Below the pieces are notes generated by a model. That model saw nothing but the letters and a program-made list of their open reading frames with translations, had not been told where the DNA came from and ran no database searches. The translations under genes were made by a program, and so were the position numbers. This document shows, piece by piece, positions 1 to 64,000 of a stretch of 64,000 nt of DNA; the first letter of the stretch is position 1; every line of letters begins with the position of its first letter. This DNA is from Rhodocytophaga rosea. Lineage in GTDB: Bacteria > Bacteroidota > Bacteroidia > Cytophagales > 172606-1. Location: positions 2,870,501 through 2,934,500 of the forward strand of contig NZ_CP048222.1 of NCBI RefSeq assembly GCF_010119975.1. Direction: 5' to 3'.

Positions 1-956
1 GACTCTGGCATATGCCTCCCTGAAACTACATCAAGACCACTATGTTTGGGTTGGCCCGGATTTAATCCACGGATAAGCCGCTCAGCACCTGGCGAAGTAA
101 CAAAGGTTGCCCCCGGAAAAGCATAATTAATGCCTTCATTTCCTGCCCCATCAGTCAGAAAGGATTGCCCCCACCGGTCAAACTGCAAGCCCCATGGATT
201 GATCAAACCTTTGGCATAAATATTTAAATCAAGTGTTTTAGGCTGCAATTGCCAGACACCTCCGCCTTCCAGACGTTTTACACCCATAGGTGTTTCTATA
301 TGGCTGTAGATATAAATGGACTGATTAAAATAAAGTTTTCCTTCCGGCCCCCAGCGGAACGTATGAATAAGATGATGGGTATCAGCCGTTCCAAATCCTT
401 TTAATACCACCCGCTTCTTGTCTGCTTTTCCATCTCCATCCGTATCTGAAAGATGTAAAATCTCGGTAGAATTCGCTACATATACCCCTCCATCTCCGGG
501 CAGGATACCAGTAGGTGTGAGCAAGCCCTCTGCAAAAATGGTTGATTTATCTGCCTTTCCATCTCCATCGGTATCCTCCAATACATAGATCTTATCATTG
601 GCCTCTTCACCGGTCTTCAGATGGGGATAGGCTGTACTACTGACCACCCACAATCTGCCCTCTGCATCCCAGTTCATTTGAATCGGTTTTACCACCATAG
701 GCTCAGCAGCAAACAGCGTAACCTCAAACCCTTCTGACACTTGAAACGATGCCAGTTCTGTCTCAGGATCAGGATCGTCCATTCTGTTATCCTGGGTGAT
801 CATGGCAGTAGTAAAGATGATCAAGGGAATACTAATAAGAGCAGTAAAAACTTTCACCACAAGCTTAGAAGAGGAAATCCCTTTCGTATCCCGCGCTTTT
901 TTTTCATCTATAGAAGCACTAAACATGGACCAGACAGAAGTTTTGTTTTCTTTCAT
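1..956 (-). CDS. PVC-type membrane-bound dehydrogenase (partial, C-terminus outside window)
   Basis: The gene starts at 956 and runs off the left edge, giving about 318 residues. An N-terminal membrane segment (about residues 30-50) is followed by a beta-propeller-like dehydrogenase region. Repeated calcium-loop-like DTDGDGKADK segments and the block QPKHSGLDVVSGRHMPE are typical of the putative membrane-bound dehydrogenase family (TIGR02604). Family members usually continue into HEAT repeats and a heme-binding CxxCH domain, which would lie outside the window. The start is 10 nt after the stop of the SGNH hydrolase gene, so the two are probably co-transcribed. The natural substrate is not known; periplasmic oxidation of a sugar or alcohol is inferred from the family. 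Confidence 0.85.
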   Translation of the reverse strand, partial: MKENKTSVWSMFSASIDEKKARDTKGISSSKLVVKVFTALISIPLIIFTTAMITQDNRMDDPDPETELASFQVSEGFEVTLFAAEPMVVKPIQMNWDAEGRLWVVSSTAYPHLKTGEEANDKIYVLEDTDGDGKADKSTIFAEGLLTPTGILPGDGGVYVANSTEILHLSDTDGDGKADKKRVVLKGFGTADTHHLIHTFRWGPEGKLYFNQSIYIYSHIETPMGVKRLEGGGVWQLQPKTLDLNIYAKGLINPWGLQFDRWGQSFLTDGAGNEGINYAFPGATFVTSPGAERLIRGLNPGQPKHSGLDVVSGRHMPE

Positions 957-966
957 CTCTTGTAGG

Positions 967-2202
967 CTATTTTACTGGGGTAAGTTGATAGGTGATTTCC
1001 TTTGGCGCCCGGTTTATTGCAATTTGTCCTTCAAGCCAGGTGATAATTATACTCAAATCTTCCAGTCCCTTTGTGTGCCTGCCTTGTTCGTGGGACCGGA
1101 AACCAAGAATATAGGTTTTGTTTTGCGGCCGGTATTGGTGGAAATACAACTCGTTCTTTTTAATGATCATCTCCCGGAGCTGACTTGCCTGGCTGTAGGA
1201 GCCGCCTTGCTTGATCTCTACTCCTTCATTCCATTGTTTGGCAGATGCAGTTACCACCTGGAAGTTTTCAGTTGACAGGGTGTATATTCCCTTTTTAAGG
1301 CCATTGATTTTTATGATACGAGTTTTTTCTGCTCCTTCTTCTTGCCTGGGTAAGGGTAATGGCAGCAGGGATTCACTGATAGTAAATGTTAAATTACCAT
1401 TGTTCTTCCCCCAATTCAAAACCTTAATAGTAGCCGTTGCCTCTTGTTTAGCGATATCTATGCTGGCCGTTTCAGTTCGTGTGGATAAACCTAATTCTTT
1501 CTCAACAACAGAAGCCAGATAATAGTAGCCGGTTTCATTTAAATGAAAGCCATTGTCTGATAATTTGATGATTTTATTCTTCTCCAGAACAGGTGTATAT
1601 ATATTTAAATACTGCTTGCCACGCTCCTCAGCTATTTTAGCTATAGCAGCAGTATACAGCTCCAGCATCGAATTACGCTTTCCTATGTCTTCACCAGATT
1701 CAACCTCCATCAGGGGAATAGCAGACAAAAGAATGGTTTTTGCACCCAGCTGGTCTATTTTGTCAATCAATTTATTCAATCCTTCCTTAAACCGGGAAAG
1801 GCCTTGCTCTCCTTCCAGCGCTTCCATGGCTCCATAGGCAATAAAAACAACCGTAGGCTGGGCTTTCGTTAGTTGTTCGATGAGGAGATCATACGTTGTG
1901 GGAGGAGAAATATAACTACGTGCTTCTCCCCAAACGGTATCTCCTGTCCATCCAATATTCCGGAAAGTAAAATTCCGGTTAGGCCATCTGGTCGTGAGAG
2001 CTAACTCCAGATAGCCATATGTAAGATCGTTTTCAAACAGGGAATTACCTACAAAGACTACTCTGTCTCCATTGATCGGTTCAAAAACCGTGTTCGATGT
2101 TTTGGTACCAAGCTGTGATGCAGGCTGAGCAACTGTAGTATTGAAAAATAAGGTAAGAAACAAAAATATGCTATAACCAAGAACGGTGGCTATCTTCTTC
2201 AT
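967..2202 (-). CDS. Secreted SGNH/GDSL-type hydrolase
   Basis: A 411-residue protein with a signal peptide (MKKIATVLGY..., cleavage near TVAQ, residue 26). The nucleophile block reads VFVGNSLFEND, so Ser follows GN instead of GD. The second block is NIGWTGDTVW. The block-III region reads AYGAMEALEG, where relatives usually carry GMNE, so the oxyanion-hole Asn appears replaced. The final block is DNGFHLNETG. Such proteins commonly neighbour PVC-type dehydrogenases and DUF1080 proteins, as here. It lies directly upstream of the dehydrogenase gene, probably in one operon. It is likely an esterase acting on acylated sugars outside the cell; the substrate is inferred and activity is not certain given the block changes. 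Confidence 0.8.
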   Translation of the reverse strand: MKKIATVLGYSIFLFLTLFFNTTVAQPASQLGTKTSNTVFEPINGDRVVFVGNSLFENDLTYGYLELALTTRWPNRNFTFRNIGWTGDTVWGEARSYISPPTTYDLLIEQLTKAQPTVVFIAYGAMEALEGEQGLSRFKEGLNKLIDKIDQLGAKTILLSAIPLMEVESGEDIGKRNSMLELYTAAIAKIAEERGKQYLNIYTPVLEKNKIIKLSDNGFHLNETGYYYLASVVEKELGLSTRTETASIDIAKQEATATIKVLNWGKNNGNLTFTISESLLPLPLPRQEEGAEKTRIIKINGLKKGIYTLSTENFQVVTASAKQWNEGVEIKQGGSYSQASQLREMIIKKNELYFHQYRPQNKTYILGFRSHEQGRHTKGLEDLSIIITWLEGQIAINRAPKEITYQLTPVK

Positions 2203-2391
2203 GCATGGTATTTTTAATATATATTTCGCTTAAATACAGAATGGTAAAAAGCACCTTATCTGGTACGCTTCTAATAAATAAGAAATTTAACAGATTAATT
2301 AAATTCATACTGTTTATTGCCCACACATTAAAAGAGATACCAACATTATGCAGTTTAATTTGTCAGCTTGATTCCAGGTATGCTAAGAAAA

Positions 2392-3366
2392 TTATGGTTT
2401 GGCCGGTGTAAGTACGATATTTCGGTACTCAATAGGGCCATGATCTCCTTGCAAAAGAAGGGGTCCGGGAGTTCCCTCTTTGCTATCAATAGCTCCCCCG
2501 GTAATACCTGGAATCTGCTGATTGCATATAATCATCTTTCCGTTGGCTTCTATAGTTACCATCCTTCCTACTAAAGTAATATCGAAAGACTGCCATTCCC
2601 CAGGTTGCTTATTGACCATTTCACTGGGTGTCAAAAATCCATATACTCCGCCAAACAAATGGCTGGACGGTTCAACAGGGATGCTGTCAGCAATTTGCAC
2701 CTCATAGCGTCCCCGCAGGTAAACCCCACTATTGCTGCCTTTGGGATAGCGGCATTCGATATGAAGCTTAAAGTCAGAAAACACCTGATCGCTCACCAGG
2801 TTACTTCCCGACTTAGGGCTGCGTAAAATCCCCTCCACAGCTTGCCATTGATTCTCCCCTTGCGCATGCCAGCCATTGAGATTCTTCCCATTAAAAAGAG
2901 TAATAGGTTTATCCCATACAGGGGGTTTTTGCCGCTGTAAGGAGGGAGCGCGGCTAGCTGTCCAGGGAAAACGTTCTCCGTCAGGAGTAGTCATGGTTCC
3001 ACTCAATTGATTGCCCTGCAAAGTTCCCTCCACCACCAGATCACTTTTTCCTTTTTCCCATTGGGGAGGAATAGAAAAGCGGAATTGTCCATTATTAAAT
3101 TCAATCTTGGAAATAGGCCTCGCACTACCCGATGAGCCCACAAATCTGCCTGTTAGTGTCTGAACGCCGGAATGCTCCACCTCCAACCAGGCAGGAAGCT
3201 CTTTGGCAGGGGTCTTAATAACAATATCCCACCTTCCCAGAATGCCATCTTGCATAGGCTGATGAGAGGCAAAGCTAAAAACTTGAGGTACACAGAGTAA
3301 TAGAAACAGGTTTATTACCCAGTATAGTAGCATAACGCGTTTTATTGAAAAAGACAATTGATTCAT
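2392..3366 (-). CDS. DUF1080 / 3-keto-disaccharide hydrolase domain protein
   Basis: A 324-residue secreted protein with an N-terminal hydrophobic signal (residues 8-32). Residues about 42-135 form a beta-rich region with GRWDIVIKTP and LSGTMTTPDGE. Residues about 150-320 form the DUF1080 lectin-like sandwich, recognised by LFNGKNLNGWHAQG, SNSGVYLRGRYEVQI, GEWQSFDITLVG and PLLLQGDHGPIEYRNI. The family includes 3-keto-disaccharide hydrolases working on oxidised glycosides. With the SGNH hydrolase and membrane dehydrogenase downstream on the same strand, a periplasmic glycoside-oxidation and cleavage route is a reasonable inference. A 189-bp gap separates it from the SGNH gene, so it may have its own promoter. 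Confidence 0.85.
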   Translation of the reverse strand: MNQLSFSIKRVMLLYWVINLFLLLCVPQVFSFASHQPMQDGILGRWDIVIKTPAKELPAWLEVEHSGVQTLTGRFVGSSGSARPISKIEFNNGQFRFSIPPQWEKGKSDLVVEGTLQGNQLSGTMTTPDGERFPWTASRAPSLQRQKPPVWDKPITLFNGKNLNGWHAQGENQWQAVEGILRSPKSGSNLVSDQVFSDFKLHIECRYPKGSNSGVYLRGRYEVQIADSIPVEPSSHLFGGVYGFLTPSEMVNKQPGEWQSFDITLVGRMVTIEANGKMIICNQQIPGITGGAIDSKEGTPGPLLLQGDHGPIEYRNIVLTPAKP

Positions 3367-4534
3367 GTATAGTTGCTTTATTATGCGAATGTAAACTATA
3401 TCTTTTTAATCTCTTGTGAAAATTCTGATGACTTTAATTCAAAATCACTTGTTTAATCTTTTGTTCTATCCATTTTTCTCATAAAATCAAGATAACCATA
3501 AACTGTGGCCTTTGGTAATAAAAGTAAGGCGATCTGAGGAAGTAACCAATCCTTGATTTTACTGTGACAGACATTAATTCAAGCTATGTGCTTTAGGGAA
3601 GACTTTAGCTTCTGCAAATCTGTTTTAGATGTGTAGGATGCAAAATTTACGAAAACCAAGCCATAACGTTGATTAGCTGTATGGGCATATTGTATGGAGT
3701 ACAAAATACCGGCGGTTCCAGGTATTAAAAGGAGAAGTATCCATACGCAGAAACGTTTAAATGGCCGCAGTGCAAGAATAGTATTAGAAGAGTTTGGCGG
3801 GTTGGGAAGAAGGTATTAGGCAGTTATTTTTGGGGAGGGGCATAGAGCAGTGGAAATATAACTGATGAAATCACATAAGCGTATCTGGAGCATTATAAGG
3901 ATGCCACTAATAGTGATGCAATTTATATGCTTGAGTAATTTAACAGGCTTATGCCTACATTAAAATATTCAGCCACTGTTTTCAACCTATGCGTTTCTAA
4001 CCCATAGTATTTGCGTTCTGAATGCTCCTCGTTTTGAATAGAAAGTTTACCGGCCTAATCCATATTAATATAGACATAGCATTTAATCTCGCTATTTGCC
4101 TTCTTATCGGTCGGATCAGTAGTCGTAAGCAGCACATACTTTTTGGAGTAATTCCTAGCTCTTCATCTATTCACTTTTTAATGTTTGCTTGGATTTTTCA
4201 TCCCTAAGAGCAAAGCCACGAAAAATATCCCAAATACCTGTACACTACGATTTTAACTCTTTTCTTTTGCCAAAAAGATATTTATCTTCACTTACTATAA
4301 CCCCTTGAGCGTAAGTTAATATTGATAACCCGCATTAGAGTATTAAAGATATTATTTATTTAATTTAGGTTTGTAATTTACTGCTTCTTCCTTATGTATG
4401 ACTGAGGACTTTCAAGCTTTCTTATCACTATAAGCCTACTCAAAGATGTTCGTCTTTGTAAGTGAATGGAAAGTAGTTTAAACTATTTGTATATATTGAA
4501 GGAAGAAAAAATAATTGATTCATAACTTACTCAT
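3367..4534. other. Gene-poor stretch with decayed coding fragments
   Basis: There is no convincing intact gene in these 1.17 kb. On the minus strand, 3433-3530 reads as a plausible 33-residue C-terminal fragment ending in DFMRKMDRTKD. At 3923-4141 (minus) a frame reads TDPTDKKANSEIKCYVYIN, passes an in-frame TAG near 4056, then continues NEEHSERKYYGLETHRLKTV. Both look like remains of lost genes. Neither family is recognised. Confidence 0.4.
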
Positions 4535-5503
4535 ATGCACATACTTATTTTAGGAGGAGGTGGTTTCTTAGGGAAAAGGCTAGCCAAAGAATTGCTAGAA
4601 AACGAAGTCTTTACCAGCAGTGAACCTATTGATATTACACTGGTTGATATTGGATTTCCTCCCGACATGCTTCAAGACGCCCGACTTGAATGTATACAAG
4701 CAGATTTGAGTGATGAAGCCGCTATGAAAGATATTCTGCAACGGCCACCCGAGGTGATTTTCCACCTGGCAGCGATTGTAAGTGGGGAAGCAGAAAAAAA
4801 TCTTGATTTGGGCATGAAAATTAATTTTCATGCTTCCTTACAACTTTTAGAATTGTGTAGAAAACTTGCTATTCATCCCCGGATTGTATTTGCCAGTTCT
4901 TGTGCCGTATTTGGTGGGGATGTTTCAAAGGTTATAACTGATGAAACCGGCCCTAAGCCACGAAGTTCTTATGGTACGCAAAAAGCAATGGTAGAACTGC
5001 TAATGAATGATTATAGCCGAAGAGGAATTGTAGATGCCAGAAGTCTACGGTTGCCTACGATTGCTGTTCGTCCGGGAAAACCAAATGCAGCCACCTCCTC
5101 TTTTATAAGCAGTATTATCCGTGAACCTCTTCATGGGAAAAAGGCATCTTATCCGGTACCTGTAGAAACAGCGTTTTGGATTCAATCGCCAAAGCGTATC
5201 ATGCAAAACTTTATTCACGCTGCCAATCTTGATGCAGCATTGCTGGGCGCCGACAGAGTGATTAATCTGCCTGGATTGACTGTTACTGTTAAGGAAATGA
5301 TAGATATGCTGGCGCAAATTACGTCTTCTGAGGTAACTAAATTGATATCCTATGAGCCGGATGCTTTTTTGCAAAGCATTGTACTTACCTGGCCTGCACA
5401 CTTTACTACAAAAAGAGCCACTACACTAGGCTTTGTAAGCGATGCTTCTGTGAAAGAAATCATACAAGCATATATAGAAGAGGAAGGGATTACGTACATA
5501 TAA
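4535..5503 (+). CDS. denD: DenD-like D-erythronate dehydrogenase (NAD-dependent epimerase family)
   Basis: A 322-residue extended SDR/epimerase-family protein. The NAD-binding glycine motif [10 protein letters not shown] is at the N-terminus. The downstream markers are [26 protein letters not shown] and the catalytic SYGTQK (Tyr-x-x-x-Lys). The region [20 protein letters not shown] is the typical signature of the DenD branch, which oxidises D-erythronate to 2-oxo-tetronate. The kinase and decarboxylase partners of that pathway are not in this window, so the substrate is inferred from family resemblance only. It is followed after 1 nt by an SDR gene, so the two form an operon. Confidence 0.75.
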
Positions 5504-5504
5504 A

Positions 5505-6266
5505 ATGAAAATAATGAGCCAAATCACCAAAATTGCCATAATAACCGGTGCGGGTTCTGGTATAGGCAGAGCAGTGGCTATAGCCCTTGGTAAGGACGGG
5601 TGGTCGCTGGTTCTGGCAGGCAGGCGGGAAGAGCAACTTATTGAAACAGCTAAGTTCTGCGATGGTAAACGAACGCTAATTGTTCCGGCCGACGTTACCA
5701 AACCTGAAAGTGTAAAAAATCTGTTTACCCAAACGATAAAAGCCTATGCTCGCCTGGATCTACTTTTCAATAATGCGGGTATAAATGCACCGGCAAAACC
5801 ACTCGAAGAACTGACCATGGAGCAATGGCAGCAGGTGGTTGATACAAATCTAACAGGAGCTTTTTTGTGTACCCAGGAAGCATTCAGAATTATGAAAGGG
5901 CAAGACCCAATGGGTGGACGCATCATCAATAATGGCTCCATTTCTGCCCATGTACCTCGCCCCCATTCAGCACCGTATACAGCAAGTAAACACGCCATAA
6001 CCGGGCTAACTAAATCCATTTCCCTGGATGGCCGTGCCTTCAATATTGCTTGTGGGCAAATAGATATCGGAAATGCGAGCAGTGCAATGACTAAGAAAAT
6101 TGAAGCAGGCATACTCCAGGCGGATGGCTCTCAGAAAATTGAACCTACTATCCATGTAGAGGATGTAGGCCGGGCAGTAGCTTATATGGCCAGTTTGCCA
6201 CTAGATACCAATATTCCATTTCTAACTATTATGGCCAATCAAATGCCCTATATGGGAAGAGGTTAA
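5505..6266 (+). CDS. SDR family oxidoreductase
   Basis: A 253-residue classical short-chain dehydrogenase/reductase. It has the cofactor motif [10 protein letters not shown], the NNAG motif (FNNAGINAP), a catalytic Ser in NNGSISAH, and YTASK with the Tyr and Lys. The start is 1 nt after the stop of the DenD-like gene, indicating translational coupling. An internal ATG four codons in (MSQITK) is an alternative start. The C-terminus NQMPYMGRG is typical of a subgroup acting on sugars or small hydroxy acids. It probably works on a product or relative of the DenD substrate; this is an inference from position. Confidence 0.85.
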
Positions 6267-6269
6267 TAT

Positions 6270-6668
6270 CTTGGTCAGGATGAAAATAGACATAGTATCT
6301 CACATTGTTTTCTTTATCAACTGTCTAAAACACCTTGACAAAATCAAATTCTTTTAAGTAGGTATAAAGCCCTTACTCAGGGATAGTATCTATGCAAATC
6401 TGTTGAAAGTCACCTGGCTGCGTAGAAATGATACAATTTTTCAATACCAAACAGAAAACTTAATTCTTGGTTTCTTAAGAATTTGAAGTTAGTTGTGGAG
6501 GCATACCAGCTATCGCCAGTTACTGTCTTGGGCTGTAATCCCCAGCTTAATAGTTCTTTAAGCATTTCTTGAAAATAGTCATTTTTGGTTTTGGAGGATG
6601 CTTTATCATATAGGCGAAAATTAACCGGCAAACTTCCCCTCGAATGTCTATAATGTAAGATAAACTTA
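6270..6668 (-). pseudogene. Decayed IS701/IS4-like transposase fragment
   Basis: On the minus strand a continuous similarity can be read with breaks. It starts at about 6668 (FILHYRHSRGS), runs through LPVNFRLYDK, KTKNDYFQEMLKELL, VTGDSWYAS and NFKFLRNQELSFLFGIEK. After a stop at 6410 it shifts frame and continues with GDFQQICIDTIPE, LYTYLKEFDFVKVF and NNVRYYVYFHPDQD. These blocks match the central and C-terminal part of IS701/IS4-type DDE transposases. Frameshifts and several in-frame stops show it is dead. It abuts the 3' end of the PQQ dehydrogenase gene. No terminal repeats were recognised. Confidence 0.7.
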
Positions 6669-6673
6669 AACCA

Positions 6674-8095
6674 CTATTGCTGAGGGCTCACTCGCAAAAC
6701 TTCGTCCGGGCCGTTCATTAACAGATACATCGCACCATCAGGTCCGAATTTAACATCGCGAACACGTCCATAGCCTTTTAGAATTAGCTCTTGTTCTACC
6801 ACTCGATCTCCATCAATAATAAGTCTGCGAATCTCCTGAAAGGCGAGTGCTGTGACAATAAGATTATTCTTCCACTTGGAAAATTTTTCAGAAGTCACAA
6901 ACTCAATAGCGCTTACTGCAATAGATGGAGTCCACTTGGCTATAGGCTGCTCCATGCCTACCTTTGCCGTGTCATTCGAAATAATGCTACCATTATAGTC
7001 TATACCAAATGTTATTACAGGCCACCCATAATTTGCCCCATTCTTAATAATGTTCAATTCATCACCGCCCCTGGGACCGTGCTCACTGGCATAAATAACT
7101 CCCGTGAGAGGATGTTGTGTAATGCCTTGCACATTTCGATTACCCCAGCTATAAATTGCTTGAATAACATTCTCTTTTCCATAAAGCGGATTATCCTTAG
7201 GTATTGATCCATCTGCATGGATGCGGTACACTTTTCCTGATGGCCGCGACAAAATTTGGGAATCAGTTCCACGTCCCATATCACCAATTGAAAAATACAA
7301 GTGCCCCTGTTTAGTAAGCAGGAACCGGCAACCCCAGCGAACACCCTTTGAGAGCTTAAGAGAATCAGCTACCTGGAACAATACCTGCTCATCCCTCCAC
7401 TTATAATCGACTATCTTTCCACGAATTATCTTTGTCATGCCAGGGGTATTCTCATCCTGAGAGTTGATCGAATTCTCACTGTATGCAAGATACACCCAAC
7501 CATTCTTAGAATAATCCGGATCAAGGGCAACATCCATGTAACCTCCTGTAACCCCTTGAGCATAGGTTACCGGCGTTCCAGTTATGGGTTTCGGATCTAA
7601 CTTTCCATTTATCATCCAACTCAGTTCCCCGGATCGTTGAGAAATTAAAGCTCTCTTCTCATCCACAAACTCTATTCCCCAGGGGGTGTCCAAACCCGAA
7701 GTGATAAGTTTCTCAATCTTGAGTTGATAGTCATTGGTTGGAACTACTAGCGGCAGGGATGCTGTCGACTTCTGCACGGGCTTCTTTTGGGCGGCTAGAA
7801 TAAAATCAGTTACGGCTTCGATATCTTTAGCAGAAAGTATACCTTGCCATTTGGCCATCTTTGTGCCAGGAATTCCGTTACTTATGCTTTTAATGATTGA
7901 CTTTCGATCACCACCATGTTTCCAGCTAGTCTTTACAAGTGAGGTTGCTGCACTTCCTTGTAATTTTGAACCATGACATCCGCTACAATAGTTAGTATAA
8001 ATTTTCTCGCCTGATTGAGCGGAAAGAAAATGTGATGCAGCCATACCGGCAATAATAAGTAAAGTTTTCTTCAGGAAAGGGATTCTTAACATCAT
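6674..8095 (-). CDS. Cytochrome c / PQQ-dependent sugar dehydrogenase fusion
   Basis: A 473-residue secreted protein. A signal peptide (residues 1-26) is followed by a small cytochrome c domain with CSGCH (residues 37-41) and a likely axial Met in GTKMAKWQG. From about residue 120 it has a glucose/sorbosone dehydrogenase six-bladed propeller: GLDTPWGIEFVD, YMDVALDPDYSKNGWVYLAY, RWGCRFLLTKQGHLYFSIGD, YSWGNRNVQG and SEHGPRGGDELN. The last block carries PQQ and calcium ligands in the family. It would oxidise an aldose or similar sugar in the periplasm and pass electrons through its own heme. It stands alone on this strand next to a transposase fossil. Confidence 0.88.
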   Translation of the reverse strand: MMLRIPFLKKTLLIIAGMAASHFLSAQSGEKIYTNYCSGCHGSKLQGSAATSLVKTSWKHGGDRKSIIKSISNGIPGTKMAKWQGILSAKDIEAVTDFILAAQKKPVQKSTASLPLVVPTNDYQLKIEKLITSGLDTPWGIEFVDEKRALISQRSGELSWMINGKLDPKPITGTPVTYAQGVTGGYMDVALDPDYSKNGWVYLAYSENSINSQDENTPGMTKIIRGKIVDYKWRDEQVLFQVADSLKLSKGVRWGCRFLLTKQGHLYFSIGDMGRGTDSQILSRPSGKVYRIHADGSIPKDNPLYGKENVIQAIYSWGNRNVQGITQHPLTGVIYASEHGPRGGDELNIIKNGANYGWPVITFGIDYNGSIISNDTAKVGMEQPIAKWTPSIAVSAIEFVTSEKFSKWKNNLIVTALAFQEIRRLIIDGDRVVEQELILKGYGRVRDVKFGPDGAMYLLMNGPDEVLRVSPQQ

Positions 8096-8441
8096 ACCTT
8101 CATTGGTTTGGGTGGCGCGTATAATTACTTAGATTATTAAAAAGTGAACTATTTTCATTTACTTTTTGCTCCATGACTGTAAAATGCCACGGGCTCATTG
8201 GACACAATGCTTCTAGGTGAAAGCTGTTGGCTCGAACTGCTCAAAACGAAAACTAGTATATAGAATCTTTTAACGGAAACTCTTTTTATAAATATTCTTT
8301 GAACTATGTTAAATACTTTAAACAGATTCTTAAATAAAAAGCATTCTACCCATACCTTAGTAAGGTAACAAACGTAATAATCACAGGTTTCAAGACATTT
8401 TTTTTGAGGCCACTTATACTTTTTAGCTCAGTAAAGATTCT
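8096..8441. other. Intergenic, divergent promoter region
   Basis: This 346-bp AT-rich gap separates the minus-strand PQQ dehydrogenase gene from the plus-strand DUF1232 gene and must hold both promoters. No clear operator, repeat or coding fragment is seen. Confidence 0.4.
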
Positions 8442-8840
8442 ATGAAGTGGGCAGAAAAATTAAAGCAGAAAGCAAGAGCAATGAAAGTAGAGAGTTACGC
8501 CCTTGCTATTGCTTACAAAGATGCCAGAACCCCTTGGTATGCTAAAACTTTAATTGTAGTTACGTTAGGGTATCTTTTAAGCCCTATTGATTTAATTCCT
8601 GATTTTATACCTGTATTAGGATATATAGATGATTTAATTATCGTGCCTGCACTCATAGCTTTGTCTCTTAAATTATTGCCCCAACAAGTGCTGCATGACA
8701 GCAGAGAACAAGCCAAACAACATATAAGTACAAAAAAAGGAAAAGCCTGGTGGTTTGCAATCGCCATTATTTTATTTTGGTTATTCATTGCTTTCTTATT
8801 TCTAAGACATTTTAATGCTGTGCGGGTATTTCAACCCTAA
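8442..8840 (+). CDS. DUF1232 / YkvA family small membrane protein
   Basis: A 132-residue protein. The core TPWYAKTLIVVTLGY followed by LLSPIDLIPDFIPVLGYIDD is the defining DUF1232 block. A second hydrophobic segment lies at residues about 108-125 (WWFAIAIILFWLFIAFLF). The family is membrane-associated and of unknown function. It is monocistronic here. The start ATG is clear, with no other candidate nearby. Confidence 0.9.
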   Translation: MKWAEKLKQKARAMKVESYALAIAYKDARTPWYAKTLIVVTLGYLLSPIDLIPDFIPVLGYIDDLIIVPALIALSLKLLPQQVLHDSREQAKQHISTKKGKAWWFAIAIILFWLFIAFLFLRHFNAVRVFQP

Positions 8841-8891
8841 ATGTATATAGCTTTAACTAGTGCTTTTTCCTTACCCGAATGAGTAAATTGA

Positions 8892-9095
8892 CATTCACTA
8901 AATCAGGCTTATCTTATTTGTTTAATTCTTATTGTAATTCAGCCTTTAGTTGGACAAAATACGCTTAGGGCACTTGTTAAAGATGCTGTTAGCAAAGAAG
9001 CTCTGTTAAGTGCCAATATTGTCAGGTCCCCTATTTTCGGACAGAAGCCAAGAAGAAAAACTTATACGACTCAAGTCCATTCTATGATTATTTAG
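8892..9095 (+). pseudogene. Fragment of a carboxypeptidase-regulatory-like / TonB-receptor N-terminus
   Basis: The plus frame reads a hydrophobic stretch (AYLICLILIVIQPLVGQ) like a signal peptide, then NTLRALVKDAVSKEALLSAN. That matches the start of the carboxypeptidase-like regulatory domain found at the N-terminus of SusC/TonB-dependent receptors and related outer-membrane proteins in Bacteroidota. There is no start codon in frame (a TGA precedes), similarity ends after about 50 residues, and the frame stops at 9095. It is best read as a leftover 5' end of a lost gene. A copy of the dispersed intergenic repeat follows directly. Confidence 0.5.
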
Positions 9096-9124
9096 TTACC
9101 GAAAAGGGGAAGTTAATTTAACTA
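9095..9124 (+). repeat. Dispersed intergenic repeat, copy 1
   Basis: GTTACCGAAAAGGGGAAG followed by TTAATTTAACTA. It belongs to the family of about 30-bp elements with a GAAAGGGG part and a near-palindromic GTTAATTTAAC part found across this window. Confidence 0.6.
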
Positions 9125-9328
9125 TTAACTATCAGTTCATAGTGTGCGAAAAGCTAGTCATCTGTAAATCAACTAGCATACACAAAACCTTCATAAATGT
9201 CCTATTGAAAAGTCCTTGGTGCTTCATAGTTGAAAACTAGCATTTGATACCAGTGTGCCTACCCCTTTTTGACGCATTTGCCCCTCTATATGCCGCAATC
9301 TCCCCCCTTCATACTGCTTTCCATCCAC

Positions 9329-9336
9329 TACTTTTG
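9329..9336 (+). promoter_or_regulatory. Possible -7 promoter box (TAnnTTTG)
   Basis: TACTTTTG fits the Bacteroidota -7 consensus, 70 nt before the ATG of the SnoaL-like gene. No good TTG -33 element is seen at the usual distance, so confidence is low. Confidence 0.3.
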
Positions 9337-9406
9337 CACAGTACGATAGAATCTATCTTGAGTATTCAATTCATATCTATATATATCTTAACCTAACCCT
9401 TCCCTT

Positions 9407-9844
9407 ATGAACGAGAAGCAAAATATAGAGCTATTAAAAGAAAAGTTGGCAAGTGCGCTTCGAAATAAAGATGTGTCCTCAGCCATTGCCCCTTTTGCCG
9501 ATCAATCAGTGATGTTTCTCTTACCTCCGCCTTTACGGTTTAAAACCGGGCAGAATGCTCCCGGAGGCAGTGGCATTGGACAATGGTTTTCCACTTTTGA
9601 GGGTCCCATCGGAGTAGAGTATCAAGAGCTGGAAATAACCATCAGCGGCGAGGTAGCTTTTTGTCACAGCCTGGAACATTTGAGCGGAAAACGCACCGAT
9701 GGCACCACCACAGAGATGTGGTTTAGAGAAACGCTAGGCTTACGTAAACTAAATGGGGAGTGGAAGATTACCCATCAGCATCAATCAGTACCCATGTATA
9801 TGGATGAAAGCCAAAAGGCCGCCATCGATCTCAAACCAGAGTAG
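9407..9844 (+). CDS. SnoaL-like / nuclear transport factor 2 family protein
   Basis: A 145-residue single-domain protein with the cone-shaped SnoaL/NTF2 fold pattern: an N-terminal helix (NIELLKEKLASALRNKDV), FADQSVMFLLPPPL, and the C-terminal strands GTTTEMWFRETLGLRK and GEWKITHQHQSVPM. The ending is characteristic of the ketosteroid-isomerase-like group often labelled SgcJ/EcaC or DUF4440. The substrate or ligand is unknown. A possible -7 box lies 70 nt upstream. It is not obviously linked to its neighbours. Confidence 0.8.
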   Translation: MNEKQNIELLKEKLASALRNKDVSSAIAPFADQSVMFLLPPPLRFKTGQNAPGGSGIGQWFSTFEGPIGVEYQELEITISGEVAFCHSLEHLSGKRTDGTTTEMWFRETLGLRKLNGEWKITHQHQSVPMYMDESQKAAIDLKPE

Positions 9845-10060
9845 CCTGTAAACAGCCTTCTATCTGTTCATCCAACCCCTTGTAGTTGTTTTTACATCTA
9901 GAGGCATTTATCTATAAATATTTCCAATATTATTTCTCTACTCCAAACACCTTCAGTAGTCATTCACCTATAACGTTAAAAGAGCGAGAAAAGCAAATGC
10001 TCTTTTTCTGAGCGTTAGCCCAATGGCTATAAGGGAAGCAAAATCAGTAACAACTATTGT

Positions 10061-10653
10061 ATGCGCAAACTCAAATTAGAAGTTCAACTTTCCATAGATG
10101 GCTTTGCTGCAGGTGCAGAAGGAAAAACAGACTGGATGCTCTGGCATTGGCAACCGGAATGGAATTGGGACAAACCCCTGCAGGATTTTCACACAGAGCT
10201 ACAGACATCCTCAGACACGGTGCTGTTGGGAAAAAACATGGCATCAGGTGATTTTTATAGGCATTGGCAACAGATAGCAGGCAGTAAAGAAAATCCTCAA
10301 CAGGAATTTGCCAATGCCATCATAAACATGAAGAGATTTATGTTTTCAAGGAAGTTGAAAAAATCTCCTTGGAAAGATGTTGAGTTGTTAAAGGAGACCT
10401 CAAAGAAGAGATCCTGAAACTAAAAAAGAGAGAAGGCAAGGATATAATCGTATATGGAGGCACCAGGTTTGTTTCCTCTCTGATCAAGGAAGACTTAATT
10501 GATGAATATAACCTGCTTGTAAACCCAACCATTCTTGGCAAAGGCAAACCTATTTTTAAAAGTATTACCTCCCTTAGAAATCTTGATTTAGTTAGCGCTA
10601 CCTCTTATGGTGGTGGCATGGTTGTATTGAAATATAAGAGGAAGATCAATTAA
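10061..10653 (+). pseudogene. Dihydrofolate-reductase-family protein with a frameshift
   Basis: The first part (10061-10417) reads MRKLKLEVQLSIDGFAAG, with TDWMLWHW and DTVLLGKNMASGDFYRHW, as in RibD C-terminal/DHFR-like proteins. The frame breaks near 10395 and the protein continues one frame over: DLKEEILKLKKREGKDIIVY, GGTRFVSSLIKEDLIDEY, NPTILGKGKPIFKS, ending at 10653. One missing G in the run near 10395 would restore a single protein of about 197 residues. It is either a recent pseudogene or a base-calling error. The family reduces pteridine- or pyrimidine-like substrates with NADPH; the exact substrate is unknown. Confidence 0.8.
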
Positions 10654-10752
10654 CTCATCCCTGAATAAAAATGGTGAATAGCTTATTGCCAAACAAAAAG
10701 TTAATTATCCGATCAAGAGCTTGTATCTCATCATTGATAAACAAATAAAACA

Positions 10753-11199
10753 ATGGCAACAAACAAATTACTAAGAATGGACAATGTGGGCATTGTGGTA
10801 GAATCCCTGGATGGGGCCATCTCTTTCTTTGAGCAGATCGGCCTTACGCTGGAAGGGCGATACACTATTGAAGGGGAATGGGCAGGCCGGGTAACCGGGC
10901 TAGGTTCTCAGCACGTAGAAGTGGCGATGATGGTTACTCCCGATGGCCACAGCCGGCTTGAACTTTCCAGGTTTCTCTCTCCACCTATTATAGAAGATCA
11001 CCGGAAGGCTCCTGTAAATGCACTGGGATATCTTCGTGTCATGTTTGCTGTGGAAGACATTGACGAAATGGTAGAAAGGCTCTCAAAGCATGGGGCGCAA
11101 CTGGTCGGTGAAGTTGTTCAATATGAAGACTCCTATCGCCTCTGCTACATTAGGGGAATAGAAGGACTTTTAATTGGTTTGGCTCAACCACTTGAGTAA
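10753..11199 (+). CDS. VOC (glyoxalase/bleomycin resistance) family protein
   Basis: A 148-residue protein with the paired beta-alpha-beta-beta-beta pattern of vicinal-oxygen-chelate proteins: MDNVGIVVESLDGAISFFEQ, RLELSRFLSPP, LRVMFAVEDIDEMVERLS and YRLCYIRGIEGLLIGLAQ. Potential metal ligands (His, Glu) are present in HVEVAMM and near the C-terminus. The substrate cannot be told from sequence. A 99-bp gap separates it from the upstream broken DHFR-like gene on the same strand. Confidence 0.85.
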   Translation: MATNKLLRMDNVGIVVESLDGAISFFEQIGLTLEGRYTIEGEWAGRVTGLGSQHVEVAMMVTPDGHSRLELSRFLSPPIIEDHRKAPVNALGYLRVMFAVEDIDEMVERLSKHGAQLVGEVVQYEDSYRLCYIRGIEGLLIGLAQPLE

Positions 11200-11203
11200 C
11201 AAG

Positions 11204-11236
11204 TAATTGAAAGTTAAATTAACTACCCTTTTGTCT
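11204..11236 (+). repeat. Dispersed intergenic repeat, copy 2 (core only)
   Basis: AAAGTTAAATTAACTACCC followed by TTTTG, just after the VOC gene stop. The GTTAAATTAACTACC part matches the other copies; the G-run part is missing. Confidence 0.45.
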
Positions 11237-11498
11237 GTAGGATTAGTTTGTCCTAATTATTAAGAGGAAATAACCTTGCTTTACTTCACCAATGGACAGA
11301 AAACCATCGAAACTAACCCTGTTTCGACCGTATTACGAACTTTTCCTCAAGCTGCCCCACTTCTACTCAATGAAGTGGTAGCATTCAATAAGAGGCTGAT
11401 ACAATCTATAAGCCGGATTCTACCCATTGCCTTGCTTTGCAAAGCGGCAAGCTATAAATTACCTAGGATGTCTTTTTCTTTTATCATCTGCTGCTGTT

Positions 11499-12161
11499 AT
11501 GACCTATCCCTCAGAAAAAGCCTCTCAAGAACAAATTCTGCAGTTTTTAACCACTGAACATTTTACGCTGCAGACGGCTAAGGCAGCCACCATTGCCGAA
11601 GCCAATGGACGAGCGGGTTTGTTTCTGAGCACGGTCTCCAGCGCAGTGGTTGCCTTAGCTTTTATTGGTCAGGTCTCCGGTATGGGGCAAGCCTTCTTTG
11701 TATTTGGCCTGGTACTATTCCCTTCCTTGCTATTCCTGGGGATCATCACTTTCGAGCGTGCCATCCAGACGGCGATTGAAAATATGATCCATTCCAGGGG
11801 TATCAACCGCATACGCCACTACTATGTAGAACTAGCTCCTCAAATCAAACATTACTTTATCCATTCCACACATGATGATGTAGCAGGGGCTGTGCGCAAT
11901 ATGGGTATCCTTCCTTCTACTTCCTGGTGGCAACATTTAGTTACCAATGCCGGGATGATAGGATTGATTAACAGCATTTTGATAGGCGTCTTTACAGGTA
12001 TGGTTCTTGGCTTCTCAACTTTTTTACCCCTCTATGGTTGCACCGGTTTAGGGGTTCTGTTATTCTTTCTAGCAGTAGTAATCCAACATCGATACCAAAT
12101 GAAAAAATATATAGCTTTTGAGAAAGAGTTACAGACCCTCTTTCCAAGTGATAAGCAGTAG
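11499..12161 (+). CDS. Four-helix membrane protein of unknown function
   Basis: An ATG at 11427 would give 244 residues, but the ATG at 11499 (MTYPSEKASQEQ) removes an unlikely hydrophobic leader and is preferred. Four membrane segments are visible: AGLFLSTVSSAVVALAFIG, AFFVFGLVLFPSLLFLGII, MIGLINSILIGVFTGMVLG and GLGVLLFFLAVVIQH. A soluble loop of about 70 residues (HSRGINRIRHYYVELAPQ...) separates pairs two and three. The N-terminal helix TAKAATIAEANGRAGLF precedes TM1. The gene is not assigned to a family. Neighbours give no clue. Confidence 0.7.
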   Translation: MTYPSEKASQEQILQFLTTEHFTLQTAKAATIAEANGRAGLFLSTVSSAVVALAFIGQVSGMGQAFFVFGLVLFPSLLFLGIITFERAIQTAIENMIHSRGINRIRHYYVELAPQIKHYFIHSTHDDVAGAVRNMGILPSTSWWQHLVTNAGMIGLINSILIGVFTGMVLGFSTFLPLYGCTGLGVLLFFLAVVIQHRYQMKKYIAFEKELQTLFPSDKQ

Positions 12162-12417
12162 CTGACCGATTGCTTTGACCTATGCCAAATAATAGAATTA
12201 TTTTGTAGTGTCAAGAAAGCCCCTTTTTGGTAACTTGATAACAGCGTAGGAGGTAAGTTTCAAACCTGTAATTTTGTCTCCCTTTTGCCTCTTATGGAGG
12301 TGATCCCATAAGAACTATACTCTTTAACTTTACTTGGAGCATATCACCCCAATCCTTTTTCATATTTTCCTATTTCATATTTTCCTATTATAGACTTGCT
12401 GAAAAAATGTATTCGAA

Positions 12418-14598
12418 TTATTTCAATACTACCTCCCCTGTCAACCCATCCAACAATATGGTTACCCCTTTCTCTAAATGCAGTGTAACTAGTTTTCCAT
12501 TTTTTAACTTAATTGTTCGCTCTCCTCCTTCTTTAGTATGAAGAAGAATTAATCCTGAATGGGCATAGGTAAAGTCGTTTTGCTCATTATAGATGTGGCA
12601 ACCGGCTTTGCGAAAAATTTCACGAAAGCCTTCTGTCCCATTCAGTGGTAAAGCACAAAACACAGAAGTATACGCTTTGAGTTGTTTGCGGGCAATAATA
12701 GGCTTACTAGAGGGCTGTAGCGTGGCTAAAGGCTCAACAGTGTTGTCATTGATCACTACCAACGGGTCGACTGATTCTTTAAACCCATAGCTGTAAGCTG
12801 GTTGGAGAAACTCCACGGATGGAGCTTGAGGGAGATTTATCCGCTCAAGCCTCATCCCTGTTAATGCTTTTACAAAATCCAGGTCTAAGCGCTCTCCGTT
12901 GGTATACCCTGACAGGTAATTCCAGACCAGCGTACGGCCCTTGCCTGCTACCTTTTGGAGAATAAATTTTCTCTGGCTGTCTGTCAGTTTATACACATTC
13001 ATAAATACGACAGCCTTATATTGATCTAGATTCACTCTCTCCAGGTCAAAATCATACACATGGTCACCTATGACACCGGTTCGCATGGCTTGCTCAGTGG
13101 AGTGATCGAGCACATTGATGAAAATAGGTAAGGGAGTAGATTTCAGATAGTAAAACACATCCTGGCTCCAAACATACAGTACATCAGCTTCTGACTAGTA
13201 AGTCACCTGCAGCCTTTAATCAAAAAAAGCTTTCTGCCTTTGAAATTCTGCCAGGTAAGCAGGATGATCCCACCAACCATAGCCTTTTTGAAGGCCAAAA
13301 TCATACAGCCAGAACCCTATTCCCCGCAAGAGTGGCAGCAAAGTAGACCGTCGTATAATGTTTGCATATACCGGGTCATAGCGTTCTTTATAGCGGATGT
13401 TGTCATACTCTGTTGAGGCATGCAAGTAGCCATTGTCAATTTCATCCATAAAGAGTTTTTCATGCAGAAGGGTGGATTCAATGACCGCTCTTGAATTTCC
13501 AGACCCTCCTGCTTTGCGGCTTTCTCCCCAATAAGTTTGAGGAGCTGATAGATAATCAACATAGGGACTCTCTAAAATTTGTTTCACAAATAAGTGACCT
13601 CCTACGGTTTGCCGGTTAAAGGTCATATGCAGGTAGCCGTAGAAAATCCCTGTAATAAGTGGCCTGGGCCAATGCTGTTTAACTAGCCGGCAAAAATACT
13701 CCACATCTTCTGCCACGACTTGTTGTTGGGCGGTAAAATAATCAATCGTACGTTGCTCCTGAAGCGGATCTTTGAAAAATCCATCCTGGGTTTGGAGGCG
13801 CTCCGACACACCGGGTACCGTAGCATTTTCAAGCGTAAAAGCTTTCGTCTTCCATGCTTTTTGCAGATTTAGAGTAGTGCTATATTTGGCTTTGAGCCAA
13901 CTTTGGAAATAACCACTCATAGCCGGGCCTGTATCAGGATCATGGTCAATAAAACCCCAGTAATGCCATTCTCCATAAATGCCTCCGGCAATGTGCATAC
14001 CGATCAGCGCGTTACCTTCAGCAGTTTTTGAGAGACGCTGACAAAGTTCTTTGAGTTTCTCCCCGGCTTGCTTCCTCCATTTTAGGGAAGCCAGGCTTGC
14101 CCGCAGGGAGCGGTTGATATCATATTCCTCATTATGGTGGGGAGGGCCTGCCTGAAGGGTGGTATCGATTGGTCCGTCGGCAAACTGAGTACATTCTTCC
14201 AAATTGGCTTTATTCCACCAAAACGGGGCATTGACATGCACCCGGATCACAACTCCAGCATCGGGACACTCATTTAGCACACCTCGCACCTGGCGCTGTA
14301 CTTTGGCTATATCGAGTGTATCTGTATGGGTATACCAGATATCTTCCAGATATACATCTACCTGAAAGAGGCGGAAGCCAATCTGGCAAAAGTTGCGGAT
14401 GTTGCGCGAGGGTACCTCCTCCCAGGACCATCGTCCTCCATAGGCATGGGTCAGGGCATACATAGCAGATGTCTGAGGTTGATCATTAACAAAGAGGGTG
14501 GGGCGGCCATTAAAAGACTTAATTTGGGCAGATTTAGGTGATTGGCAAAAGAGTAGTTGGGGCAGATGAAGTAGGAGGAGAAAGAATACATGTTTCAT
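12418..14598 (-). pseudogene. GH42-like beta-galactosidase broken by two in-frame stops
   Basis: Two pieces on the minus strand (13216-14598 and 12418-13158) lie in the same frame and together give 727 codons. Only a TAA (13216-13218) and a TAG (13195-13197) divide them, with RLQVTY between and SEADVLYVWSQDVFYYLK after. The first piece has a signal peptide, GGIYGEWHYWGFIDHD (acid/base Glu candidate) and LFMDEIDNGYL (nucleophile Glu candidate) of a GH42-type barrel. The second is the flavodoxin-like beta-galactosidase trimer domain and C-terminal beta domain. Each stop is one base from a sense codon (AAA, CAG). The barrel part could still be made alone, but loss of function is more likely. Confidence 0.8.
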
Positions 14599-14948
14599 AT
14601 AGGTGGAATTCTATCAACAGGTTTTTAAAGTATATAGTCTTAGTTTTAAATTATCTGCTCTTTTATTAACCATCATTTTTCCCAACTTATTTATAGGAAG
14701 GGTACATTGGTAGCAAATGCCATTCGCAGCAGGTCTTATCCGGTTATAGATGGACAAAAAATATTTAACAATGTTAATATGCTCTCTTATTCCAAGATAG
14801 TTTCAAAAAGGGGGAATTAAAGTCAGAATTTAATGTTTTGTTGAATTAATTATCTGCTCATTGTTAATATAGTTCTGCACCCAGTCTGCTTTGTCTAGAA
14901 ATTTCTTATCTTGAATACAAAAGATCTATCACAGTAAACGTATAGTGT
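14599..14948. other. Intergenic, divergent region
   Basis: A 350-bp gap between the minus-strand glycosidase pseudogene and a plus-strand small gene. It holds one degenerate copy of the dispersed repeat (14800-14822, TTTCAAAAAGGGGGAATTAA). Nothing else is seen. Confidence 0.4.
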
Positions 14949-15155
14949 ATGTCCACAGCTTATCAAATTGTACACGAGGAAGAGATTGAGCATAAAAATG
15001 AATATTACGAACTCCATCTGATAAAAAATAGCCAACAGCAGCGTATCTTTTTTTCTACTAACCAAGAAAACTTAGAGCAGACGGCTCGTCAAATAATTGA
15101 TGATATGGGGATACAAGTTGAAAAATGGCATATCATCCCTCATTCAAAACATTAA
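14949..15155 (+). CDS. Small hypothetical protein (68 residues)
   Basis: A short acidic-to-neutral protein with alternating strand and helix character: YYELHLIKNSQQQRIFFS and NLEQTARQIIDDMGIQVEKW. The amphipathic pattern and good codon use favour a real gene. It has no membrane segment and no known motif. It is monocistronic, converging on the histidine kinase gene. Function unknown. Confidence 0.55.
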   Translation: MSTAYQIVHEEEIEHKNEYYELHLIKNSQQQRIFFSTNQENLEQTARQIIDDMGIQVEKWHIIPHSKH

Positions 15156-15229
15156 GAAAGGCTAGTTCAATATTTAGTTTCTGGAAGTCTCAAAATACGG
15201 AGAATTAAATTAACAGCCCCTTATAACCA

Positions 15230-17386
15230 TTATTCCTTGTAGGGTAAGTAGATCGTAAATGCTGTTCCTCTATTTAGTTTGCTTTCTACCCCAATTTTCC
15301 CTCCTGCATTTTCTACAATCCTTTTTACGATATAGAGTCCGATACCCGTGCCCTCCACATGGGTGTGAAAGCGTTTAAACATAGTAAAAAGCTTTTGAAG
15401 ATTGTTCTCACTTATCCCTATGCCATTATCTTTGACTTCTATCATTACATAGTCCTCTCGTTTTTGGGTGACAATTGTAATTTGAGGCCTTCTTTCCGGG
15501 GAAGCATATTTAACGGCATTAGATAACAGGTTATAGAAGATGCTTTGCAAATTTTTCCTGGCAAACCTAAACTCATCTATTTCTATATTTTTGTCTATAT
15601 GCACAGGGGTAGCTTCCAGCAGTTTAGTTAGATCTAGTTCAACTTCATCTATAACTCTTTGTATAGAAATGGTTTCCACCTCTTCCCCTCCTTTTTGTAC
15701 TTTCGCTATTTGGGTTAAGCTCGCAATCGTAGATTTTAATCTATCTATTGAGGCTGCTATCATAGATAACATCCTATGCTGCTCCTCATCCAACAGGAAT
15801 TTTGCCGTAAGTTTTTTGATAAGGGCTAGCATTAAGCCTTCAATATTGGCTATGGGTGCCTTCAGATCATGGGAAGCTGTATAGATGAAGTTATCTAAAT
15901 CGGTATTGATTCTTGTAAGCGCTTGATTACTTGCCTCTAGCTTTTGGTTGCTTTCCAGCACGGCTTGATTGGCTTCTAAAAGTTCTTCATTGCTCGCTAG
16001 AAGTTCTTCGCTAGCTGAATGGAGTTCTTCATTGGAAGCAGCTAGTTCCTGTGTCGTAGTTTGCAACGCCTGCTCTACGGTTTTGAGCTCATCAATGTCT
16101 GTAGCGGTACCTACCCACAAGAGAATGTGGTTGTTTTCATCTTTAATGGGCATAACCTGCGTAAGGTGCCAGCGGTAAGAGCCATCCCTGTGCCGATACC
16201 GGTTCTCTGCCCTATAGGACATTGCTTCCCTTCTTCCGGCAGTTCTACGGGCTATAACAAGAGATAAATCATCCGGATGTAAGGCTTGCTGCCAGCCCAA
16301 TCCCAGACTTTGCTCTTGAGTAAGTCCTGTGTAGTCATACCACCGTTTATTGAAAAAATTGATAGTAAATTCCTCAGCAGGGGATGTCCAGGTAAGTTGT
16401 GGGATAGATTCCAGTAGCAAAGCGAGCCGCACTGAGGCCTGACTTGCCTCTTGTTCTGCTTTTTTACGCTCGCTTATATTGGTAGCCAGCAGGTAAAAGC
16501 CTATTACTTGTTTGTTCTCCCATCGGGGAATGAAGCGGAAATGTACATAGCGGGATTCCACCGGCTTATAATTCATTTGTGTTTCAAAGGAGAGGATTTG
16601 CCCTGCCAATACCTGCTTTATTTTTTCATGTACTGCCCCATAGGCTTCTTGGCCTGCTATTTCCCTCAGGGTTTTGCCAATAATGGCACTGCGCTCCATA
16701 TTGAACCACTGCTCATAGGCTTGATTGGTAAAGCGGTAGGTTTCCTCCTTGTCCACATAAGAGATGAGTACAGGTAAGGCGTCGGTGATTAAACGCAGCT
16801 CTTTTTCACTTGAAGCCAGCGCTGCTGTTCTTTCTTCCACCTTTCTTTCTAGAGTCGTATTAGTTTCCTGGAGGATTTCCTGCATGCGCAATAATTCTTC
16901 ATTTGCTTGCTGCAGCTGTGTATGTTTGTCGAGGAGTTCCTGCTCGATTTGCTTGCGCCTGGTCACATCCCGGATGATAGCAGTAAAAAAAACGCCCTCC
17001 TGCTGCCAAAAAGAAAGAGAAAGCTCCATAGGAAAAACTTCTCCTCCTTTCCTCAAACCTTCAACTTCAATGGTACGCCCTATCAATTTACCCACCCGGG
17101 TAGCCACAAAGCGGTCCATGCCTCTCTGATGGGCCTCTCTGTATTGGCTAGGTATGAGTACAGAAAGATTGCTGCTAATGAGTTCTTGCTGGGAGTACCC
17201 AAAGATTTGAGTAGCTTTTTCATTGCAAAAAAGAATGGTAGAATCTGCATCAGCAATAAGAATGGCATCACTAGCGGTTTGAGCAATGGAAGACAGGATT
17301 TGTTGAGAGACTTCTGTAGGCTTTGTTTTTCTGCCCCTGGTAAGGAGGCCATCAAAGAAGTTCTTTAAGATAGTATTCATCATCAA
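15230..17386 (-). CDS. PAS-domain sensor histidine kinase (soluble)
   Basis: A 718-residue protein without membrane segments. PAS 1 covers about residues 30-150 (ILIADADSTILFCNEKAT, DVTRRKQIEQEL). A coiled coil follows (about 150-200). PAS 2 covers about 205-320 (ISYVDKEETYRFTNQAYEQW). PAS 3 covers about 325-440 (LLESIPQLTWTSP, YRAENRYRHRDGSYRWHL). A strongly repetitive coiled coil (ELAASNEELHSASEELLASN and on) leads to the H-box FIYTASHDLKAPI. The ATPase domain has NLLSNAVKYAS, VKDNGIGI and GTGIGLYIVKRI. It would autophosphorylate His in response to a cytoplasmic signal, possibly redox or a ligand. The response regulators at 19583-20415 are the nearest partner candidates, now beyond an IS630. 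Confidence 0.92.
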   Translation of the reverse strand: MMMNTILKNFFDGLLTRGRKTKPTEVSQQILSSIAQTASDAILIADADSTILFCNEKATQIFGYSQQELISSNLSVLIPSQYREAHQRGMDRFVATRVGKLIGRTIEVEGLRKGGEVFPMELSLSFWQQEGVFFTAIIRDVTRRKQIEQELLDKHTQLQQANEELLRMQEILQETNTTLERKVEERTAALASSEKELRLITDALPVLISYVDKEETYRFTNQAYEQWFNMERSAIIGKTLREIAGQEAYGAVHEKIKQVLAGQILSFETQMNYKPVESRYVHFRFIPRWENKQVIGFYLLATNISERKKAEQEASQASVRLALLLESIPQLTWTSPAEEFTINFFNKRWYDYTGLTQEQSLGLGWQQALHPDDLSLVIARRTAGRREAMSYRAENRYRHRDGSYRWHLTQVMPIKDENNHILLWVGTATDIDELKTVEQALQTTTQELAASNEELHSASEELLASNEELLEANQAVLESNQKLEASNQALTRINTDLDNFIYTASHDLKAPIANIEGLMLALIKKLTAKFLLDEEQHRMLSMIAASIDRLKSTIASLTQIAKVQKGGEEVETISIQRVIDEVELDLTKLLEATPVHIDKNIEIDEFRFARKNLQSIFYNLLSNAVKYASPERRPQITIVTQKREDYVMIEVKDNGIGISENNLQKLFTMFKRFHTHVEGTGIGLYIVKRIVENAGGKIGVESKLNRGTAFTIYLPYKE

Positions 17387-18232
17387 ATAGATTAGCTGGT
17401 CTGAAAAGGCTCATTTCCACTATGATGGAAAGAAATTAGTCAACGAAAGTAGAGATTTGTTGAAATAAAGCAAGAGTTACCCATCGTTTTCTCTAAGGAA
17501 GCTTACCGGTAACTAGCCTAGCTAGCTTGGAAGAACAACACTACATCAGAGGCCCTTACAGTAACATGGATTGATTTGCAAGCTGTGACCAATACATGAA
17601 AGTGCTCACCTCTATCATCATTACTGATAATAGAGGTGAGTTGAAAGAGGCCGTTCAAGTTACTTCTCTTTAACTTCATATATGTGTTTAGCTACGCTGC
17701 TGGAATCGCTTTTAAGTTACTATTCATTTTTTCGAAGCAAGTCCAGTTTAACCTCCTCTTCTATACTATATTCACACGTTTTGCTCTGTTGGGAAGGCCA
17801 GCACTGCCCTTACCTTTCTAGAAAATGAACCCTTTCCCTCTCTGATTTTGCTAAACATCAATATGCCTCTTTAAGGTGGGATTTTATAAACCCATAGGCA
17901 GCCTTACCCACTTTTGCTAGCACAGCCTGCAAGATAGTGATACTCACTTCTTCCATCCATCAAATAGACCAATAGAAATCAAAAGCTTATCAAGTGATAG
18001 CCCCTTTTACTATCAAACCTTTACCAAACAACAAATGGTAGACAAACTGCTGCCCTTACTATAAAACTGAAATGCTTTCAGTAGCTAGCAGGCAACATAA
18101 AAATTATTAAAACATTTAGTGATCAAAATGGCTTGATGTAAATGGCGATGGGCAAATAGATAGCCCTTTGAGAGGATAAGATTGTTGTCGATCTTGCCAA
18201 AGAAGTAATCATTGTAATCAATAGGCTTACTA
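17387..18232. other. Long intergenic stretch before IS630
   Basis: No intact gene is seen in about 846 bp. An 11-bp inverted repeat (CTCACCTCTAT at 17605-17615 and ATAGAGGTGAG at 17630-17640, 14-nt loop) could be a terminator or operator; it has no T-run. On the minus strand at 17858-17956 a short open frame reads MEEVSITILQAVLAKVGKAA; it may be the leftover N-terminus of a lost gene. Confidence 0.4.
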
Positions 18233-18287
18233 GTAGTGCATAAAGTTTAAGTTGTCTTGTTGTTTGTGTATCTTGGTCAGAAAAGCC

Positions 18288-18734
18288 ATGACTCTTTATC
18301 GACTTACCCTCAGCCAGCAAGAAAGAGATACATTAACCGATTGGCTCAGTAAAGGCAGCCGAAAGGCTAAAGATATTCAGAAAGCCTATGTACTGTTGGC
18401 AAGCGATGAGACTACGGGCAGGGAAAGTGAAACAGAGTTAGCTGCTCATTATAAGCTATCTACTAAAAGTGTAGAAAGAATCAGAAAGGCATTCTGTGAG
18501 CAAGGTATGGCTATGTTTGACAAGAAGCAGAGAAAAACCAGGAGTGATAAAAAGATAGATGGGAAGGTAGAAGCGCATCTACTGGCTTTAGTCTGCAGTG
18601 AGCCGCCACAAGGTCAGTCAAAGTGGAAACTGCAGATGCTGGCAGACAAATTAGTGGAATTGCAGGTGATTGACTCAATTTCTCATACGAGTGTGGCAGG
18701 GATATTAAAAAAAATGAGATTAAGCCTTGGCTAA
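18288..18734 (+). CDS. IS630 transposase, N-terminal helix-turn-helix part (ORF A)
   Basis: About 148 residues from the preferred ATG at 18288 (MTLYRLTLSQQERDTL); an earlier in-frame ATG at 18252 lies closer to the end. It contains the winged helix-turn-helix DNA-binding region: ETELAAHYKLSTKSVERIRK. The 3' end carries the run TTAAAAAAAATG near 18708-18719. There a -1 ribosomal slip would continue into the frame of the catalytic part (KNEIKPWLRPMWVIPP), giving a full transposase. Frameshift-controlled fusion is common for IS630. Confidence 0.85.
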   Translation: MTLYRLTLSQQERDTLTDWLSKGSRKAKDIQKAYVLLASDETTGRESETELAAHYKLSTKSVERIRKAFCEQGMAMFDKKQRKTRSDKKIDGKVEAHLLALVCSEPPQGQSKWKLQMLADKLVELQVIDSISHTSVAGILKKMRLSLG

Positions 18735-18739
18735 GGCCC

Positions 18740-19396
18740 ATGTGGGTGATTCCACCCAAACAAAACGCAGGCTTTGTGTATGGAATGGAAAAAGTGATCT
18801 CAGTCTATGAAAGATTATTCAATGAAAAGCAGCCGGTTGTCACTTTAGATGAATCACCCAAACAACTCATCGAAAGTAAACACTTTATTGGCAGGGATGG
18901 GAAGAAGTATCAGGACAGTATTTATACAAGACAGGGTGTAAGGGATATTTACATGGTCTTTGAGCCTTTAGCCGGTAAGCGGTTTTGTTTTGTGGAAGAA
19001 AATCACAACCGCTTTACCTGGGTAAAGATTGTCAGTCACCTGCTGGATACTACTTATAAGGAATGTGAGAAGATTACTTTAGTAGAGGATAACTTGTCAG
19101 CTCATAAGCCAAGTGCTTTTTACGAAGTCTATGAGCCTGAAAAAGCAAAAGCCTATCTAGACAGGGTAGAGTTTGTTTTTACACCTGCTCATGGCAGCTG
19201 GCTGAATATGGCAGAAATAGAGTTATCTGTACTGCAAAGGGATTGCCTTGACAGGCATATAGCTACCCAAGCAGAATTAACAAGAGAGGTAAAAGCCTGG
19301 CAGGAAAACAGAAATGCAAAAGCAGTGAAAGCTAATTGGCATTTCGCCAATCAAGATGCCAGAGTTAAACTCAAAAAACTCTACCCGACTATTTAA
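18740..19396 (+). CDS. IS630 transposase, catalytic DDE part (ORF B)
   Basis: A 218-residue frame from ATG 18740, normally made as a -1 frameshift fusion with ORF A. The catalytic triad is visible: Asp in VVTLDESPK, Asp in TLVEDNLSAHKPS, Glu in SWLNMAEIEL. It ends SLKKLYPTI-like at KLKKLYPTI, just inside the right end. It catalyses cut-and-paste transposition into TA. It appears intact. Confidence 0.88.
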   Translation: MWVIPPKQNAGFVYGMEKVISVYERLFNEKQPVVTLDESPKQLIESKHFIGRDGKKYQDSIYTRQGVRDIYMVFEPLAGKRFCFVEENHNRFTWVKIVSHLLDTTYKECEKITLVEDNLSAHKPSAFYEVYEPEKAKAYLDRVEFVFTPAHGSWLNMAEIELSVLQRDCLDRHIATQAELTREVKAWQENRNAKAVKANWHFANQDARVKLKKLYPTI

Positions 19397-19582
19397 AATT
19401 TATGTACTACTAGCAAATAAGCAGATATGTAGATAAAAAATAGAAAAAGGAAACTAAACGGGTTATTACTATATCCTTTTCCATATCATATCTTTTCTAA
19501 ACAGCCTTTGCCTATCAGAGAGTAGAGCGCAGAAATTGTGTAGGAAATATTGATTGAAAAAAGCAACTTACGGTAGTAGAAG

Positions 19583-20002
19583 ATGATAGTAGAAAAAGAA
19601 TTTGAAAACATGATCGTGGTAGATGATAATGAAGTGGAAATTTTCATTTCAAAGGTAGTCTGATCTAACTCTATCTATAACAAAGAGATCCATTGGGTAG
19701 GCAATGGGCAGCAAGCCATGGATTTTCTTGTTTCTCACTGCTTAAGGCAAGAAACTGGCTTTTGTCCGGCCCTTGTGCTGTTAGACCTGAACATGCCTAT
19801 CATGAATGGGTTTGAGTTTTTAGAAGCTTTTCGCCAGCAGCCTCCCTTACAGCAGGCCGGGGTTACCATCATTGTTGTTTCTTCTTCTCTTCAAGAAGAG
19901 GATAATCGCAGGGTAGCCAACTATGGAGTTGCCGGTTTTATTGAAAAGCCCTTAACAAAAGAAAAACTAAAAGCAATATTGAGTGAAGCAAACATGCCAT
20001 GA
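19583..20002 (+). pseudogene. Single-domain response regulator with an internal stop
   Basis: From ATG 19583 the frame reads IVVDDNEVEIFISKVV, then TGA at 19661-19663, then resumes in the same frame NSIYNKEIHWVGNGQQAMDF, LVLLDLNMPIMNGFEFLEAF and GFIEKPLTKEKL to 20002. This is a complete receiver domain: acidic pair DD, phospho-acceptor Asp in LLDLNMP, and Lys in IEKPL. Only the nonsense codon breaks it. A product starting at 19718 would lack the acidic pair. Its last 4 nt overlap the start of the next response regulator. Confidence 0.8.
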
Positions 20003-20415
20003 AAAAAGTAGCACATATATTAATTATTGATGATGATTATATAACCACTTTCTTGACAAAGTCTATGCTGGAACAACTGCAGGTGGCCCAGCAGATTCAC
20101 CTCTGCTATGATGGGCAAGCAGCCCTGGACTTTTTAGAGACAAACTATGAACTAGCCCATGGGGGGACTGCTTTCTTTCCGGAAGTGATCCTACTTGACC
20201 TCAATATGCCTACCTTGGATGGATTTGAATTCTTAAAAGCCTATGAGCAAAAATATGGGTCAATCACAGAAAAGGTATCCATTTATATTATTACCACCTC
20301 TTCCCATCCTAAAGATATAGCCAGATCAGAATTATTTAGGGTAGCAGGTTTTCTAAACAAGCCTATTACAGAAGAAAAACTAAAAGATATCTTTATGGCC
20401 AATCACTTTCAATAA
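19999..20415 (+). CDS. Single-domain response regulator
   Basis: A 138-residue CheY-like receiver without an output domain. The acidic pocket is HILIIDDDYITTFL, the phospho-acceptor Asp is in VILLDLNMPTLDGFEFL, the switch Thr is in YIITTSSHP, and the Lys is in FLNKPITEEKL. It overlaps the previous receiver gene by ATGA, so the pair was translationally coupled. Such tandem receivers often serve hybrid or soluble PAS kinases in Bacteroidota. The kinase at 15230-17386 is the likely partner. Output would be by protein-protein contact. Confidence 0.9.
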   Translation: MKKVAHILIIDDDYITTFLTKSMLEQLQVAQQIHLCYDGQAALDFLETNYELAHGGTAFFPEVILLDLNMPTLDGFEFLKAYEQKYGSITEKVSIYIITTSSHPKDIARSELFRVAGFLNKPITEEKLKDIFMANHFQ

Positions 20416-20508
20416 TGAGTTGTAAAACAGGGAGAGCGGTCTGATCCTGATATAGATTAACAACAATACTATCAAATTGTTAGTTGCTCATTTGCCTCAG
20501 CAATGAAG

Positions 20509-20536
20509 TATCAAGAAAGGGGCGAATAATATTACT
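20509..20536 (+). repeat. Dispersed intergenic repeat, copy 5 (GCGAA subtype)
   Basis: TATCAAGAAAGGGGCGAATA followed by ATATTACT. It resembles the copies at 21404 and 33216, in which GCGAA replaces GGAG. Confidence 0.55.
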
Positions 20537-20610
20537 TAGCAATGCAAATACAACTCAAAAGATATTATAGCTAGGATTCTTTATGGCCTTATTAAAGCAA
20601 GCAAAACACC

Positions 20611-21297
20611 TTATGGAAGGGATAAGTGTTGTAAATCAAATATGGAGGAGATTACTCTGCAGTCTTCACGAGGGGTTAAAGTCATATCAATCAATATAGG
20701 ATGTAAACCTGCCTTGCGGGCTCCTACCACATCAATGGAATAGATATCCCCTACATAATAACAGTTTCTTGCAGGTAAGCCAAGCCTTTGACAAGCAAGC
20801 AGAAATATCTGCGGATCTGGCTTTTCTACCCCTACCACATGAGAATCGATTATAAAATCCAGATAAGGGGCAAGGCCATATTGAGCCGCTTTGGCTGCTG
20901 CCCTTCCATCTGAATTAGAAATCATGGCTAATTTATAGGTTTTTTGTAAAGTGTCTAGCAAAGCAAGGGTGCCCTCCAGCAGATAATTCCAGAAATTGAC
21001 AGTTTGGTGGCGGGGTAAGATCACCTGCTGGACAAGTTCTTCAATTTTTTCACTTTCCTGCAAGTCCTCTACCTGCAACTCTTCAAGTAAATACTTGATA
21101 TAGACAGGTACTCTGCTCGCATCAGTGGTAGCTTGCCTATAGGTATCTATTCGATTGCTAGCCTTGGATAAGGCTAATAGAAATTGATTTTGGGTGATGG
21201 CTTGCCCGCCTTGTTTGAGTATAGTTTGCAGAAAGGGAAAATCAGGATACAAAAGTGTGCCTCCTAAATCAAAAATAATAGCTTGACTACGATGCAT
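20611..21297 (-). CDS. HAD family hydrolase
   Basis: A 228-residue phosphatase/dehalogenase-type protein. Motif I is AIIFDLGGTLLYPD (nucleophile Asp; the second Asp is replaced by Gly, as in several HAD subgroups). Motif II is MISNSDGRA, the motif III Lys is in VGVEKPDPQIF, and motif IV is CYYVGDIYSIDVVGARKAG. An all-helical cap lies between residues 20 and 110. It is likely a small-molecule phosphatase; the Gly at the acid/base position makes the class uncertain. Monocistronic. Confidence 0.85.
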   Translation of the reverse strand: MHRSQAIIFDLGGTLLYPDFPFLQTILKQGGQAITQNQFLLALSKASNRIDTYRQATTDASRVPVYIKYLLEELQVEDLQESEKIEELVQQVILPRHQTVNFWNYLLEGTLALLDTLQKTYKLAMISNSDGRAAAKAAQYGLAPYLDFIIDSHVVGVEKPDPQIFLLACQRLGLPARNCYYVGDIYSIDVVGARKAGLHPILIDMTLTPREDCRVISSIFDLQHLSLP

Positions 21298-21403
21298 ATG
21301 AGGATGGAGCTAAAGCTTTAGGTATGTAGTTATACTATTTATAGTTTTCAACTACAACTAGACAAGTCTACAAAAAAGTAGCTTATATCAAAAGGCTCGC
21401 TTG

Positions 21404-21433
21404 GGTTATAATATTCGCCCCTTTCGAGTAACC
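21404..21433 (-). repeat. Dispersed intergenic repeat, copy 6 (GCGAA subtype)
   Basis: On the plus strand TTGGGTTATAATATTCGCCC is followed by CTTTCGAGTAACC. It is an inverted-orientation copy between the HAD and AraC genes. Confidence 0.6.
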
Positions 21434-21504
21434 ATCAGCTATTGTAATGATTTTTCTTTTTGCTACCTGTCCGAAAACCTGTGGGCTTGACAACTATCAA
21501 ATAG

Positions 21505-22425
21505 TCAATTTAAACTCCTATACTCGTTAGGAGTGTAGCCTACCTGCGCTTTAAATAAGCGGGTGAAATGCGAGGGATAGGTAAAGCCCAGTTCATAGGC
21601 AATCTCACTGATGGTTTTGCCATCATCAAATAGTTTTTCTTTTGCCGTATCTATTAGCTTCAGCTGGATATATTCTAGCGGCGTTTTTCCAGTCTCTTTT
21701 TTTAATAGGTCGCCAAAGTAGTTAGCCGACAGGTTGAGTTCATCGGCAAAATATTTTACTGTCGGTAAACCAATCGTTTGGGGTTTATCAGAGGTCAGAT
21801 AGCTATTCAACAAGCTTTCAAAGCGCTCTAAAATGCCTAGGTTTACTGTCTCACGGGTAATGAACTGACGGTCATAGAACCGTACACAGTAGGTAAGCAG
21901 CAGTTCAAGATTGGCCACAATCACCCTTTTACTGTGTTTGTCAATAACCCGTTTAGTTTCCTTTTCAATGTTGGCAAAGCAGTCCTTAATGATCTTCTGT
22001 TCCTCCTTTGAGAGATGCAAGCCTTCGTTGACCTTGTAACTAAAGAAGGTATACTCATGAAAATGCCGAGCAAGGGTAGTACCGCGAATCAGATCAGGAT
22101 GAAAAACCAGTATCAGTCCCTGAGGTTGGTGCCACTCCTCGTCCCCTTCTATATGTAGCACCTGCCCAGGTGAAAAAAACACCAGCGTCCCTTCCCCTAA
22201 GTCATAGTAGCCTTTTCCATAACGCAGGTCGCCAACCTTAATCCCTTTTAAACTAATGGCATAAATGCCTATGTGCATATGCTTGATCTGATTGGGCTTT
22301 GCTTTAGACAAATCCAGGACACTAATCAGCGGATGGTAAGTGGGATGATTACCAAAAACATTGTAGGTACTCACGCTGTCAAAATGGATGCTCTGTTCCA
22401 TAACCTGTTGAATTAGTTGATTCAA
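21505..22425 (-). CDS. AraC family transcriptional regulator
   Basis: A 306-residue regulator with an N-terminal cupin-like sensing region (residues about 40-110: ISLKGIKVGDLRYGKGYYDL) and a C-terminal double helix-turn-helix (residues about 205-300: VKYFADELNLSANYFGDLLK, KTISEIAYELGFTYPSHFTR, VGYTPNEYRSLN). It is transcribed away from the SDR gene at 22557, the usual arrangement for a regulator and its target. Two CATCTG...AAAATG direct repeats in the 131-bp gap are candidate operators. The inducer is unknown. Confidence 0.9.
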   Translation of the reverse strand: MNQLIQQVMEQSIHFDSVSTYNVFGNHPTYHPLISVLDLSKAKPNQIKHMHIGIYAISLKGIKVGDLRYGKGYYDLGEGTLVFFSPGQVLHIEGDEEWHQPQGLILVFHPDLIRGTTLARHFHEYTFFSYKVNEGLHLSKEEQKIIKDCFANIEKETKRVIDKHSKRVIVANLELLLTYCVRFYDRQFITRETVNLGILERFESLLNSYLTSDKPQTIGLPTVKYFADELNLSANYFGDLLKKETGKTPLEYIQLKLIDTAKEKLFDDGKTISEIAYELGFTYPSHFTRLFKAQVGYTPNEYRSLN

Positions 22426-22466
22426 AAGTACACATTTTCATCGCTTACAGAGCGTAAGCCGGTCAT

Positions 22467-22500
22467 CATCTGTAAAAATGGTAAACATCTGAGTAAAATG
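22467..22500 (+). promoter_or_regulatory. Candidate AraC operator: two direct repeats
   Basis: CATCTGTAAAAATG (22467-22480) and CATCTGAGTAAAATG (22486-22500) are spaced 19 bp start to start in the AraC/SDR divergent gap. Paired direct repeats about two helical turns apart are typical AraC-family sites. A 6-bp inverted repeat GCTTAC/GTAAGC (22443-22459) lies beside them. Confidence 0.4.
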
Positions 22501-22527
22501 TATAAGTTATCTGTATGCCGGTCCTTC

Positions 22528-22535
22528 TAGTTTTG
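22528..22535 (+). promoter_or_regulatory. Possible -7 promoter box for the SDR gene
   Basis: TAGTTTTG fits TAnnTTTG and lies 21 nt before the SDR start, just downstream of the candidate AraC repeats. No convincing -33 element is seen, which would fit an activator-dependent promoter. Confidence 0.35.
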
Positions 22536-22556
22536 CAGAGATAAATTAAAGAGCAT

Positions 22557-23318
22557 ATGGAAATTCTATTCACTAATAAAGTGGCCCTAGTTACCGGTGC
22601 CGGATCAGGCCTTGGACTGGGTACGGCTAAAGCTTTTGCCGCGGCTGGTGCAAAGGTGGCCCTGGCAGACATAGATGAAGGGGCCGTAAAGAGGGCAGCC
22701 CATGAACTTACCGCAGCAGGCCATAAAGCCATCGCCATTCGTTGCGATGTAAGCAAGGAGGCTGAGGTTGAAGCGATGGTGGAAAAGACCATTGCTACCC
22801 TGGGCAGCTTGGATGTAGCCTATAACAATGCAGGCATACAGGCGCCGGTAGCCGAGACAGCAGATGCCTTAGGTGAGGATTTCGACCGAGCCATAGCCGT
22901 TAACCTCAAGGGTGTATGGAACTGCCTGAAGTACGAATTGCGCCATATGCGCGAAAAGGGAAGTGGTGCTATCGTGAATTGCTCCTCACAAGGCGGCCTT
23001 GTGGGTACGGCCAATTTAGGTGCTTATGTGGCAGCCAAACATGGTGTGCTTGGTCTGACCAAATCTTCTGCCTTAGAGTATGCAGCCAGAGGCATTCGGA
23101 TCAATGCGATTTGCCCTGGTGTAATCGAAACGCCGATGGTTTCTAAAGCAATAGCGGATGCACCCGAGCATATGGAGGCCATCATCAAAGCGGTACCGAT
23201 TCAAAGAGTGGGCAAGGAAGAGGAAATCGCCGCAACCGTTCTTTGGCTTTGCAGCCCGCTTGCTGGCTTTATGGTCGGACAGGCTGTTGCTCCGGATGGA
23301 GGTTTTACTGCGGCCTAG
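22557..23318 (+). CDS. SDR family oxidoreductase (AraC-linked)
   Basis: A 253-residue classical SDR. Motifs: TGAGSGLGLGTAKAFAAAG (NAD(P) binding), ADIDEG (Asp at the end of beta-2 suggests NAD preference), CDVSKEAEV, YNNAGIQAP, NCSSQGG (Ser), YVAAKHGVLG (Tyr, Lys), NAICPGVIETPM, and the C-terminus VAPDGGFTAA. Its GC-rich codon choice differs from its neighbours, which hints at later acquisition. It is divergent from an AraC regulator that probably controls it. The substrate is unknown, probably a small alcohol or ketone. Confidence 0.9.
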   Translation: MEILFTNKVALVTGAGSGLGLGTAKAFAAAGAKVALADIDEGAVKRAAHELTAAGHKAIAIRCDVSKEAEVEAMVEKTIATLGSLDVAYNNAGIQAPVAETADALGEDFDRAIAVNLKGVWNCLKYELRHMREKGSGAIVNCSSQGGLVGTANLGAYVAAKHGVLGLTKSSALEYAARGIRINAICPGVIETPMVSKAIADAPEHMEAIIKAVPIQRVGKEEEIAATVLWLCSPLAGFMVGQAVAPDGGFTAA

Positions 23319-23480
23319 TTACCGTTTGGGATATCTTTCTACGAAATGGTCTTCTCCCCAAATAGGTTGACGTTTTAAACAGTTTGTTTTTGTAGAATAA
23401 TCCCCTACCAGAAAATTGTTAAGCACTATTAGTAGAGTGAAAAAATAAAAAGATACTCCCATTTCGAGTAGCTCATCTTT

Positions 23481-23542
23481 TTTTAACTTAAGTGAGGCTT
23501 GTCTTTTACTAATAAAAAAGACAAGCCTCACTTAAGTTAAAA
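23481..23542. repeat. Perfect 27-bp inverted repeat (hairpin)
   Basis: Left arm 23481-23507 (TTTTAACTTAAGTGAGGCTT then GTCTTTT) and right arm 23516-23542 are exact complements around the 8-nt loop ACTAATAA. It lies 163 bp after the SDR stop, just before a small ORF. It may be a bidirectional terminator. The length and perfection are more than termination needs, so it could also be the scar or end of a mobile element. Confidence 0.85.
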
Positions 23543-23549
23543 TAGTTCA

Positions 23550-23708
23550 ATGACGACAGAGATGAATAATTTTTTGAAAGAAGTGAGGGAAGCATTTATT
23601 CTCTTTTCATCAGAAGATAGCTATAAAATTATTCATCAAAACACAAGTCCGTACGGGACTCGAAAAACAATTGTAAATCAAATAATTGCAAAATATATTT
23701 ATTTATAG
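23550..23708 (+). CDS. Small ORF (52 residues), uncertain
   Basis: It starts MTTEMNNFLKEVREAF and ends NQIIAKYIYL. The composition is protein-like (amphipathic N-terminal helix) and it fills the space between a long hairpin and the IS630 left end. It could be a real short gene or the 5' remnant of a gene cut by the IS. It has no recognised family. Confidence 0.3.
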   Translation: MTTEMNNFLKEVREAFILFSSEDSYKIIHQNTSPYGTRKTIVNQIIAKYIYL

Positions 23709-23766
23709 TATCAAATAGATAAGTAAGAGTACACAATTAAGTATAAGATTTTGGCAAATTGTATCT

Positions 23767-24204
23767 TTGCTTATGCGTTATATCAAGGAGATTACAGACA
23801 AGCAAAAACAAGACTTAGAGAAGATTCATAAAGATAGTAAAAGTTATCAGGAACGTAACCGTTGCCAATGTATACTGTTATCCAATCAAGGCTATCAAGT
23901 ACAGAAGTTAGCAAGCATTTTTCAAGTAAGTCAGTTAAGTATTTATAAGTGGTTTGATCGCTTTGAGAAAACAGGTGTGGTAGGGTTAAAGAACCAAAAA
24001 GGGAAAGGCAGAAAACCCATCCTTACTACCAGTAATGCTACCCATGTTGAAGTAGTGGAAAATAGCATAGAGAAAGAAAAACAACAACTTAAATTAGCTA
24101 AGCGAGAGATAGAAGCTAAATTAGGCACGGCTATGAGTGAGATGACCTTGAAGCGGTTTTTAAAAAAATTGACTACCGATGGAAACGTTTCCGTAAATGG
24201 ATAA
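23767..24204 (+). CDS. IS630 transposase ORF A (helix-turn-helix part, second type)
   Basis: A 145-residue frame (ATGs at 23767 and 23773; MLMRYIKEITDKQKQDLE). The helix-turn-helix is at LASIFQVSQLSIYKWFDRFE, followed by a second DNA-binding region (EAKLGTAMSEMTLKRFLKK). The run TTTTTAAAAAAATTG near 24160 allows a -1 slip. That gives KKIDYRWKRFRKWIKPLQ and then the catalytic frame. Confidence 0.85.
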   Translation: MLMRYIKEITDKQKQDLEKIHKDSKSYQERNRCQCILLSNQGYQVQKLASIFQVSQLSIYKWFDRFEKTGVVGLKNQKGKGRKPILTTSNATHVEVVENSIEKEKQQLKLAKREIEAKLGTAMSEMTLKRFLKKLTTDGNVSVNG

Positions 24205-24209
24205 AGCCA

Positions 24210-24818
24210 TTGCAAAACAAAGAAGCATATGAGCAGAAAGTCAAGCGATTACATGCTTTGCTTTATTTGGCACAGACAGGCAGTATAGATTTATATTTTG
24301 GAGACGAATCAGGGTTTTGCCTTACCCCTTGTGTACCTTATGGATGGATCAAAAAAGGCGAACACGCCCCTATTTTATCCCAAAGAAGTACAAGGATAAA
24401 TGTATTTGGCTTGTTAAGTACAAATAATGAGTTGCTTACTTATCAGAAAAGTGGGAGTCTAAACGCTGACTTTATCATTGAATGTGTAGAGGCCTTCTCA
24501 ACATCTATTTCCAAGTTTACTGTCATAGTCTTAGACAACGCCTCCTGGCATACATGTGGCCTATGGGAAGTCAAAAAAGAAGAATGGGAACAGAAAGGAT
24601 TATACATCTTTTTGCTGCCTAAGTATAGTCCTCATCTTAACAGGATCGAACGATTTTGGAAGCAGGTGAAATATCATTGGCTCAAAGCCGAAGACTATCT
24701 GTCTGTAGAAGCGCTTAAGGAGGCACTTTATACCATCTTTTCAGGATTGGGTACTTACTTTAAACTTGATTTTAAAAAACTTGAAGTAGATGAAAATATT
24801 ATACTTAATTGTGTTTAA
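24210..24818 (+). CDS. IS630 transposase ORF B (DDE part, second type)
   Basis: A 202-residue catalytic part, read through from ORF A by -1 frameshifting. The triad is Asp in LYFGDESGFCL, Asp in VIVLDNASWHTC, and Glu in HLNRIERFWKQVKYHW. This is the winged DDE core of the ISSoc/Tc1-mariner-like IS630 branch, clearly distinct from the IS630 copies at 18233 and 31174. It appears intact. Confidence 0.88.
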   Translation: MQNKEAYEQKVKRLHALLYLAQTGSIDLYFGDESGFCLTPCVPYGWIKKGEHAPILSQRSTRINVFGLLSTNNELLTYQKSGSLNADFIIECVEAFSTSISKFTVIVLDNASWHTCGLWEVKKEEWEQKGLYIFLLPKYSPHLNRIERFWKQVKYHWLKAEDYLSVEALKEALYTIFSGLGTYFKLDFKKLEVDENIILNCV

Positions 24819-25016
24819 TTACTTAACAAGAAATAAAGAATATGTAAAATACATATCTTATTTCTTTAATTAATTCCTGAAAAGACGTTACACTATCCCT
24901 GTAAAAATTATAGTCACCATCAAAAAAGGGTGTAGCTTATTACTGATCTGACAGGGAAACCTCATTTTCATTGCAGTATCTACACAAAGGCTGATTGATT
25001 TTCTTACCTTTGTGCC

Positions 25017-25889
25017 ATGAAAGATAAGATCGATACTCGTTTTCACCATCCCAATGCAGTCGACTTAAAACTCAAAGGCTTTAATGTCCACCAAATAGAG
25101 AGCACGGTGAGTAAGCTTCCTACCTATAGACGGAGGGACTTTTATAAAATCACTTTGGCTACCAGCCATATGATCATTCATTATGCAGACCAGGGAATTG
25201 AAGTGGATGGCAGCTTCTTATTTTTTTCCAACCCCCATGTCCCTTATTCGGTAGAGTTGCTCTCGGAGAAGAATATAGGCTATGGCTGTTGGTTTACAGA
25301 AGCATTTTTAAAAAAGAGCGAACGCTTAGAAAGTCTGCAAGAATCACCTTTATTCAAGATCGGTGGCACCCCTGTTTTAACCATCAACAGCGAGCAAAAA
25401 GAGTTTATCGAATCGCTTTTCAAAAAGATGCTCTCTGAGCAAAACACCGATTATCTTTTTAAGGACGAACTGATTCGTAACTATATCCATCTGATTATTC
25501 ACGAGGCATTAAAAGTGCAGCCTTCTGATCACTTTGTCAAACACAAAACGGCATCCTCCCGCCTTACCGCTTTGTTTCTAGAGCTACTGGAACGGCAATT
25601 CCCCATTGAAAGTCCTCAACAACCTCTGCAATTACGAACGCCATCTAATTATGCCAACAGACTCTGCGTTTCTATTAACCATTTAAACCGTTCGGTAAAA
25701 GAAATTACTGGTAAGCCTACCACTACTCATATTACTGAGCGGGTCATTAGCGAGGCAAAAGCACTCTTGCAACATACCGATTGGAGTATTGCCGAGGTGG
25801 CTTACGCCCTTGGTTTTGACTATACGACCTACTTCAATAACTATTTTAAACGGGTGACAGGAACGATCCCTAAGTCATTTAGAGCCTGA
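25017..25889 (+). CDS. AraC family transcriptional regulator
   Basis: A 290-residue regulator. The N-terminal sensing part includes FYKITLATSHMIIHYAD and FLFFSNPHVPYSVELL, the arrangement of small-molecule-sensing AraC proteins in Bacteroidota. The C-terminal HTH region (residues about 195-290) has LCVSINHLNRSVKEITGK, DWSIAEVAYALGFDYTTYFN and RVTGTIPKSFRA. It is followed on the same strand by an aldo/keto reductase and a CMD-family gene, which it likely regulates. A similar 20-bp stretch occurs before its own ATG and after its stop. Confidence 0.9.
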   Translation: MKDKIDTRFHHPNAVDLKLKGFNVHQIESTVSKLPTYRRRDFYKITLATSHMIIHYADQGIEVDGSFLFFSNPHVPYSVELLSEKNIGYGCWFTEAFLKKSERLESLQESPLFKIGGTPVLTINSEQKEFIESLFKKMLSEQNTDYLFKDELIRNYIHLIIHEALKVQPSDHFVKHKTASSRLTALFLELLERQFPIESPQQPLQLRTPSNYANRLCVSINHLNRSVKEITGKPTTTHITERVISEAKALLQHTDWSIAEVAYALGFDYTTYFNNYFKRVTGTIPKSFRA

Positions 25890-25949
25890 TTGATTGAATT
25901 TCTTACTTTTCTGCTTGATATTCATTAGTAGCAGGCCTCTTTGTTTGCC

Positions 25950-25957
25950 TACCTTTG
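25950..25957 (+). promoter_or_regulatory. Possible -7 promoter box for aldo/keto reductase
   Basis: TACCTTTG lies 37 nt before the ATG at 25995 and fits TAnnTTTG. The same octamer lies at 25005-25012, just before the AraC start. No -33 element is evident. Confidence 0.35.
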
Positions 25958-25982
25958 CAGTGTATTTAAATCAATCACTTAA

Positions 25983-26984
<1,002 letters not shown>

Positions 26985-27030
26985 GAATTTCTAATCACTT
27001 CAAACAGATAGACCACAACCGTTCTCTAAC

Positions 27031-27699
27031 ATGGAAACTCCTATAGCACTTACTGACAGGCAACAAAAGTTTGTTAAAATTTCCGCTTTTACCAGCAAAG
27101 GCGCTTGGGTAGAATTGGAAAAAGAAATGAACGCTGCACTCGATAGCGGCTTAGCTGTCAATGAGATAAAAGAAATTTTGGTATACCTATATGCGTATTG
27201 CGGCTTTGGTAGAAGTATCCACGGCACCAATACGTTAATAGGCGTAGTCAAGGACCGGGAAGCAAAAGGAATAAAAGATAAACAAGGCAGGGAGGCAACT
27301 CCTGTGACTGATAAGAAGAGTAAATACGAGCGAGGCGAAAAAGTGCAGCAAATCATTACTGGCATGAACGCGGAGCAGCTTAAAAACGGATTCGCTGTTT
27401 TTAGTCCAAGGATTGATTTGTTTCTGAAAGAACATTTATTTACTGATATCTTTGGCAGTGATGTTCACACTTACGCAGAACGTGAGACAGTTACCATTTC
27501 GTCTTTGTTCACGACAGAAGAACCATTTGCACAGGGGCATGTAAATTCCGGCTTTAATGTAGGTCTAACTGAAGCTCAACTGAGAAGCATAGTTAAACTG
27601 ATCGAAATCAATATTGGGGAAAAACACGGACAGTTCGCCCGTGAGATACTCGACAGGGTAATCGGTTTTCGTTCAATATCTTATCCGGCTATAAATTAA
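27031..27699 (+). CDS. Carboxymuconolactone decarboxylase (CMD) family protein
   Basis: A 222-residue protein with two CMD-like helical repeats. Repeat 1: ALDSGLAVNEIKEILVYLYA then YCGFGRSIHGTNTL. Repeat 2: SDVHTYAERETVTISSLF and NVGLTEAQLRSIVKLIEINI. The family signature usually reads GFPR; here it is GFGR, and no CxxC redox pair is present, so peroxidase activity of the AhpD kind is unlikely. It lies 46 nt after the aldo/keto reductase on the same strand. Its role is unknown; partnership with the reductase in aldehyde or aromatic metabolism is inferred. Confidence 0.85.
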   Translation: METPIALTDRQQKFVKISAFTSKGAWVELEKEMNAALDSGLAVNEIKEILVYLYAYCGFGRSIHGTNTLIGVVKDREAKGIKDKQGREATPVTDKKSKYERGEKVQQIITGMNAEQLKNGFAVFSPRIDLFLKEHLFTDIFGSDVHTYAERETVTISSLFTTEEPFAQGHVNSGFNVGLTEAQLRSIVKLIEINIGEKHGQFAREILDRVIGFRSISYPAIN

Positions 27700-27909
27700 A
27701 AAAACCTCTCTTTGATTTTATCTGATCTGCATTCCAATAGTTGTCGTACTCATTCGATTTATCTTTATCGCTCAAGCGCCAGACTATAGTAGAAACTACG
27801 CCATTTTGTTTAAAAATCGCAATGATTGATTTGAATTTAGTTAGAAAAACGCTCGTAAATCAAATTCCTTGCCATGTTAAAAAGCTTTAATCATTAGTAG
27901 TTTAATTCC

Positions 27910-27953
27910 CCGAGGCTCTGCCTCGGAAATACGGGTCCAGGCTTCTACCCTGG
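27910..27953. repeat. REP-like double palindrome
   Basis: CCGAGGCTCTGCCTCGG (27910-27926) is a perfect 7-bp stem with a 3-nt loop. Ten bases on, CCAGGCTTCTACCCTGG (27937-27953) is a 5-bp stem. Two adjacent GC-rich hairpins in AT-rich surroundings resemble REP/RAYT-type or IS200/IS605-end elements. No Y1 transposase gene is nearby. Confidence 0.55.
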
Positions 27954-28197
27954 GGTATATACCATTGATTTTCTTTTACTAGGTAAAATGGATTGAATCA
28001 GAGTACTGCCCTTATACCTTTTTGACAAGTTAATTGATAATGATTAAAAAGGGCCTTGTCTTGATATAGGTTGACAAGCAAATGAAACTCCCTCTTCGGC
28101 TACACCTGTCAGGCTCCCTTATTTTGGAAACTTATATAAAAATAAACTAAAGAAAAGATACTGAAGAAAGATTACTTAGGTATTTTCAGCAAATGGA

Positions 28198-28229
28198 AAG
28201 TTAAATTAACTTCCCCTTTCTTGAAACTA
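28198..28229 (-). repeat. Dispersed intergenic repeat, copy 7
   Basis: Plus strand: AGTTAAATTAACTTCCCC then TTTCTTGAAACT. It is one of the best-conserved copies, in inverted orientation. Confidence 0.65.
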
Positions 28230-28551
28230 AGATATTCCAGAAAGCTACTTAACTTTTGCCCGGTTTATTATTGCAAGTCCAAAAGATGGTATAACAGCAA
28301 AAGAAGATATGCTGCTTTAGGTAATAAAGTCCAGAACAGTATCAAACTTTTTAATGGAAAATAGATAGTATGGCTGCCTGAAAAATCCTCCAGTAATTGC
28401 TGCAATTCCATACCTAATACTAAATCTGGTGTAAATTTATTGTTCACCTACAGTTTTTCAATTGTTCAGCTTACTTAAGTTCTGCTGAAAGGTATAAATT
28501 AAACTATTTTTGACAGCTTTCTATTACATTTAATTTAAGCGGTAACTTTAC

Positions 28552-28764
28552 ATGAAGCATGGCCAATTAAAAGAAAACAGACCTTTTTTCAAGCGGTCTG
28601 TGTTAAAAAGTAATCCTGATATTACTTATTCTATCCTGCAACCAGTGAAGAAACCTACCTGTTTTATTATTGGAGAAAGTTCATTATTAATTGAATCTGC
28701 CAGAAGGTTAATAAAAACCCATTATCAGATAAAAGGAATTATATCTGATGATGTAGCTGTATAA
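28552..28764 (+). CDS. Short formyltransferase-like N-terminal fragment
   Basis: A 70-residue protein. The second half, PTCFIIGESSLLIESARRLI followed by IKGIISDD, resembles the first beta-alpha-beta unit of the formyltransferase-like domain found at the N-terminus of some NRPS or PKS proteins. The rest of that domain is missing. It is therefore probably a relic of a larger gene. Its stop codon lies in the 4-bp target duplication of the IS3 element, but removing the IS leaves the same stop, so the truncation predates the insertion. A strong hairpin (29991-30024) follows right after the IS and could have been its terminator. Confidence 0.45.
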   Translation: MKHGQLKENRPFFKRSVLKSNPDITYSILQPVKKPTCFIIGESSLLIESARRLIKTHYQIKGIISDDVAV

Positions 28765-28826
28765 TACCTCGGTAAAATCAGACCACGCGTTAAAGTGAAA
28801 AGCAATACAAATTAAACGTGGAAAAG

Positions 28827-29117
28827 ATGAAAAAAACGAGGAGAAAATTTACAGCTGCTTTCAAGGCGAAAGTGGCATTGGAAGCGCTTAAAGAGCGGGA
28901 AACATTAGCGGCTTTGTCGGCCCGCTTTGAGGTACACGCCAACCAGATATCGCTGTGGAAGCAGGAATTTTTAACTAATTCGGAGCTGGTATTCTCTTCC
29001 ACAGAAGGGAAAGAAAAAGAAGAGCAGGTAAACTTAGATGCGCTTTATGCTAAGATTGGGCAACTGGAGATGGAACGCGACTTTTTAAAAAAAAGCTTGA
29101 AGAAGACCGGACTGTAA
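28827..29117 (+). CDS. IS3 transposase OrfA
   Basis: About 96 residues from the ATG at 28827 (MKKTRRKFTAAFKAKVALEA); a GTG nine bases earlier is possible. The N-terminal helix-turn-helix (SARFEVHANQISLWKQEF) binds the ends. A leucine-zipper-like stretch follows (LDALYAKIGQLEMERDFLKK). It ends at TAATG, overlapping orfB by 1 nt. The A8 run near 29087 allows the -1 frameshift that makes the active OrfAB. Confidence 0.9.
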   Translation: MKKTRRKFTAAFKAKVALEALKERETLAALSARFEVHANQISLWKQEFLTNSELVFSSTEGKEKEEQVNLDALYAKIGQLEMERDFLKKSLKKTGL

Positions 29118-29938
29118 TGGAGCGTAAATCACTGGTTAGTCCTCAAGCAAAGCTTAGCCTTCGCCAGCAATGCCGTTTACTTTCTATCAGCCGGGCCTCT
29201 TTCTATTATGAGCCTAAACAAGAGAATGCAGATAATTTAGGAATGATGCAGCTCATGGATGCCCATATATTAGAAGAACCAACGGCCGGAGTGCTGACAA
29301 TGCAGTCGATGCTGGAGGAAAAGGGTTATAAAGCAGGTTACGAGCGGATAAGAAGATTGATGCGGCTGGCTAACATCCGGCCTATCTACCCCCGAAAGCA
29401 ACTGACGCAGTTAGGGGACAAAAAGTATATCTATCCTTATTTGCTCAGGAACTTAAAAGTAGAGCGGGCAAACCAGGTATGGGCTATAGATATTACCTAT
29501 GTTGCGATGGCTAAAGGGTTTATGTATTTGACGGCTGTGATAGATGTGTATAGCCGCTATATTGTGGGCTGGGGCTTGTCTAATACATTGGATGCTGAGG
29601 CTAGCTTGCAGGTGTTGAAAGCAGCGGTAGCTGAGCATGGTAAGCCCGGGATTGTCAACAGCGACCAGGGTAGCCAGTTTACCTGTAAAGAGTATGTAGA
29701 ATATTTAAAAAGTGAATCTATCCGTATCAGTATGGATGGCAAAGGCAGGGCACTGGATAATATATTTATAGAAAGGTTTTGGCGGACCATTAAATACCAG
29801 CATATTTACCTGAACCCGGCCACTGATGGCATCTCCCTCTACCAGGGCATCAGTGGCTGGATGGAGAAATACAATCAAAGGCCACACCAGGGAATTGACC
29901 GAAACAAGCCCATTAATCTTTATAAAATGGCAGCTTAA
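29117..29938 (+). CDS. IS3 transposase OrfB (rve integrase domain)
   Basis: 273 residues. The HTH_21 region (YKAGYERIRRLMRLANI) is followed by the integrase core. The DDE triad is Asp in QVWAIDITYVAMA, Asp in IVNSDQGSQFTCKEY, and Glu in DNIFIERFWRTIKYQ. The C-terminal block YNQRPHQGIDRNKPINLY is standard. It looks intact and is most like the IS51/IS407-type IS3 subgroups. Confidence 0.92.
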   Translation: MERKSLVSPQAKLSLRQQCRLLSISRASFYYEPKQENADNLGMMQLMDAHILEEPTAGVLTMQSMLEEKGYKAGYERIRRLMRLANIRPIYPRKQLTQLGDKKYIYPYLLRNLKVERANQVWAIDITYVAMAKGFMYLTAVIDVYSRYIVGWGLSNTLDAEASLQVLKAAVAEHGKPGIVNSDQGSQFTCKEYVEYLKSESIRISMDGKGRALDNIFIERFWRTIKYQHIYLNPATDGISLYQGISGWMEKYNQRPHQGIDRNKPINLYKMAA

Positions 29939-29990
29939 TTCAACTAAGAAAACAAGAAAAGTGGTCTAAACTAATCGAGGTATTATAAAC

Positions 29991-30024
29991 CTTAGAGAAA
30001 TATTTTGATAAATATTTCTCTAAG
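29991..30024. terminator. Strong hairpin after IS3
   Basis: CTTAGAGAAATATTT (29991-30005), loop TGAT, then the exact complement (30010-30024): a 15-bp perfect stem. Without the IS3 it would lie a few bases after the stop of the small gene at 28552, so it is a plausible terminator for that gene, though no T-run follows. Confidence 0.55.
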
Positions 30025-30327
30025 TAAGATGCTATTTGTTGCTGTCATGTCATACGACATGATTTTATCTCAATATAAAATACTCTACTTTTATTCTGAT
30101 TTAAAGTTAAAAGGAAAATTTTCTTGAATTGCTGTAATTAGAAGGAAGATAATCCGCGTTAAAAAAATAACAGATGTGCAACACCCACGGGCAATTATGT
30201 TAACTAAAACTCTTTTACTTCTAATCTATCTGATTTAAAGTAAGAGATCATCTTTAGTTTTAAAATATACTTTCAATATTAAAAAGCTTAATATCGCATG
30301 AATTTCTTATTTGAGAGCATCCTTGAT
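30025..30327. other. Intergenic, nothing recognised
   Basis: About 300 bp of AT-rich sequence downstream of the split secreted-protein gene on the minus strand. No motif or coding fragment was recognised. Confidence 0.35.
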
Positions 30328-31187
30328 TTATTTTACCTTATAAAAATCTTTAGGATAAACTATCTTAACAGATAATGTATGCTTTGTCTGATAGTGCAAT
30401 AGAAAGGATTGAGAATTTCTTTGCATAAAATCAAAGCTTTTAATGTCTTTTATATCCGGCACAAGCCCATTTAAATTATAGGAATGTACTTGAATATTTT
30501 GCAAATCAGATAGCTGGATCATACTTATTTTGCAATGTTCTTTTTTAATATAGTCTCTGTAAAAAAAACTTTCCCGATTTGTTTGTCTACCAACAGCAGC
30601 AAATCTGTAGTCAAATACCTGGTAATCTTGTATAGTATTGACTGCTTTTAATTCTCCCAAATCAACAGGAATAGTTCTCAGGGTTTGGGGCTTTTCTATT
30701 TTTTTACCTGCTGTAACATTCCCTTTGTATCAAAATCATATAGCAGCATATCCATCACCTTATAGCTGGTAAGTTGAGGATTGATGAAAGGAGCGACTCC
30801 AACCATAGAGTAAACTAATCCTGACCCAATTAAGGCGGCTATGTCTGCCCCATTAAATACTTTTTTAAAGCTTTCAGCCAGAACTATATAGCCCTTTTCT
30901 GTCTTTTTGATAGACTGCAAAATGGCTTTTTCTGTGCTTTGCTCATTTATCCAGGAAGCCTCTATACCTCCTTTTATATACCCTTGCTTAACTTCTTGTT
31001 GCCAGCTATTAAAAGTCTCAAAGTTTACTTGTCCGCTAGGTGTATAACTGGAAAGAAAGATACCATCGCAGTGAGAATCTTTCAATAAATTCCCTTTCAC
31101 ATATAAACCTGCTACCAGTATATTTTCTCCCTCCACCATGAAAGTTGTTGGCGTTTTAATTACTTGATTACTAGTAGTCTATAAACA

Positions 31188-31844
31188 TTAAATAGTCGGG
31201 TATAGTTTTTTGAGTTTAACCCTGGCATCTTGATTGGTGAACTGCCAATTAGCTTTTACTGCTTTGTTATTTCTGCTCTCCTGCCAGGCGCTTAGCTGTT
31301 TTATTAACTCATCCTCTGTGGCAATGTGCCTGTCAAGGCAATCTCTTTGTAACACTGATAGCTCTATTTCTGCCATATTGAGCCAACTGCCATGAGCCGG
31401 GGTAAAGATAAACTCTATCCTGTCTAAATACGCTTTAGCTTTCTCAGGTTGATAAAGTTCATAAAAAGCACTTGGTTTGTGAGCCGACAAGTTATCCTCT
31501 ACTAAAGTGATTTTCTCGCATGCTTTGTAAGTAGTATCCAACAACCGGCTTAGAATCTTTACCCAGGTGAAACGGTTGTGGTTTTGCTCCACAAAACAAT
31601 ATCGTTTACCGGCTAATGGCTCAAAGACCATATAGATATCACGCACTCCATGTCTTGTATAGATACTGTCCTGATACTGTTTTCCATCTTTGCCTATGAA
31701 GTGTTTGCTTTCAATAAGTTGTTTGGGTGATTCATCCAAAGTGACCAGCAGCTGCTTTTCATCATATGGCCTTTCATAGACTGAAATCACTTTTTCCATT
31801 TGATAAACAAACCCTGCATTTTGTTTAGGGGGGATCACCCACAT
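31188..31844 (-). CDS. IS630 transposase ORF B (copy B)
   Basis: The 218-residue catalytic part, with LVTLDESPKQL, TLVEDNLSAHKPS and SWLNMAEIEL (DDE). It differs from copy A at many positions (for example KQLSAWQESRNNKAVKANWQ), so the two copies did not move recently from one another. It is joined to ORF A by a -1 slip on the A8 run in TTAAAAAAAATGAG. Confidence 0.88.
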   Translation of the reverse strand: MWVIPPKQNAGFVYQMEKVISVYERPYDEKQLLVTLDESPKQLIESKHFIGKDGKQYQDSIYTRHGVRDIYMVFEPLAGKRYCFVEQNHNRFTWVKILSRLLDTTYKACEKITLVEDNLSAHKPSAFYELYQPEKAKAYLDRIEFIFTPAHGSWLNMAEIELSVLQRDCLDRHIATEDELIKQLSAWQESRNNKAVKANWQFTNQDARVKLKKLYPTI

Positions 31845-31849
31845 GGGCC

Positions 31850-32296
31850 TCAGCCAAGGCTTAAGCTCATTTTTTTTAACAGGCTTGCCACACTCGTATG
31901 GGAAATGGAGTCAATCACCTTGAGTTCTACTAATCTGTCTGCCAGCAGTTGCAGTTTCCATTTTGCCTGTCCTTGAGGCGGCTCACTACAGACTAATGCC
32001 AGCAGATGCGCTTCTACCTTCCCATCTATCTTTTTGTCGCTTCTTAATTTTCTTGTTTTCTTATCAAACATGCCCATGCCCTGCTCACAAAAACACTTAC
32101 GGATACGCTCCACACTTCTGGTAGATAATTTATAAGTTTCTGCCAACTCAGTCTCACTTTGCCTGCCTGTTGTTTCATCGCTGGCTAACAGCACATAGGC
32201 TTTTTGAATATCTTTGGCCTTTCGGCTGCCTTTATTTATCCAACTACTTAAGATCCTTCTTTCTTCAGCACTGAGGGTAATTCGATAAATGACCAT
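31850..32296 (-). CDS. IS630 transposase ORF A (copy B)
   Basis: About 148 residues from ATG 32296 (MVIYRITLSAEERRILSSW); a start 36 nt earlier is possible. The helix-turn-helix is ETELAETYKLSTRSVERIRK. The C-terminus LKKMSLSLG is reached only when no frameshift occurs at the A8 run. Confidence 0.85.
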   Translation of the reverse strand: MVIYRITLSAEERRILSSWINKGSRKAKDIQKAYVLLASDETTGRQSETELAETYKLSTRSVERIRKCFCEQGMGMFDKKTRKLRSDKKIDGKVEAHLLALVCSEPPQGQAKWKLQLLADRLVELKVIDSISHTSVASLLKKMSLSLG

Positions 32297-33039
32297 GGCT
32301 TTTTTGATCAAATTACCTAATTTACCTGACATCTTATATTTTATGAACTACTAGTTAGGTTTTTTTCTAGTAGAGTCTTACCTGTTTTTTCATCAAGTAC
32401 TAGTAAACTTCCCTGGTAGTTTTTAGAACCAGCCCTTATTTGCTTAAAAATAAATATTTTATCACCTATCTTTTCCAGCTTATCAATCGTAACTGGATCT
32501 TTTTCCTGCTTGAACTGCCTTTCCCAAAGCGTGTTGTATTGAAAATCGAGCTTAGTAATAATTATATCCTTCCACTGTTTCTCTGAACGGCTGATAATAA
32601 AGAAACCATCTGGAGAGCTAAAAGCAATTAAACTAGGAATCTGCATTGCTTTTTTTACTTCAATCTCTTTTCTATTCACCTGCTGTCCTAGGGAATCCAT
32701 GGTGAGAAAGACTGTTTTATTGTTGACAGCAGAGAAAAATGATACAATTTTAAGATTTCCGGCTGAAACACTTCCATTAAATACTGGTTGCCAAGGCAGT
32801 AAAATAATCTTATTGCTTTGGTCCTTACATAAGGAATCATAAAGTATAAAATTTGCTTCTCCCCTTTGATACTGATCCATATTTATGATCTCGGCCACCA
32901 TGAAGCTACCATTGTGTAAAGGGAGAATTTGGTATTGAGCAGTCTTATTTAAATTTATACTATTGGACTGCGCTTGTAGATCTTTTAAGAAGGTAAAACA
33001 GCAGATTAGACAAAAAAAAGGAAGGAACTTATGTTTCAT

Positions 33040-33429
33040 GTGCCAAGCAATTCAATAAGAGAAAATAAGACTAAACCTACTGGTTATTCGACTCTTTTTT
33101 CTACTCATTTCTACATCTTCATGACATCGCTTAGATATGTTTATAAATTGATGTAAACTGGATACCGAATCACGAAAGAGGATATAGGAAAGAATGAATT
33201 ATTGGGATGAAATAGTTGAGTTATATTTTTCGCCCCTTTCCTAAAACTGTTGAGATAGGTTTCTTAAACTGCGCTCTTTTTTACACTCCATTTTTGAGCC
33301 AGAAATCATACTTTCTTTTGAATCTATGTTACACATCCTGTCGACACAGAATAGAAGAAAATTACCATATACTTTTAAAAAAATCATTTTAATTTACAAA
33401 ACTTAAGCATACAGTTGATTTTTTAATAC
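33040..33429. other. Intergenic between split gene and TrkH
   Basis: 390 bp with divergent promoters on either side. The only recognisable element is a GCGAA-subtype copy of the dispersed repeat at 33216-33249. Confidence 0.4.
33216..33249 (-). repeat. Dispersed intergenic repeat, copy 8 (GCGAA subtype)
   Basis: Plus strand: TTGAGTTATATTTTTCGCCC then CTTTCCTAAAACTG. It is close in design to the copy at 21404. Confidence 0.6.
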
Positions 33430-35229
33430 ATGTTGACAGTCGAACAACTCAATAGGTCTTTGTACAACAGTAGGAACAAGGTAGAATACCTGTTAAACCT
33501 GTTGACCTACCTGAATTCTTTATTTGCTATCAGTTTACTCATTTATCAATATGGGTTTCACTTAACCCTTGAAGCCATTTCAAGAATTTACACTCTACTA
33601 AATGGAGTAGTGATTTTATTTATTATTATTTATTTAATCAGGCTCTTGTATGCCTTCCAGAGAAAGGCTTTTCTACTATACACTCTGCCAAAGACTGTCT
33701 TATTATTACTCTTACTGATAAATGGATTTGCCCCTTTCTTTTTCAATGAATCGATTCTATTTAGTTTAGCTCAAGTCTTTGGATTTAACAACTACTTAGC
33801 TTTTTACCAGCTAACCTCAAGTCTCTGCATTGTCTTACTGGTAGGCATAGAAATTTCCGCTGTAAATATCCGCATCAGCACTACCAGGCTTAAACCTACG
33901 GTGACTTTCATTAGCAGTTTTCTTTTGGTTATCAGCCTGGGCACAGGCTTTTTAATGTTGCCTGCTATGACTAACACCGCTCAATCCATGCCTTTTCTAG
34001 AGGCCTTGTTCACAGCTACTAGTGCTACCTGTGTCACCGGTCTTATGGTGGTAGATCAGGCTACTTATCTTACTTTTAAAGGACATCTGGTGATTCTATG
34101 CCTGATTCAGATAGGCGGTATTGGCATGGTCACTTTTGCTACCTTTGTTACTATTTTTTTGAGGCAAACCGTAGGGATCAAGCATCAGTCTAATATGCAG
34201 GACTTGCTCAGTACTGAGTCCTTGCTTTCTGCCCAGGGATTGCTCAGGCAAATCATCTTTCTCACCTTGCTCATTGAGACTGTAGGTAGTATTGTCCTCT
34301 TTTTCTGTTGGGGAGATTCTGTACATTTTGATAGCCTTACTCAAAAAGTATTTTTTTCTATCTTTCATTCGGTTTCAGCTTTTTGTAGTGCAGGCTTTAG
34401 TTTATACACCAATGGGCTGTATGAATTACCTGTGCAGAAAGCCTATATTTTACATCTGGTCATTGCCCTTCTGATGATTTTAGGCAGCTTAGGTTTTTCA
34501 TCATTGATGGATCTGTTTTCGATCACTTCACTCAGAGAGCGGCTTGAAAAACCATGGAAAGATTGGAAACTGAATACGAAAATAGCTGTATATACTACTA
34601 TAGTATTCATTATTTTTGGTACGGCAGGGTTCTATTTTTTAGAAAGAAATAATGCCTTAGCGCCTTTGAATGGGGTAGAGGCTATTATCGCTTCCTTCTT
34701 TCAATCGGCTACCCGCACGACAGGCTTCAATACAGTTGATATTACCCGCCTCTCAGATCCCACCCTTATTATGCTCATGTTTCTCATGTTTGTAGGGGCT
34801 TCTCCGGGTTCCACAGGAGGAGGCATCAAAACAACTACTTTTTTTGTCATCGCTGTTTCGGTGATTTCTTCTATCCGCGGCAAGAGAGTAATAACTTTCG
34901 GAAAAAGAACCATCCCTACTCCTTTGCTTTTTAGAGCTTATACCGTGATTACCTTTGCGGCTGCTTACAACTTAATAGCAACCTTTGTTCTATCTGTCAG
35001 TGAGCCAGATCTTGCCATTTTAAATGTATTCTTCGAACAGGTATCTGCCTTTGCTACCGTTGGATTAACTACCGGGATTACGCCGCAGTTGTCAACTGTA
35101 GGAAAAGTAGTGCTGATGATCTCAATGTTTTTGGGCCGGATAGGAACGCTTACCCTAGCTCTTGCCATCAGCAGACAGGTAATCAGTAATGCATATCGCT
35201 ATCCCAATGCGCACGTCATGGTAGGATAG
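33430..35229 (+). CDS. trkH: TrkH family potassium transporter
   Basis: A 599-residue polytopic membrane protein. About 150 N-terminal residues form extra membrane helices, as in other Bacteroidota Trk proteins. The four pore-loop repeats are visible: ATSATCVTGLMVVD, HSVSAFCSAGFSLYTNG, QSATRTTGFNTVD and SAFATVGLTTGITPQ. It also has the GASPGSTGGGIKTTTFF region. It moves K+ (or Na+/K+) across the inner membrane together with a TrkA-type gating subunit, which is not encoded next to it here. A palindromic hairpin 33 bp after the stop is a likely terminator. Confidence 0.93.
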   Translation: MLTVEQLNRSLYNSRNKVEYLLNLLTYLNSLFAISLLIYQYGFHLTLEAISRIYTLLNGVVILFIIIYLIRLLYAFQRKAFLLYTLPKTVLLLLLLINGFAPFFFNESILFSLAQVFGFNNYLAFYQLTSSLCIVLLVGIEISAVNIRISTTRLKPTVTFISSFLLVISLGTGFLMLPAMTNTAQSMPFLEALFTATSATCVTGLMVVDQATYLTFKGHLVILCLIQIGGIGMVTFATFVTIFLRQTVGIKHQSNMQDLLSTESLLSAQGLLRQIIFLTLLIETVGSIVLFFCWGDSVHFDSLTQKVFFSIFHSVSAFCSAGFSLYTNGLYELPVQKAYILHLVIALLMILGSLGFSSLMDLFSITSLRERLEKPWKDWKLNTKIAVYTTIVFIIFGTAGFYFLERNNALAPLNGVEAIIASFFQSATRTTGFNTVDITRLSDPTLIMLMFLMFVGASPGSTGGGIKTTTFFVIAVSVISSIRGKRVITFGKRTIPTPLLFRAYTVITFAAAYNLIATFVLSVSEPDLAILNVFFEQVSAFATVGLTTGITPQLSTVGKVVLMISMFLGRIGTLTLALAISRQVISNAYRYPNAHVMVG

Positions 35230-35261
35230 ATAGAAAATAGCAGGTAGCTATAAGCAGTGTT

Positions 35262-35279
35262 GAGTTATATTTATAACTC
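35262..35279. terminator. Palindrome after trkH
   Basis: GAGTTATATTTATAACTC: perfect 8-bp arms around TT, 33 bp after the trkH stop. AT-rich and short; a weak terminator or a regulator site. Confidence 0.4.
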
Positions 35280-35515
35280 TATAGGAGTGCTTTCTACCAA
35301 AGGTAATGTTAACTTTTATGAGCATAACAATATTGATCTTCCCTTAATAAAATCAATACTAAATTAAAATAAGTATGTTGTAGTTAAATAAGGGTAATCA
35401 ATTGGTTGCCAACATGATACCAATAATTAATAATAAACAACCAACAACGATTTAGTATAAGTTGAGAACTGACAGGCTACACCTGAATTGGTAATCAGAG
35501 TTAAATGAAAAGGAT

Positions 35516-35547
35516 TAGTTAAAATATACTCCCCTTTCTTGAAACCA
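35516..35547 (-). repeat. Dispersed intergenic repeat, copy 9
   Basis: Plus strand: TTAGTTAAAATATACTCCCC then TTTCTTGAAACC, between trkH and the FNR-like box. Confidence 0.6.
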
Positions 35548-35630
35548 ATAAACAACAAAGAAATTTTCTTCTTACCCTATGTGCGAAAAAGAGAGAGCCT
35601 GACAAGTGAGAGCTAGCATGAAGTGATTTC

Positions 35631-35675
35631 TTGATTGTAATCAAGCACGAGAAGTAAAAACAAATGACATCTTTG
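35631..35675 (+). promoter_or_regulatory. FNR/CRP-like box plus -7-like box, cut from its gene by IS5
   Basis: TTGATTGTAATCAA (35631-35644) is a perfect TTGAT-N4-ATCAA palindrome. Exactly 23 nt later lies CATCTTTG (35668-35675), one base off TAnnTTTG. Together these put the box about 41-43 bp before a start site, the class II activator position. Without the IS5 the ATG of the VOC gene at 36585 would follow about 45 nt after the -7-like box. The same design precedes the VOC fragment at 37938. Confidence 0.6.
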
Positions 35676-35704
35676 TGAACAGATATGTCATCAAAATCAA
35701 TTAA

Positions 35705-36568
35705 GAGAACGTTTTGAAATATTATACTGGTTTTCTTTTAAGCAGTGTGTCAATAAAGGCTAATTGTAGCATAGCTTCCGAACTTTCTGTGCTTTTCTCA
35801 AAGTCACGGCTCAATCTACGCTTAAAATTGAGCCATCCGTAACTGCGTTCTACCACCCAACGGCCTCCTGCCGGCACAAAGCCCTTTACGCTTTCAGGCT
35901 TTTGTACAATTTCTACCTTCCATCCATAGTCTCTTTCTATCTCTTCTACAAAGGTATCTTTGTAGCCATTATCTGCTTTTAGTGTATGTAGGCGGCAAGA
36001 CTTACCCTTCAGCTTAGCTGCTAACTCATAACCGGCTGTAGTGTCTGACACATGGGCGGCTGTTACATGCACAGCCCAAGGAATACCTAAACAATCCACT
36101 GCTAGATGTCTTTTTCTGCCATTCACCTTTTTGTTGCCATCTATGCCCTTGTCTTGGGAAGTAAACTGTACAATCTTTACACTTTGACTATCAATAGCTA
36201 ACACGCTTGGCAAGGCTTGTCGGCCTGCTTTTTTTCTTTCTCTGATTGCTAAAAAAGCCAACAGCTCTTCGATGATGCCTCGCTTCTTCCACTGCCTGTA
36301 ATGGTAATAAATGGTTTGCCAGGGTGGGTATTTACTTTCCATGTTGCGCCATTGACTACCTGTAGTAAGTAGCCATAGAATAGCATTAAGAATAACACGT
36401 TTGTCATGTTTGATTTTTCTTTGGTTATCTACTACTTCCTTGATAATTTCCCACTCACAATCAGTGAGTTCGAAGAATCTTTCTTGCATAAAACTTTTTG
36501 GTTGGACACCACAAGTTTACTCACTGATTCTTTCTTTTACCCTATTTCTATCCTTTCAAAACATTCTC
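35705..36568 (-). mobile_element. IS5-family element, copy A (TNA target type)
   Basis: 864 bp with termini GAGAACGTTTTGAAA (left) and GAGAATGTTTTGAAA (complement of right). The target duplication is TAA (35702-35704 and 36569-36571). Copy B at 42264 appears identical in sequence. It inserted 16 bp before the ATG of the VOC gene and separates that gene from an FNR-like promoter region. Confidence 0.93.
35722..36489 (-). CDS. IS5-family transposase (copy A)
   Basis: A 255-residue single-frame transposase with an N-terminal DUF4096-like DNA-binding part (LTDCEWEIIKEVVDNQRKIK and SQWRNMESKYPPWQTIYYHY). The DDE core has Asp in SVLAIDSQSVKI, Asp in LHTLKADNGYKDTFVEEI, and Glu in RWVVERSYGWLNFKRRL. 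The single frame and TNA target fit the IS1031-like group of IS5. Identical protein at 42281-43048. Confidence 0.92.
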   Translation of the reverse strand: MQERFFELTDCEWEIIKEVVDNQRKIKHDKRVILNAILWLLTTGSQWRNMESKYPPWQTIYYHYRQWKKRGIIEELLAFLAIRERKKAGRQALPSVLAIDSQSVKIVQFTSQDKGIDGNKKVNGRKRHLAVDCLGIPWAVHVTAAHVSDTTAGYELAAKLKGKSCRLHTLKADNGYKDTFVEEIERDYGWKVEIVQKPESVKGFVPAGGRWVVERSYGWLNFKRRLSRDFEKSTESSEAMLQLAFIDTLLKRKPV

Positions 36569-36584
36569 TAAAATAAAATCTATT

Positions 36585-36947
36585 ATGAATTTTGCCAAAT
36601 TAATTCCTAATGCCTATTATATAGATATTAAAGACGGATTAAAACTATTTGTTGATTGTCTTGAATTTAATATGGAATATGAAGAATTGAAGTCAAAAAA
36701 TCCGTTTTGTGTACTCGAAAAGAACCAACTACAACTGTACCTGTTTGAAAATAAAGAACTAGCAAAAGAACATAATCCTGAATTTAGACTTGTAACCCAT
36801 AGTATTGATGAAATCTACAAAAAAGTAAGTTCATCACATCCAGAATTTCTACATCCAAATCTTAATAAAGTCACCCTTCGTCCCTGGGGAGCCAAAGAAT
36901 TTGCCCTGAGAGACAACCAAGTATGTATCATAATTCAGCAATGGTGA
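36585..36947 (+). CDS. VOC / bleomycin-resistance-like protein
   Basis: A 120-residue single-module VOC protein: FAKLIPNAYYIDIKDGLKLF, CVLEKNQLQLYLFENKELA, FRLVTHSIDEIYKKV, LNKVTLRPWGAKEFALRD and CIIIQQW. The RPWG-KEFA block is shared with bleomycin-binding and related small VOC proteins. It likely binds or modifies a small molecule; the substrate is unknown. IS5 copy A ends 16 bp before its ATG, so its own promoter is displaced by 864 bp. It may be silent or driven from the IS. Confidence 0.85.
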   Translation: MNFAKLIPNAYYIDIKDGLKLFVDCLEFNMEYEELKSKNPFCVLEKNQLQLYLFENKELAKEHNPEFRLVTHSIDEIYKKVSSSHPEFLHPNLNKVTLRPWGAKEFALRDNQVCIIIQQW

Positions 36948-37288
36948 ATCACTAAGCAAATATGGAACGCAATAACGAACCGATAACAAAAGCTATAAAA
37001 TATATGCTGTATACTAGGTTCTTAAAATGTGAATTATGTTTTAAAACAAATATCCAGGTTAAAAAATTATACCCCAATAATGAATCCTCGTAAATGGACA
37101 AGAGGGGAAAATGAACTCCAATATCTTTTCCCTTTCGCCTATTTTCTGTTTAATAAAACGAAAGGGCTAATTAATTTGACTACTCTAATCCTAAAGATTG
37201 TATTTGATTACTGAACGCATTGGTTTATTTTACCAATAAAGCTTATCAACCCATTAAAAAAGCTTATCCTCGTATTGCCCTTACACGG
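36948..37288. other. Intergenic between VOC gene and membrane protein
   Basis: 340 bp. A plus-strand frame at 37029-37214 (MNPRKWTRGENELQYLF part) is not convincing as a gene. Nothing else is recognised. Confidence 0.35.
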
Positions 37289-37639
37289 CTAGTGTTTATT
37301 TTTCTTTTGAAAGAATACCGTAGATACTGGCAAAAACAGCAAAACAGCAACTATTATTAAAAATATAATATGTGCAATCATTTGAGATGTTGAATTGAGT
37401 GCACCTATATAAACATGGTAAGCCAGCCAGGCAATGGCTAGCCAGCGTGCCCAACATATTCTTAAAAGCAGAAGACTTCCACAAACTATAGCTAAAATTC
37501 GCACAAACAGAACCCAAAGTAATTGGGAAACTTGCACATCCGGCTGGTAGAATTCTTGAACATGATAAGTGAATCCAATACTGCCTGCCAGAATAAACAA
37601 AATGGAAACAATAAGAATAGGAATAGGTAAATTTTTCAT
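37289..37639 (-). CDS. Four-helix small membrane protein
   Basis: 116 residues with four hydrophobic segments: IPILIVSILFILAGSIGFTY, LLWVLFVRILAIVCGSLLLL, RWLAIAWLAYHVYIGAL and MIAHIIFLIIVAVLLFLPVS. The short basic tail is FFQKKNKH. The pattern resembles small uncharacterised membrane proteins of Bacteroidota; no function is known. It lies downstream of the VOC fragment and the Crp/Fnr regulator on the same strand, so it may belong to that transcript. Confidence 0.75.
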   Translation of the reverse strand: MKNLPIPILIVSILFILAGSIGFTYHVQEFYQPDVQVSQLLWVLFVRILAIVCGSLLLLRICWARWLAIAWLAYHVYIGALNSTSQMIAHIIFLIIVAVLLFLPVSTVFFQKKNKH

Positions 37640-37809
37640 TGTACATATCAGCTGTGTATGTGGATTTTCTTTTCAATGATCCGTGGATACTCGAATAGGT
37701 TCTGGATTTATCCTTTCCAGTAACCATACTCATAGTCTTGAGCAGGCTTTGACATGCCTGTCTGGATCACCACTAGAAATAAAGACTTGAGTTGCAAAAA
37801 AATAATTTA

Positions 37810-37938
37810 TTATTCCTTATAAGACATTTTATCAGTCAAAATGCTTTCTTGAAAACCCAGGTCGAGGTAAAACTTTCGTGACAGCTCAATGTTTTTAGCT
37901 CCGATAAAAGCTCGAATGGCCTTAACTTTAAGTTCCAT
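37810..37938 (-). pseudogene. Truncated VOC-family gene (42 residues)
   Basis: Reads MELKVKAIRAFIGAKNIELS and then RKFYLDLGFQESILTDKMSY, ending in tandem TAA stops. This is the first beta-alpha-beta half-module of a glyoxalase/VOC protein; the rest is missing. It is preceded by a well-placed FNR-like box and a perfect TAnnTTTG box, so a promoter survives in front of a broken gene. Confidence 0.7.
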
Positions 37939-37960
37939 TTATTGCTTGTAAACTAAAATA

Positions 37961-38005
37961 CAAACCTAATGCTTGGCAAGGCTTTTATCGCTTGATTACA
38001 ATCAA
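37961..38005 (-). promoter_or_regulatory. FNR/CRP-like box and -7 box before VOC fragment
   Basis: TTGATTACAATCAA (37992-38005) is a perfect TTGAT-N4-ATCAA palindrome. On the minus strand exactly 23 nt separate it from TAGGTTTG (37961-37968), a full TAnnTTTG match, 22 nt before the ATG at 37938. The box overlaps the stop codon (38002-38004) of the Crp/Fnr gene itself. The spacing equals that at 35631-35675. Confidence 0.65.
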
Positions 38006-38556
38006 GAAATGATTTTTCCTTTAGCAAAACTTTCTCTGACTCTACTCATTGTTTCAGGGGTAATTTTTAGATAGGAGGCAATCCATTTAAGTGGAAAGTG
38101 TTGGATCAATGCTGCTCTGTTATCCAAGATGTATTGATATTTTTGAGTAGGTGTCAAACGATTATCAAAAAAATAAGCTTGTGCCGTTGCTTGCTGCAAT
38201 ATTTTCCCCAATTGAAGGAAAGCAGCAGATTCACCGATCAGTTCGTGTATAGATGTTATATCTAACTCTAAGATGTTACCTTCACAATAAGCTTTTATAA
38301 ATCTATCTGATGGTGTTTGAGAAATAAAACTACCTTGATTTAAAAACCACTCATGCGCTACATGCAAATCAAGTACATTTTCTTCTCCTTCATCTGTATA
38401 TTTATACTGATAAAAAGCACCTGTTAGGCTAAAAAAAAAGGATTTACAGACTTCTCCTTTATTGAGTAAAATTTCATTTTTGGAAACAGGGCGAAATGTA
38501 GTTTTACTTTCAAATAGTTTTACATCTGTATGGCTATAAACCCCAGAAATCATCAT
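38002..38556 (-). CDS. Crp/Fnr family transcriptional regulator
   Basis: 184 residues. The N-terminal cyclic-nucleotide-binding-like barrel has FRPVSKNEILLNKGEVCKSF, FFSLTGAFYQYKYTDEGEEN and FLNQGSFISQTPSDRFIKAY. The C-terminal short helix-turn-helix is LKWIASYLKITPETMSRVRE. It carries no N-terminal cysteine cluster, so it is not an Fe-S FNR; the ligand is unknown. It probably recognises the two TTGAT-N4-ATCAA boxes nearby, one overlapping its own stop codon, and so may control the adjacent VOC genes. That link is inferred from the sites, not shown. Confidence 0.88.
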   Translation of the reverse strand: MMISGVYSHTDVKLFESKTTFRPVSKNEILLNKGEVCKSFFFSLTGAFYQYKYTDEGEENVLDLHVAHEWFLNQGSFISQTPSDRFIKAYCEGNILELDITSIHELIGESAAFLQLGKILQQATAQAYFFDNRLTPTQKYQYILDNRAALIQHFPLKWIASYLKITPETMSRVRESFAKGKIIS

Positions 38557-38739
38557 ACCAATAAAAAGAACTATGTTTATGAAGATGTCAATTAAAAATA
38601 TGACGCACTTTGTTGTCAGCTAATTCGCCAAAACTAACTGATGCCGAAGCTACTTATGTATGCCCGACATAGCAAAGTATATATTGAAAGGAATATACAA
38701 AGATTATCCAAAGAGTGCAAGACCTCTTCTGTAGATGAG

Positions 38740-38770
38740 TTAAAAGAAAGGGGGAGTTAATTTAACCTCC
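38740..38770 (+). repeat. Dispersed intergenic repeat, copy 10
   Basis: TTAAAAGAAAGGGGGAG then TTAATTTAACCTCC: a well-conserved forward copy. Confidence 0.65.
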
Positions 38771-38817
38771 TAATTCTGTTCCCTGCTATTGTCTTTGAGC
38801 AGAAGGTCTTATACCTG

Positions 38818-39033
38818 CTAAGCAGCAGCGGAAAAATTAAATTCCAATTGTATTTCCTGTGCCTTCTGGCTGATTGCTGTTATAAACTTGCCTGTTAAAA
38901 GAATAAATAGTAAAGAAAACAAGGCAAGCAAGGTAAGCCCAATGGTAGGGAGTAATTTCAGGTATCTGTTGTTGAGGTATATGAAAAGAGCCGATGGCAT
39001 AATTAATAGGCAACTGATATCGAGTATGCGCAT
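38818..39033 (-). CDS. Small two-helix membrane protein (71 residues)
   Basis: Two hydrophobic stretches, ILDISCLLIMPSALFIYL and LLPTIGLTLLALFSLLFILL, and a short polar tail. It lies 40 nt downstream of the isocitrate dehydrogenase gene on the same strand. No family is recognised; it could be a real small gene or the remains of a larger transporter. Confidence 0.45.
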   Translation of the reverse strand: MRILDISCLLIMPSALFIYLNNRYLKLLPTIGLTLLALFSLLFILLTGKFITAISQKAQEIQLEFNFSAAA

Positions 39034-39073
39034 GTAGAGGTTGGGTTTTATTATTTATTTGCGAAAATGACTA

Positions 39074-40549
39074 TTATTCCCCCTGTCCAAGAGAAAACCC
39101 CCTCTTTCCATTAAATGTATAGAGGTTTTCGGTTTTGATGATTTCCAGACCGGCTCGCGAGAGCACTTCCTGTAGGGAAAGCAACCTTGAATATTCCAGG
39201 GGAACATATAAAGGGTCTGCATTCTCTGTTACTGTCCCTTCGGCCACAAAGCGGCATCTCCAGTGATCGGTACAAAAGGTTTCTGCATGCCCTTGTGGAT
39301 ACACTTTTACACCCCGGTTGGTGATCATCTTTAACTTCAGGCCGGCAGGCGTTAACCCCGTAAGCTGATCGCCTAACTGATCGGGTGAAATATTGTCATG
39401 GCAAACAAAAATATCAGCTCCGACCAGTTGCTTGTGGTTCACAGGTCTTTGATAAGGTAGTACAACAAAGGGTTTGGGTGCATGGCTGCTATGATTAACC
39501 TTTGGAAAATAAGCCGGATATGTATCCAGGTTACCGATCACCTGGTCGGCAAACTGCTGGGTGCCCACCTTTGCTTTACTTACGCCTTGCCGGAAAATAT
39601 CTGCCGTATGCGAGCCGCTTTCAATCGTAGCCAGCCAAGCGTTATGTATCCTTTCGGCTACCCTGTTTTGTCCGATATGCATCAGCATCAGAATGGATGC
39701 CTGTATCAACCCGGACGGGTTGGCTATATTTTTCCCGGCTATATCCGGGGCAGATCCATGAATGGCCTCAAACATGGTGCAATGGTCTCCGATATTGGCC
39801 GAGCCTGCCAGACCTACAGAACCTGCTATCTGGGCTACTACATCAGAAATAATATCCCCATACAGGTTCAGGGTAACCACTACATCATACTTTTCCGGTT
39901 GATCAGCCAGCAGGGCAGCGCCGATGTCTATAATCTGATGCTCCTTTTCAATTTCCGGATACTGGGCACCTATCTGCTGGAAGGTCTGGTAAAACAAGCC
40001 ATCGGTGAGTTTCATGATGTTGTTTTTGGTCATGCAGGTCACTTTTTTCCTGCCATACGTTTTGGCATATTCAAAGGCATAGCGGATAATTTTTTCGCAT
40101 CCCGGACGGGTAATCAGTTTAAGGCATTGCACGACATCGGCTGACTGTTGATGCTCTATGCCGGCATATACATCTTCCTCATTCTCCCGGATGATGATTA
40201 CATCTAACCTGGGATGTTTGGTAGTCACAAATGGGTGGAGTGACAAACAAGGACGTACATTGGCAAACAGCCCCAAGGTTTTTCTGATCGTTACATTCAG
40301 GCTTTTGTACCCGCTGCCAAGAGGTGTGGTAATAGGTGCTTTTAAAAATATTTTTGTTTTTCTCAGCGAATCCCACGCTTGCGCATCAATGCCGGATGTA
40401 TTGCCTTGCAGGTACACTTTCTCTCCGATCTCGATCACTTCCGGGCTAATAGCAGCACCGGCGGCAGTAAGTATCCGGATGGTGGCATCCATAATTTCAG
40501 GGCCTATGCCATCGCCATAGGCAAACGTAATGGGCGTTTTTGGAAGCAT
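39074..40549 (-). CDS. icd: NADP-dependent isocitrate dehydrogenase (long, Thermus-like type)
   Basis: 491 residues. N-terminal ITFAYGDGIGPEIMDATIRI, a substrate-binding region LNVTIRKTLGLFANVRPC, VIIIRENEEDVYAGIEH, TKNNIMKLTDGLFY, catalytic/metal Asp in LNLYGDIISDVVAQIAG, and the cofactor region FEAIHGSAPDIAGKNIANPS. About 150 extra C-terminal residues (from KPFVVLPYQRP) match the long homodimeric type rather than the 420-residue enzyme. It converts isocitrate to 2-oxoglutarate and CO2. It is the last large gene of a minus-strand row behind an SbtA-like transporter and a 97-residue unknown, with a 177-bp gap that may hold a promoter. Confidence 0.92.
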   Translation of the reverse strand: MLPKTPITFAYGDGIGPEIMDATIRILTAAGAAISPEVIEIGEKVYLQGNTSGIDAQAWDSLRKTKIFLKAPITTPLGSGYKSLNVTIRKTLGLFANVRPCLSLHPFVTTKHPRLDVIIIRENEEDVYAGIEHQQSADVVQCLKLITRPGCEKIIRYAFEYAKTYGRKKVTCMTKNNIMKLTDGLFYQTFQQIGAQYPEIEKEHQIIDIGAALLADQPEKYDVVVTLNLYGDIISDVVAQIAGSVGLAGSANIGDHCTMFEAIHGSAPDIAGKNIANPSGLIQASILMLMHIGQNRVAERIHNAWLATIESGSHTADIFRQGVSKAKVGTQQFADQVIGNLDTYPAYFPKVNHSSHAPKPFVVLPYQRPVNHKQLVGADIFVCHDNISPDQLGDQLTGLTPAGLKLKMITNRGVKVYPQGHAETFCTDHWRCRFVAEGTVTENADPLYVPLEYSRLLSLQEVLSRAGLEIIKTENLYTFNGKRGFSLGQGE

Positions 40550-40726
40550 ATGTATTTTTTTGGTTAAATTTTCAGAAATGATCTGCCGTTACAAATTTGC
40601 GCTGCTCGCCTTAGAATAAGATTAGGATAACATTAGAAAATGCTTACCTGAGCGGATACTCATTCAGCAATGCCCGATCCGTACATGCCCTTACAGGTAT
40701 TCCCTATTCCGCAGGGATTTGCTTTA

Positions 40727-41020
40727 TTACCGGGCAGTGAATTTATCTTTTAGATGGCCTCCCGTTACGCCTGATGTCTGTAGCCCCCTCAGACTAAGGT
40801 GCCGGGTGTGTTGCTCCAGGCGGCCGGTTCTTTTGAAAGAAATGATTTCCGTCACCAGCTTTTGCTCATCCAGATGCATTTCTGCAAAAAAATCATTCAC
40901 GGCATACAAGCGAAGCTCTTTTGTATCGTCAGCATAACTTAAAAGAAAGGGGGCTCTTTCGGTGAGATACTGTTCTCTTTCAGGCATGGAAAGCAGCAGG
41001 AATCGAAAATAAGAGATCAT
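40727..41020 (-). CDS. 97-residue protein of unknown function between sbtA-like and icd
   Basis: It begins 13 nt after the transporter stop, so it is almost certainly co-transcribed. Sequence features: MISYFRFLLLSMPEREQYL, RAPFLLSYADDTKELRLYAV, FFAEMHLDEQKLVTEIISFK and a basic tail. The composition suggests a small soluble alpha/beta protein. A start at the second Met (MPEREQYL) is possible. It does not show the PII-like pattern of SbtB, the usual partner of SbtA. It may be a different kind of regulator or a linker gene; function unknown. Confidence 0.65.
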   Translation of the reverse strand: MISYFRFLLLSMPEREQYLTERAPFLLSYADDTKELRLYAVNDFFAEMHLDEQKLVTEIISFKRTGRLEQHTRHLSLRGLQTSGVTGGHLKDKFTAR

Positions 41021-41033
41021 AATCGTTATTGTT

Positions 41034-42050
41034 TTAGAAGTGTAGGTAAGTAAATAGTTGCGATAAGTTAGAAGAAAGGCGTTCGGATACATGTGTTTGT
41101 ATAATATACCAGTACAGCACCATGCCGACAGATATATTAAAGGGGAAGGCAACCCCCAGGGCCATGGGAATATACAATCCGGGGTCGGCTTTGGGGGCCG
41201 CCATGCGCATCGCAGCAGGTACGGCAATATAAGAAGCCCCGGCACCCAGGATAGCAAACATAAAGCGTGTGCCCGGATCATTTGTTACCAGAACACTGGC
41301 GAGGGCTACCAGGCTGCCGTTACAGGCTGCCACCAAGATACCAAACAAAGGTAGATACAGGCCATATTTCCGGAATGAAGAGAAACGTCTGGCGGTAACC
41401 ATGCCCATTTCGAGCAGGAAAATGGCCAGAAACCCTTTAAATATGTCGGTCGTGAAAGGTTTAATCCCTTCTGCTTGTTTGGCATCTGCCAGGTAGCCGA
41501 TCAGCAGGCTTCCCAGGATCAGAAACACACTTCCGTTAGTAAAGGAATGGCCCAGTATTTTGCCTAAGTCAGTGTTGCCTGCCTGCTGCTTATCATATTT
41601 ATTTATCAGAAAAACGGCGATAACAATGGCCGGCGATTCCATAAAGGCCATCACGGCCACCATATACCCACTAAAAGTATGCTGATAAGTTTCCAGAAAA
41701 GAGGCAGCCGCTACAAAGGTTACCGCACTCACCGATCCGTAGGCAGCCGCAATGGCACCGGCATCAGCCACCCCCAGCCGCTTTCTGAGGATATAGAAAG
41801 TATACAGGGGCACCAGGGAGGCAATTGTTAACCCGAACAGAATGGCATAGAGAATCTCCAGGGTAAAAGCACTGTGTGCCAGCTCCTGTCCCCCTTTAAA
41901 ACCGATAGAGAGCAGCAGGTATAGAGAGATAAATTTGATGCTGGCTGCCGGAATTTCCAGGTCACTTTTTAAGGTGGCCGCCAGCAGGCCAAGACCAAAA
42001 AACAGAAGGGTAGGGTTTGTTAAATTACTGACAAATAAGCCAATTTCCAT
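41034..42050 (-). CDS. sbtA: SbtA-like sodium-dependent bicarbonate transporter
   Basis: 338 residues with about ten membrane helices in two inverted halves. Family signatures: NPTLLFFGLGLLAATLKSDL and LYLLLSIGFKGGQEL near the N-terminus, AYGSVSAVTFVAAASFL, MAFMESPAIVIAVFLI, and in the second half FLAIFLLEMGMVTARRF, GAGASYIAVPAAMR and MALGVAFPFNISVGMVLY. SbtA imports HCO3- with Na+. In a heterotroph it probably feeds carboxylation reactions. It is followed by a 97-residue unknown and icd. Opposite it lies a LysR regulator, now separated by IS5 copy B. Confidence 0.88.
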   Translation of the reverse strand: MEIGLFVSNLTNPTLLFFGLGLLAATLKSDLEIPAASIKFISLYLLLSIGFKGGQELAHSAFTLEILYAILFGLTIASLVPLYTFYILRKRLGVADAGAIAAAYGSVSAVTFVAAASFLETYQHTFSGYMVAVMAFMESPAIVIAVFLINKYDKQQAGNTDLGKILGHSFTNGSVFLILGSLLIGYLADAKQAEGIKPFTTDIFKGFLAIFLLEMGMVTARRFSSFRKYGLYLPLFGILVAACNGSLVALASVLVTNDPGTRFMFAILGAGASYIAVPAAMRMAAPKADPGLYIPMALGVAFPFNISVGMVLYWYIIQTHVSERLSSNLSQLFTYLHF

Positions 42051-42263
42051 ATGTTATATTATAGTTGAGCAAGGGTGAGAATAAGGGTAGCTTTTAAAAT
42101 AGTATGGAGGGAGTACGCCTGTTGTGCGCATAGAGGCGCTTGTGTAGGGATGGGATTGTATTATTTCTCTTAAGGGTGTAATATAGGTGTATGCGGCTGT
42201 CCGTCGCTGGCATTCTCTCAGGCATATATTTTATTTTTTCTCAAAACTACAGCGCCTTTCTTA

Positions 42264-43127
42264 GAGAACGTTTTGAAATATTATACTGGTTTTCTTTTAA
42301 GCAGTGTGTCAATAAAGGCTAATTGTAGCATAGCTTCCGAACTTTCTGTGCTTTTCTCAAAGTCACGGCTCAATCTACGCTTAAAATTGAGCCATCCGTA
42401 ACTGCGTTCTACCACCCAACGGCCTCCTGCCGGCACAAAGCCCTTTACGCTTTCAGGCTTTTGTACAATTTCTACCTTCCATCCATAGTCTCTTTCTATC
42501 TCTTCTACAAAGGTATCTTTGTAGCCATTATCTGCTTTTAGTGTATGTAGGCGGCAAGACTTACCCTTCAGCTTAGCTGCTAACTCATAACCGGCTGTAG
42601 TGTCTGACACATGGGCGGCTGTTACATGCACAGCCCAAGGAATACCTAAACAATCCACTGCTAGATGTCTTTTTCTGCCATTCACCTTTTTGTTGCCATC
42701 TATGCCCTTGTCTTGGGAAGTAAACTGTACAATCTTTACACTTTGACTATCAATAGCTAACACGCTTGGCAAGGCTTGTCGGCCTGCTTTTTTTCTTTCT
42801 CTGATTGCTAAAAAAGCCAACAGCTCTTCGATGATGCCTCGCTTCTTCCACTGCCTGTAATGGTAATAAATGGTTTGCCAGGGTGGGTATTTACTTTCCA
42901 TGTTGCGCCATTGACTACCTGTAGTAAGTAGCCATAGAATAGCATTAAGAATAACACGTTTGTCATGTTTGATTTTTCTTTGGTTATCTACTACTTCCTT
43001 GATAATTTCCCACTCACAATCAGTGAGTTCGAAGAATCTTTCTTGCATAAAACTTTTTGGTTGGACACCACAAGTTTACTCACTGATTCTTTCTTTTACC
43101 CTATTTCTATCCTTTCAAAACATTCTC
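42264..43127 (-). mobile_element. IS5-family element, copy B
   Basis: 864 bp, apparently identical to copy A (35705-36568). Target duplication TTA (42261-42263 and 43128-43130). It sits in the divergent control region between the sbtA-like gene and the LysR gene, with its end 42 bp before the LysR ATG. The identity of the two copies points to recent transposition. Confidence 0.93.
42281..43048 (-). CDS. IS5-family transposase (copy B)
   Basis: 255 residues, identical to the copy A product: LAIDSQSVKI, LKADNGYKD and VVERSYGWL carry the DDE triad. The reading frame is intact, so the element is likely active. Confidence 0.92.
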   Translation of the reverse strand: MQERFFELTDCEWEIIKEVVDNQRKIKHDKRVILNAILWLLTTGSQWRNMESKYPPWQTIYYHYRQWKKRGIIEELLAFLAIRERKKAGRQALPSVLAIDSQSVKIVQFTSQDKGIDGNKKVNGRKRHLAVDCLGIPWAVHVTAAHVSDTTAGYELAAKLKGKSCRLHTLKADNGYKDTFVEEIERDYGWKVEIVQKPESVKGFVPAGGRWVVERSYGWLNFKRRLSRDFEKSTESSEAMLQLAFIDTLLKRKPV

Positions 43128-43169
43128 TTATATATTTTTATTTATTATGATATACATATACATTCATTT

Positions 43170-44105
43170 ATGCACTATACCCTTCATCAACTAAAGATAT
43201 TTACTGTGGTAGCTAAACACAGCAGCATTACCCGTGCCTCCGAACAGCTTAACATGACCCAGCCGGCAGTTTCTATTCAACTCAGGAACCTGCAGGATCA
43301 GTTTGATATCCCCCTCACAGAAATAATAGGGAGGAAGTTATACATTACAGAATTTGGCAAAGAGCTAGTAACAATAGCCGAATCTATACTCGCCAGCACC
43401 GAAGAGATCTCTCAGCAGATGCTGGCAAGAAAAGGGCTGCTGACAGGCAAGATTAAATTTTCGATTGTGTCTACAGGCAAGTACATTATGCCCTATTACC
43501 TGGCTCCATTTTACAAAAAGTATCCCCATGTGAAGTTAGAAATGGATGTTACTAACCGCAGGCAAGTCCTGGAAACAATGCAGGAGAACAAAACTGATTT
43601 TGCTTTGGTATCTATCTTGCCCGGCCAGCTGGAAGTAGAAGAAGAGTTGCTCATGCCCAATGCGCTCTGGCTGGTAGCCGGAAGAGACTTTATGCCCGGG
43701 ACAACTGCGGCGGCCGGCGACATATCCCTTCTAAAGGACATGCCTATCCTGTACCGGGAAGATGGATCTGCTACCAGAATCGTGACGGAAGAATACATGA
43801 GTACGGTATCAGTTTATCCCTCCATAAAACTGGAACTTAGTTCTACAGAGGCCATCAAACAGGCAGTGATTGCCGGATTAGGGGCATCTGTGCTTTCTAT
43901 ATACAGTTTACGTTCAGAATTGCTCACGGGAGATGTGCGGCTATTGCCTGTTACAGGGTTTCCACTTTATGCATACTGGCGTTTGATCTGGTTAAAAGGA
44001 AAGAGGTTTTCACCGGCTTGCCAGGTTTTTCTGACTTCGATCAGGGAGAACAAAGAGTCTGTATTTGATGCACATTTTGCCTGGGCCAGGCAGTATATTA
44101 AATAG
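43170..44105 (+). CDS. LysR family transcriptional regulator
   Basis: 311 residues from ATG 43170 (MHYTLHQLKIFTVVAKHSS). A longer in-frame extension upstream runs into IS5 and is not part of the gene. The N-terminal winged helix-turn-helix is SSITRASEQLNMTQPAVSIQ, followed by the linker helix. The effector domain has GKIKFSIVSTGKYIMPYYL, TDFALVSILPGQ and AVIAGLGASVLSIYSL. The family resembles CbbR/CysB-type metabolite sensors. It is divergent from the sbtA-like transporter and icd row and probably controls it. IS5 now stands 42 bp before the start. Confidence 0.9.
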   Translation: MHYTLHQLKIFTVVAKHSSITRASEQLNMTQPAVSIQLRNLQDQFDIPLTEIIGRKLYITEFGKELVTIAESILASTEEISQQMLARKGLLTGKIKFSIVSTGKYIMPYYLAPFYKKYPHVKLEMDVTNRRQVLETMQENKTDFALVSILPGQLEVEEELLMPNALWLVAGRDFMPGTTAAAGDISLLKDMPILYREDGSATRIVTEEYMSTVSVYPSIKLELSSTEAIKQAVIAGLGASVLSIYSLRSELLTGDVRLLPVTGFPLYAYWRLIWLKGKRFSPACQVFLTSIRENKESVFDAHFAWARQYIK

Positions 44106-44321
44106 GCAAGTAAATCTGATGTTACCTGTAGACTAATAATTCGGTGATGCACTCCTATAAGTGTCAGCCGGATATAATTCACCAATCAACTTATATAGAA
44201 ATAAAATTTCCTGAAAAATAGTTATACCTGTTTCAAAAGTAAATTAATCAGTATTCACATAACACTATTCTACCTTTCTATTAACTCTAGGATCCGGATG
44301 TTAAATCCAAGTTGTTTGCTT

Positions 44322-44341
44322 CTCCTCTACAATTAGAGGAG
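44322..44341. terminator. Hairpin between convergent genes
   Basis: CTCCTCTA (44322-44329), loop CAAT, TAGAGGAG (44334-44341): perfect 8-bp stem, about 217 bp after the LysR stop and 171 bp after the phosphoesterase stop. It is fused to a copy of the dispersed repeat, whose GGAGTTA/TAACTCC arms can pair as well. Confidence 0.5.
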
Positions 44342-44370
44342 TTAAAATAACTCCCCCTTTCAAGTAACTG
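44340..44370 (-). repeat. Dispersed intergenic repeat, copy 11
   Basis: Plus strand: AGTTAAAATAACTCCCCC then TTTCAAGTAACTG, directly after a hairpin. Confidence 0.65.
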
Positions 44371-44512
44371 TAAGTTACAAATTGAGGTAGGAGAAGAGTT
44401 TCAGTAGGGCATGGTAAGACATCCGAAGCTTAGGATATTTTGCCCCAAATAATTTATTATCACTCCCCTCGAGATTCAGGTAATTATTCCACTTCCGGCT
44501 TCAACCTTTTAT

Positions 44513-45247
44513 TTAATCTATATTTTTCTGCACTAGCAACTCAAAGGTATCTAAATTTAAACAACACAGATTGCCTATTTTTCTCCATAGAAAAGCATTT
44601 CGCAGAACATTTCTCAATGAAAGCTTTTTGTAACAGCCATTATCTAAAGGGATGATTGTACTTCTTGTTTTTACTTTATGTATGATCTCATGGAGTTGAT
44701 GTATCTGATGTCCATGGACTATAACTTTAGAAGTAGGATTGCTGTGTAAATTCCTAACCAATACCATACTTGAATAGTCGGTAAAGGGAGTGCTACTATC
44801 AAAGTTGAAACCAGCATGAACTACATAAAATTTATCTAATTCATAGTAATATGGGAATTGCTCCAGCAGCTCAATATACTTTTGTTGAGGTTGACCTCTT
44901 TCATCCAGCAGGTCTAAGCTACTTTTCCATTGAGTAGAAAACGGGAATTGATCAGAGGTGTTTTTTAACTTCTTAAATTCATGGCAAGCATCCAGGAACC
45001 TTTGTTCATGATTGCCTCTCAGGGGATAGAGCTTGTAATTTTGTTTAATTAATTCGATGATATAATCTAATACGCCTGCACTATTTTTACCTTTATTGAT
45101 ATAATCCCCTAATAAAAACAGCTGATCCTTTTGGGAAAGCTTAATTTTACTTTCTACCAAGGCTTTCATCGTTTTCAAGCACCCATGTACATCGGCTATC
45201 ACAAGTCTTCTACCACCTGTGAGGTTGGATAATATCTGCTTATACAT
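44513..45247 (-). CDS. Metallophosphoesterase (serine/threonine phosphatase-like)
   Basis: 244 residues. Metal-binding motifs: LVIADVHGCLKT (DxH), FLLGDYINKGKNS (GDxxxxG, where the usual second D of GDxxDRG is missing), YPLRGNHEQRFLD (GNHE), VVHAGFNFD and VIVHGHQIHQLH (GHxxxH). This is the PrpA/ApaH-like calcineurin fold, acting on phosphoproteins or Ap4A-like nucleotides; the choice cannot be made from sequence. Monocistronic. Confidence 0.88.
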   Translation of the reverse strand: MYKQILSNLTGGRRLVIADVHGCLKTMKALVESKIKLSQKDQLFLLGDYINKGKNSAGVLDYIIELIKQNYKLYPLRGNHEQRFLDACHEFKKLKNTSDQFPFSTQWKSSLDLLDERGQPQQKYIELLEQFPYYYELDKFYVVHAGFNFDSSTPFTDYSSMVLVRNLHSNPTSKVIVHGHQIHQLHEIIHKVKTRSTIIPLDNGCYKKLSLRNVLRNAFLWRKIGNLCCLNLDTFELLVQKNID

Positions 45248-45524
45248 ATGCAGCTGAACGTATTTGCATGAAAAGGGTAGTAACCAATCTTTGAAAAGCA
45301 GTCAACGGTCTTGTCCGGCTAGGGGTTGCCTAGAATTAACTAATAAACATGACAGGGCAAAAAGAGAAAAATTGTTAGTGTACAAGTGATAGGTGGCCTA
45401 CTTTTCCCTCTTGCCTATATGTTCAGTTTCTTCAAAGGGGGGAATAAATCTTACCTGGAAAAGCTTATTGATAAATTTTGTCTGCTTTACTTATCTTTAG
45501 CCTACAAACTTTAACAGCTATACA

Positions 45525-46436
45525 TTGGAGGAGTTAATCAATCAAATCGAAGGGCAAGTTCAATTCAACAGAGGAAAGAACCTGCTCTGTAAGGAACCAC
45601 TTAACCCTTTTGGCTTTTCTCCCTGTCTTACCTCTTACATTAACGAACATCTGTTTGAACTAAAGATTTTAAATACCGGGCAACAAGAAATACTTTTCAC
45701 TCATTTAGTAAATAAGAGTATTGAGGCGCTTTGTGAGGCAAATCAATTTTACCATTTCAACACTGTCGACAGAATAGCTCTGAGAAAGATTTATCAGAAG
45801 TTACACCATCAGATTACATCCCTATCAGCACACCAAATAGAGCAAGGCCTACAGCACATAGCTAAGGGGCATTACCAGGCACTGCAGAGCTGGATAAAAA
45901 GATCGAACCCTTTTGTAAAGTCTCTTTACTCTCCCACGATGGCTTACCTAGAGCAGGAGGTGGTCTGTGGAGAATACTCAGCCCCTATGCAATTGAAACT
46001 CCTACAGATAGATATGGCTCACTTGCCGGAGCCCATCTTAGATATAGGATGTGGAAAGCAAGCTTTTCTGGTAAATTATCTGAGGACAATGGGCTTAGAG
46101 GCATATGGGATAGACAGAAATGCAACTGCCTCTCCCTTTATTTATCAAGCCGATTGGTTTGAATTTGATCTTTCCACTAAAAGTTGGGGTAGCATTATAA
46201 GCAATATAGGCTTTTCAAACCACTTTCAGCATCATCACCTCAGAGTGAACAGTGACTACCTAGGGTATGCCCTGCGCTACAAACAGATTTTGCAGTCGAT
46301 GAAAGCAGGAGGGGTTTTTTACTATGCCCCTGATCTTCCCTTTATTGAGAAGCATCTGGATACGGCTAAATTTGGGATTCAAAAAACAGCTATTAAGGGA
46401 ACCCAATTTAGTAGAACAAAAATAGTAAGGCTATAA
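45525..46436 (+). CDS. SAM-dependent methyltransferase-like protein
   Basis: 303 residues; the start is TTG at 45525 (MEELINQIEGQ), with no better ATG. The first half is helical and unassigned. From about residue 170 it has a Rossmann methyltransferase core: PILDIGCGKQAFLVNYLRTM (motif I), LEAYGIDRNAT (acidic residue at the end of beta-2), SWGSIISNIGFSNHF and LQSMKAGGVFYYAPDLPFIE. The substrate is unknown. The unusual long N-terminal part could be a substrate-recognition domain. Monocistronic. Confidence 0.7.
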   Translation: MEELINQIEGQVQFNRGKNLLCKEPLNPFGFSPCLTSYINEHLFELKILNTGQQEILFTHLVNKSIEALCEANQFYHFNTVDRIALRKIYQKLHHQITSLSAHQIEQGLQHIAKGHYQALQSWIKRSNPFVKSLYSPTMAYLEQEVVCGEYSAPMQLKLLQIDMAHLPEPILDIGCGKQAFLVNYLRTMGLEAYGIDRNATASPFIYQADWFEFDLSTKSWGSIISNIGFSNHFQHHHLRVNSDYLGYALRYKQILQSMKAGGVFYYAPDLPFIEKHLDTAKFGIQKTAIKGTQFSRTKIVRL

Positions 46437-46739
46437 TAGCATCTTTATATAGCTTTACTATATTGTATAATCATTGATTATTACTCTAACCGAATGCAAT
46501 TATATTTGTCCATCTGTGTCAATAACTCAGTTATAAAAATTGCCCTTTTTGGGTAACCAAAAATCGAATTATTAAATCCGCCCTCTTTCCATCCTCTACT
46601 TTTATGAGGAAGCCCAATTTGATACTTACCCACAAATTTATCATCATTTAAGAAATATAAATATTAGATATGTTATATTGAGCTAATCTAAAGGTTAGCG
46701 GTCCTTGCAAACGACTTTGCTACAGCTACACATAACTAG
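46437..46739. other. Intergenic with one repeat copy
   Basis: 303 bp on the plus-strand side of a methyltransferase-like gene. Only the divergent GCGAA-like repeat copy at 46528-46558 is recognised. Confidence 0.4.
46528..46558 (-). repeat. Dispersed intergenic repeat, copy 13 (diverged)
   Basis: Plus strand: CAGTTATAAAAATTGCCC then TTTTTGGGTAACC; compare GGGTTATAATATTCGCCC and GAGTAACC at 21404. Confidence 0.45.
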
Positions 46740-47399
46740 TTGACCAGAATAATTAAACAGATGATTAAGAAGTATTCGGTTTTGATATGCCTAGTTATTT
46801 CAGTAATATTATTAGTAATAGCAACCTTGAGTTATCCAGGCGGCTCATTGCTTGACAAAAATTCTGTAGGGTTTGACTGGTCAAAAAATTTCATAAGCAA
46901 TTTATTTGCAACAGAAGCGATAAATGGTTCAGAAAACCCCGGTAGGATTTGGGCAATTATTGGTATGGCATTCCACTCGGTTGGTTATGGGATTTTTTTT
47001 ATCAATATGTCAAAAAAGATCTCTCCCAGACAGTGGGCTGCTATTTTAAAAATTATAGGCCTTACCAACATAATATTTATTTTCTTAATTGCAACACCCT
47101 TGCATGACCTGGGAACAATATCGATCATTTTAACATTGGCTGGTTTATTTACTATTACTGTATTTATCCTAATGTCAAAACTTCATTTCCTTAAATTCTG
47201 CTGTATTGTTTGCTTATTGACTTATTACGGTTTCTTTTCCGTTTTTGGTTTAGGTTATTTGGGTTTGTCAGTGGTAATGCAGAAAATATATATTATAAGC
47301 TCGATGCTATTAGTTTTAGGACTAGAGTATTTTACCAAATATGAAGACTTTAAACAAATTAAATCGGGAGGACAAAACATACAAGCAACGAGCCGCTAA
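46740..47399 (+). CDS. DUF998-like polytopic membrane protein
   Basis: 219 residues starting at TTG 46740; an in-frame ATG at 46761 (MIKKYSVLICLVIS) is the likelier start. About six membrane helices: ICLVISVILLVIATLS, IGMAFHSVGYGIFFI, IIFIFLIATPL, IILTLAGLFTITVFIL, FCCIVCLLTYYGFF and IISSMLLVLGLEYF. The topology and the WSKNFISNLFATEA loop resemble DUF998-type proteins of unknown function. Its stop codon lies inside a GC-rich element (47389-47427). Confidence 0.65.
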   Translation: MTRIIKQMIKKYSVLICLVISVILLVIATLSYPGGSLLDKNSVGFDWSKNFISNLFATEAINGSENPGRIWAIIGMAFHSVGYGIFFINMSKKISPRQWAAILKIIGLTNIIFIFLIATPLHDLGTISIILTLAGLFTITVFILMSKLHFLKFCCIVCLLTYYGFFSVFGLGYLGLSVVMQKIYIISSMLLVLGLEYFTKYEDFKQIKSGGQNIQATSR

Positions 47400-47427
47400 C
47401 ATGGGTTTTGCAGCAAGCGGGGCTGAC
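47389..47427 (+). repeat. GC-rich element at gene end, hairpin-capable
   Basis: AGCCGCT (47391-47397) and AGCGGGGCT (47416-47424) can pair imperfectly around ATGGGTTTTGCAGC. The stop codon TAA of the membrane protein gene is inside it (GCTAAC). A second GC-rich block AACGGCCTGACGGAGTGGGC lies near 47523. It recalls attC-like sites, where stop codons often sit in the site, but core sequences are not convincing. Confidence 0.35.
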
Positions 47428-47633
47428 AAGTAATCTTAGAGCTATTGTAATTCTACTCATCTGTAGCTTGGGCAGACAACTTAGTATGAAGCATTCAACT
47501 AATCATCAACATCTAAAAGTTTAACGGCCTGACGGAGTGGGCGACGGTAATTCTAATCCCAGCCTGCGCAATCTTGTAATTTCAGAACGAGACTTCGGCC
47601 AATTTTTTTTAGCACGACACAATTACAAATCTA

Positions 47634-47667
47634 AGTTACCCGAAAGGGGGAGTTAAATTAACTACCT
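47634..47667 (+). repeat. Dispersed intergenic repeat, copy 14
   Basis: AGTTACCCGAAAGGGGGAG then TTAAATTAACTACC: one of the two most complete forward copies. Confidence 0.7.
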
Positions 47668-47686
47668 TTTCTTTCTATAACTTAAA

Positions 47687-47845
47687 ATGAAAATAGGCGA
47701 AAGGGAAAATAAAATAGTTGATTACAATCATAGATGGTTATTCTATAAGCCCTTTGATTTTCAAACACGATTATTGGGCGATTTTGTCAACCTATTTCCG
47801 GACAAGACCAATATAGTTTTACGGCTTATGCTCATTTTAAAGTAA
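47687..47845 (+). CDS. Small ORF (52 residues), uncertain
   Basis: Starts MKIGERENKIVDYNHRWLFY and ends NIVLRLMLILK. It begins 20 nt after a repeat copy and overlaps, tail to tail, the small gene at 47832. It has no family match by eye. It could be coding or chance. Confidence 0.25.
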   Translation: MKIGERENKIVDYNHRWLFYKPFDFQTRLLGDFVNLFPDKTNIVLRLMLILK

Positions 47846-48020
47846 GTAGCCTACTTTGTATAGACTTCATATTAGTAGTTAATTCTCTTCTTCTTTCCAT
47901 GGAAAGCTTGGGCCAATGTAGGTTCATATTCTGGGCATCCTGATTAAAACTATCTTTCAGTACAGTCAGCCCCTGGTTATCAGTTTCTTCATGTTTCATT
48001 AATTCTATATAGTTGCCCAT
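47832..48020 (-). CDS. Small hypothetical protein (62 residues)
   Basis: A short polar, helix-forming protein (MGNYIELMKHEETDNQGLTV, LHWPKLSMERRRELTTNMKS). No membrane segment and no recognised family. The composition favours a real product, but evidence is thin. Confidence 0.4.
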   Translation of the reverse strand: MGNYIELMKHEETDNQGLTVLKDSFNQDAQNMNLHWPKLSMERRRELTTNMKSIQSRLLTLK

Positions 48021-48131
48021 GGCTTTTCTTTTAAAGATACGCTTTATTGCTCATTTATCTAAAAGGGCTAGACTACCCTTGCCATCTTCTAGCTTTCCCG
48101 TGATTGGGGTTGTCTGTGTGGAGGAAAAACT

Positions 48132-48166
48132 GGAATTGCAACAATTTACTGGAGGTTTTTTCAGGA
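48132..48166 (+). repeat. Two-copy dispersed repeat (copy 1)
   Basis: GGAATTGCAACAATTTACTG then GAGGTTTTTTCAGGAAG. About 85 percent identical to 63461-63496. Both copies are intergenic. Confidence 0.6.
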
Positions 48167-48274
48167 AGCTATTCTAGGTTCTTTTAAAAAGATTGATTCT
48201 ACTACTGTATTCTCTTCCCTGCGAATCTATTCTGATTCGTTTCACTAAGGGGAATATTCTTTCACTTCTGAAGG

Positions 48275-49894
48275 TTAGGGATTTCCAATTTTGAGCGCTA
48301 TAAATTTGTGACTACCTGCCATTATTTCAAGTAAATATACCCCCTCTTTTTTCAAGAAGTGGAGTTGAACAAGGGCATCAGCCGAGAAAAAAAGCTCTGT
48401 TGTCTCCGGCAATAACTCTTCTTTGGGGTTGCCTTCCAATTCCACAAATAAAGCATCTCCGTCTTGTGTAATGCTCAGCACGCCGATAGTTGATTGGTAG
48501 TTGCCCACATAACTTTGGGCTAGTGGAGCATCAATCATCCCTTGCGGTTTTTCTAACAGATTAATCTTTTTTTCAAGCTTACTGTTGCCTAAAGACAAGG
48601 CAAGTGCCTTTTTTAAATACTTAAGAGCCTTGATTTTCTGTTGGCTCTTTAGATAAGCTTCGCCTATCCCTACATGTGCCTCAAAGGAAGTGGAATCTGT
48701 AGCCAAGCTAAGAGAAAAAATAATAATTGCTTTCCCATACAGCCGCCTGTTAAACAGTTGCTGCCCCAGCCAGTCTAACTCTTTACTGCTAAACTGGCTT
48801 AGTTCATCTTTCTGATGTATCTTCTCCATTGCCTCCTCACTTTGCCTTACAATGTCCTGTAGCCTTTTCTTGAGAGGAGTGTTATAGGGCTGATAACCTA
48901 GCCATTCAATCGTATGGGTGGAATGACCAAGGGTGAGTGTTACTAACTCCTCGGCGATAGACAAGCCATTACTACTGTTAGTAAAGTAAACCATAGCATC
49001 TTTGCTTATGGGATTGGCTATCGCAAAACCTTTGTAGGTTACATTATCTCCCCAATGCCATAGCCATAGATGGTTTTTCTCTTGTTCAATTCCCCAACCC
49101 AATCCCCACGACAGCCTACTTGATAGTTTTGCAGGCGGGCTAGCCGTTAAGCAAGTAACACAACTATTGTCTACCTGCACCTGGCTTTTGATCATCTCTT
49201 TGTAAGTCTTTTTTCTCAATCCCTTTCCTTCTAACAGGGCTACTAAGAAGCTAGCATAATCTTGGGCAGTGGTATGCAGAGAACTCGATGCATAGGCTTC
49301 TACAGGTTTTTTCCGGCCGACTACTTCCAGGAGTTCATTGTGGGAAAAAGCTTTCAAAGAATCATACTTTACTTGATAAACATAACTGCTACTAACCATG
49401 TGTAGCGGAGAAAATACCTGCCTTTGCATTAAAGATTCCAGCTTGGTTTGAGTGATGTGCTCAATTACCTGTTGGAGCAGCAGGATAGCTTCCCCTGAAT
49501 AAGAAAATTTTTCGCCGGGAGTAAAAGCAAAGGCTAACTCTGAATGATCTGCTTTCGTGTTAGGCAGCCCTGTGGTATGGCTTAAAATCATTCTTACAGT
49601 CAGGCGGGAAACTATTGTCAGCTTTTCTTGGCTAAGCCCTTCTCCTATATACTGGATTAGAGGAGTATCTAGCTCAATGACTCCTTGATCCACTAATTTT
49701 AACACTAGATATACAAACAGGGGCTTTCCTAAGGAAGCTCCTTCAAAGACGGTATGGACGTTAACCTGTTCTTTGGTAAGGGTATTAGAAAGTCCATAGC
49801 CTTTCACATAGCTTAATTTGCCTCCTTTGATGAGGGCAAGGGATAATCCGGGGACATCGGCTTGTTGCATCAAAGAGAGAATTCGCGTATCCAA
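48275..49894 (-). CDS. Serine hydrolase (beta-lactamase fold) with TPR, 5' end damaged
   Basis: 539 residues from a TTG start. The SxxK motif is in FEGASLGKPLFVYLVLKL, the Tyr motif is SYSGEA (usually YSN), and HTTGLP and HWGDN are present: class C beta-lactamase/esterase fold. Residues about 370-440 form TPR-like helices (FEAHVGIGEAYLKSQQKIKA). The C-terminus is a beta domain. No signal peptide is present at this start. Just upstream, in the same frame, TLLLAPLFNYQAT looks like a signal-peptide tail, but a TAG and a TAA interrupt it and an IS1182 relic abuts. Export is probably lost, so the gene may be non-functional. Confidence 0.75.
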   Translation of the reverse strand: MDTRILSLMQQADVPGLSLALIKGGKLSYVKGYGLSNTLTKEQVNVHTVFEGASLGKPLFVYLVLKLVDQGVIELDTPLIQYIGEGLSQEKLTIVSRLTVRMILSHTTGLPNTKADHSELAFAFTPGEKFSYSGEAILLLQQVIEHITQTKLESLMQRQVFSPLHMVSSSYVYQVKYDSLKAFSHNELLEVVGRKKPVEAYASSSLHTTAQDYASFLVALLEGKGLRKKTYKEMIKSQVQVDNSCVTCLTASPPAKLSSRLSWGLGWGIEQEKNHLWLWHWGDNVTYKGFAIANPISKDAMVYFTNSSNGLSIAEELVTLTLGHSTHTIEWLGYQPYNTPLKKRLQDIVRQSEEAMEKIHQKDELSQFSSKELDWLGQQLFNRRLYGKAIIIFSLSLATDSTSFEAHVGIGEAYLKSQQKIKALKYLKKALALSLGNSKLEKKINLLEKPQGMIDAPLAQSYVGNYQSTIGVLSITQDGDALFVELEGNPKEELLPETTELFFSADALVQLHFLKKEGVYLLEIMAGSHKFIALKIGNP

Positions 49895-50397
49895 GGCTGT
49901 AAGGAGCTAAGTTGCTTGGTAATTGAACAAAGGAGCAAGCAAAAGAGTTTATACCTGCTGAGGTTGCAGAGCAACCTTCTCCTTTTGCTTCTGTAGAAAA
50001 GAGGGCCAAGCCGAAAAGCTGTCCAAGAAACAATCGGACTCATATCAGTATGAGTGATGGGGATGCAAAACTCTCCGAAAAGAGGGGCAAACCTTCCCGT
50101 TTGTACTACCTGTCTAGTATGGCTGTAGATACTCATAAGCATGTGATTACCCATATATGGAGAATCCGGAGCATGCTGCCCCCTTTTGAAGCCCCGGATT
50201 CCGGCAAGTAAGTAGCTAAAAAGCTGCAGATTATGTCATTCCGGCAGATATTGACCCCACTTTTGAGCAGCTATAGCTACTAATTCCGGACTCTACCAGC
50301 CCTTGCAGGAAAGATTCCGGACGATGCTGACCCCCTTCTGCTCGTAAAAGACTACAGGATTTGGTTCTTTGGTGATCACTTACCAAACAGAGCACCG

Positions 50398-51963
50398 ATG
50401 GCTGGAAAACCAAAACCTATGAGTCAGATCAAACAACTACTGCTGCTGCATCAGCAAGGTAAAGGCATTAAGTTCATTGCCCGCAGTCTTTCCCTGAGCA
50501 AGAATACGGTCAAGGCGTATCTTGCCAAAACAGCCCTGCTGCCATTAAGCGTGGAGCAACTGCTGTCCCTAGCCGATCCGCTGCTGGAAGCAAAATACCA
50601 TGCCGGTAATCCTGCCTACAAAGACACCCGCTTTGACCACTTCAAAGAAAAGCTCGACTACTTTGCCTCAGAACTCAAGCAGGTAGGTGTCAACAGAAGA
50701 TTGCTGTGGGAAGAGTATAAAAAAGAGTATGCCCAAGGCTACGGCTACTCCCAGTTCTGTTTCCACCTCTCTCAGCAGTTATTGGCCCGTAAACCTACCA
50801 TGGTCCTAACTCACAAAGCGGCTGAAAAACTATTTATCGATTTTGCCGGAAAAAAGCTTTCCTACATTGACAAAGACACCGGCGAAGTGATCTATTGTCA
50901 AGTGTTTGCGGCTTGTCTGCCTTATTCTGACTACAGCTTTGCCATGGCTGTTCCCAGTCAAAATATAGAAGACTTCCTGTATGCCCTCCGGTGCTGTTTA
51001 GAAGAGATCGGTGGTGTGCCAAAGGTGCTGGTACCGGATAACTTAAAGTCTGCCATTGTGAAAGCCAGTCCCTATGAACCGGATGTTAATCGTGCCATGG
51101 AAGATTTTGCTAATCATTATGGGGCAGTGGTGATTCCGGCCAGAGTGCGTAAACCACAGGACAAGGCCTTGGTAGAAAACGGGGTAAAGCTGATCTATAA
51201 CAGGGTCTATGCTAAACTGCGCCATCAACAGTTCTTTGATCTTTCCTCCCTCAATAAAGCCATCAAGGAGAAAATCCGTGAACATAATCAAACCAGGATG
51301 CAAAAGAAGCCCTACTGCAGACAAGAAAAATTCTTAGCCGATGAAAAACACCTACTTGGGCCACTGCCAGACTATAGTTTTGAACTCAAGTATTACCGGG
51401 AGTTGAAAGTGGCCCAGAACAACCACATCTACCTGGCTCAGGATAAACATTACTACAGTGTACCCTACACTTACATTGGCTTGCAGGTAAAAGTGATCTA
51501 CACCCGCTCGATGGTGCATATCTACAGCAAAGGCGAGCAAATAGCTTTGCATGTGAGAGATTACCGCATGGGCAGCTATACCACTATCAAAGAACACCTG
51601 TGTTCCCACCATCGGCACTACCTGGAACGTAGCCCGGAATACTACCTGAAAAAAGCCCAAAGTAAATCAGAAGAGTTCTACAAGCTTTTGGAAGGACTCT
51701 TCCAGCAGAAACGCTATCCTGAGCAGCTATACCGCACCTGTGATGGCTTGTTGCGCCTGGCAAGCAGAAGTGATGCAGATAGCTTCCGCAAAGCATGTTT
51801 GATTGCTATTGAACATGGCAATTACACCTACCGCTTTATGCGCAACCTACTGGAAAACAACATGGTGCATGACCAGGAGCAGATTATAGAACGGTCCTTG
51901 CCGGAACATACTAACATCCGGGGCAAAGAGTATTATACCCAATTTTTATCCACCCTCAACTAA
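50398..51963 (+). CDS. istA: IS21 transposase IstA
   Basis: 521 residues. The N-terminal helix-turn-helix (KGIKFIARSLSLSKNTVKAY) precedes the integrase catalytic core. Triad: Asp in KLFIDFAGKKLSYIDK, Asp in PKVLVPDNLKSAIVKA, Glu in QDKALVENGVKLIYNR. The C-terminal Mu-like beta-barrel region is HYYSVPYTYIGLQVKVIY. It acts with IstB as a pair. The spacing to istB is 23 nt. It appears intact. Confidence 0.95.
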   Translation: MAGKPKPMSQIKQLLLLHQQGKGIKFIARSLSLSKNTVKAYLAKTALLPLSVEQLLSLADPLLEAKYHAGNPAYKDTRFDHFKEKLDYFASELKQVGVNRRLLWEEYKKEYAQGYGYSQFCFHLSQQLLARKPTMVLTHKAAEKLFIDFAGKKLSYIDKDTGEVIYCQVFAACLPYSDYSFAMAVPSQNIEDFLYALRCCLEEIGGVPKVLVPDNLKSAIVKASPYEPDVNRAMEDFANHYGAVVIPARVRKPQDKALVENGVKLIYNRVYAKLRHQQFFDLSSLNKAIKEKIREHNQTRMQKKPYCRQEKFLADEKHLLGPLPDYSFELKYYRELKVAQNNHIYLAQDKHYYSVPYTYIGLQVKVIYTRSMVHIYSKGEQIALHVRDYRMGSYTTIKEHLCSHHRHYLERSPEYYLKKAQSKSEEFYKLLEGLFQQKRYPEQLYRTCDGLLRLASRSDADSFRKACLIAIEHGNYTYRFMRNLLENNMVHDQEQIIERSLPEHTNIRGKEYYTQFLSTLN

Positions 51964-51986
51964 TCTACTCCTAACTAACAAAACAG

Positions 51987-52706
51987 ATGATGCAAATCCA
52001 ATCCCAACTCAGTCAGTTGCAACTCCACGGAATGAGTCGCAGCTGGCAGGCACTGCTAGAGACAAGAAAATGCCATGAACTCTCCTTGAGCGAGGGACTC
52101 GAACTACTGCTGCAGGCAGAAGAAAATGAGCGAAAGGAACGAAAGTTCCGCCGCTTGCAGCGCAATGCTTTTTTCCGCTACCAGGCTTCTATAGAAGAAT
52201 TGCAGCCGGGTAGCGCACGTGGCTTAGATAAATCCCTGCTCAACGGGCTGGCCACAGGAGAGTACTTAATCAAAGGGGAGTCCATCCTGATTAGCGGTGC
52301 TACTGGAGCAGGCAAAAGTTTTTTAGCTTCTGCTTTAGGACACCAGGCCTGTGCACAGGGATATTCAGTAGCTTATTTTAATGTAGCTAAACTGCTGCTG
52401 AAAACAAAGATGGCCCGGGTAGATGGCAGCTTAATCAAGTTCTTTGAGAAGCTATCCAAAACCCGCTTACTGATTTTGGATGACTTTGGCTTAACCCCTT
52501 TAGAAGCAGGACAGCGATTAGACCTGATGGAGATGATCGAAGACCGCCATGCCCGTGCCTCTACCATTATTGCTTCTCAACTACCGATCAGCAGCTGGTA
52601 TGAAGTAATTGGGGAAGCAACTATTGCCGATGCCATCCTCGACCGGCTGCTGCATACCTCTTACCGAATAGAGTTGAAAGGTGAAAGTTTAAGAAAAAAA
52701 CACTAA
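51987..52706 (+). CDS. istB: IS21 helper ATPase IstB
   Basis: 239 residues, a DnaC-like AAA+ ATPase. Walker A is ILISGATGAGKSFLASALG, Walker B is TRLLILDDFGLTPLEAGQ, and sensor-like residues are in TIIASQLPISSWYEVIGE. The N-terminal LQLHGMSRSWQALLETRK is typical. It binds DNA and activates IstA at the target. The end lies 86 bp before the right end of the element. Confidence 0.95.
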   Translation: MMQIQSQLSQLQLHGMSRSWQALLETRKCHELSLSEGLELLLQAEENERKERKFRRLQRNAFFRYQASIEELQPGSARGLDKSLLNGLATGEYLIKGESILISGATGAGKSFLASALGHQACAQGYSVAYFNVAKLLLKTKMARVDGSLIKFFEKLSKTRLLILDDFGLTPLEAGQRLDLMEMIEDRHARASTIIASQLPISSWYEVIGEATIADAILDRLLHTSYRIELKGESLRKKH

Positions 52707-53551
52707 CATTGTCAGACCATCGGGTTCTTTGAACCACTTCCTTTTTGGTGTGTCAGTATCGCTAAAGGGGGTCAACATCACCGGAATATCCAATATACAA
52801 GCGGATATGGCAGATGAACGAGACTCTAAACATTTAGTGGCAATAATAGGCAAGCTATCAAGTACACTCAAACACTACGGTCTGCCTCTTCAATATTTAT
52901 TAGCAGATGGAGGCTTCGGTTCTGGTGAGAACGGACCTGCTACGTGCCTGAGCATCGGCTCCTCGCTTTTCTAGAAGCTAACAAGATCAAAGGTTTTATT
53001 GCCTTACCGGGTAGTTATCATCCCATCAGAGAAGGTTTTCACTATGATGCGACAGAGAATGCTTATGTTTGCCGCAATGAAAAGTTGCTCTATTATCATG
53101 GCATTAGAATGGAAAATGGCTTTGCCACTCATTACTACCATGCCCGGGTGCAGGATTGTAAAGAGTGTCCGCTAAAAAAAGCATGCTGTGGCAATAAAAG
53201 GTGACAAAGCCTCACTTTTAGTGTCTACCGCCACTATCATCAGCGTATGCAGGAGCGAGTAGAAAGCAAAGAAGGTAAAAAAATGAAAGGGCGAAGAATG
53301 GCCACGGTAGAACCTGTTTTTGGCAGCTTACTTAACTACTATGGTATGAAAAGAAGCAATGCTAAAGGTAAAGGAGCCGCTCACAAAATGCTGCTGAACC
53401 TGCTACGAGTGTGCATCGGCTTCGGGCAGCCACAGCTTATAACCTACAGAAACTGCTCTCTTGCTCTGTTTAGCCCAATGCCAATGTTCAAATCATTACC
53501 CTAAAGCAGGCCAATACCTTTATTTTGTACTCCGCTACGTTGTGCAACACC

Positions 53552-53574
53552 CAGGGGGAGTTAAATTAACTACC
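53552..53574 (+). repeat. Dispersed intergenic repeat, copy 15
   Basis: CAGGGGGAGTTAAATTAACT then ACC, in the gap between the IS1182 relic and the monooxygenase-like gene. It has the same core as 47634. Confidence 0.65.
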
Positions 53575-53580
53575 CAATGA

Positions 53581-53862
53581 CTACAATATTCCTTTTTCAA
53601 TTTCTTCTAAATAAATAAAGTCGGGTGATTTTACTCCTGCCTCTATTCTGATTTGCACCAATTTTGGTGATTCAAAAAACTGCCTGGCATTGTCTAAGGA
53701 ATTCCATTGCGAAAAGTGTACAATTTTATTAGCATCTTTTTCATATTTGAGAACCTGATAGGATATCTCTCCCGCTTGTTTTCTTATGCTGGATGCATGG
53801 TCAAATATTTTTTTCCATACTTGATAGTCTTTTACCTGGTGAATGATTAAAACATATTTCAT
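53581..53862 (-). CDS. Antibiotic biosynthesis monooxygenase-like (ABM) small protein
   Basis: 93 residues, one ferredoxin-like alpha/beta half-barrel: KYVLIIHQVKDYQVWKKIFD, ISYQVLKYEKDANKIVHFSQ and NARQFFESPKLVQIRIEA. Such proteins dimerise and include quinol monooxygenases and stress-related domains. Key catalytic residues cannot be judged. Monocistronic. Confidence 0.75.
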   Translation of the reverse strand: MKYVLIIHQVKDYQVWKKIFDHASSIRKQAGEISYQVLKYEKDANKIVHFSQWNSLDNARQFFESPKLVQIRIEAGVKSPDFIYLEEIEKGIL

Positions 53863-54234
53863 TTCTATTGAATGGTAAGGTAACGCTTAATTTTAGCTAT
53901 AAATAATGAGTGAATAATTACCAAAATAAATCCATTTCACCAATTGTTACTCAACGATTGAGATTTTGTTTTTTGTTAAAGGTTACTACTTACACTGTTT
54001 ATGCTAGTTCTTTACTATTGAAGATAGGGCCATGTAGAGCCATTTTCAAGGTTTTTTGTTGTATTGGATGTCTTAAAACGAAGGTAGTTACAAAAGGAGA
54101 TTGCTTTCCCTTTCTCTATCATTTAATGCATACTTTATGCTCGTAGTTTTAAATCATGCAGGCTGCCTTTAGCTGTAGCGCTATAATGAGGCAGGCCACT
54201 GATTGGCCCAAGCAGGTGCCGGCAATTGTACTTT
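53863..54234. other. Intergenic, nothing certain
   Basis: About 370 bp. A plus-strand frame at 53910-54146 (MNNYQNKSISPIVTQ...) has unlikely composition and no support. No motifs found. Confidence 0.35.
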
Positions 54235-55179
54235 TTATTTTACAAGGTTTTGCCTTATTTCTGCGTAAATTTTTTCTGTTTCCATTACAGGTATATGTAG
54301 CGCTCTTCCATAGTGTATGATGGCTCCAGCAAATAGTTCTAATTCAGTATGGGCTTTATTAGAGTGAACATCAAGCTGCAGGGATGTTGGGGTATGATAG
54401 GGAAAGGTCGAGGCTTTTTCAAAGGTAAGTTCAATAATGTCTTCAGGGATAGTAATTCCTTTACCGATTGTAATTTGTTGTATTTCACGCATGATTGCCC
54501 TTGCTCTTGCTCTTAGTTCAGGTTCTTCATATACCTGACCGATGGGTTTGTTGTACCTTGCCGATACCAAGCCGAAGCTGGCAATAAAGAAAAACTTGAT
54601 CCATATATCGGGAAGGGCATTCTCTTTATAGATTATATCCACTCCACTCTCTTTTAATACATCCACTACCCATGTAGGCTCCCTACTTTTTTTCTGGGGG
54701 TCCTTGCCTACAATGATCTTTCCCCTATTTCCTTTGTGTTCTACTACTCCTTTTTCCTTTATATGCGAGGCTACATACACGCAAGCCGGAAAAACCACAC
54801 CGGTAGTAATTATGTTTCTCATTCTTTCATAGATATCCACCCCGTTCATTAAGGGCAGCAGTAAAGTATCCGCCTTTATTTTTTCCTTTATTTGCAGGCA
54901 AACCTGTTCCAGGTCATATTCTTTTACACAAATGAGGATTAGGTCTGACTCCGGGAGGTGTGCTATCTCATCAATAATAGTATCAGGTCTGACAACCGGG
55001 TCTACATGCTCAGGGGAAAGCAGGGTCAGCCCGGATGCTTTTACTCTCGTATAGGTTTCTCCCCTGGCAACGAAGGTAATTTTAACTGTGGGATTATTTT
55101 TATACTGATAGGCGAGTTTGAAGCCAAAATAGCCTCCCACGCCTCCAAGTCCAATTATAGTTATTTTTTTACCTTCCAT
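54235..55179 (-). CDS. Ketopantoate reductase family protein
   Basis: 314 residues. The N-terminal Rossmann motif is ITIIGLGGVGGYFGFKLA. SDLILICVKEYDLEQV and LLPLMNGVDIYERMRNII are ApbA/PanE blocks. The C-terminal helical domain contains DIWIKFFFIASFGLVSARYN (Lys of the WxK motif, catalytic in the family) and HTPTSLQLDVHSNKAHTELE. It probably reduces 2-dehydropantoate or a similar keto acid with NADPH. Paralogues outside pantothenate synthesis are common in this phylum, so no gene symbol is given. Monocistronic. Confidence 0.88.
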   Translation of the reverse strand: MEGKKITIIGLGGVGGYFGFKLAYQYKNNPTVKITFVARGETYTRVKASGLTLLSPEHVDPVVRPDTIIDEIAHLPESDLILICVKEYDLEQVCLQIKEKIKADTLLLPLMNGVDIYERMRNIITTGVVFPACVYVASHIKEKGVVEHKGNRGKIIVGKDPQKKSREPTWVVDVLKESGVDIIYKENALPDIWIKFFFIASFGLVSARYNKPIGQVYEEPELRARARAIMREIQQITIGKGITIPEDIIELTFEKASTFPYHTPTSLQLDVHSNKAHTELELFAGAIIHYGRALHIPVMETEKIYAEIRQNLVK

Positions 55180-55767
55180 TTCATTTGGTATTTTATTGAG
55201 ACAAAGCTACAACTCTCACAGAGATGATTTATTCATTGGGTGACACATCCTAAAAAGAGTTACCATTTAGTATTAACCCTTAATTATTACCGGACGAAGT
55301 TAGATCGAATTTGAGTTCTACCAATTCCCCCTTTGTGTTAACTCCTTAACTTGAGCCAGTCCCACTTTATGTTTACATATATGGACTTCTAAATAAATTT
55401 AGCGAACGTATTAACTGACTTTACCTATACTCATTTTTACAGTTAAATAGTAGAAAAACTTCACCCATCTTGCCTGTTGTTGATTCCTTTTTTTATCAAT
55501 CTAAGTTTGCAATGGAATTGTACTACGGCTAATGATTTCTCTCAACGGTTGGGGTATAAATCTAATAACTTGATTTAAAATTGATTTATTTATATTACAT
55601 ATGAGGATAGAAGTCAAGATCTATTTTTCAAATAAGGTCTACGATAAACAGCCACCCCAAACTTGATAGACAACTCTTGCTAGTGTATCTTGGTTGAGAA
55701 AAATATTTGTGACTGATCCTAGTGTCTGTTCCTGTGTTGTGCTAGTGCAAATTTTTAGGCAAAGTTT
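55180..55767. other. Long intergenic, divergent region
   Basis: 588 bp between the ketopantoate reductase gene and the AraC pseudogene. It contains a weak repeat copy at 55319-55343 (AATTCCCCCTTTGTGTTAAC). No gene or operator was recognised. Confidence 0.4.
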
Positions 55768-56677
55768 ATGTCACACATCCCTCTTCTGAGCATCAGCGAC
55801 TTTTTTCAGGCTTATCGCCTTGGCCAGCCGCTACATCCTGAAATTATGTGTATGCGCCTAGAGGACCAACCTGACACCAAACTGATGGCAATGCCTTTGT
55901 ACCGATCTGATTTTTTTCGCGTGATTCAATTCACTGACGCTGTATTAACCTATACCACTCATGAGAAAAGAGTTTCGGTAGAAGGGTCTTGTTTGAGTTT
56001 TAGTTATCCGGGAAAACTGGAGTCCTGGGAGCGCGAAGGTCGCTTGTATGGGACAGTCATCTATTTTTCGCAAGCATTTGCCCACTTGGATACTACCCAT
56101 TCAGGTTTTAACCAAGATTATCCTTATTTTACTTTTGAAGGAGATCTTATTCTAAATTTAGATCAAAGGGAGGCTTGGCAACTCAGAGGGCAAGCCCAAG
56201 AAATGATTAAAGAAATGTATTCGGATCTCTCTGATAAGCTTAGCATGATTGAAAAGCTACTAGCCCTGTACCTGCATACCATTCGGCGGCTGTATGTGCA
56301 GAAAATGGGTGCCCAACCTTCTGAGAGCAAATCAAACCAAGCCTGGTTTAACCGCTTCCGGAAAGCTACTGAAGACTATTTTGGACAACTAGCCCAAGGA
56401 GAGCAAAGGGTAATCCTTCTGTCTCCATCTTAGCCCAATCTTTAGGAATAAGCCCAAATTACCTTAATGAAATTATCAAAAGCCTTACCGGACAACCCGC
56501 TTCTGCCCATTTACAGCGTAAAATGATACTTGAGATAAAAAGTTATCTGTTGCATACCAATGATCAAGTAGCCGAGATTGCTTACCGGCTAGGCTTTGAG
56601 AATATACCTTATTTCAACCGCTTTTTTAAAAACATACAGGACTTACACCAGTAGAGTTTCGCAGGCATATTAGCTGA
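55768..56677 (+). pseudogene. AraC family regulator with two frameshifts
   Basis: Frame 1 (55768-56433) holds the N-terminal half: LLSISDFFQAYRLGQPLHPE, MAMPLYRSDFFRVIQFTD and LLALYLHTIRRLYVQKMG. At about 56408 the frame shifts. The helix-turn-helix half continues NPSVSILAQSLGISPNYLNE, DQVAEIAYRLGFENIPYFNR and then, after a second shift near 56632, HTGLTPVEFRRHIS to the stop at 56677. Each break is cured by one extra A in an A-run. It is a recent pseudogene, or two base-calling errors in homopolymers. If intact it would be a 303-residue regulator. Confidence 0.85.
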
Positions 56678-56780
56678 TAACTGCCTGTAAACCCGTAAAA
56701 AGCATAAGCATTCCCCTGAAAAGTATTACCGTAGATAGCAGTGGTAGTCATATCTTTGATATTCTAAAAAAACAAGAACT

Positions 56781-57614
56781 ATGAAACTGCTAAGCCCTAC
56801 CTTCCTTATTTCCCTTACTTTATTTGCGCTGCCCTATTCAACACTACAGGCACAAAAGACTAACTCAAAAGGCAAACTAGCAAATACAGAGCAAAAAGGA
56901 GTTGATCTTTCCTATATCCAATCACAACTCACAGAGGAGGAATACAAGGAATTTCAAAACTGGGTGGCTTTAGGTGTAGGTGGCTTGCCACACACTGTGG
57001 AGGGCTTCCGTACCTTGCAAAACCTGAATAAGAAACTCAGAGATCCACTGGATATATCCCACCTTACCTCCAAGATGGGTAAGTCTGGGGATGTACAGAC
57101 GCTTAAGAATCTACCCAAGCGCAATGGCAAGAGACCGACAATTGCTCCATTTGCCATCCCACACCGGCAGATGGATCAGCATAACAGCGATTTGATTCGG
57201 CAGAAGCAAAAAACTGTTTTCGAGCAAATAGTAGGTCAAAACAAAGGGGTGGTTCATTTCCAGAAGAGCTACTTTGAAAAGCATAATGAAGCTGTTTTTT
57301 TAAATGATAGCACAAAGAGCAATCAGAGTGTAGTGCTCACTACCCATGGCGAAGTGGGACATATGCACCCAAGTGATGGGTCGATGCATTTCTCCTTGAG
57401 TCCCTCTGATACCAAGGAGGTGTTGGCACAAGGTTGGGGGGAATTGCATGGGCTAGCCGGGCAGGTATATAAAGAGAATGCAGCCTTGCCTGCTACCTAC
57501 CTGATGGTGTATTCGCCAAGGACAGAAGGGGAATTAGCGGTGGTCAAACAGATTTTACAGGCAGCTATCCACTATTCTTCCCTTCAGGAAAAAAGGCCCA
57601 CTAATGCTAAATAG
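56781..57614 (+). CDS. Secreted luciferase-domain (DUF5519) protein
   Basis: 277 residues with a signal peptide (residues 1-24, TLQAQ). The C-terminal half matches the luciferase/DUF5519 domain: VVLTTHGEVGHMHPSDGSMH, FSLSPSDTKEVLAQGWGE, PATYLMVYSPRTEGELAVVK. The conserved His and Asp of EVGHMHPSDGS are present. The name of the domain comes from a fungal enzyme; the bacterial role is unknown. The N-terminal half (YIQSQLTEEEYKEFQNWV) is unassigned. The gene follows the AraC pseudogene by 104 nt and may have been its target. Confidence 0.75.
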   Translation: MKLLSPTFLISLTLFALPYSTLQAQKTNSKGKLANTEQKGVDLSYIQSQLTEEEYKEFQNWVALGVGGLPHTVEGFRTLQNLNKKLRDPLDISHLTSKMGKSGDVQTLKNLPKRNGKRPTIAPFAIPHRQMDQHNSDLIRQKQKTVFEQIVGQNKGVVHFQKSYFEKHNEAVFLNDSTKSNQSVVLTTHGEVGHMHPSDGSMHFSLSPSDTKEVLAQGWGELHGLAGQVYKENAALPATYLMVYSPRTEGELAVVKQILQAAIHYSSLQEKRPTNAK

Positions 57615-57657
57615 AATGAACTCTATGATAAGCCATATATAGAATAAAGGTTACTAC

Positions 57658-57689
57658 TGTTTCAAAAAACGGGCGAAAAAAATAACTCT
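57658..57689 (+). repeat. Dispersed intergenic repeat, copy 17 (GCGAA subtype)
   Basis: GTTTCAAAAAACGGGCGAAA then AAAATAACTC; compare the copies at 20509 and 33216. Confidence 0.45.
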
Positions 57690-57730
57690 TGATTTTTGAA
57701 CCAACTCACATTTCTTATTTAAACCCATTG

Positions 57731-58573
57731 CTAATCTTTATGGCTCAGCTCATACTTGATAGATGACTTGGCTAAAAGGTTGATGCCAATAAAGTAGGGC
57801 ATCAGCATAGTAAAAGCCGGTATATAAGATAAATAGTTTGCGATAGCTAACGGGCCGGTTATGGTGACTGGCAGTAGGTTGAGCAGAGCACCCAGACAGG
57901 CAAAAATAACATAGGTGTATGAAGCTGCTTTGGAGAACTGCTTAGATAACCTTAATGCAGTGGCCAGGGCTGCAGTAGCCAAATAAATGAAGGCCACCTC
58001 CACCATACGAATAATGGTAAAAGCCTCATCAAGTGGCTTCATCCAGGCAGGTTTGGCAGGTGCACCCTCTATGGAATAGGTCACAAATACATTTGTAAGG
58101 AAATACCCCCAGTAAGCCATATTAAGTATAAATAAGGGCAAGGCAATTCTGATCTGCAACTTACTCAGCTTTGCATACCGGCTACCGAGTGTATTTGCCA
58201 GAACCTTATTGAGGCGCTCAAAGCCAATAGCCATAAAAATACCACCTGCAATCAGGAAACTATACCTGACTATCTGCTCATTGGCCTCTAATGCCCATCC
58301 TGAAGCCGTTTCTGGAGGTGGCCCCATACCACCAAAAATGGCGAATAGCATCCAGGGATAAATTAAAAATGAAGCTGTCTTTGCTTGTAACTCTCCTGGC
58401 GCCTGTGAAAGCTTTCGTATGGCCATAGCCATTAGTAGAGCATTTAGCAGCCAAATCGGTATATAGGCCCTGTAATCGATATGCCCAACTAGAAAGGCTA
58501 GCGCTGTTACCAGAACAGGGACAGAGAGCAAGTAAACAAAACTGATATTTTTTAAACTATTTTGCAACGACAC
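57731..58573 (-). CDS. Polytopic membrane protein, function unknown
   Basis: 280 residues with about seven to eight hydrophobic helices, for example FVYLLSVPVLVTALAFLVGH, AYIPIWLLNALLMAMAI, ALPLFILNMAYWGYFLTNVF, FIYLATAALATALRL and YVIFACLGALLNLLPVTITG. Loops are short. There is no recognised family signature. It is monocistronic and converges on the DUF5519 gene. Confidence 0.75.
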   Translation of the reverse strand: MSLQNSLKNISFVYLLSVPVLVTALAFLVGHIDYRAYIPIWLLNALLMAMAIRKLSQAPGELQAKTASFLIYPWMLFAIFGGMGPPPETASGWALEANEQIVRYSFLIAGGIFMAIGFERLNKVLANTLGSRYAKLSKLQIRIALPLFILNMAYWGYFLTNVFVTYSIEGAPAKPAWMKPLDEAFTIIRMVEVAFIYLATAALATALRLSKQFSKAASYTYVIFACLGALLNLLPVTITGPLAIANYLSYIPAFTMLMPYFIGINLLAKSSIKYELSHKD

Positions 58574-58851
58574 TATTTTAATTCTCCAATTTAATGTTTT
58601 CTGATGCTAACTTCTTTCTTCAAATAAATGAATATAATTTCTTACATGTTACATATGGGAAAAATCGTCAAATTAAGTAGTTAATTCCAATGAGCCACCT
58701 TTAGATGATCAAGTTTTGAAAAGTTGAAGATAGCGAGAAAAAAGCTTTTGGTCCAAAAGGCAGAAGTGATCACAGGCTGTGAGTAGAGTTATAGAGTAGA
58801 ATATAGAAAACTTCACGCTATAGAAAGTTCACTTACTAGCTATTGTAATGG

Positions 58852-58880
58852 GCAGTTAAAATAACTTCCCTTTCTGTATT
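58852..58880 (-). repeat. Dispersed intergenic repeat, copy 18
   Basis: Plus strand: GCAGTTAAAATAACTTCCC then TTTCTGTATTAC. Confidence 0.5.
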
Positions 58881-58964
58881 ACTTTAAACTAGTCTTATCT
58901 ATTGGGAGGAGGTCATTGTTATTTTCCTCTTTAAATTTTTAGTATAACTCAGCTAGCTAGAAAA

Positions 58965-59018
58965 TAATGAAGCATATTTTGCTGGTTAGAATTCTAATCA
59001 GTAAAATATGCTTCATTA
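58965..59018 (-). terminator. Long hairpin after the DUF892 gene
   Basis: TAATGAAGCATATTTT (58965-58980) pairs exactly with 59003-59018. Inside, CTG/CAG and TTAGAATTCTAA extend the stem with two mismatches, so nearly all 54 nt can fold. It lies 14 nt after the stop of the DUF892 gene (minus strand), the position of a terminator. Confidence 0.65.
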
Positions 59019-59032
59019 CATGCAAAAAGTAA

Positions 59033-59578
59033 TTATATTTTCTCCTTTTTGGCTTTCTGATTGACAGAGCCTTCAGCAATTTGAGTCAGCAAGGAATCTG
59101 TATCCTTCTCTTCCTGCAGGGTTTGTTCCAGTAGCCCGGCTGCTTGTTTGAATCCCAGTACACCGGCTAATGTTTTTAAGGTTCCATAAGAAGCAATCTC
59201 ATAATGTTCTACTTTCTGAGCACAGGAAATTAAAGCAACATCCCGGGTTAAGGTGCCTTCCTTTGTGTCTTCAATCATTTCCAGGGCTTCTTTTACTAGT
59301 CCATTCATAGCTTCACACTTCTTGGCAGAGGCTTCTTCCCCGATGGATTCAAAGACTTGTTCCAACCTGGTAACTTGCTCTTTTGTCTGAGCCAGATGTG
59401 TTTCAAAGGCTTTTAACAAAGGTGCAGAGGTAGTTGCTTTAGCTAATGTGGGCATATTTTTGACCAGGTGACTTTCTGCCCAGTAAATATCTTTGAGTTC
59501 TTCGATGAAAAGTTCTTTCAAAGCACTTTCCTCGGAAGAATCACTTTGAGCGGCGGCCGCTGATTTAGTAGTTGACAT
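59033..59578 (-). CDS. DUF892 / YciE-YciF ferritin-like protein
   Basis: 181 residues, a four-helix ferritin-like bundle: ELFIEELKDIYWAESHLVKN, LKAFETHLAQTKEQVTRLEQ, CAQKVEHYEIASYGTLKTLA and AAGLLEQTLQEEKDTDSLLT. Glu and His residues spaced as metal ligands (ELKDIYWAE, EHYE) are present. The family responds to osmotic, oxidative or general stress; the activity is unclear. A strong hairpin follows the gene. Confidence 0.92.
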   Translation of the reverse strand: MSTTKSAAAAQSDSSEESALKELFIEELKDIYWAESHLVKNMPTLAKATTSAPLLKAFETHLAQTKEQVTRLEQVFESIGEEASAKKCEAMNGLVKEALEMIEDTKEGTLTRDVALISCAQKVEHYEIASYGTLKTLAGVLGFKQAAGLLEQTLQEEKDTDSLLTQIAEGSVNQKAKKEKI

Positions 59579-59972
59579 AGTGGTTTGTTATAGGTTAAGT
59601 GTAGATATACGCTTGATGGGAACAATGGTTTGAATAATTAAGCTGTAATCTATTGTACTCTTTCATTAATGATAGATGGAATGGGAGTAAAAATTTATAT
59701 CAATTGTGGCCTTACTCCAAAGGCTGATTAATTTAATTCCCCCTTTCTTGAAACTACTAATTGTAGTGGTTCCTATCTGCTAACTACCCAAAAAACAGGG
59801 AACTGGACAGAACCATTAGTGCTACGTTCAAAGCAGACCAATCTTGTAAACAATAGGCTAGGTTTGTACCTAGTAAATATGTTGATAGTTCCTGCAGATG
59901 TAAACCTCGTATATCCATCTAACTGCAGCGTAATCTGTGACTAGATCAGTCAAGACTGGAGACCAGCCATAG
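59579..59972. other. Intergenic with one repeat copy
   Basis: 394 bp between the DUF892 gene and the MBL-fold gene, both on the minus strand. Only the repeat copy at 59727-59756 was recognised. Confidence 0.4.
59727..59756 (-). repeat. Dispersed intergenic repeat, copy 19
   Basis: Plus strand: TTAATTTAATTCCCCC then TTTCTTGAAACTAC. Confidence 0.6.
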
Positions 59973-60716
59973 TCAATAGCTAACGGGCTTAGGTTCGCTT
60001 ACTAATACTTCCTTCATAACTATATCCAAATCCAGGAGTGCTTTGGAGCAGTCCCCATAAAAGGAAGAACCATGCATGGTGGCTAGTGTTGTAGGCTGCA
60101 AGCTTGCTAATTCCTGCAATATGTAGGCGTTGTTGTGTTGGTAAGGCATGTAGCTATGTAAGGGACTATGCTGCATGGCAATAAGGGTAGTGCGTACCTG
60201 TTCGAGAATATCGTTTTTAGTGAGTGCTTCTCCATTGCCAAACTGATGAAACAGGTCTGAGCAGAGCAAGACTTTGTTCGTCTCCTCGAAGAGAACACCA
60301 GCATCCCATCCATGGGGCAGGTGAGGGGTAGGGATAAATCGGTAGCTGTACTTCCCGGTTTGCAGCATCTCTGCCCTTGTTAAGCCCTTGGCCGGACGTA
60401 TGGCAAAATCACTCATGTTCACCATGGCCCCCACTTGACTGCAAACAGCCTGTGCCTGAGGAGCAATCTGTAACCACTCGTTTAAGGCACCACACTCATC
60501 TACTTCAAAATGGCTAAAGCCAATCCAGCGGATATCTTGGGGATGTATCAATCTACCTACAGCTTCTTTTAGTAGCGGAAACATGCCACGCATACCGGTA
60601 TGATAAAGCATAGGTTCATCATCTTTGACCAAAAAGTGATTGAACTGCATGTTTAACTCAGGCACCCACACACTGATCCTGTACAGATCCGGAGCAATTT
60701 CATTGATAGTTGTCAT
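59973..60716 (-). CDS. MBL-fold metallohydrolase of the ODP (diiron) type
   Basis: 247 residues. The metal motif reads [17 protein letters not shown] (HxExD), as in the oxygen-reducing diiron domain of flavodiiron proteins rather than the HxHxDH of hydrolases. Further ligands are in [30 protein letters not shown] and [13 protein letters not shown]. The flavodoxin domain is absent. A stand-alone O2, NO or peroxide reductase or sensor is inferred; the partner protein is unknown. Monocistronic. Confidence 0.82.
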
Positions 60717-60954
60717 AATAATAATGTTTAAGTGGGTTAACTAATAAGAATTACTAAAACTCATGCTAAGCAAATGCAGGCATCCTTTAGGAGTGGAGAA
60801 TAACATAAATGCCTTTTAGGGCAAAGGATAGTAAAAATTAACTTGAGATAAAAGGTACTCCTCTGCTGCTTGCTCTTTAAAAGGGCAGCAGCAATGGCTA
60901 TTTGATCTGATCAGCAATCAAAGGCTACTGCTACAGGGGTGGGCTTTGCAGCAG

Positions 60955-61770
60955 CTATTTACTTGTTAAAACAAAGTTTTCTTTAGCTAACATATACACA
61001 GAGGGAAGCTCACCGGTTAAACTTTTAAAGTCTTTATTGAAGTGTGTCTGATCGGAATACCCATTCAGGTAGGAAAGCTGTGCCAGGCTAATAGAAGGAT
61101 ATGTATTGATGTAGTCTAGCACCTTGCCCAGGCGGTTAATGCGCATATACGCCTTGGGGCTTATTCCTAATTTGTTTTTGAACTCACGCTCCAGCTGACG
61201 TTTACTGATGCAAGCCCTGTCACTCAAGCTTTCCACCGATATTTCTCCTTTTTGCCTGCGAATCAGATCGGCTGCGTACTGCACATAAGAAGTAGGGTTA
61301 CTTGCTTTGTAGAGCCTATTAAGTAGGTACTCATCTGCCAGCCTGATTCGTTGTTCAACCGTTTTTAAAGCTTCAAGCTGCAAGCAGAAGCTAATGAAGG
61401 ATTCACCCAAGACATCTTTTAAATCAGCATAACGATTGATAAATTCTCCAGCCGGCACACCAAATATAAAGTACATAGCTTCCGGTTTGAAGCGTATACC
61501 AAAAGTTTCGACTCTATCTTTAAACTGAACAATGTAAGGGTCTGTCCAAAAACCTACCAAGGAAAAAACCGGACTTGTTTGCCAGCCTGCCGCTATCTTT
61601 ATCTCACAACGGGCATCCGATAAGTGCAAGACCAGATCTATATAGCCGGAGGGCAATACGGTTTGTTCGATGACAGCTGTAGATGAGCCTAGGATGGTGC
61701 CTTCCCAGTATTGAACAACAAAGGGTTTTAAGGGGGCTGTTGGCGAATGTTCCTGTACTAATCTTTTCAT
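60955..61770 (-). CDS. AraC family transcriptional regulator (DUF6597 type)
   Basis: 271 residues. The N-terminal DUF6597-like part includes LKPFVVQYWEGTILGSS, QTVLPSGYIDLVLHLSD and FGIRFKPEAMYFIFGVPAG. The C-terminal HTH_18 region has SVESLSDRACISKRQLEREF, KLGISPKAYMRINRLGKVL and SISLAQLSYLNGYSDQTHFN. It is 46 nt downstream of a cupin gene on the same strand, so the pair may form an operon. The effector is unknown. Confidence 0.92.
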   Translation of the reverse strand: MKRLVQEHSPTAPLKPFVVQYWEGTILGSSTAVIEQTVLPSGYIDLVLHLSDARCEIKIAAGWQTSPVFSLVGFWTDPYIVQFKDRVETFGIRFKPEAMYFIFGVPAGEFINRYADLKDVLGESFISFCLQLEALKTVEQRIRLADEYLLNRLYKASNPTSYVQYAADLIRRQKGEISVESLSDRACISKRQLEREFKNKLGISPKAYMRINRLGKVLDYINTYPSISLAQLSYLNGYSDQTHFNKDFKSLTGELPSVYMLAKENFVLTSK

Positions 61771-61816
61771 GCCTTTTTTGTTACTATAGCTTGAAAAAGG
61801 ATAAACTCAGAGAAGA

Positions 61817-62347
61817 TCAAGCTGGTAAATCAGCTTTCTCTTTAACTGAGCTGCTATTTTCTACTGAACATTGCCTGCTAGGCTCCCTACCCAGAAAAGG
61901 TGTACCCATGGCAGTATCATCTACTTGCAAGCCATACTTTTTGTTGAGCAGATCCATTTGCTTCCGGCAAGCCTTTCCAGGCAGGGGTAACAGATGGCTT
62001 ATTTCATAAAAATAGCTGGCAAAGTTTCCGGGCATATACAAATCAATGAAACGTAAAGGTTGACTACCGCCATTCCAGAAGGCGTGGAAGCTGTTACGTT
62101 TCTTTAGGGCAACTTCACCGGCTTTATAGATACTTATTCTGCCCTCCTCCCAGATAGTGATTTCTCCTTCTAAAATAATAGAGATTTCATCTTCACGGGT
62201 GTGCAGGTGGGGCGCTTCTCCAAAAGAACCTGGTTCTAATAAGTGTTCTACGATGGCAATCCCTGATGGATTTTCATTGGTAGACATGAGCAGCTTTGTT
62301 TGCAGATTTCGATAAGGACCAGTCAAGACCCAAGACGGTGATGTCAT
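61817..62347 (-). CDS. Cupin-domain protein
   Basis: 176 residues. The cupin core is SFGEAPHLHTREDEISIILE, then GEITIWEEGRISIYKAGE and KKRNSFHAFWNGGSQPLRF; the HLHxxxDE motif supplies the metal ligands. The C-terminal helix tail (YEISHLLPLPGKACRKQMDL) is seen in quercetin-dioxygenase-like single-cupin proteins of Bacteroidota. Function and substrate are unknown. It precedes an AraC gene on the same strand. Confidence 0.85.
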   Translation of the reverse strand: MTSPSWVLTGPYRNLQTKLLMSTNENPSGIAIVEHLLEPGSFGEAPHLHTREDEISIILEGEITIWEEGRISIYKAGEVALKKRNSFHAFWNGGSQPLRFIDLYMPGNFASYFYEISHLLPLPGKACRKQMDLLNKKYGLQVDDTAMGTPFLGREPSRQCSVENSSSVKEKADLPA

Positions 62348-62907
62348 AACTTTCTTCTTGTCAGATGAATAATTAATGAGTTAAAAATAGCTCCTCAGGC
62401 AAACAGAGTATAGTAGAAATGCGACATCTTTTGGAAATAGGGTCTATTTTACACAGCTAAATGGTAGTTGCTGATTCTTTGAGACTCCAGAAAGAGCTTA
62501 TATAAAATTAACCTGAAAAGCGTAAGACTAATGCTGCAAATGAATGAATAAAAACAAGTTAAGTAAAAGCAGTAAAAAATCCTACTTACCTTTTGGAAAG
62601 AAAGGTCCTCCACAACTGATTGTAAGCTGTAACAGTAGCCAAATCAATTATAGCTAATTAGAAGTGATATCCCTGTTGGCTTTTCACCCCATTTCCTGCT
62701 TAAGTACACAATAGCGGTTATGTCAAACCACTGTTAGTAGGATAAAACAAAGCAGAAAATGTTTTCACTCCTTACTCAGATGCTAAGTCTATTATTTTCA
62801 ATATAGAGTAGATTTTAGTAACTTATTCCTCCCTTTTAAGTTAACTCCTTATAGTGGATGTGTCATCTTAGAAAATGTTGGCCATTAGTTGCTCTATTAT
62901 CCTTTCT
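62348..62907. other. Long intergenic stretch
   Basis: 560 bp upstream of the cupin gene and downstream of a small secreted-protein gene, both on the minus strand. A weak repeat copy at 62823-62849 (CCTCCCTTTTAAGTTAACTC) is the only element. No gene was recognised. Confidence 0.4.
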
Positions 62908-63330
62908 TTATTTTCTTTTCCCGGCTTCTTTTTGTTTGCTAAGTTCTTCTTGCCAAACAGGTATAAAATCATAGGTTGGATAAAATTCAGTTGCAAACGC
63001 GCCCCAAGCCCCTTGTTCTATAGACAAATTCAGGGTGCGTAACTGAGCAGCAGGGATCTTAACAGTGACTACCTGGCCAATGCCCATCATCACATACCAG
63101 GAAACGACCCTGGCTGATTTAGGGGGAAAACGTTCTAAAAACTTGTTTTGTTGTTGTATTTTTCGAAGTGAATCCAGACTTTTATCTTGTTGATGCTTTA
63201 AGAAAATGGTAATTAATATACTATCTGATGATGCATGAGACGGTTGGGAAAAAGAAGGAAAGCTGCTCAGTAAGCAAACTAGGAGCGTATATATTATCTT
63301 CTTATAGCTGAATTGAAGCTGAGTGGTCAT
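62908..63330 (-). CDS. Small secreted protein of unknown function
   Basis: 140 residues with a signal peptide (residues 1-29, ending SFSQ). The mature part has a charged helix (ITIFLKHQQDKSLDSLRKIQ) and VVSWYVMMGIGQVVTVKIPA followed by NLSIEQGAWGAFATEFYPTY, which suggests a small dimeric alpha/beta-barrel-like fold. Secreted proteins with this pattern are found in several Bacteroidota but have no assigned activity. Monocistronic. Confidence 0.7.
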   Translation of the reverse strand: MTTQLQFSYKKIIYTLLVCLLSSFPSFSQPSHASSDSILITIFLKHQQDKSLDSLRKIQQQNKFLERFPPKSARVVSWYVMMGIGQVVTVKIPAAQLRTLNLSIEQGAWGAFATEFYPTYDFIPVWQEELSKQKEAGKRK

Positions 63331-63460
63331 AGCTTGAGGTGAACCAAATGAGAGTTTATCTATTCCAAGGTAAGGTAAAGTATCTGCTTCTGCAAGAATT
63401 AGGCTGTGTATGAACCTTTCTGTAGAACCCTACAACTAATTATCTTTACAACAAGGACTT

Positions 63461-63496
63461 GAAATTGCAACAGTTTACTGGAAGGTTTTTAGGAGG
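63461..63496 (+). repeat. Two-copy dispersed repeat (copy 2)
   Basis: GAAATTGCAACAGTTTACTG then GAAGGTTTTTAGGAGG, matching 48132-48166 with a few substitutions. Confidence 0.6.
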
Positions 63497-63547
63497 GACT
63501 ACAAAAGAAAAAAAACATCCTGAATTTATTACAAGGCCAATAGTTAT

Positions 63548-63575
63548 CTCAAAGAGGAGGTAAATTTAACCATCC
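63548..63575 (+). repeat. Dispersed intergenic repeat, copy 21
   Basis: CTCAAAGAGGAGGTAAATTT then AACCATCC: a diverged forward copy before the lipoprotein gene. Confidence 0.45.
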
Positions 63576-63694
63576 TTTCATGATCCTTATACCCTGCCAG
63601 AACTTTAAAAAGTCAAAATGTATAAGCTGGCATTACATATGCTGAAGAGGTTAAAGATGAAAAACAACTAATAAACATCAATAGACCAACAATC

Positions 63695-64000
63695 ATGAAA
63701 ATAACACTCAGTCTCATAAGTATATGTTGTATCTTGTTTCTACTAGGAGGATGTAATTCCTCCCCCACTCAATTACCCACTACTGATACACAGCAATCAA
63801 GTGAAGTCATAAAGCAATTATCTATTACAGGTGAGGTACAAGAAGTAGAATCCGGCAAGGATGGCTATACGGCTAAGATAGTAAGTAAAGAAGGGAAAGT
63901 ATATTGGGCAACGATTAGTCATTCAAATCTGAAAGAGAATGCAAGCCAATATAGAGCAGTCAACGTAGGAGAAACCATTACTGTCAAAGGAGACAATTGG
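63695..64000 (+). CDS. Lipoprotein (partial, 3' end outside window)
   Basis: Starts MKITLSLISICCILFLLGGC, a lipoprotein signal peptide with lipobox LGGC (Cys at residue 20). 102 codons are in the window. After a Ser/Thr/Gln-rich linker the segment IKQLSITGEVQEVESGKDGY begins a beta-rich, possibly OB-fold-like domain (VYWATISHSNL, VNVGETITVKGDNW). The stop is not reached. Function unknown. Confidence 0.75.
   Translation, partial: MKITLSLISICCILFLLGGCNSSPTQLPTTDTQQSSEVIKQLSITGEVQEVESGKDGYTAKIVSKEGKVYWATISHSNLKENASQYRAVNVGETITVKGDNW

Follow-up and report, generated by a model that had tools for sequence, protein, structure and literature searches.

The 64,000 bp window of the Rhodocytophaga rosea genome analysed here was found to carry two perfect TTGAT-N4-ATCAA palindromes, both very probably class II activator operators of the adjacent Crp/Fnr-family regulator, P0001, or of its close paralogue at 4.36 Mb. 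They are the only perfect boxes in the window, TTGATTGTAATCAA at 35631–35644 on the plus strand (site 1) and TTGATTACAATCAA at 37992–38005 (site 2, which reads TTGATTGTAATCAA on the minus strand), and exactly 23 nt separate each from its -7-like element, CATCTTTG at 35668–35675 (plus strand) and TAGGTTTG at 37968–37961 (minus strand). The initial annotation had described two such boxes, each 23 nt ahead of a TAnnTTTG-like element, and this proved exact at the base level. The gene for P0001 (184 aa, 38556–38002, minus strand, recognition helix PETMSRVR) ends in TCT TGA, and its TGA stop codon lies inside the box of site 2, confirming an overlap that had also been pointed out. Site 1 is not next to any regulator gene.

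A regulator dimer would bind TTGAT-N4-ATCAA centred about 41.5–42.5 bp upstream of the transcription start, and would aid the polymerase at the TAnnTTTG element of Bacteroidota, 22–23 nt downstream. Site 2 forms part of the regulator gene's 3' end, with the TGA in its left half-site, and would drive the gene that follows, a VOC gene in its original form. The VOC gene at 36585 would be driven by site 1, likewise part of this regulon. The module appears to be decaying in this genome, with one VOC gene truncated, one split off by IS5, and a duplicate regulator split by an IS21-family element.

At up to one mismatch the window contains 13 TTGAT-N4-ATCAA sites (4.4 expected). The whole genome (8.98 Mb) holds 26 perfect ones, against 11 for the reversed pattern, so that two within 2.4 kb are unusual. 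For five of these 26 boxes a TTTG element, matching TAnnTTTG at 5 or more of 6 positions, stands 22–23 nt downstream in one orientation; these are sites 1 and 2 of the window, the duplicated copy of site 2, one box before a cupin gene and one after another Crp/Fnr gene; the octamer CATCTTTG recurs at the same spacing in locus L181. Sites 1 and 2 are identical at 24 of 26 positions, and this match corresponds to an extended operator, ATTTC-TTGATT...ATCAA-G, common to most of the regulator's clade (in site 1, ATTTC-TTGATTGTAATCAA-GC at 35626–35646, plus strand). The exact sequence TTTCNTGATNNNNATCAAG occurs at four places in the genome, site 1 among them, and at 17 with up to one mismatch (reversed control, 4). 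Two of the four exact extended operators are in the window, one lies before a cupin gene, and one belongs to a paralogous module at 4.36 Mb, between the regulator gene and an intact VOC gene (L046), where the element CATTTTTA is weak, matching 4 of 6 positions.

The 24 of 26 identity could also mean that site 1 is a piece of a duplicated regulator gene end and not an evolved operator, the more so as the segment 37161–38766 is truly duplicated at 7.70 Mb (87–89% identity), where the regulator is interrupted by an IS21-family istA/istB pair. This origin was disfavoured and is considered improbable, given that the likeness is confined to the extended operator, ending near its edges as defined in the clade, that site 1 keeps the geometry with a spacer and a -7 element whose sequences are not those of site 2, and that the gene after site 1 has an orthologue behind such a box in L176.

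P0001 has the N-terminal cNMP-binding-like domain of the Crp/Fnr superfamily (PF00027, 32.3 bits, over the cut-off of 27.5). Its putative C-terminal Crp-type helix-turn-helix scored 13.4 bits with PF13545 against a cut-off of 27, and this region is covered by the alignment of relatives and by the profile match to PDB 3dn7, the top-scoring known structure for the regulator alignment (positions 1–189, E 1e-56). In FNR proper, the oxygen sensor, four cysteines hold a 4Fe-4S cluster; P0001 lacks the FNR-type set, its sequence containing only Cys37 and Cys91, and scored 24.6 bits with NF008365 (FNR proper) against a cut-off of 228. With NF008732, the equivalog of the cAMP-activated regulator CRP, it scored 17.7 against 266. 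The effector of P0001 is probably neither cAMP nor oxygen.

Conservation of the boxes in relatives, on which the initial annotation had made its reading depend, was found throughout the clade of P0001 in the regulator tree: box and element follow the regulator in 23 of 23 genes, a count that includes the window's own gene and one member, L160, that came in through its box. The boxes have 0–2 mismatches, the element stands at 23 nt in 20 genes and at 22 nt in 3, the stop codon is inside the box in 8 of the 23, and the flanks ATTTC and AAGTGC are recurrent beside it. Eleven of the other 22 members have VOC genes behind the box. Upstream of the clade regulators, a search for autoregulatory sites gave a box at up to one mismatch in 2 of 21, both about 235 nt away.

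The arrangement recurs well beyond this clade. Among the 150 matches listed from 148 genomes of the order, the box-element spacing was 22 nt in 32 and 23 nt in 8, with an average of 3.8 for the remaining 29 spacings; outside the order it was 22–23 nt in 6 of 21 rows versus 1.4 expected, in a scan whose demand for an extra G after the box lowered its yield. The arrangement is not due to chance. No Crp/Fnr stop codon lies within 60 nt of 24 of the 40 order-wide sites listed at 22–23 nt, the split regulator copy (L047) being one of these 24.

For the wider family, 118 Crp/Fnr genes were collected as relatives of P0001 and of a 20-regulator alignment in which several members have a box. The alignment scan of the genome contigs contributed the best 80 of 545 matches, the scan of the contigs with a single protein having given none. 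One of the 118 regulators was left out as its locus ended early, and for the same reason 16 control ORFs of the training set and 10 of the hold-out. Box and element were present in 44 of 117 genes versus 1 of 374 other ORFs, the controls including spurious frames; the 44 of 117 overstates the wider frequency because the set includes the clade itself and was drawn in part with box-bearing queries. The regulator's own stop codon lies in the left half-site in 10 of the 44. In a hold-out with the rule noted beforehand, strict box and element were found in 5 of 58 genes versus 0 of 65 controls, counting TTGAT-like boxes only and including near-identical sister-species pairs, as well as one region (L320) that contains no regulator; since so few genes followed the strict rule, the design does not extend to every member of the wider family. 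The pattern that had been taken as local recurs at Crp/Fnr gene ends in the phylum, many related regulators having the box at or inside the end of their own gene, just ahead of their probable target, and two more copies of the module are present in this genome.

Spacing also bears on how the sites would act. Among the 117 genes it was 22 nt in 23 matches and 23 nt in 21, with none at 17–21 or 24–26, and any of the other 28 spacings was found in 12 genes. Crp/Fnr proteins can repress, and the boxes might therefore be repressor sites, or belong to class I or III arrangements, but against so narrow a spacing this is quite unlikely. The distance from operator to -7 element is fixed, as in class II, and at 22–23 nt it fits the contact with polymerase that class II would require. 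Transcription terminators would likewise be palindromic and placed at the 3' ends of genes, and in some relatives (e.g. L014 and L017) the boxes are longer hairpins followed by T runs, which could also terminate. That the palindromes of the window are terminators and not operators is nonetheless highly improbable: their stems are short, A+T rich and free of a T run, site 1 stands about 400 bp past the nearest annotated-length upstream ORF (ending at 35229), and terminators predict neither the fixed 22–23 nt to TTTG nor box types that track the helix of the regulator.

At the level of sequence, the type of box follows the recognition helix of the adjacent regulator, TTGAT/TTGAC occurring with ET..SR, TTA[AC]C with ES..SR and CTTAAnCTA with EF..SK, of which only the ET..SR class is well supported in the hold-out. 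There, TGA[TC]-type boxes accompanied 10 of the 16 genes that encode an ET..SR helix, versus 2 of the 42 remaining genes and 4 of the 444 control ORFs, counts that ignore kinship and use motif classes taken from the training set; the EF..SK pattern applied was looser than that noted beforehand. The helix was not readable by pattern in 8 of the 118 training and 20 of the 58 hold-out genes, and L187 breaks the code, having a PES helix and a TTGAT box 72 nt past the stop codon. TTGAT-N4-ATCAA is the generic FNR consensus and the genome has 26 Crp/Fnr-like matches, so the operators could be real and be read by a different, global regulator of FNR type instead of the product of the adjacent gene. 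This seems unlikely, as box type and the neighbouring regulator's helix vary together and the ATTTC and AAGTGC flanks recur in the P0001 clade; cross-reading of the sites by the 4.36-Mb paralogue may occur. The proposal of FNR-like operators with class II spacing, tied to the neighbouring Crp/Fnr gene, is supported.

The genes behind the two sites are less well preserved. An IS5-family insertion of 864 bp (35705–36568, minus strand, transposase 36489–35722, TAA target duplication) starts about 25 nt past the predicted transcription start of site 1 and separates the box from P0002, an intact VOC-like protein of 120 aa (36585–36947, plus strand) and the likely former target of site 1. Site 1 was said to lead to this gene once IS5 is removed: the gene is intact, and the insertion sits between. 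P0002 falls far under every curated cut-off (Glyoxalase_7, 14.2 of 23.6; ble, 26.8 of 140), therefore no resistance or enzyme function is claimed. An orthologue (65%; Glyoxalase_2, 20.0 of 30.1) occupies the third position behind a box of this kind in L176, a Chitinophagaceae MAG. The position 37938, reported as a VOC-family start, opens merely a 42-codon N-terminal remnant (37810–37938, minus strand), next after site 2, of which longer relatives stand behind the same box in L160, L170 and L174. Another ORF of 116 aa (37289–37639, minus strand), membrane-like by eye and kept in the duplicate copy, gave no Pfam match.

In the flanking DNA retrieved for five other loci with P0002 orthologues (L036, L037, L338–L340), perfect boxes were absent; matches with one mismatch lie about 0.9–1 kb upstream in L036 and L037, and in L339 the orthologue comes after a voc46-type VOC gene. 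Of the 394 other genomes in the phylum sample, 3 have an orthologue at E 1e-10, and a perfect box accompanies none of these. Among 38 records of voc46-type loci (1.5-kb flanks), some of which duplicate one place, regulator and box were beside the VOC gene only at the place in the same genome (L045, L053); L063 has the regulator and a one-mismatch box, and L061 a distant Crp/Fnr gene (25%) on the opposite strand. With regulator and box near so few of the 38, voc46-type genes are mostly without the unit, and VOC orthologues were dropped as a handle on it. Of the suggested regulon with two VOC genes, the link to VOC proteins stands, in the clade and in L176, whereas a working local regulon is unsupported, one gene being truncated, the other lying behind IS5 and the five further P0002 loci lacking a perfect box.

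A broader view would be that many Bacteroidota Crp/Fnr activators are sealed units with the next gene's operator in the end of the regulator gene. The bound activator would turn on transcription of the next gene and keep polymerase from finishing the regulator gene, and the stop-less messages would be destroyed by tmRNA, the kind of self-limitation reported for LacI. As each regulator would carry its own operator, sequence alone could then suffice to read the DNA code of a very large number of unstudied regulators. Taken as a whole this is speculative and rather doubtful. The components are known, and an operator placed where the regulator's own gene ends may be new: titles and abstract openings of the open-licence literature, in which 'Crp/Fnr' with its slash is not searchable, gave no gene-end operator, and the main text of a paper on F. 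psychrophilum promoters (PMC9723704) does not contain Crp, Fnr or palindrom. If the gene-end pattern holds, many uncharacterised regulators of the phylum would bring operator and target gene along, so that DNA specificity and first target would be readable, and activator promoters would obey a simple rule of operator, 22–23 nt and TAnnTTTG. The stop-codon overlap lets the self-limiting feedback be tested directly.

Class II FNR and CRP promoters of E. coli have TTGAT-N4-ATCAA near -41.5, and the recognition helix of FNR has E, S and R at the contact positions. The promoters described here resemble them in operator sequence, predicted placement at about -41.5 and helix E/S/R, and differ in the TAnnTTTG element, the operator at the regulator's gene end and the missing four-cysteine set. 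The regulator alignment resembles 3dn7, a cyclic nucleotide binding regulatory protein, by profile only, and P0002 (below cut-offs) and the downstream genes are distant matches of VOC/bleomycin-binding-like proteins (NF033156, PF00903). In the HcpR, DNR and NnrR regulons (Rodionov et al. 2005, PMC1274295), as far as the accessible text goes, regulator genes likewise adjoin their targets, including Bacteroides hcp, and operator bases covary with residues 180 and 181 of the helix; those are other subfamilies with motifs such as GTAAC-N4-GTTAC, and the same text mentions neither a stop-codon overlap nor a fixed TAnnTTTG spacing. Work on the LacI family (PMC2978694), to judge from its title, derived a recognition code from regulator-target neighbourhood in a different protein family. 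When LacI occupies its operator, transcripts of the lacI gene are left incomplete and become targets of SmpB-SsrA (Abo et al. 2000, as cited in PMC3493969); LacI represses, whereas here the bound protein would activate the next gene, with the truncation putative.

The initial annotation's two boxes (TTGAT-N4-ATCAA palindromes; site 1, 35631-35644, plus strand, and site 2, 37992-38005, minus strand), and the 23-nt spacer and TTTG element (Bacteroidota -7-like TAnnTTTG) following each, were confirmed exactly at base level. No other perfect box is in the window, and there are 26 genome-wide; a one-mismatch box, TTGATTACAATCAT, is at 47718-47731. Box 2 does overlap the end of the regulator: the Crp/Fnr reading frame (38556..38002) closes with a TGA that lies within the box. 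The product, P0001, is a Crp/Fnr-type protein of 184 aa, with PF00027 above cut-off and 3dn7 as the best solved relative of its family alignment. Its profile score was far below the cut-off of the CRP model, and the presence of two cysteines alone in the predicted protein argues against an FNR cluster. The VOC-family start proposed at 37938 begins a reading frame of just 42 codons; longer relatives of this piece sit behind the same box at three loci (L160, L170 and L174). The VOC-like gene assigned to site 1 (36585..36947, plus strand, encoding the 120-aa P0002) is intact but is separated from the box by an IS5 element (864 bp, TAA target duplication). This insertion is young; the genome holds 11 full-length copies of the family at 100% (rounded), this one included, and 12 more at 82-86%. 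Another copy, at 42263-43128, is letter-identical to 35704-36569.

In a tree of 118 regulators, P0001 belongs to a 23-row clade (support 100/96) including members from Aquimarina, Cellulophaga, Pedobacter, Niabella, Ferruginibacter and Emticicia, the locus L063 and others. Conservation in relatives was borne out, the box being present in 23/23 members with 0-2 mismatches, a count that takes in the window itself and L160, found through its box. Recurrence of ATTTC and AAGTGC as flanks in this clade accounts for the 24 of 26 positions shared by sites 1 and 2. The best element within 18-27 nt was at 23 nt in 20 members and at 22 nt in three, scoring just 4/6 in two members. Eight of the 23 boxes contain the regulator stop, and that of L187 lies 72 nt past it. 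Among the 22 other members, VOC genes are behind the box in 11 (eight of the type seen at L046, as second gene in two, and three of the same type as the truncated window gene), a family of ~200-225 aa recognised by eye is next in 10, and a different ORF in one. One scanned member of the ~200-225 aa family fell below every Pfam cut-off. An in-frame stop in the regulator of Pedobacter agri PB92 (L174, 1501-2031) marks either a pseudogene or an error in sequencing; the box and VOC ORF there are apparently intact.

A search of 148 Cytophagales genomes for a box followed by TAnnTTTG at 9-39 nt gave, among the 150 matches listed, spacing 22 in 32 rows and 23 in eight, while the remaining 29 spacings averaged 3.8 (maximum 10). 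A search of 198 genomes across the phylum, its pattern extended by a G, gave 21 rows from outside the order, six of them at spacing 22 or 23 (binomial P 0.0017; two rows share a box). From promoter anatomy, we take the box centre at spacing 22 to be about -41.5. Among the matches listed, 16 of the 40 sites with these spacings had a same-strand Crp/Fnr stop within the box or ≤60 nt before it (inside the box in 10), and 24, including the split L047 copy, had no such stop. DinB-like genes recur behind such boxes whether or not a Crp/Fnr gene is adjacent (L134-L136, L138-L141, L144, L146, L147, L152, L153 and L157, assigned by eye except L134 and L146, the two scanned, in both of which PF12867 was confirmed).

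With box starts taken from 25 nt before to 120 nt after the stop, a best-hit set of 29 Crp/Fnr genes including the window's had a perfect box in six, versus 0/96 other ORFs, and a one-mismatch box in three more, versus 2/96. In a larger training set, enriched for the P0001 clade, a perfect TT...AA dyad occurred close to the stop in 41/118 distinct Crp/Fnr genes versus 14/379 other ORFs, and a box-like palindrome with a TTTG element at 22-23 nt in 44/117 versus 1/374; any of 28 other spacings was found in 12 of the same 117. Under a rule fixed in advance, box and element were found in 5/58 hold-out Crp/Fnr genes versus 0/65 others, and 5/9 hold-out matches had the two expected spacings. As the hold-out fraction is much lower, the gene-end operator design is common, not universal. 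The stop was in the left half-site in 10 of the 44 geometry-positive genes (7 TGA, 3 TAA), and in the others the box was 5 to 35 nt past the stop, 13 of these at 5 or 6 nt. This placement is partly mechanical, since an in-frame TTGAT or TTAAT arm itself supplies a stop.

Helix and box classes were read off the training genes. ET..SR helices went with [CT]TGA[TC]-N4-[AG]TCA[AG] boxes in 36/49 genes, ES..SR with TTA[AC]C-N4-[AG]TCAA in 11/20 and EF..SK with CTTAAnCTA-type boxes in 12/21. In the hold-out, the ET..SR class box occurred in 10/16 genes versus 2/42 others and 4/444 control ORFs; the ES..SR and EF..SK classes were thin (1/4 and 2/10). Judged from these sequences, with counts that ignore relatedness, operator type moves together with the recognition helix. 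The 3' flanks of five EF..SK regulators (L204, L214, L216, L246 and L271) have a tandem pair of CTTAA-type boxes ahead of the TTTG element, possibly a double operator.

The R. rosea genome contains three copies of the regulator-box module. A duplicate of window 37161-38766 near 7.70 Mb (L047, 87-89% identity) has its own box, TTGATTGCAATCAA, and a regulator interrupted by an istA/istB pair (istB PF01695, 203.6 bits). A AAAGGGGGAGTTAATTTAAC-like motif recurring at the duplication ends (window 37161-38766, L047 1588-5848) is perhaps a dispersed repeat that mediated the event. The paralogous module at 4.36 Mb (L046) has an intact regulator, 45% identical, with CTGATCTGGATCAA right after the stop, a weak element (CATTTTTA, 4/6) and a VOC gene next (PF00903, 34.7 bits, cut-off 20.6). 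As both outputs are broken in the window, its copy is probably decaying; L046 may keep the module function. A further Crp/Fnr-type gene at 8.942 Mb (helix PETVSR) has a perfect box 26 nt past its stop (L129 2215-2228), with CAACTTTG 22 nt downstream.

The extended operator TTTCNTGATNNNNATCAAG has exactly four genomic occurrences: site 1, site 2, the L046 site and one that precedes a cupin gene (PF07883, 52.2 bits) by ~60 nt and has TTCCTTTG at 22 nt. In a Chitinophagaceae MAG (L176), a P0002 orthologue (65%) occupies the third position downstream of a P0001 relative's box, and a second (58%, with a stop) is behind a VOC gene of the L046 type in L339. These operator sites and orthologues tie site 1 and P0002, at the level of sequence, to a P0001-type regulon. 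A perfect box was not found in the flanks covered at the P0002 loci L339, L036, L037, L338 and L340. Because their helices are nearly the same, either P0001 or its 4.36-Mb paralogue could bind site 1.

Sequence, geometry, conservation and helix match are best read as class II activation by the neighbouring regulator; we infer binding, activation and start site, such that the Crp/Fnr protein would bind the box and activate the downstream gene. Local regulation and FNR-like operators are known. A literature search found no description of operators placed recurrently at or within the stop codon of their own regulator gene, at a constant distance from TAnnTTTG, and as far as it showed, this combination is the new part. 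LacI (PMC3493969) offers a precedent for incomplete transcripts of a regulator gene, making a self-limiting loop testable in gene-end operator units. A correlation between such helix positions and operator bases was already published for HcpR, DNR and NnrR (PMC1274295).
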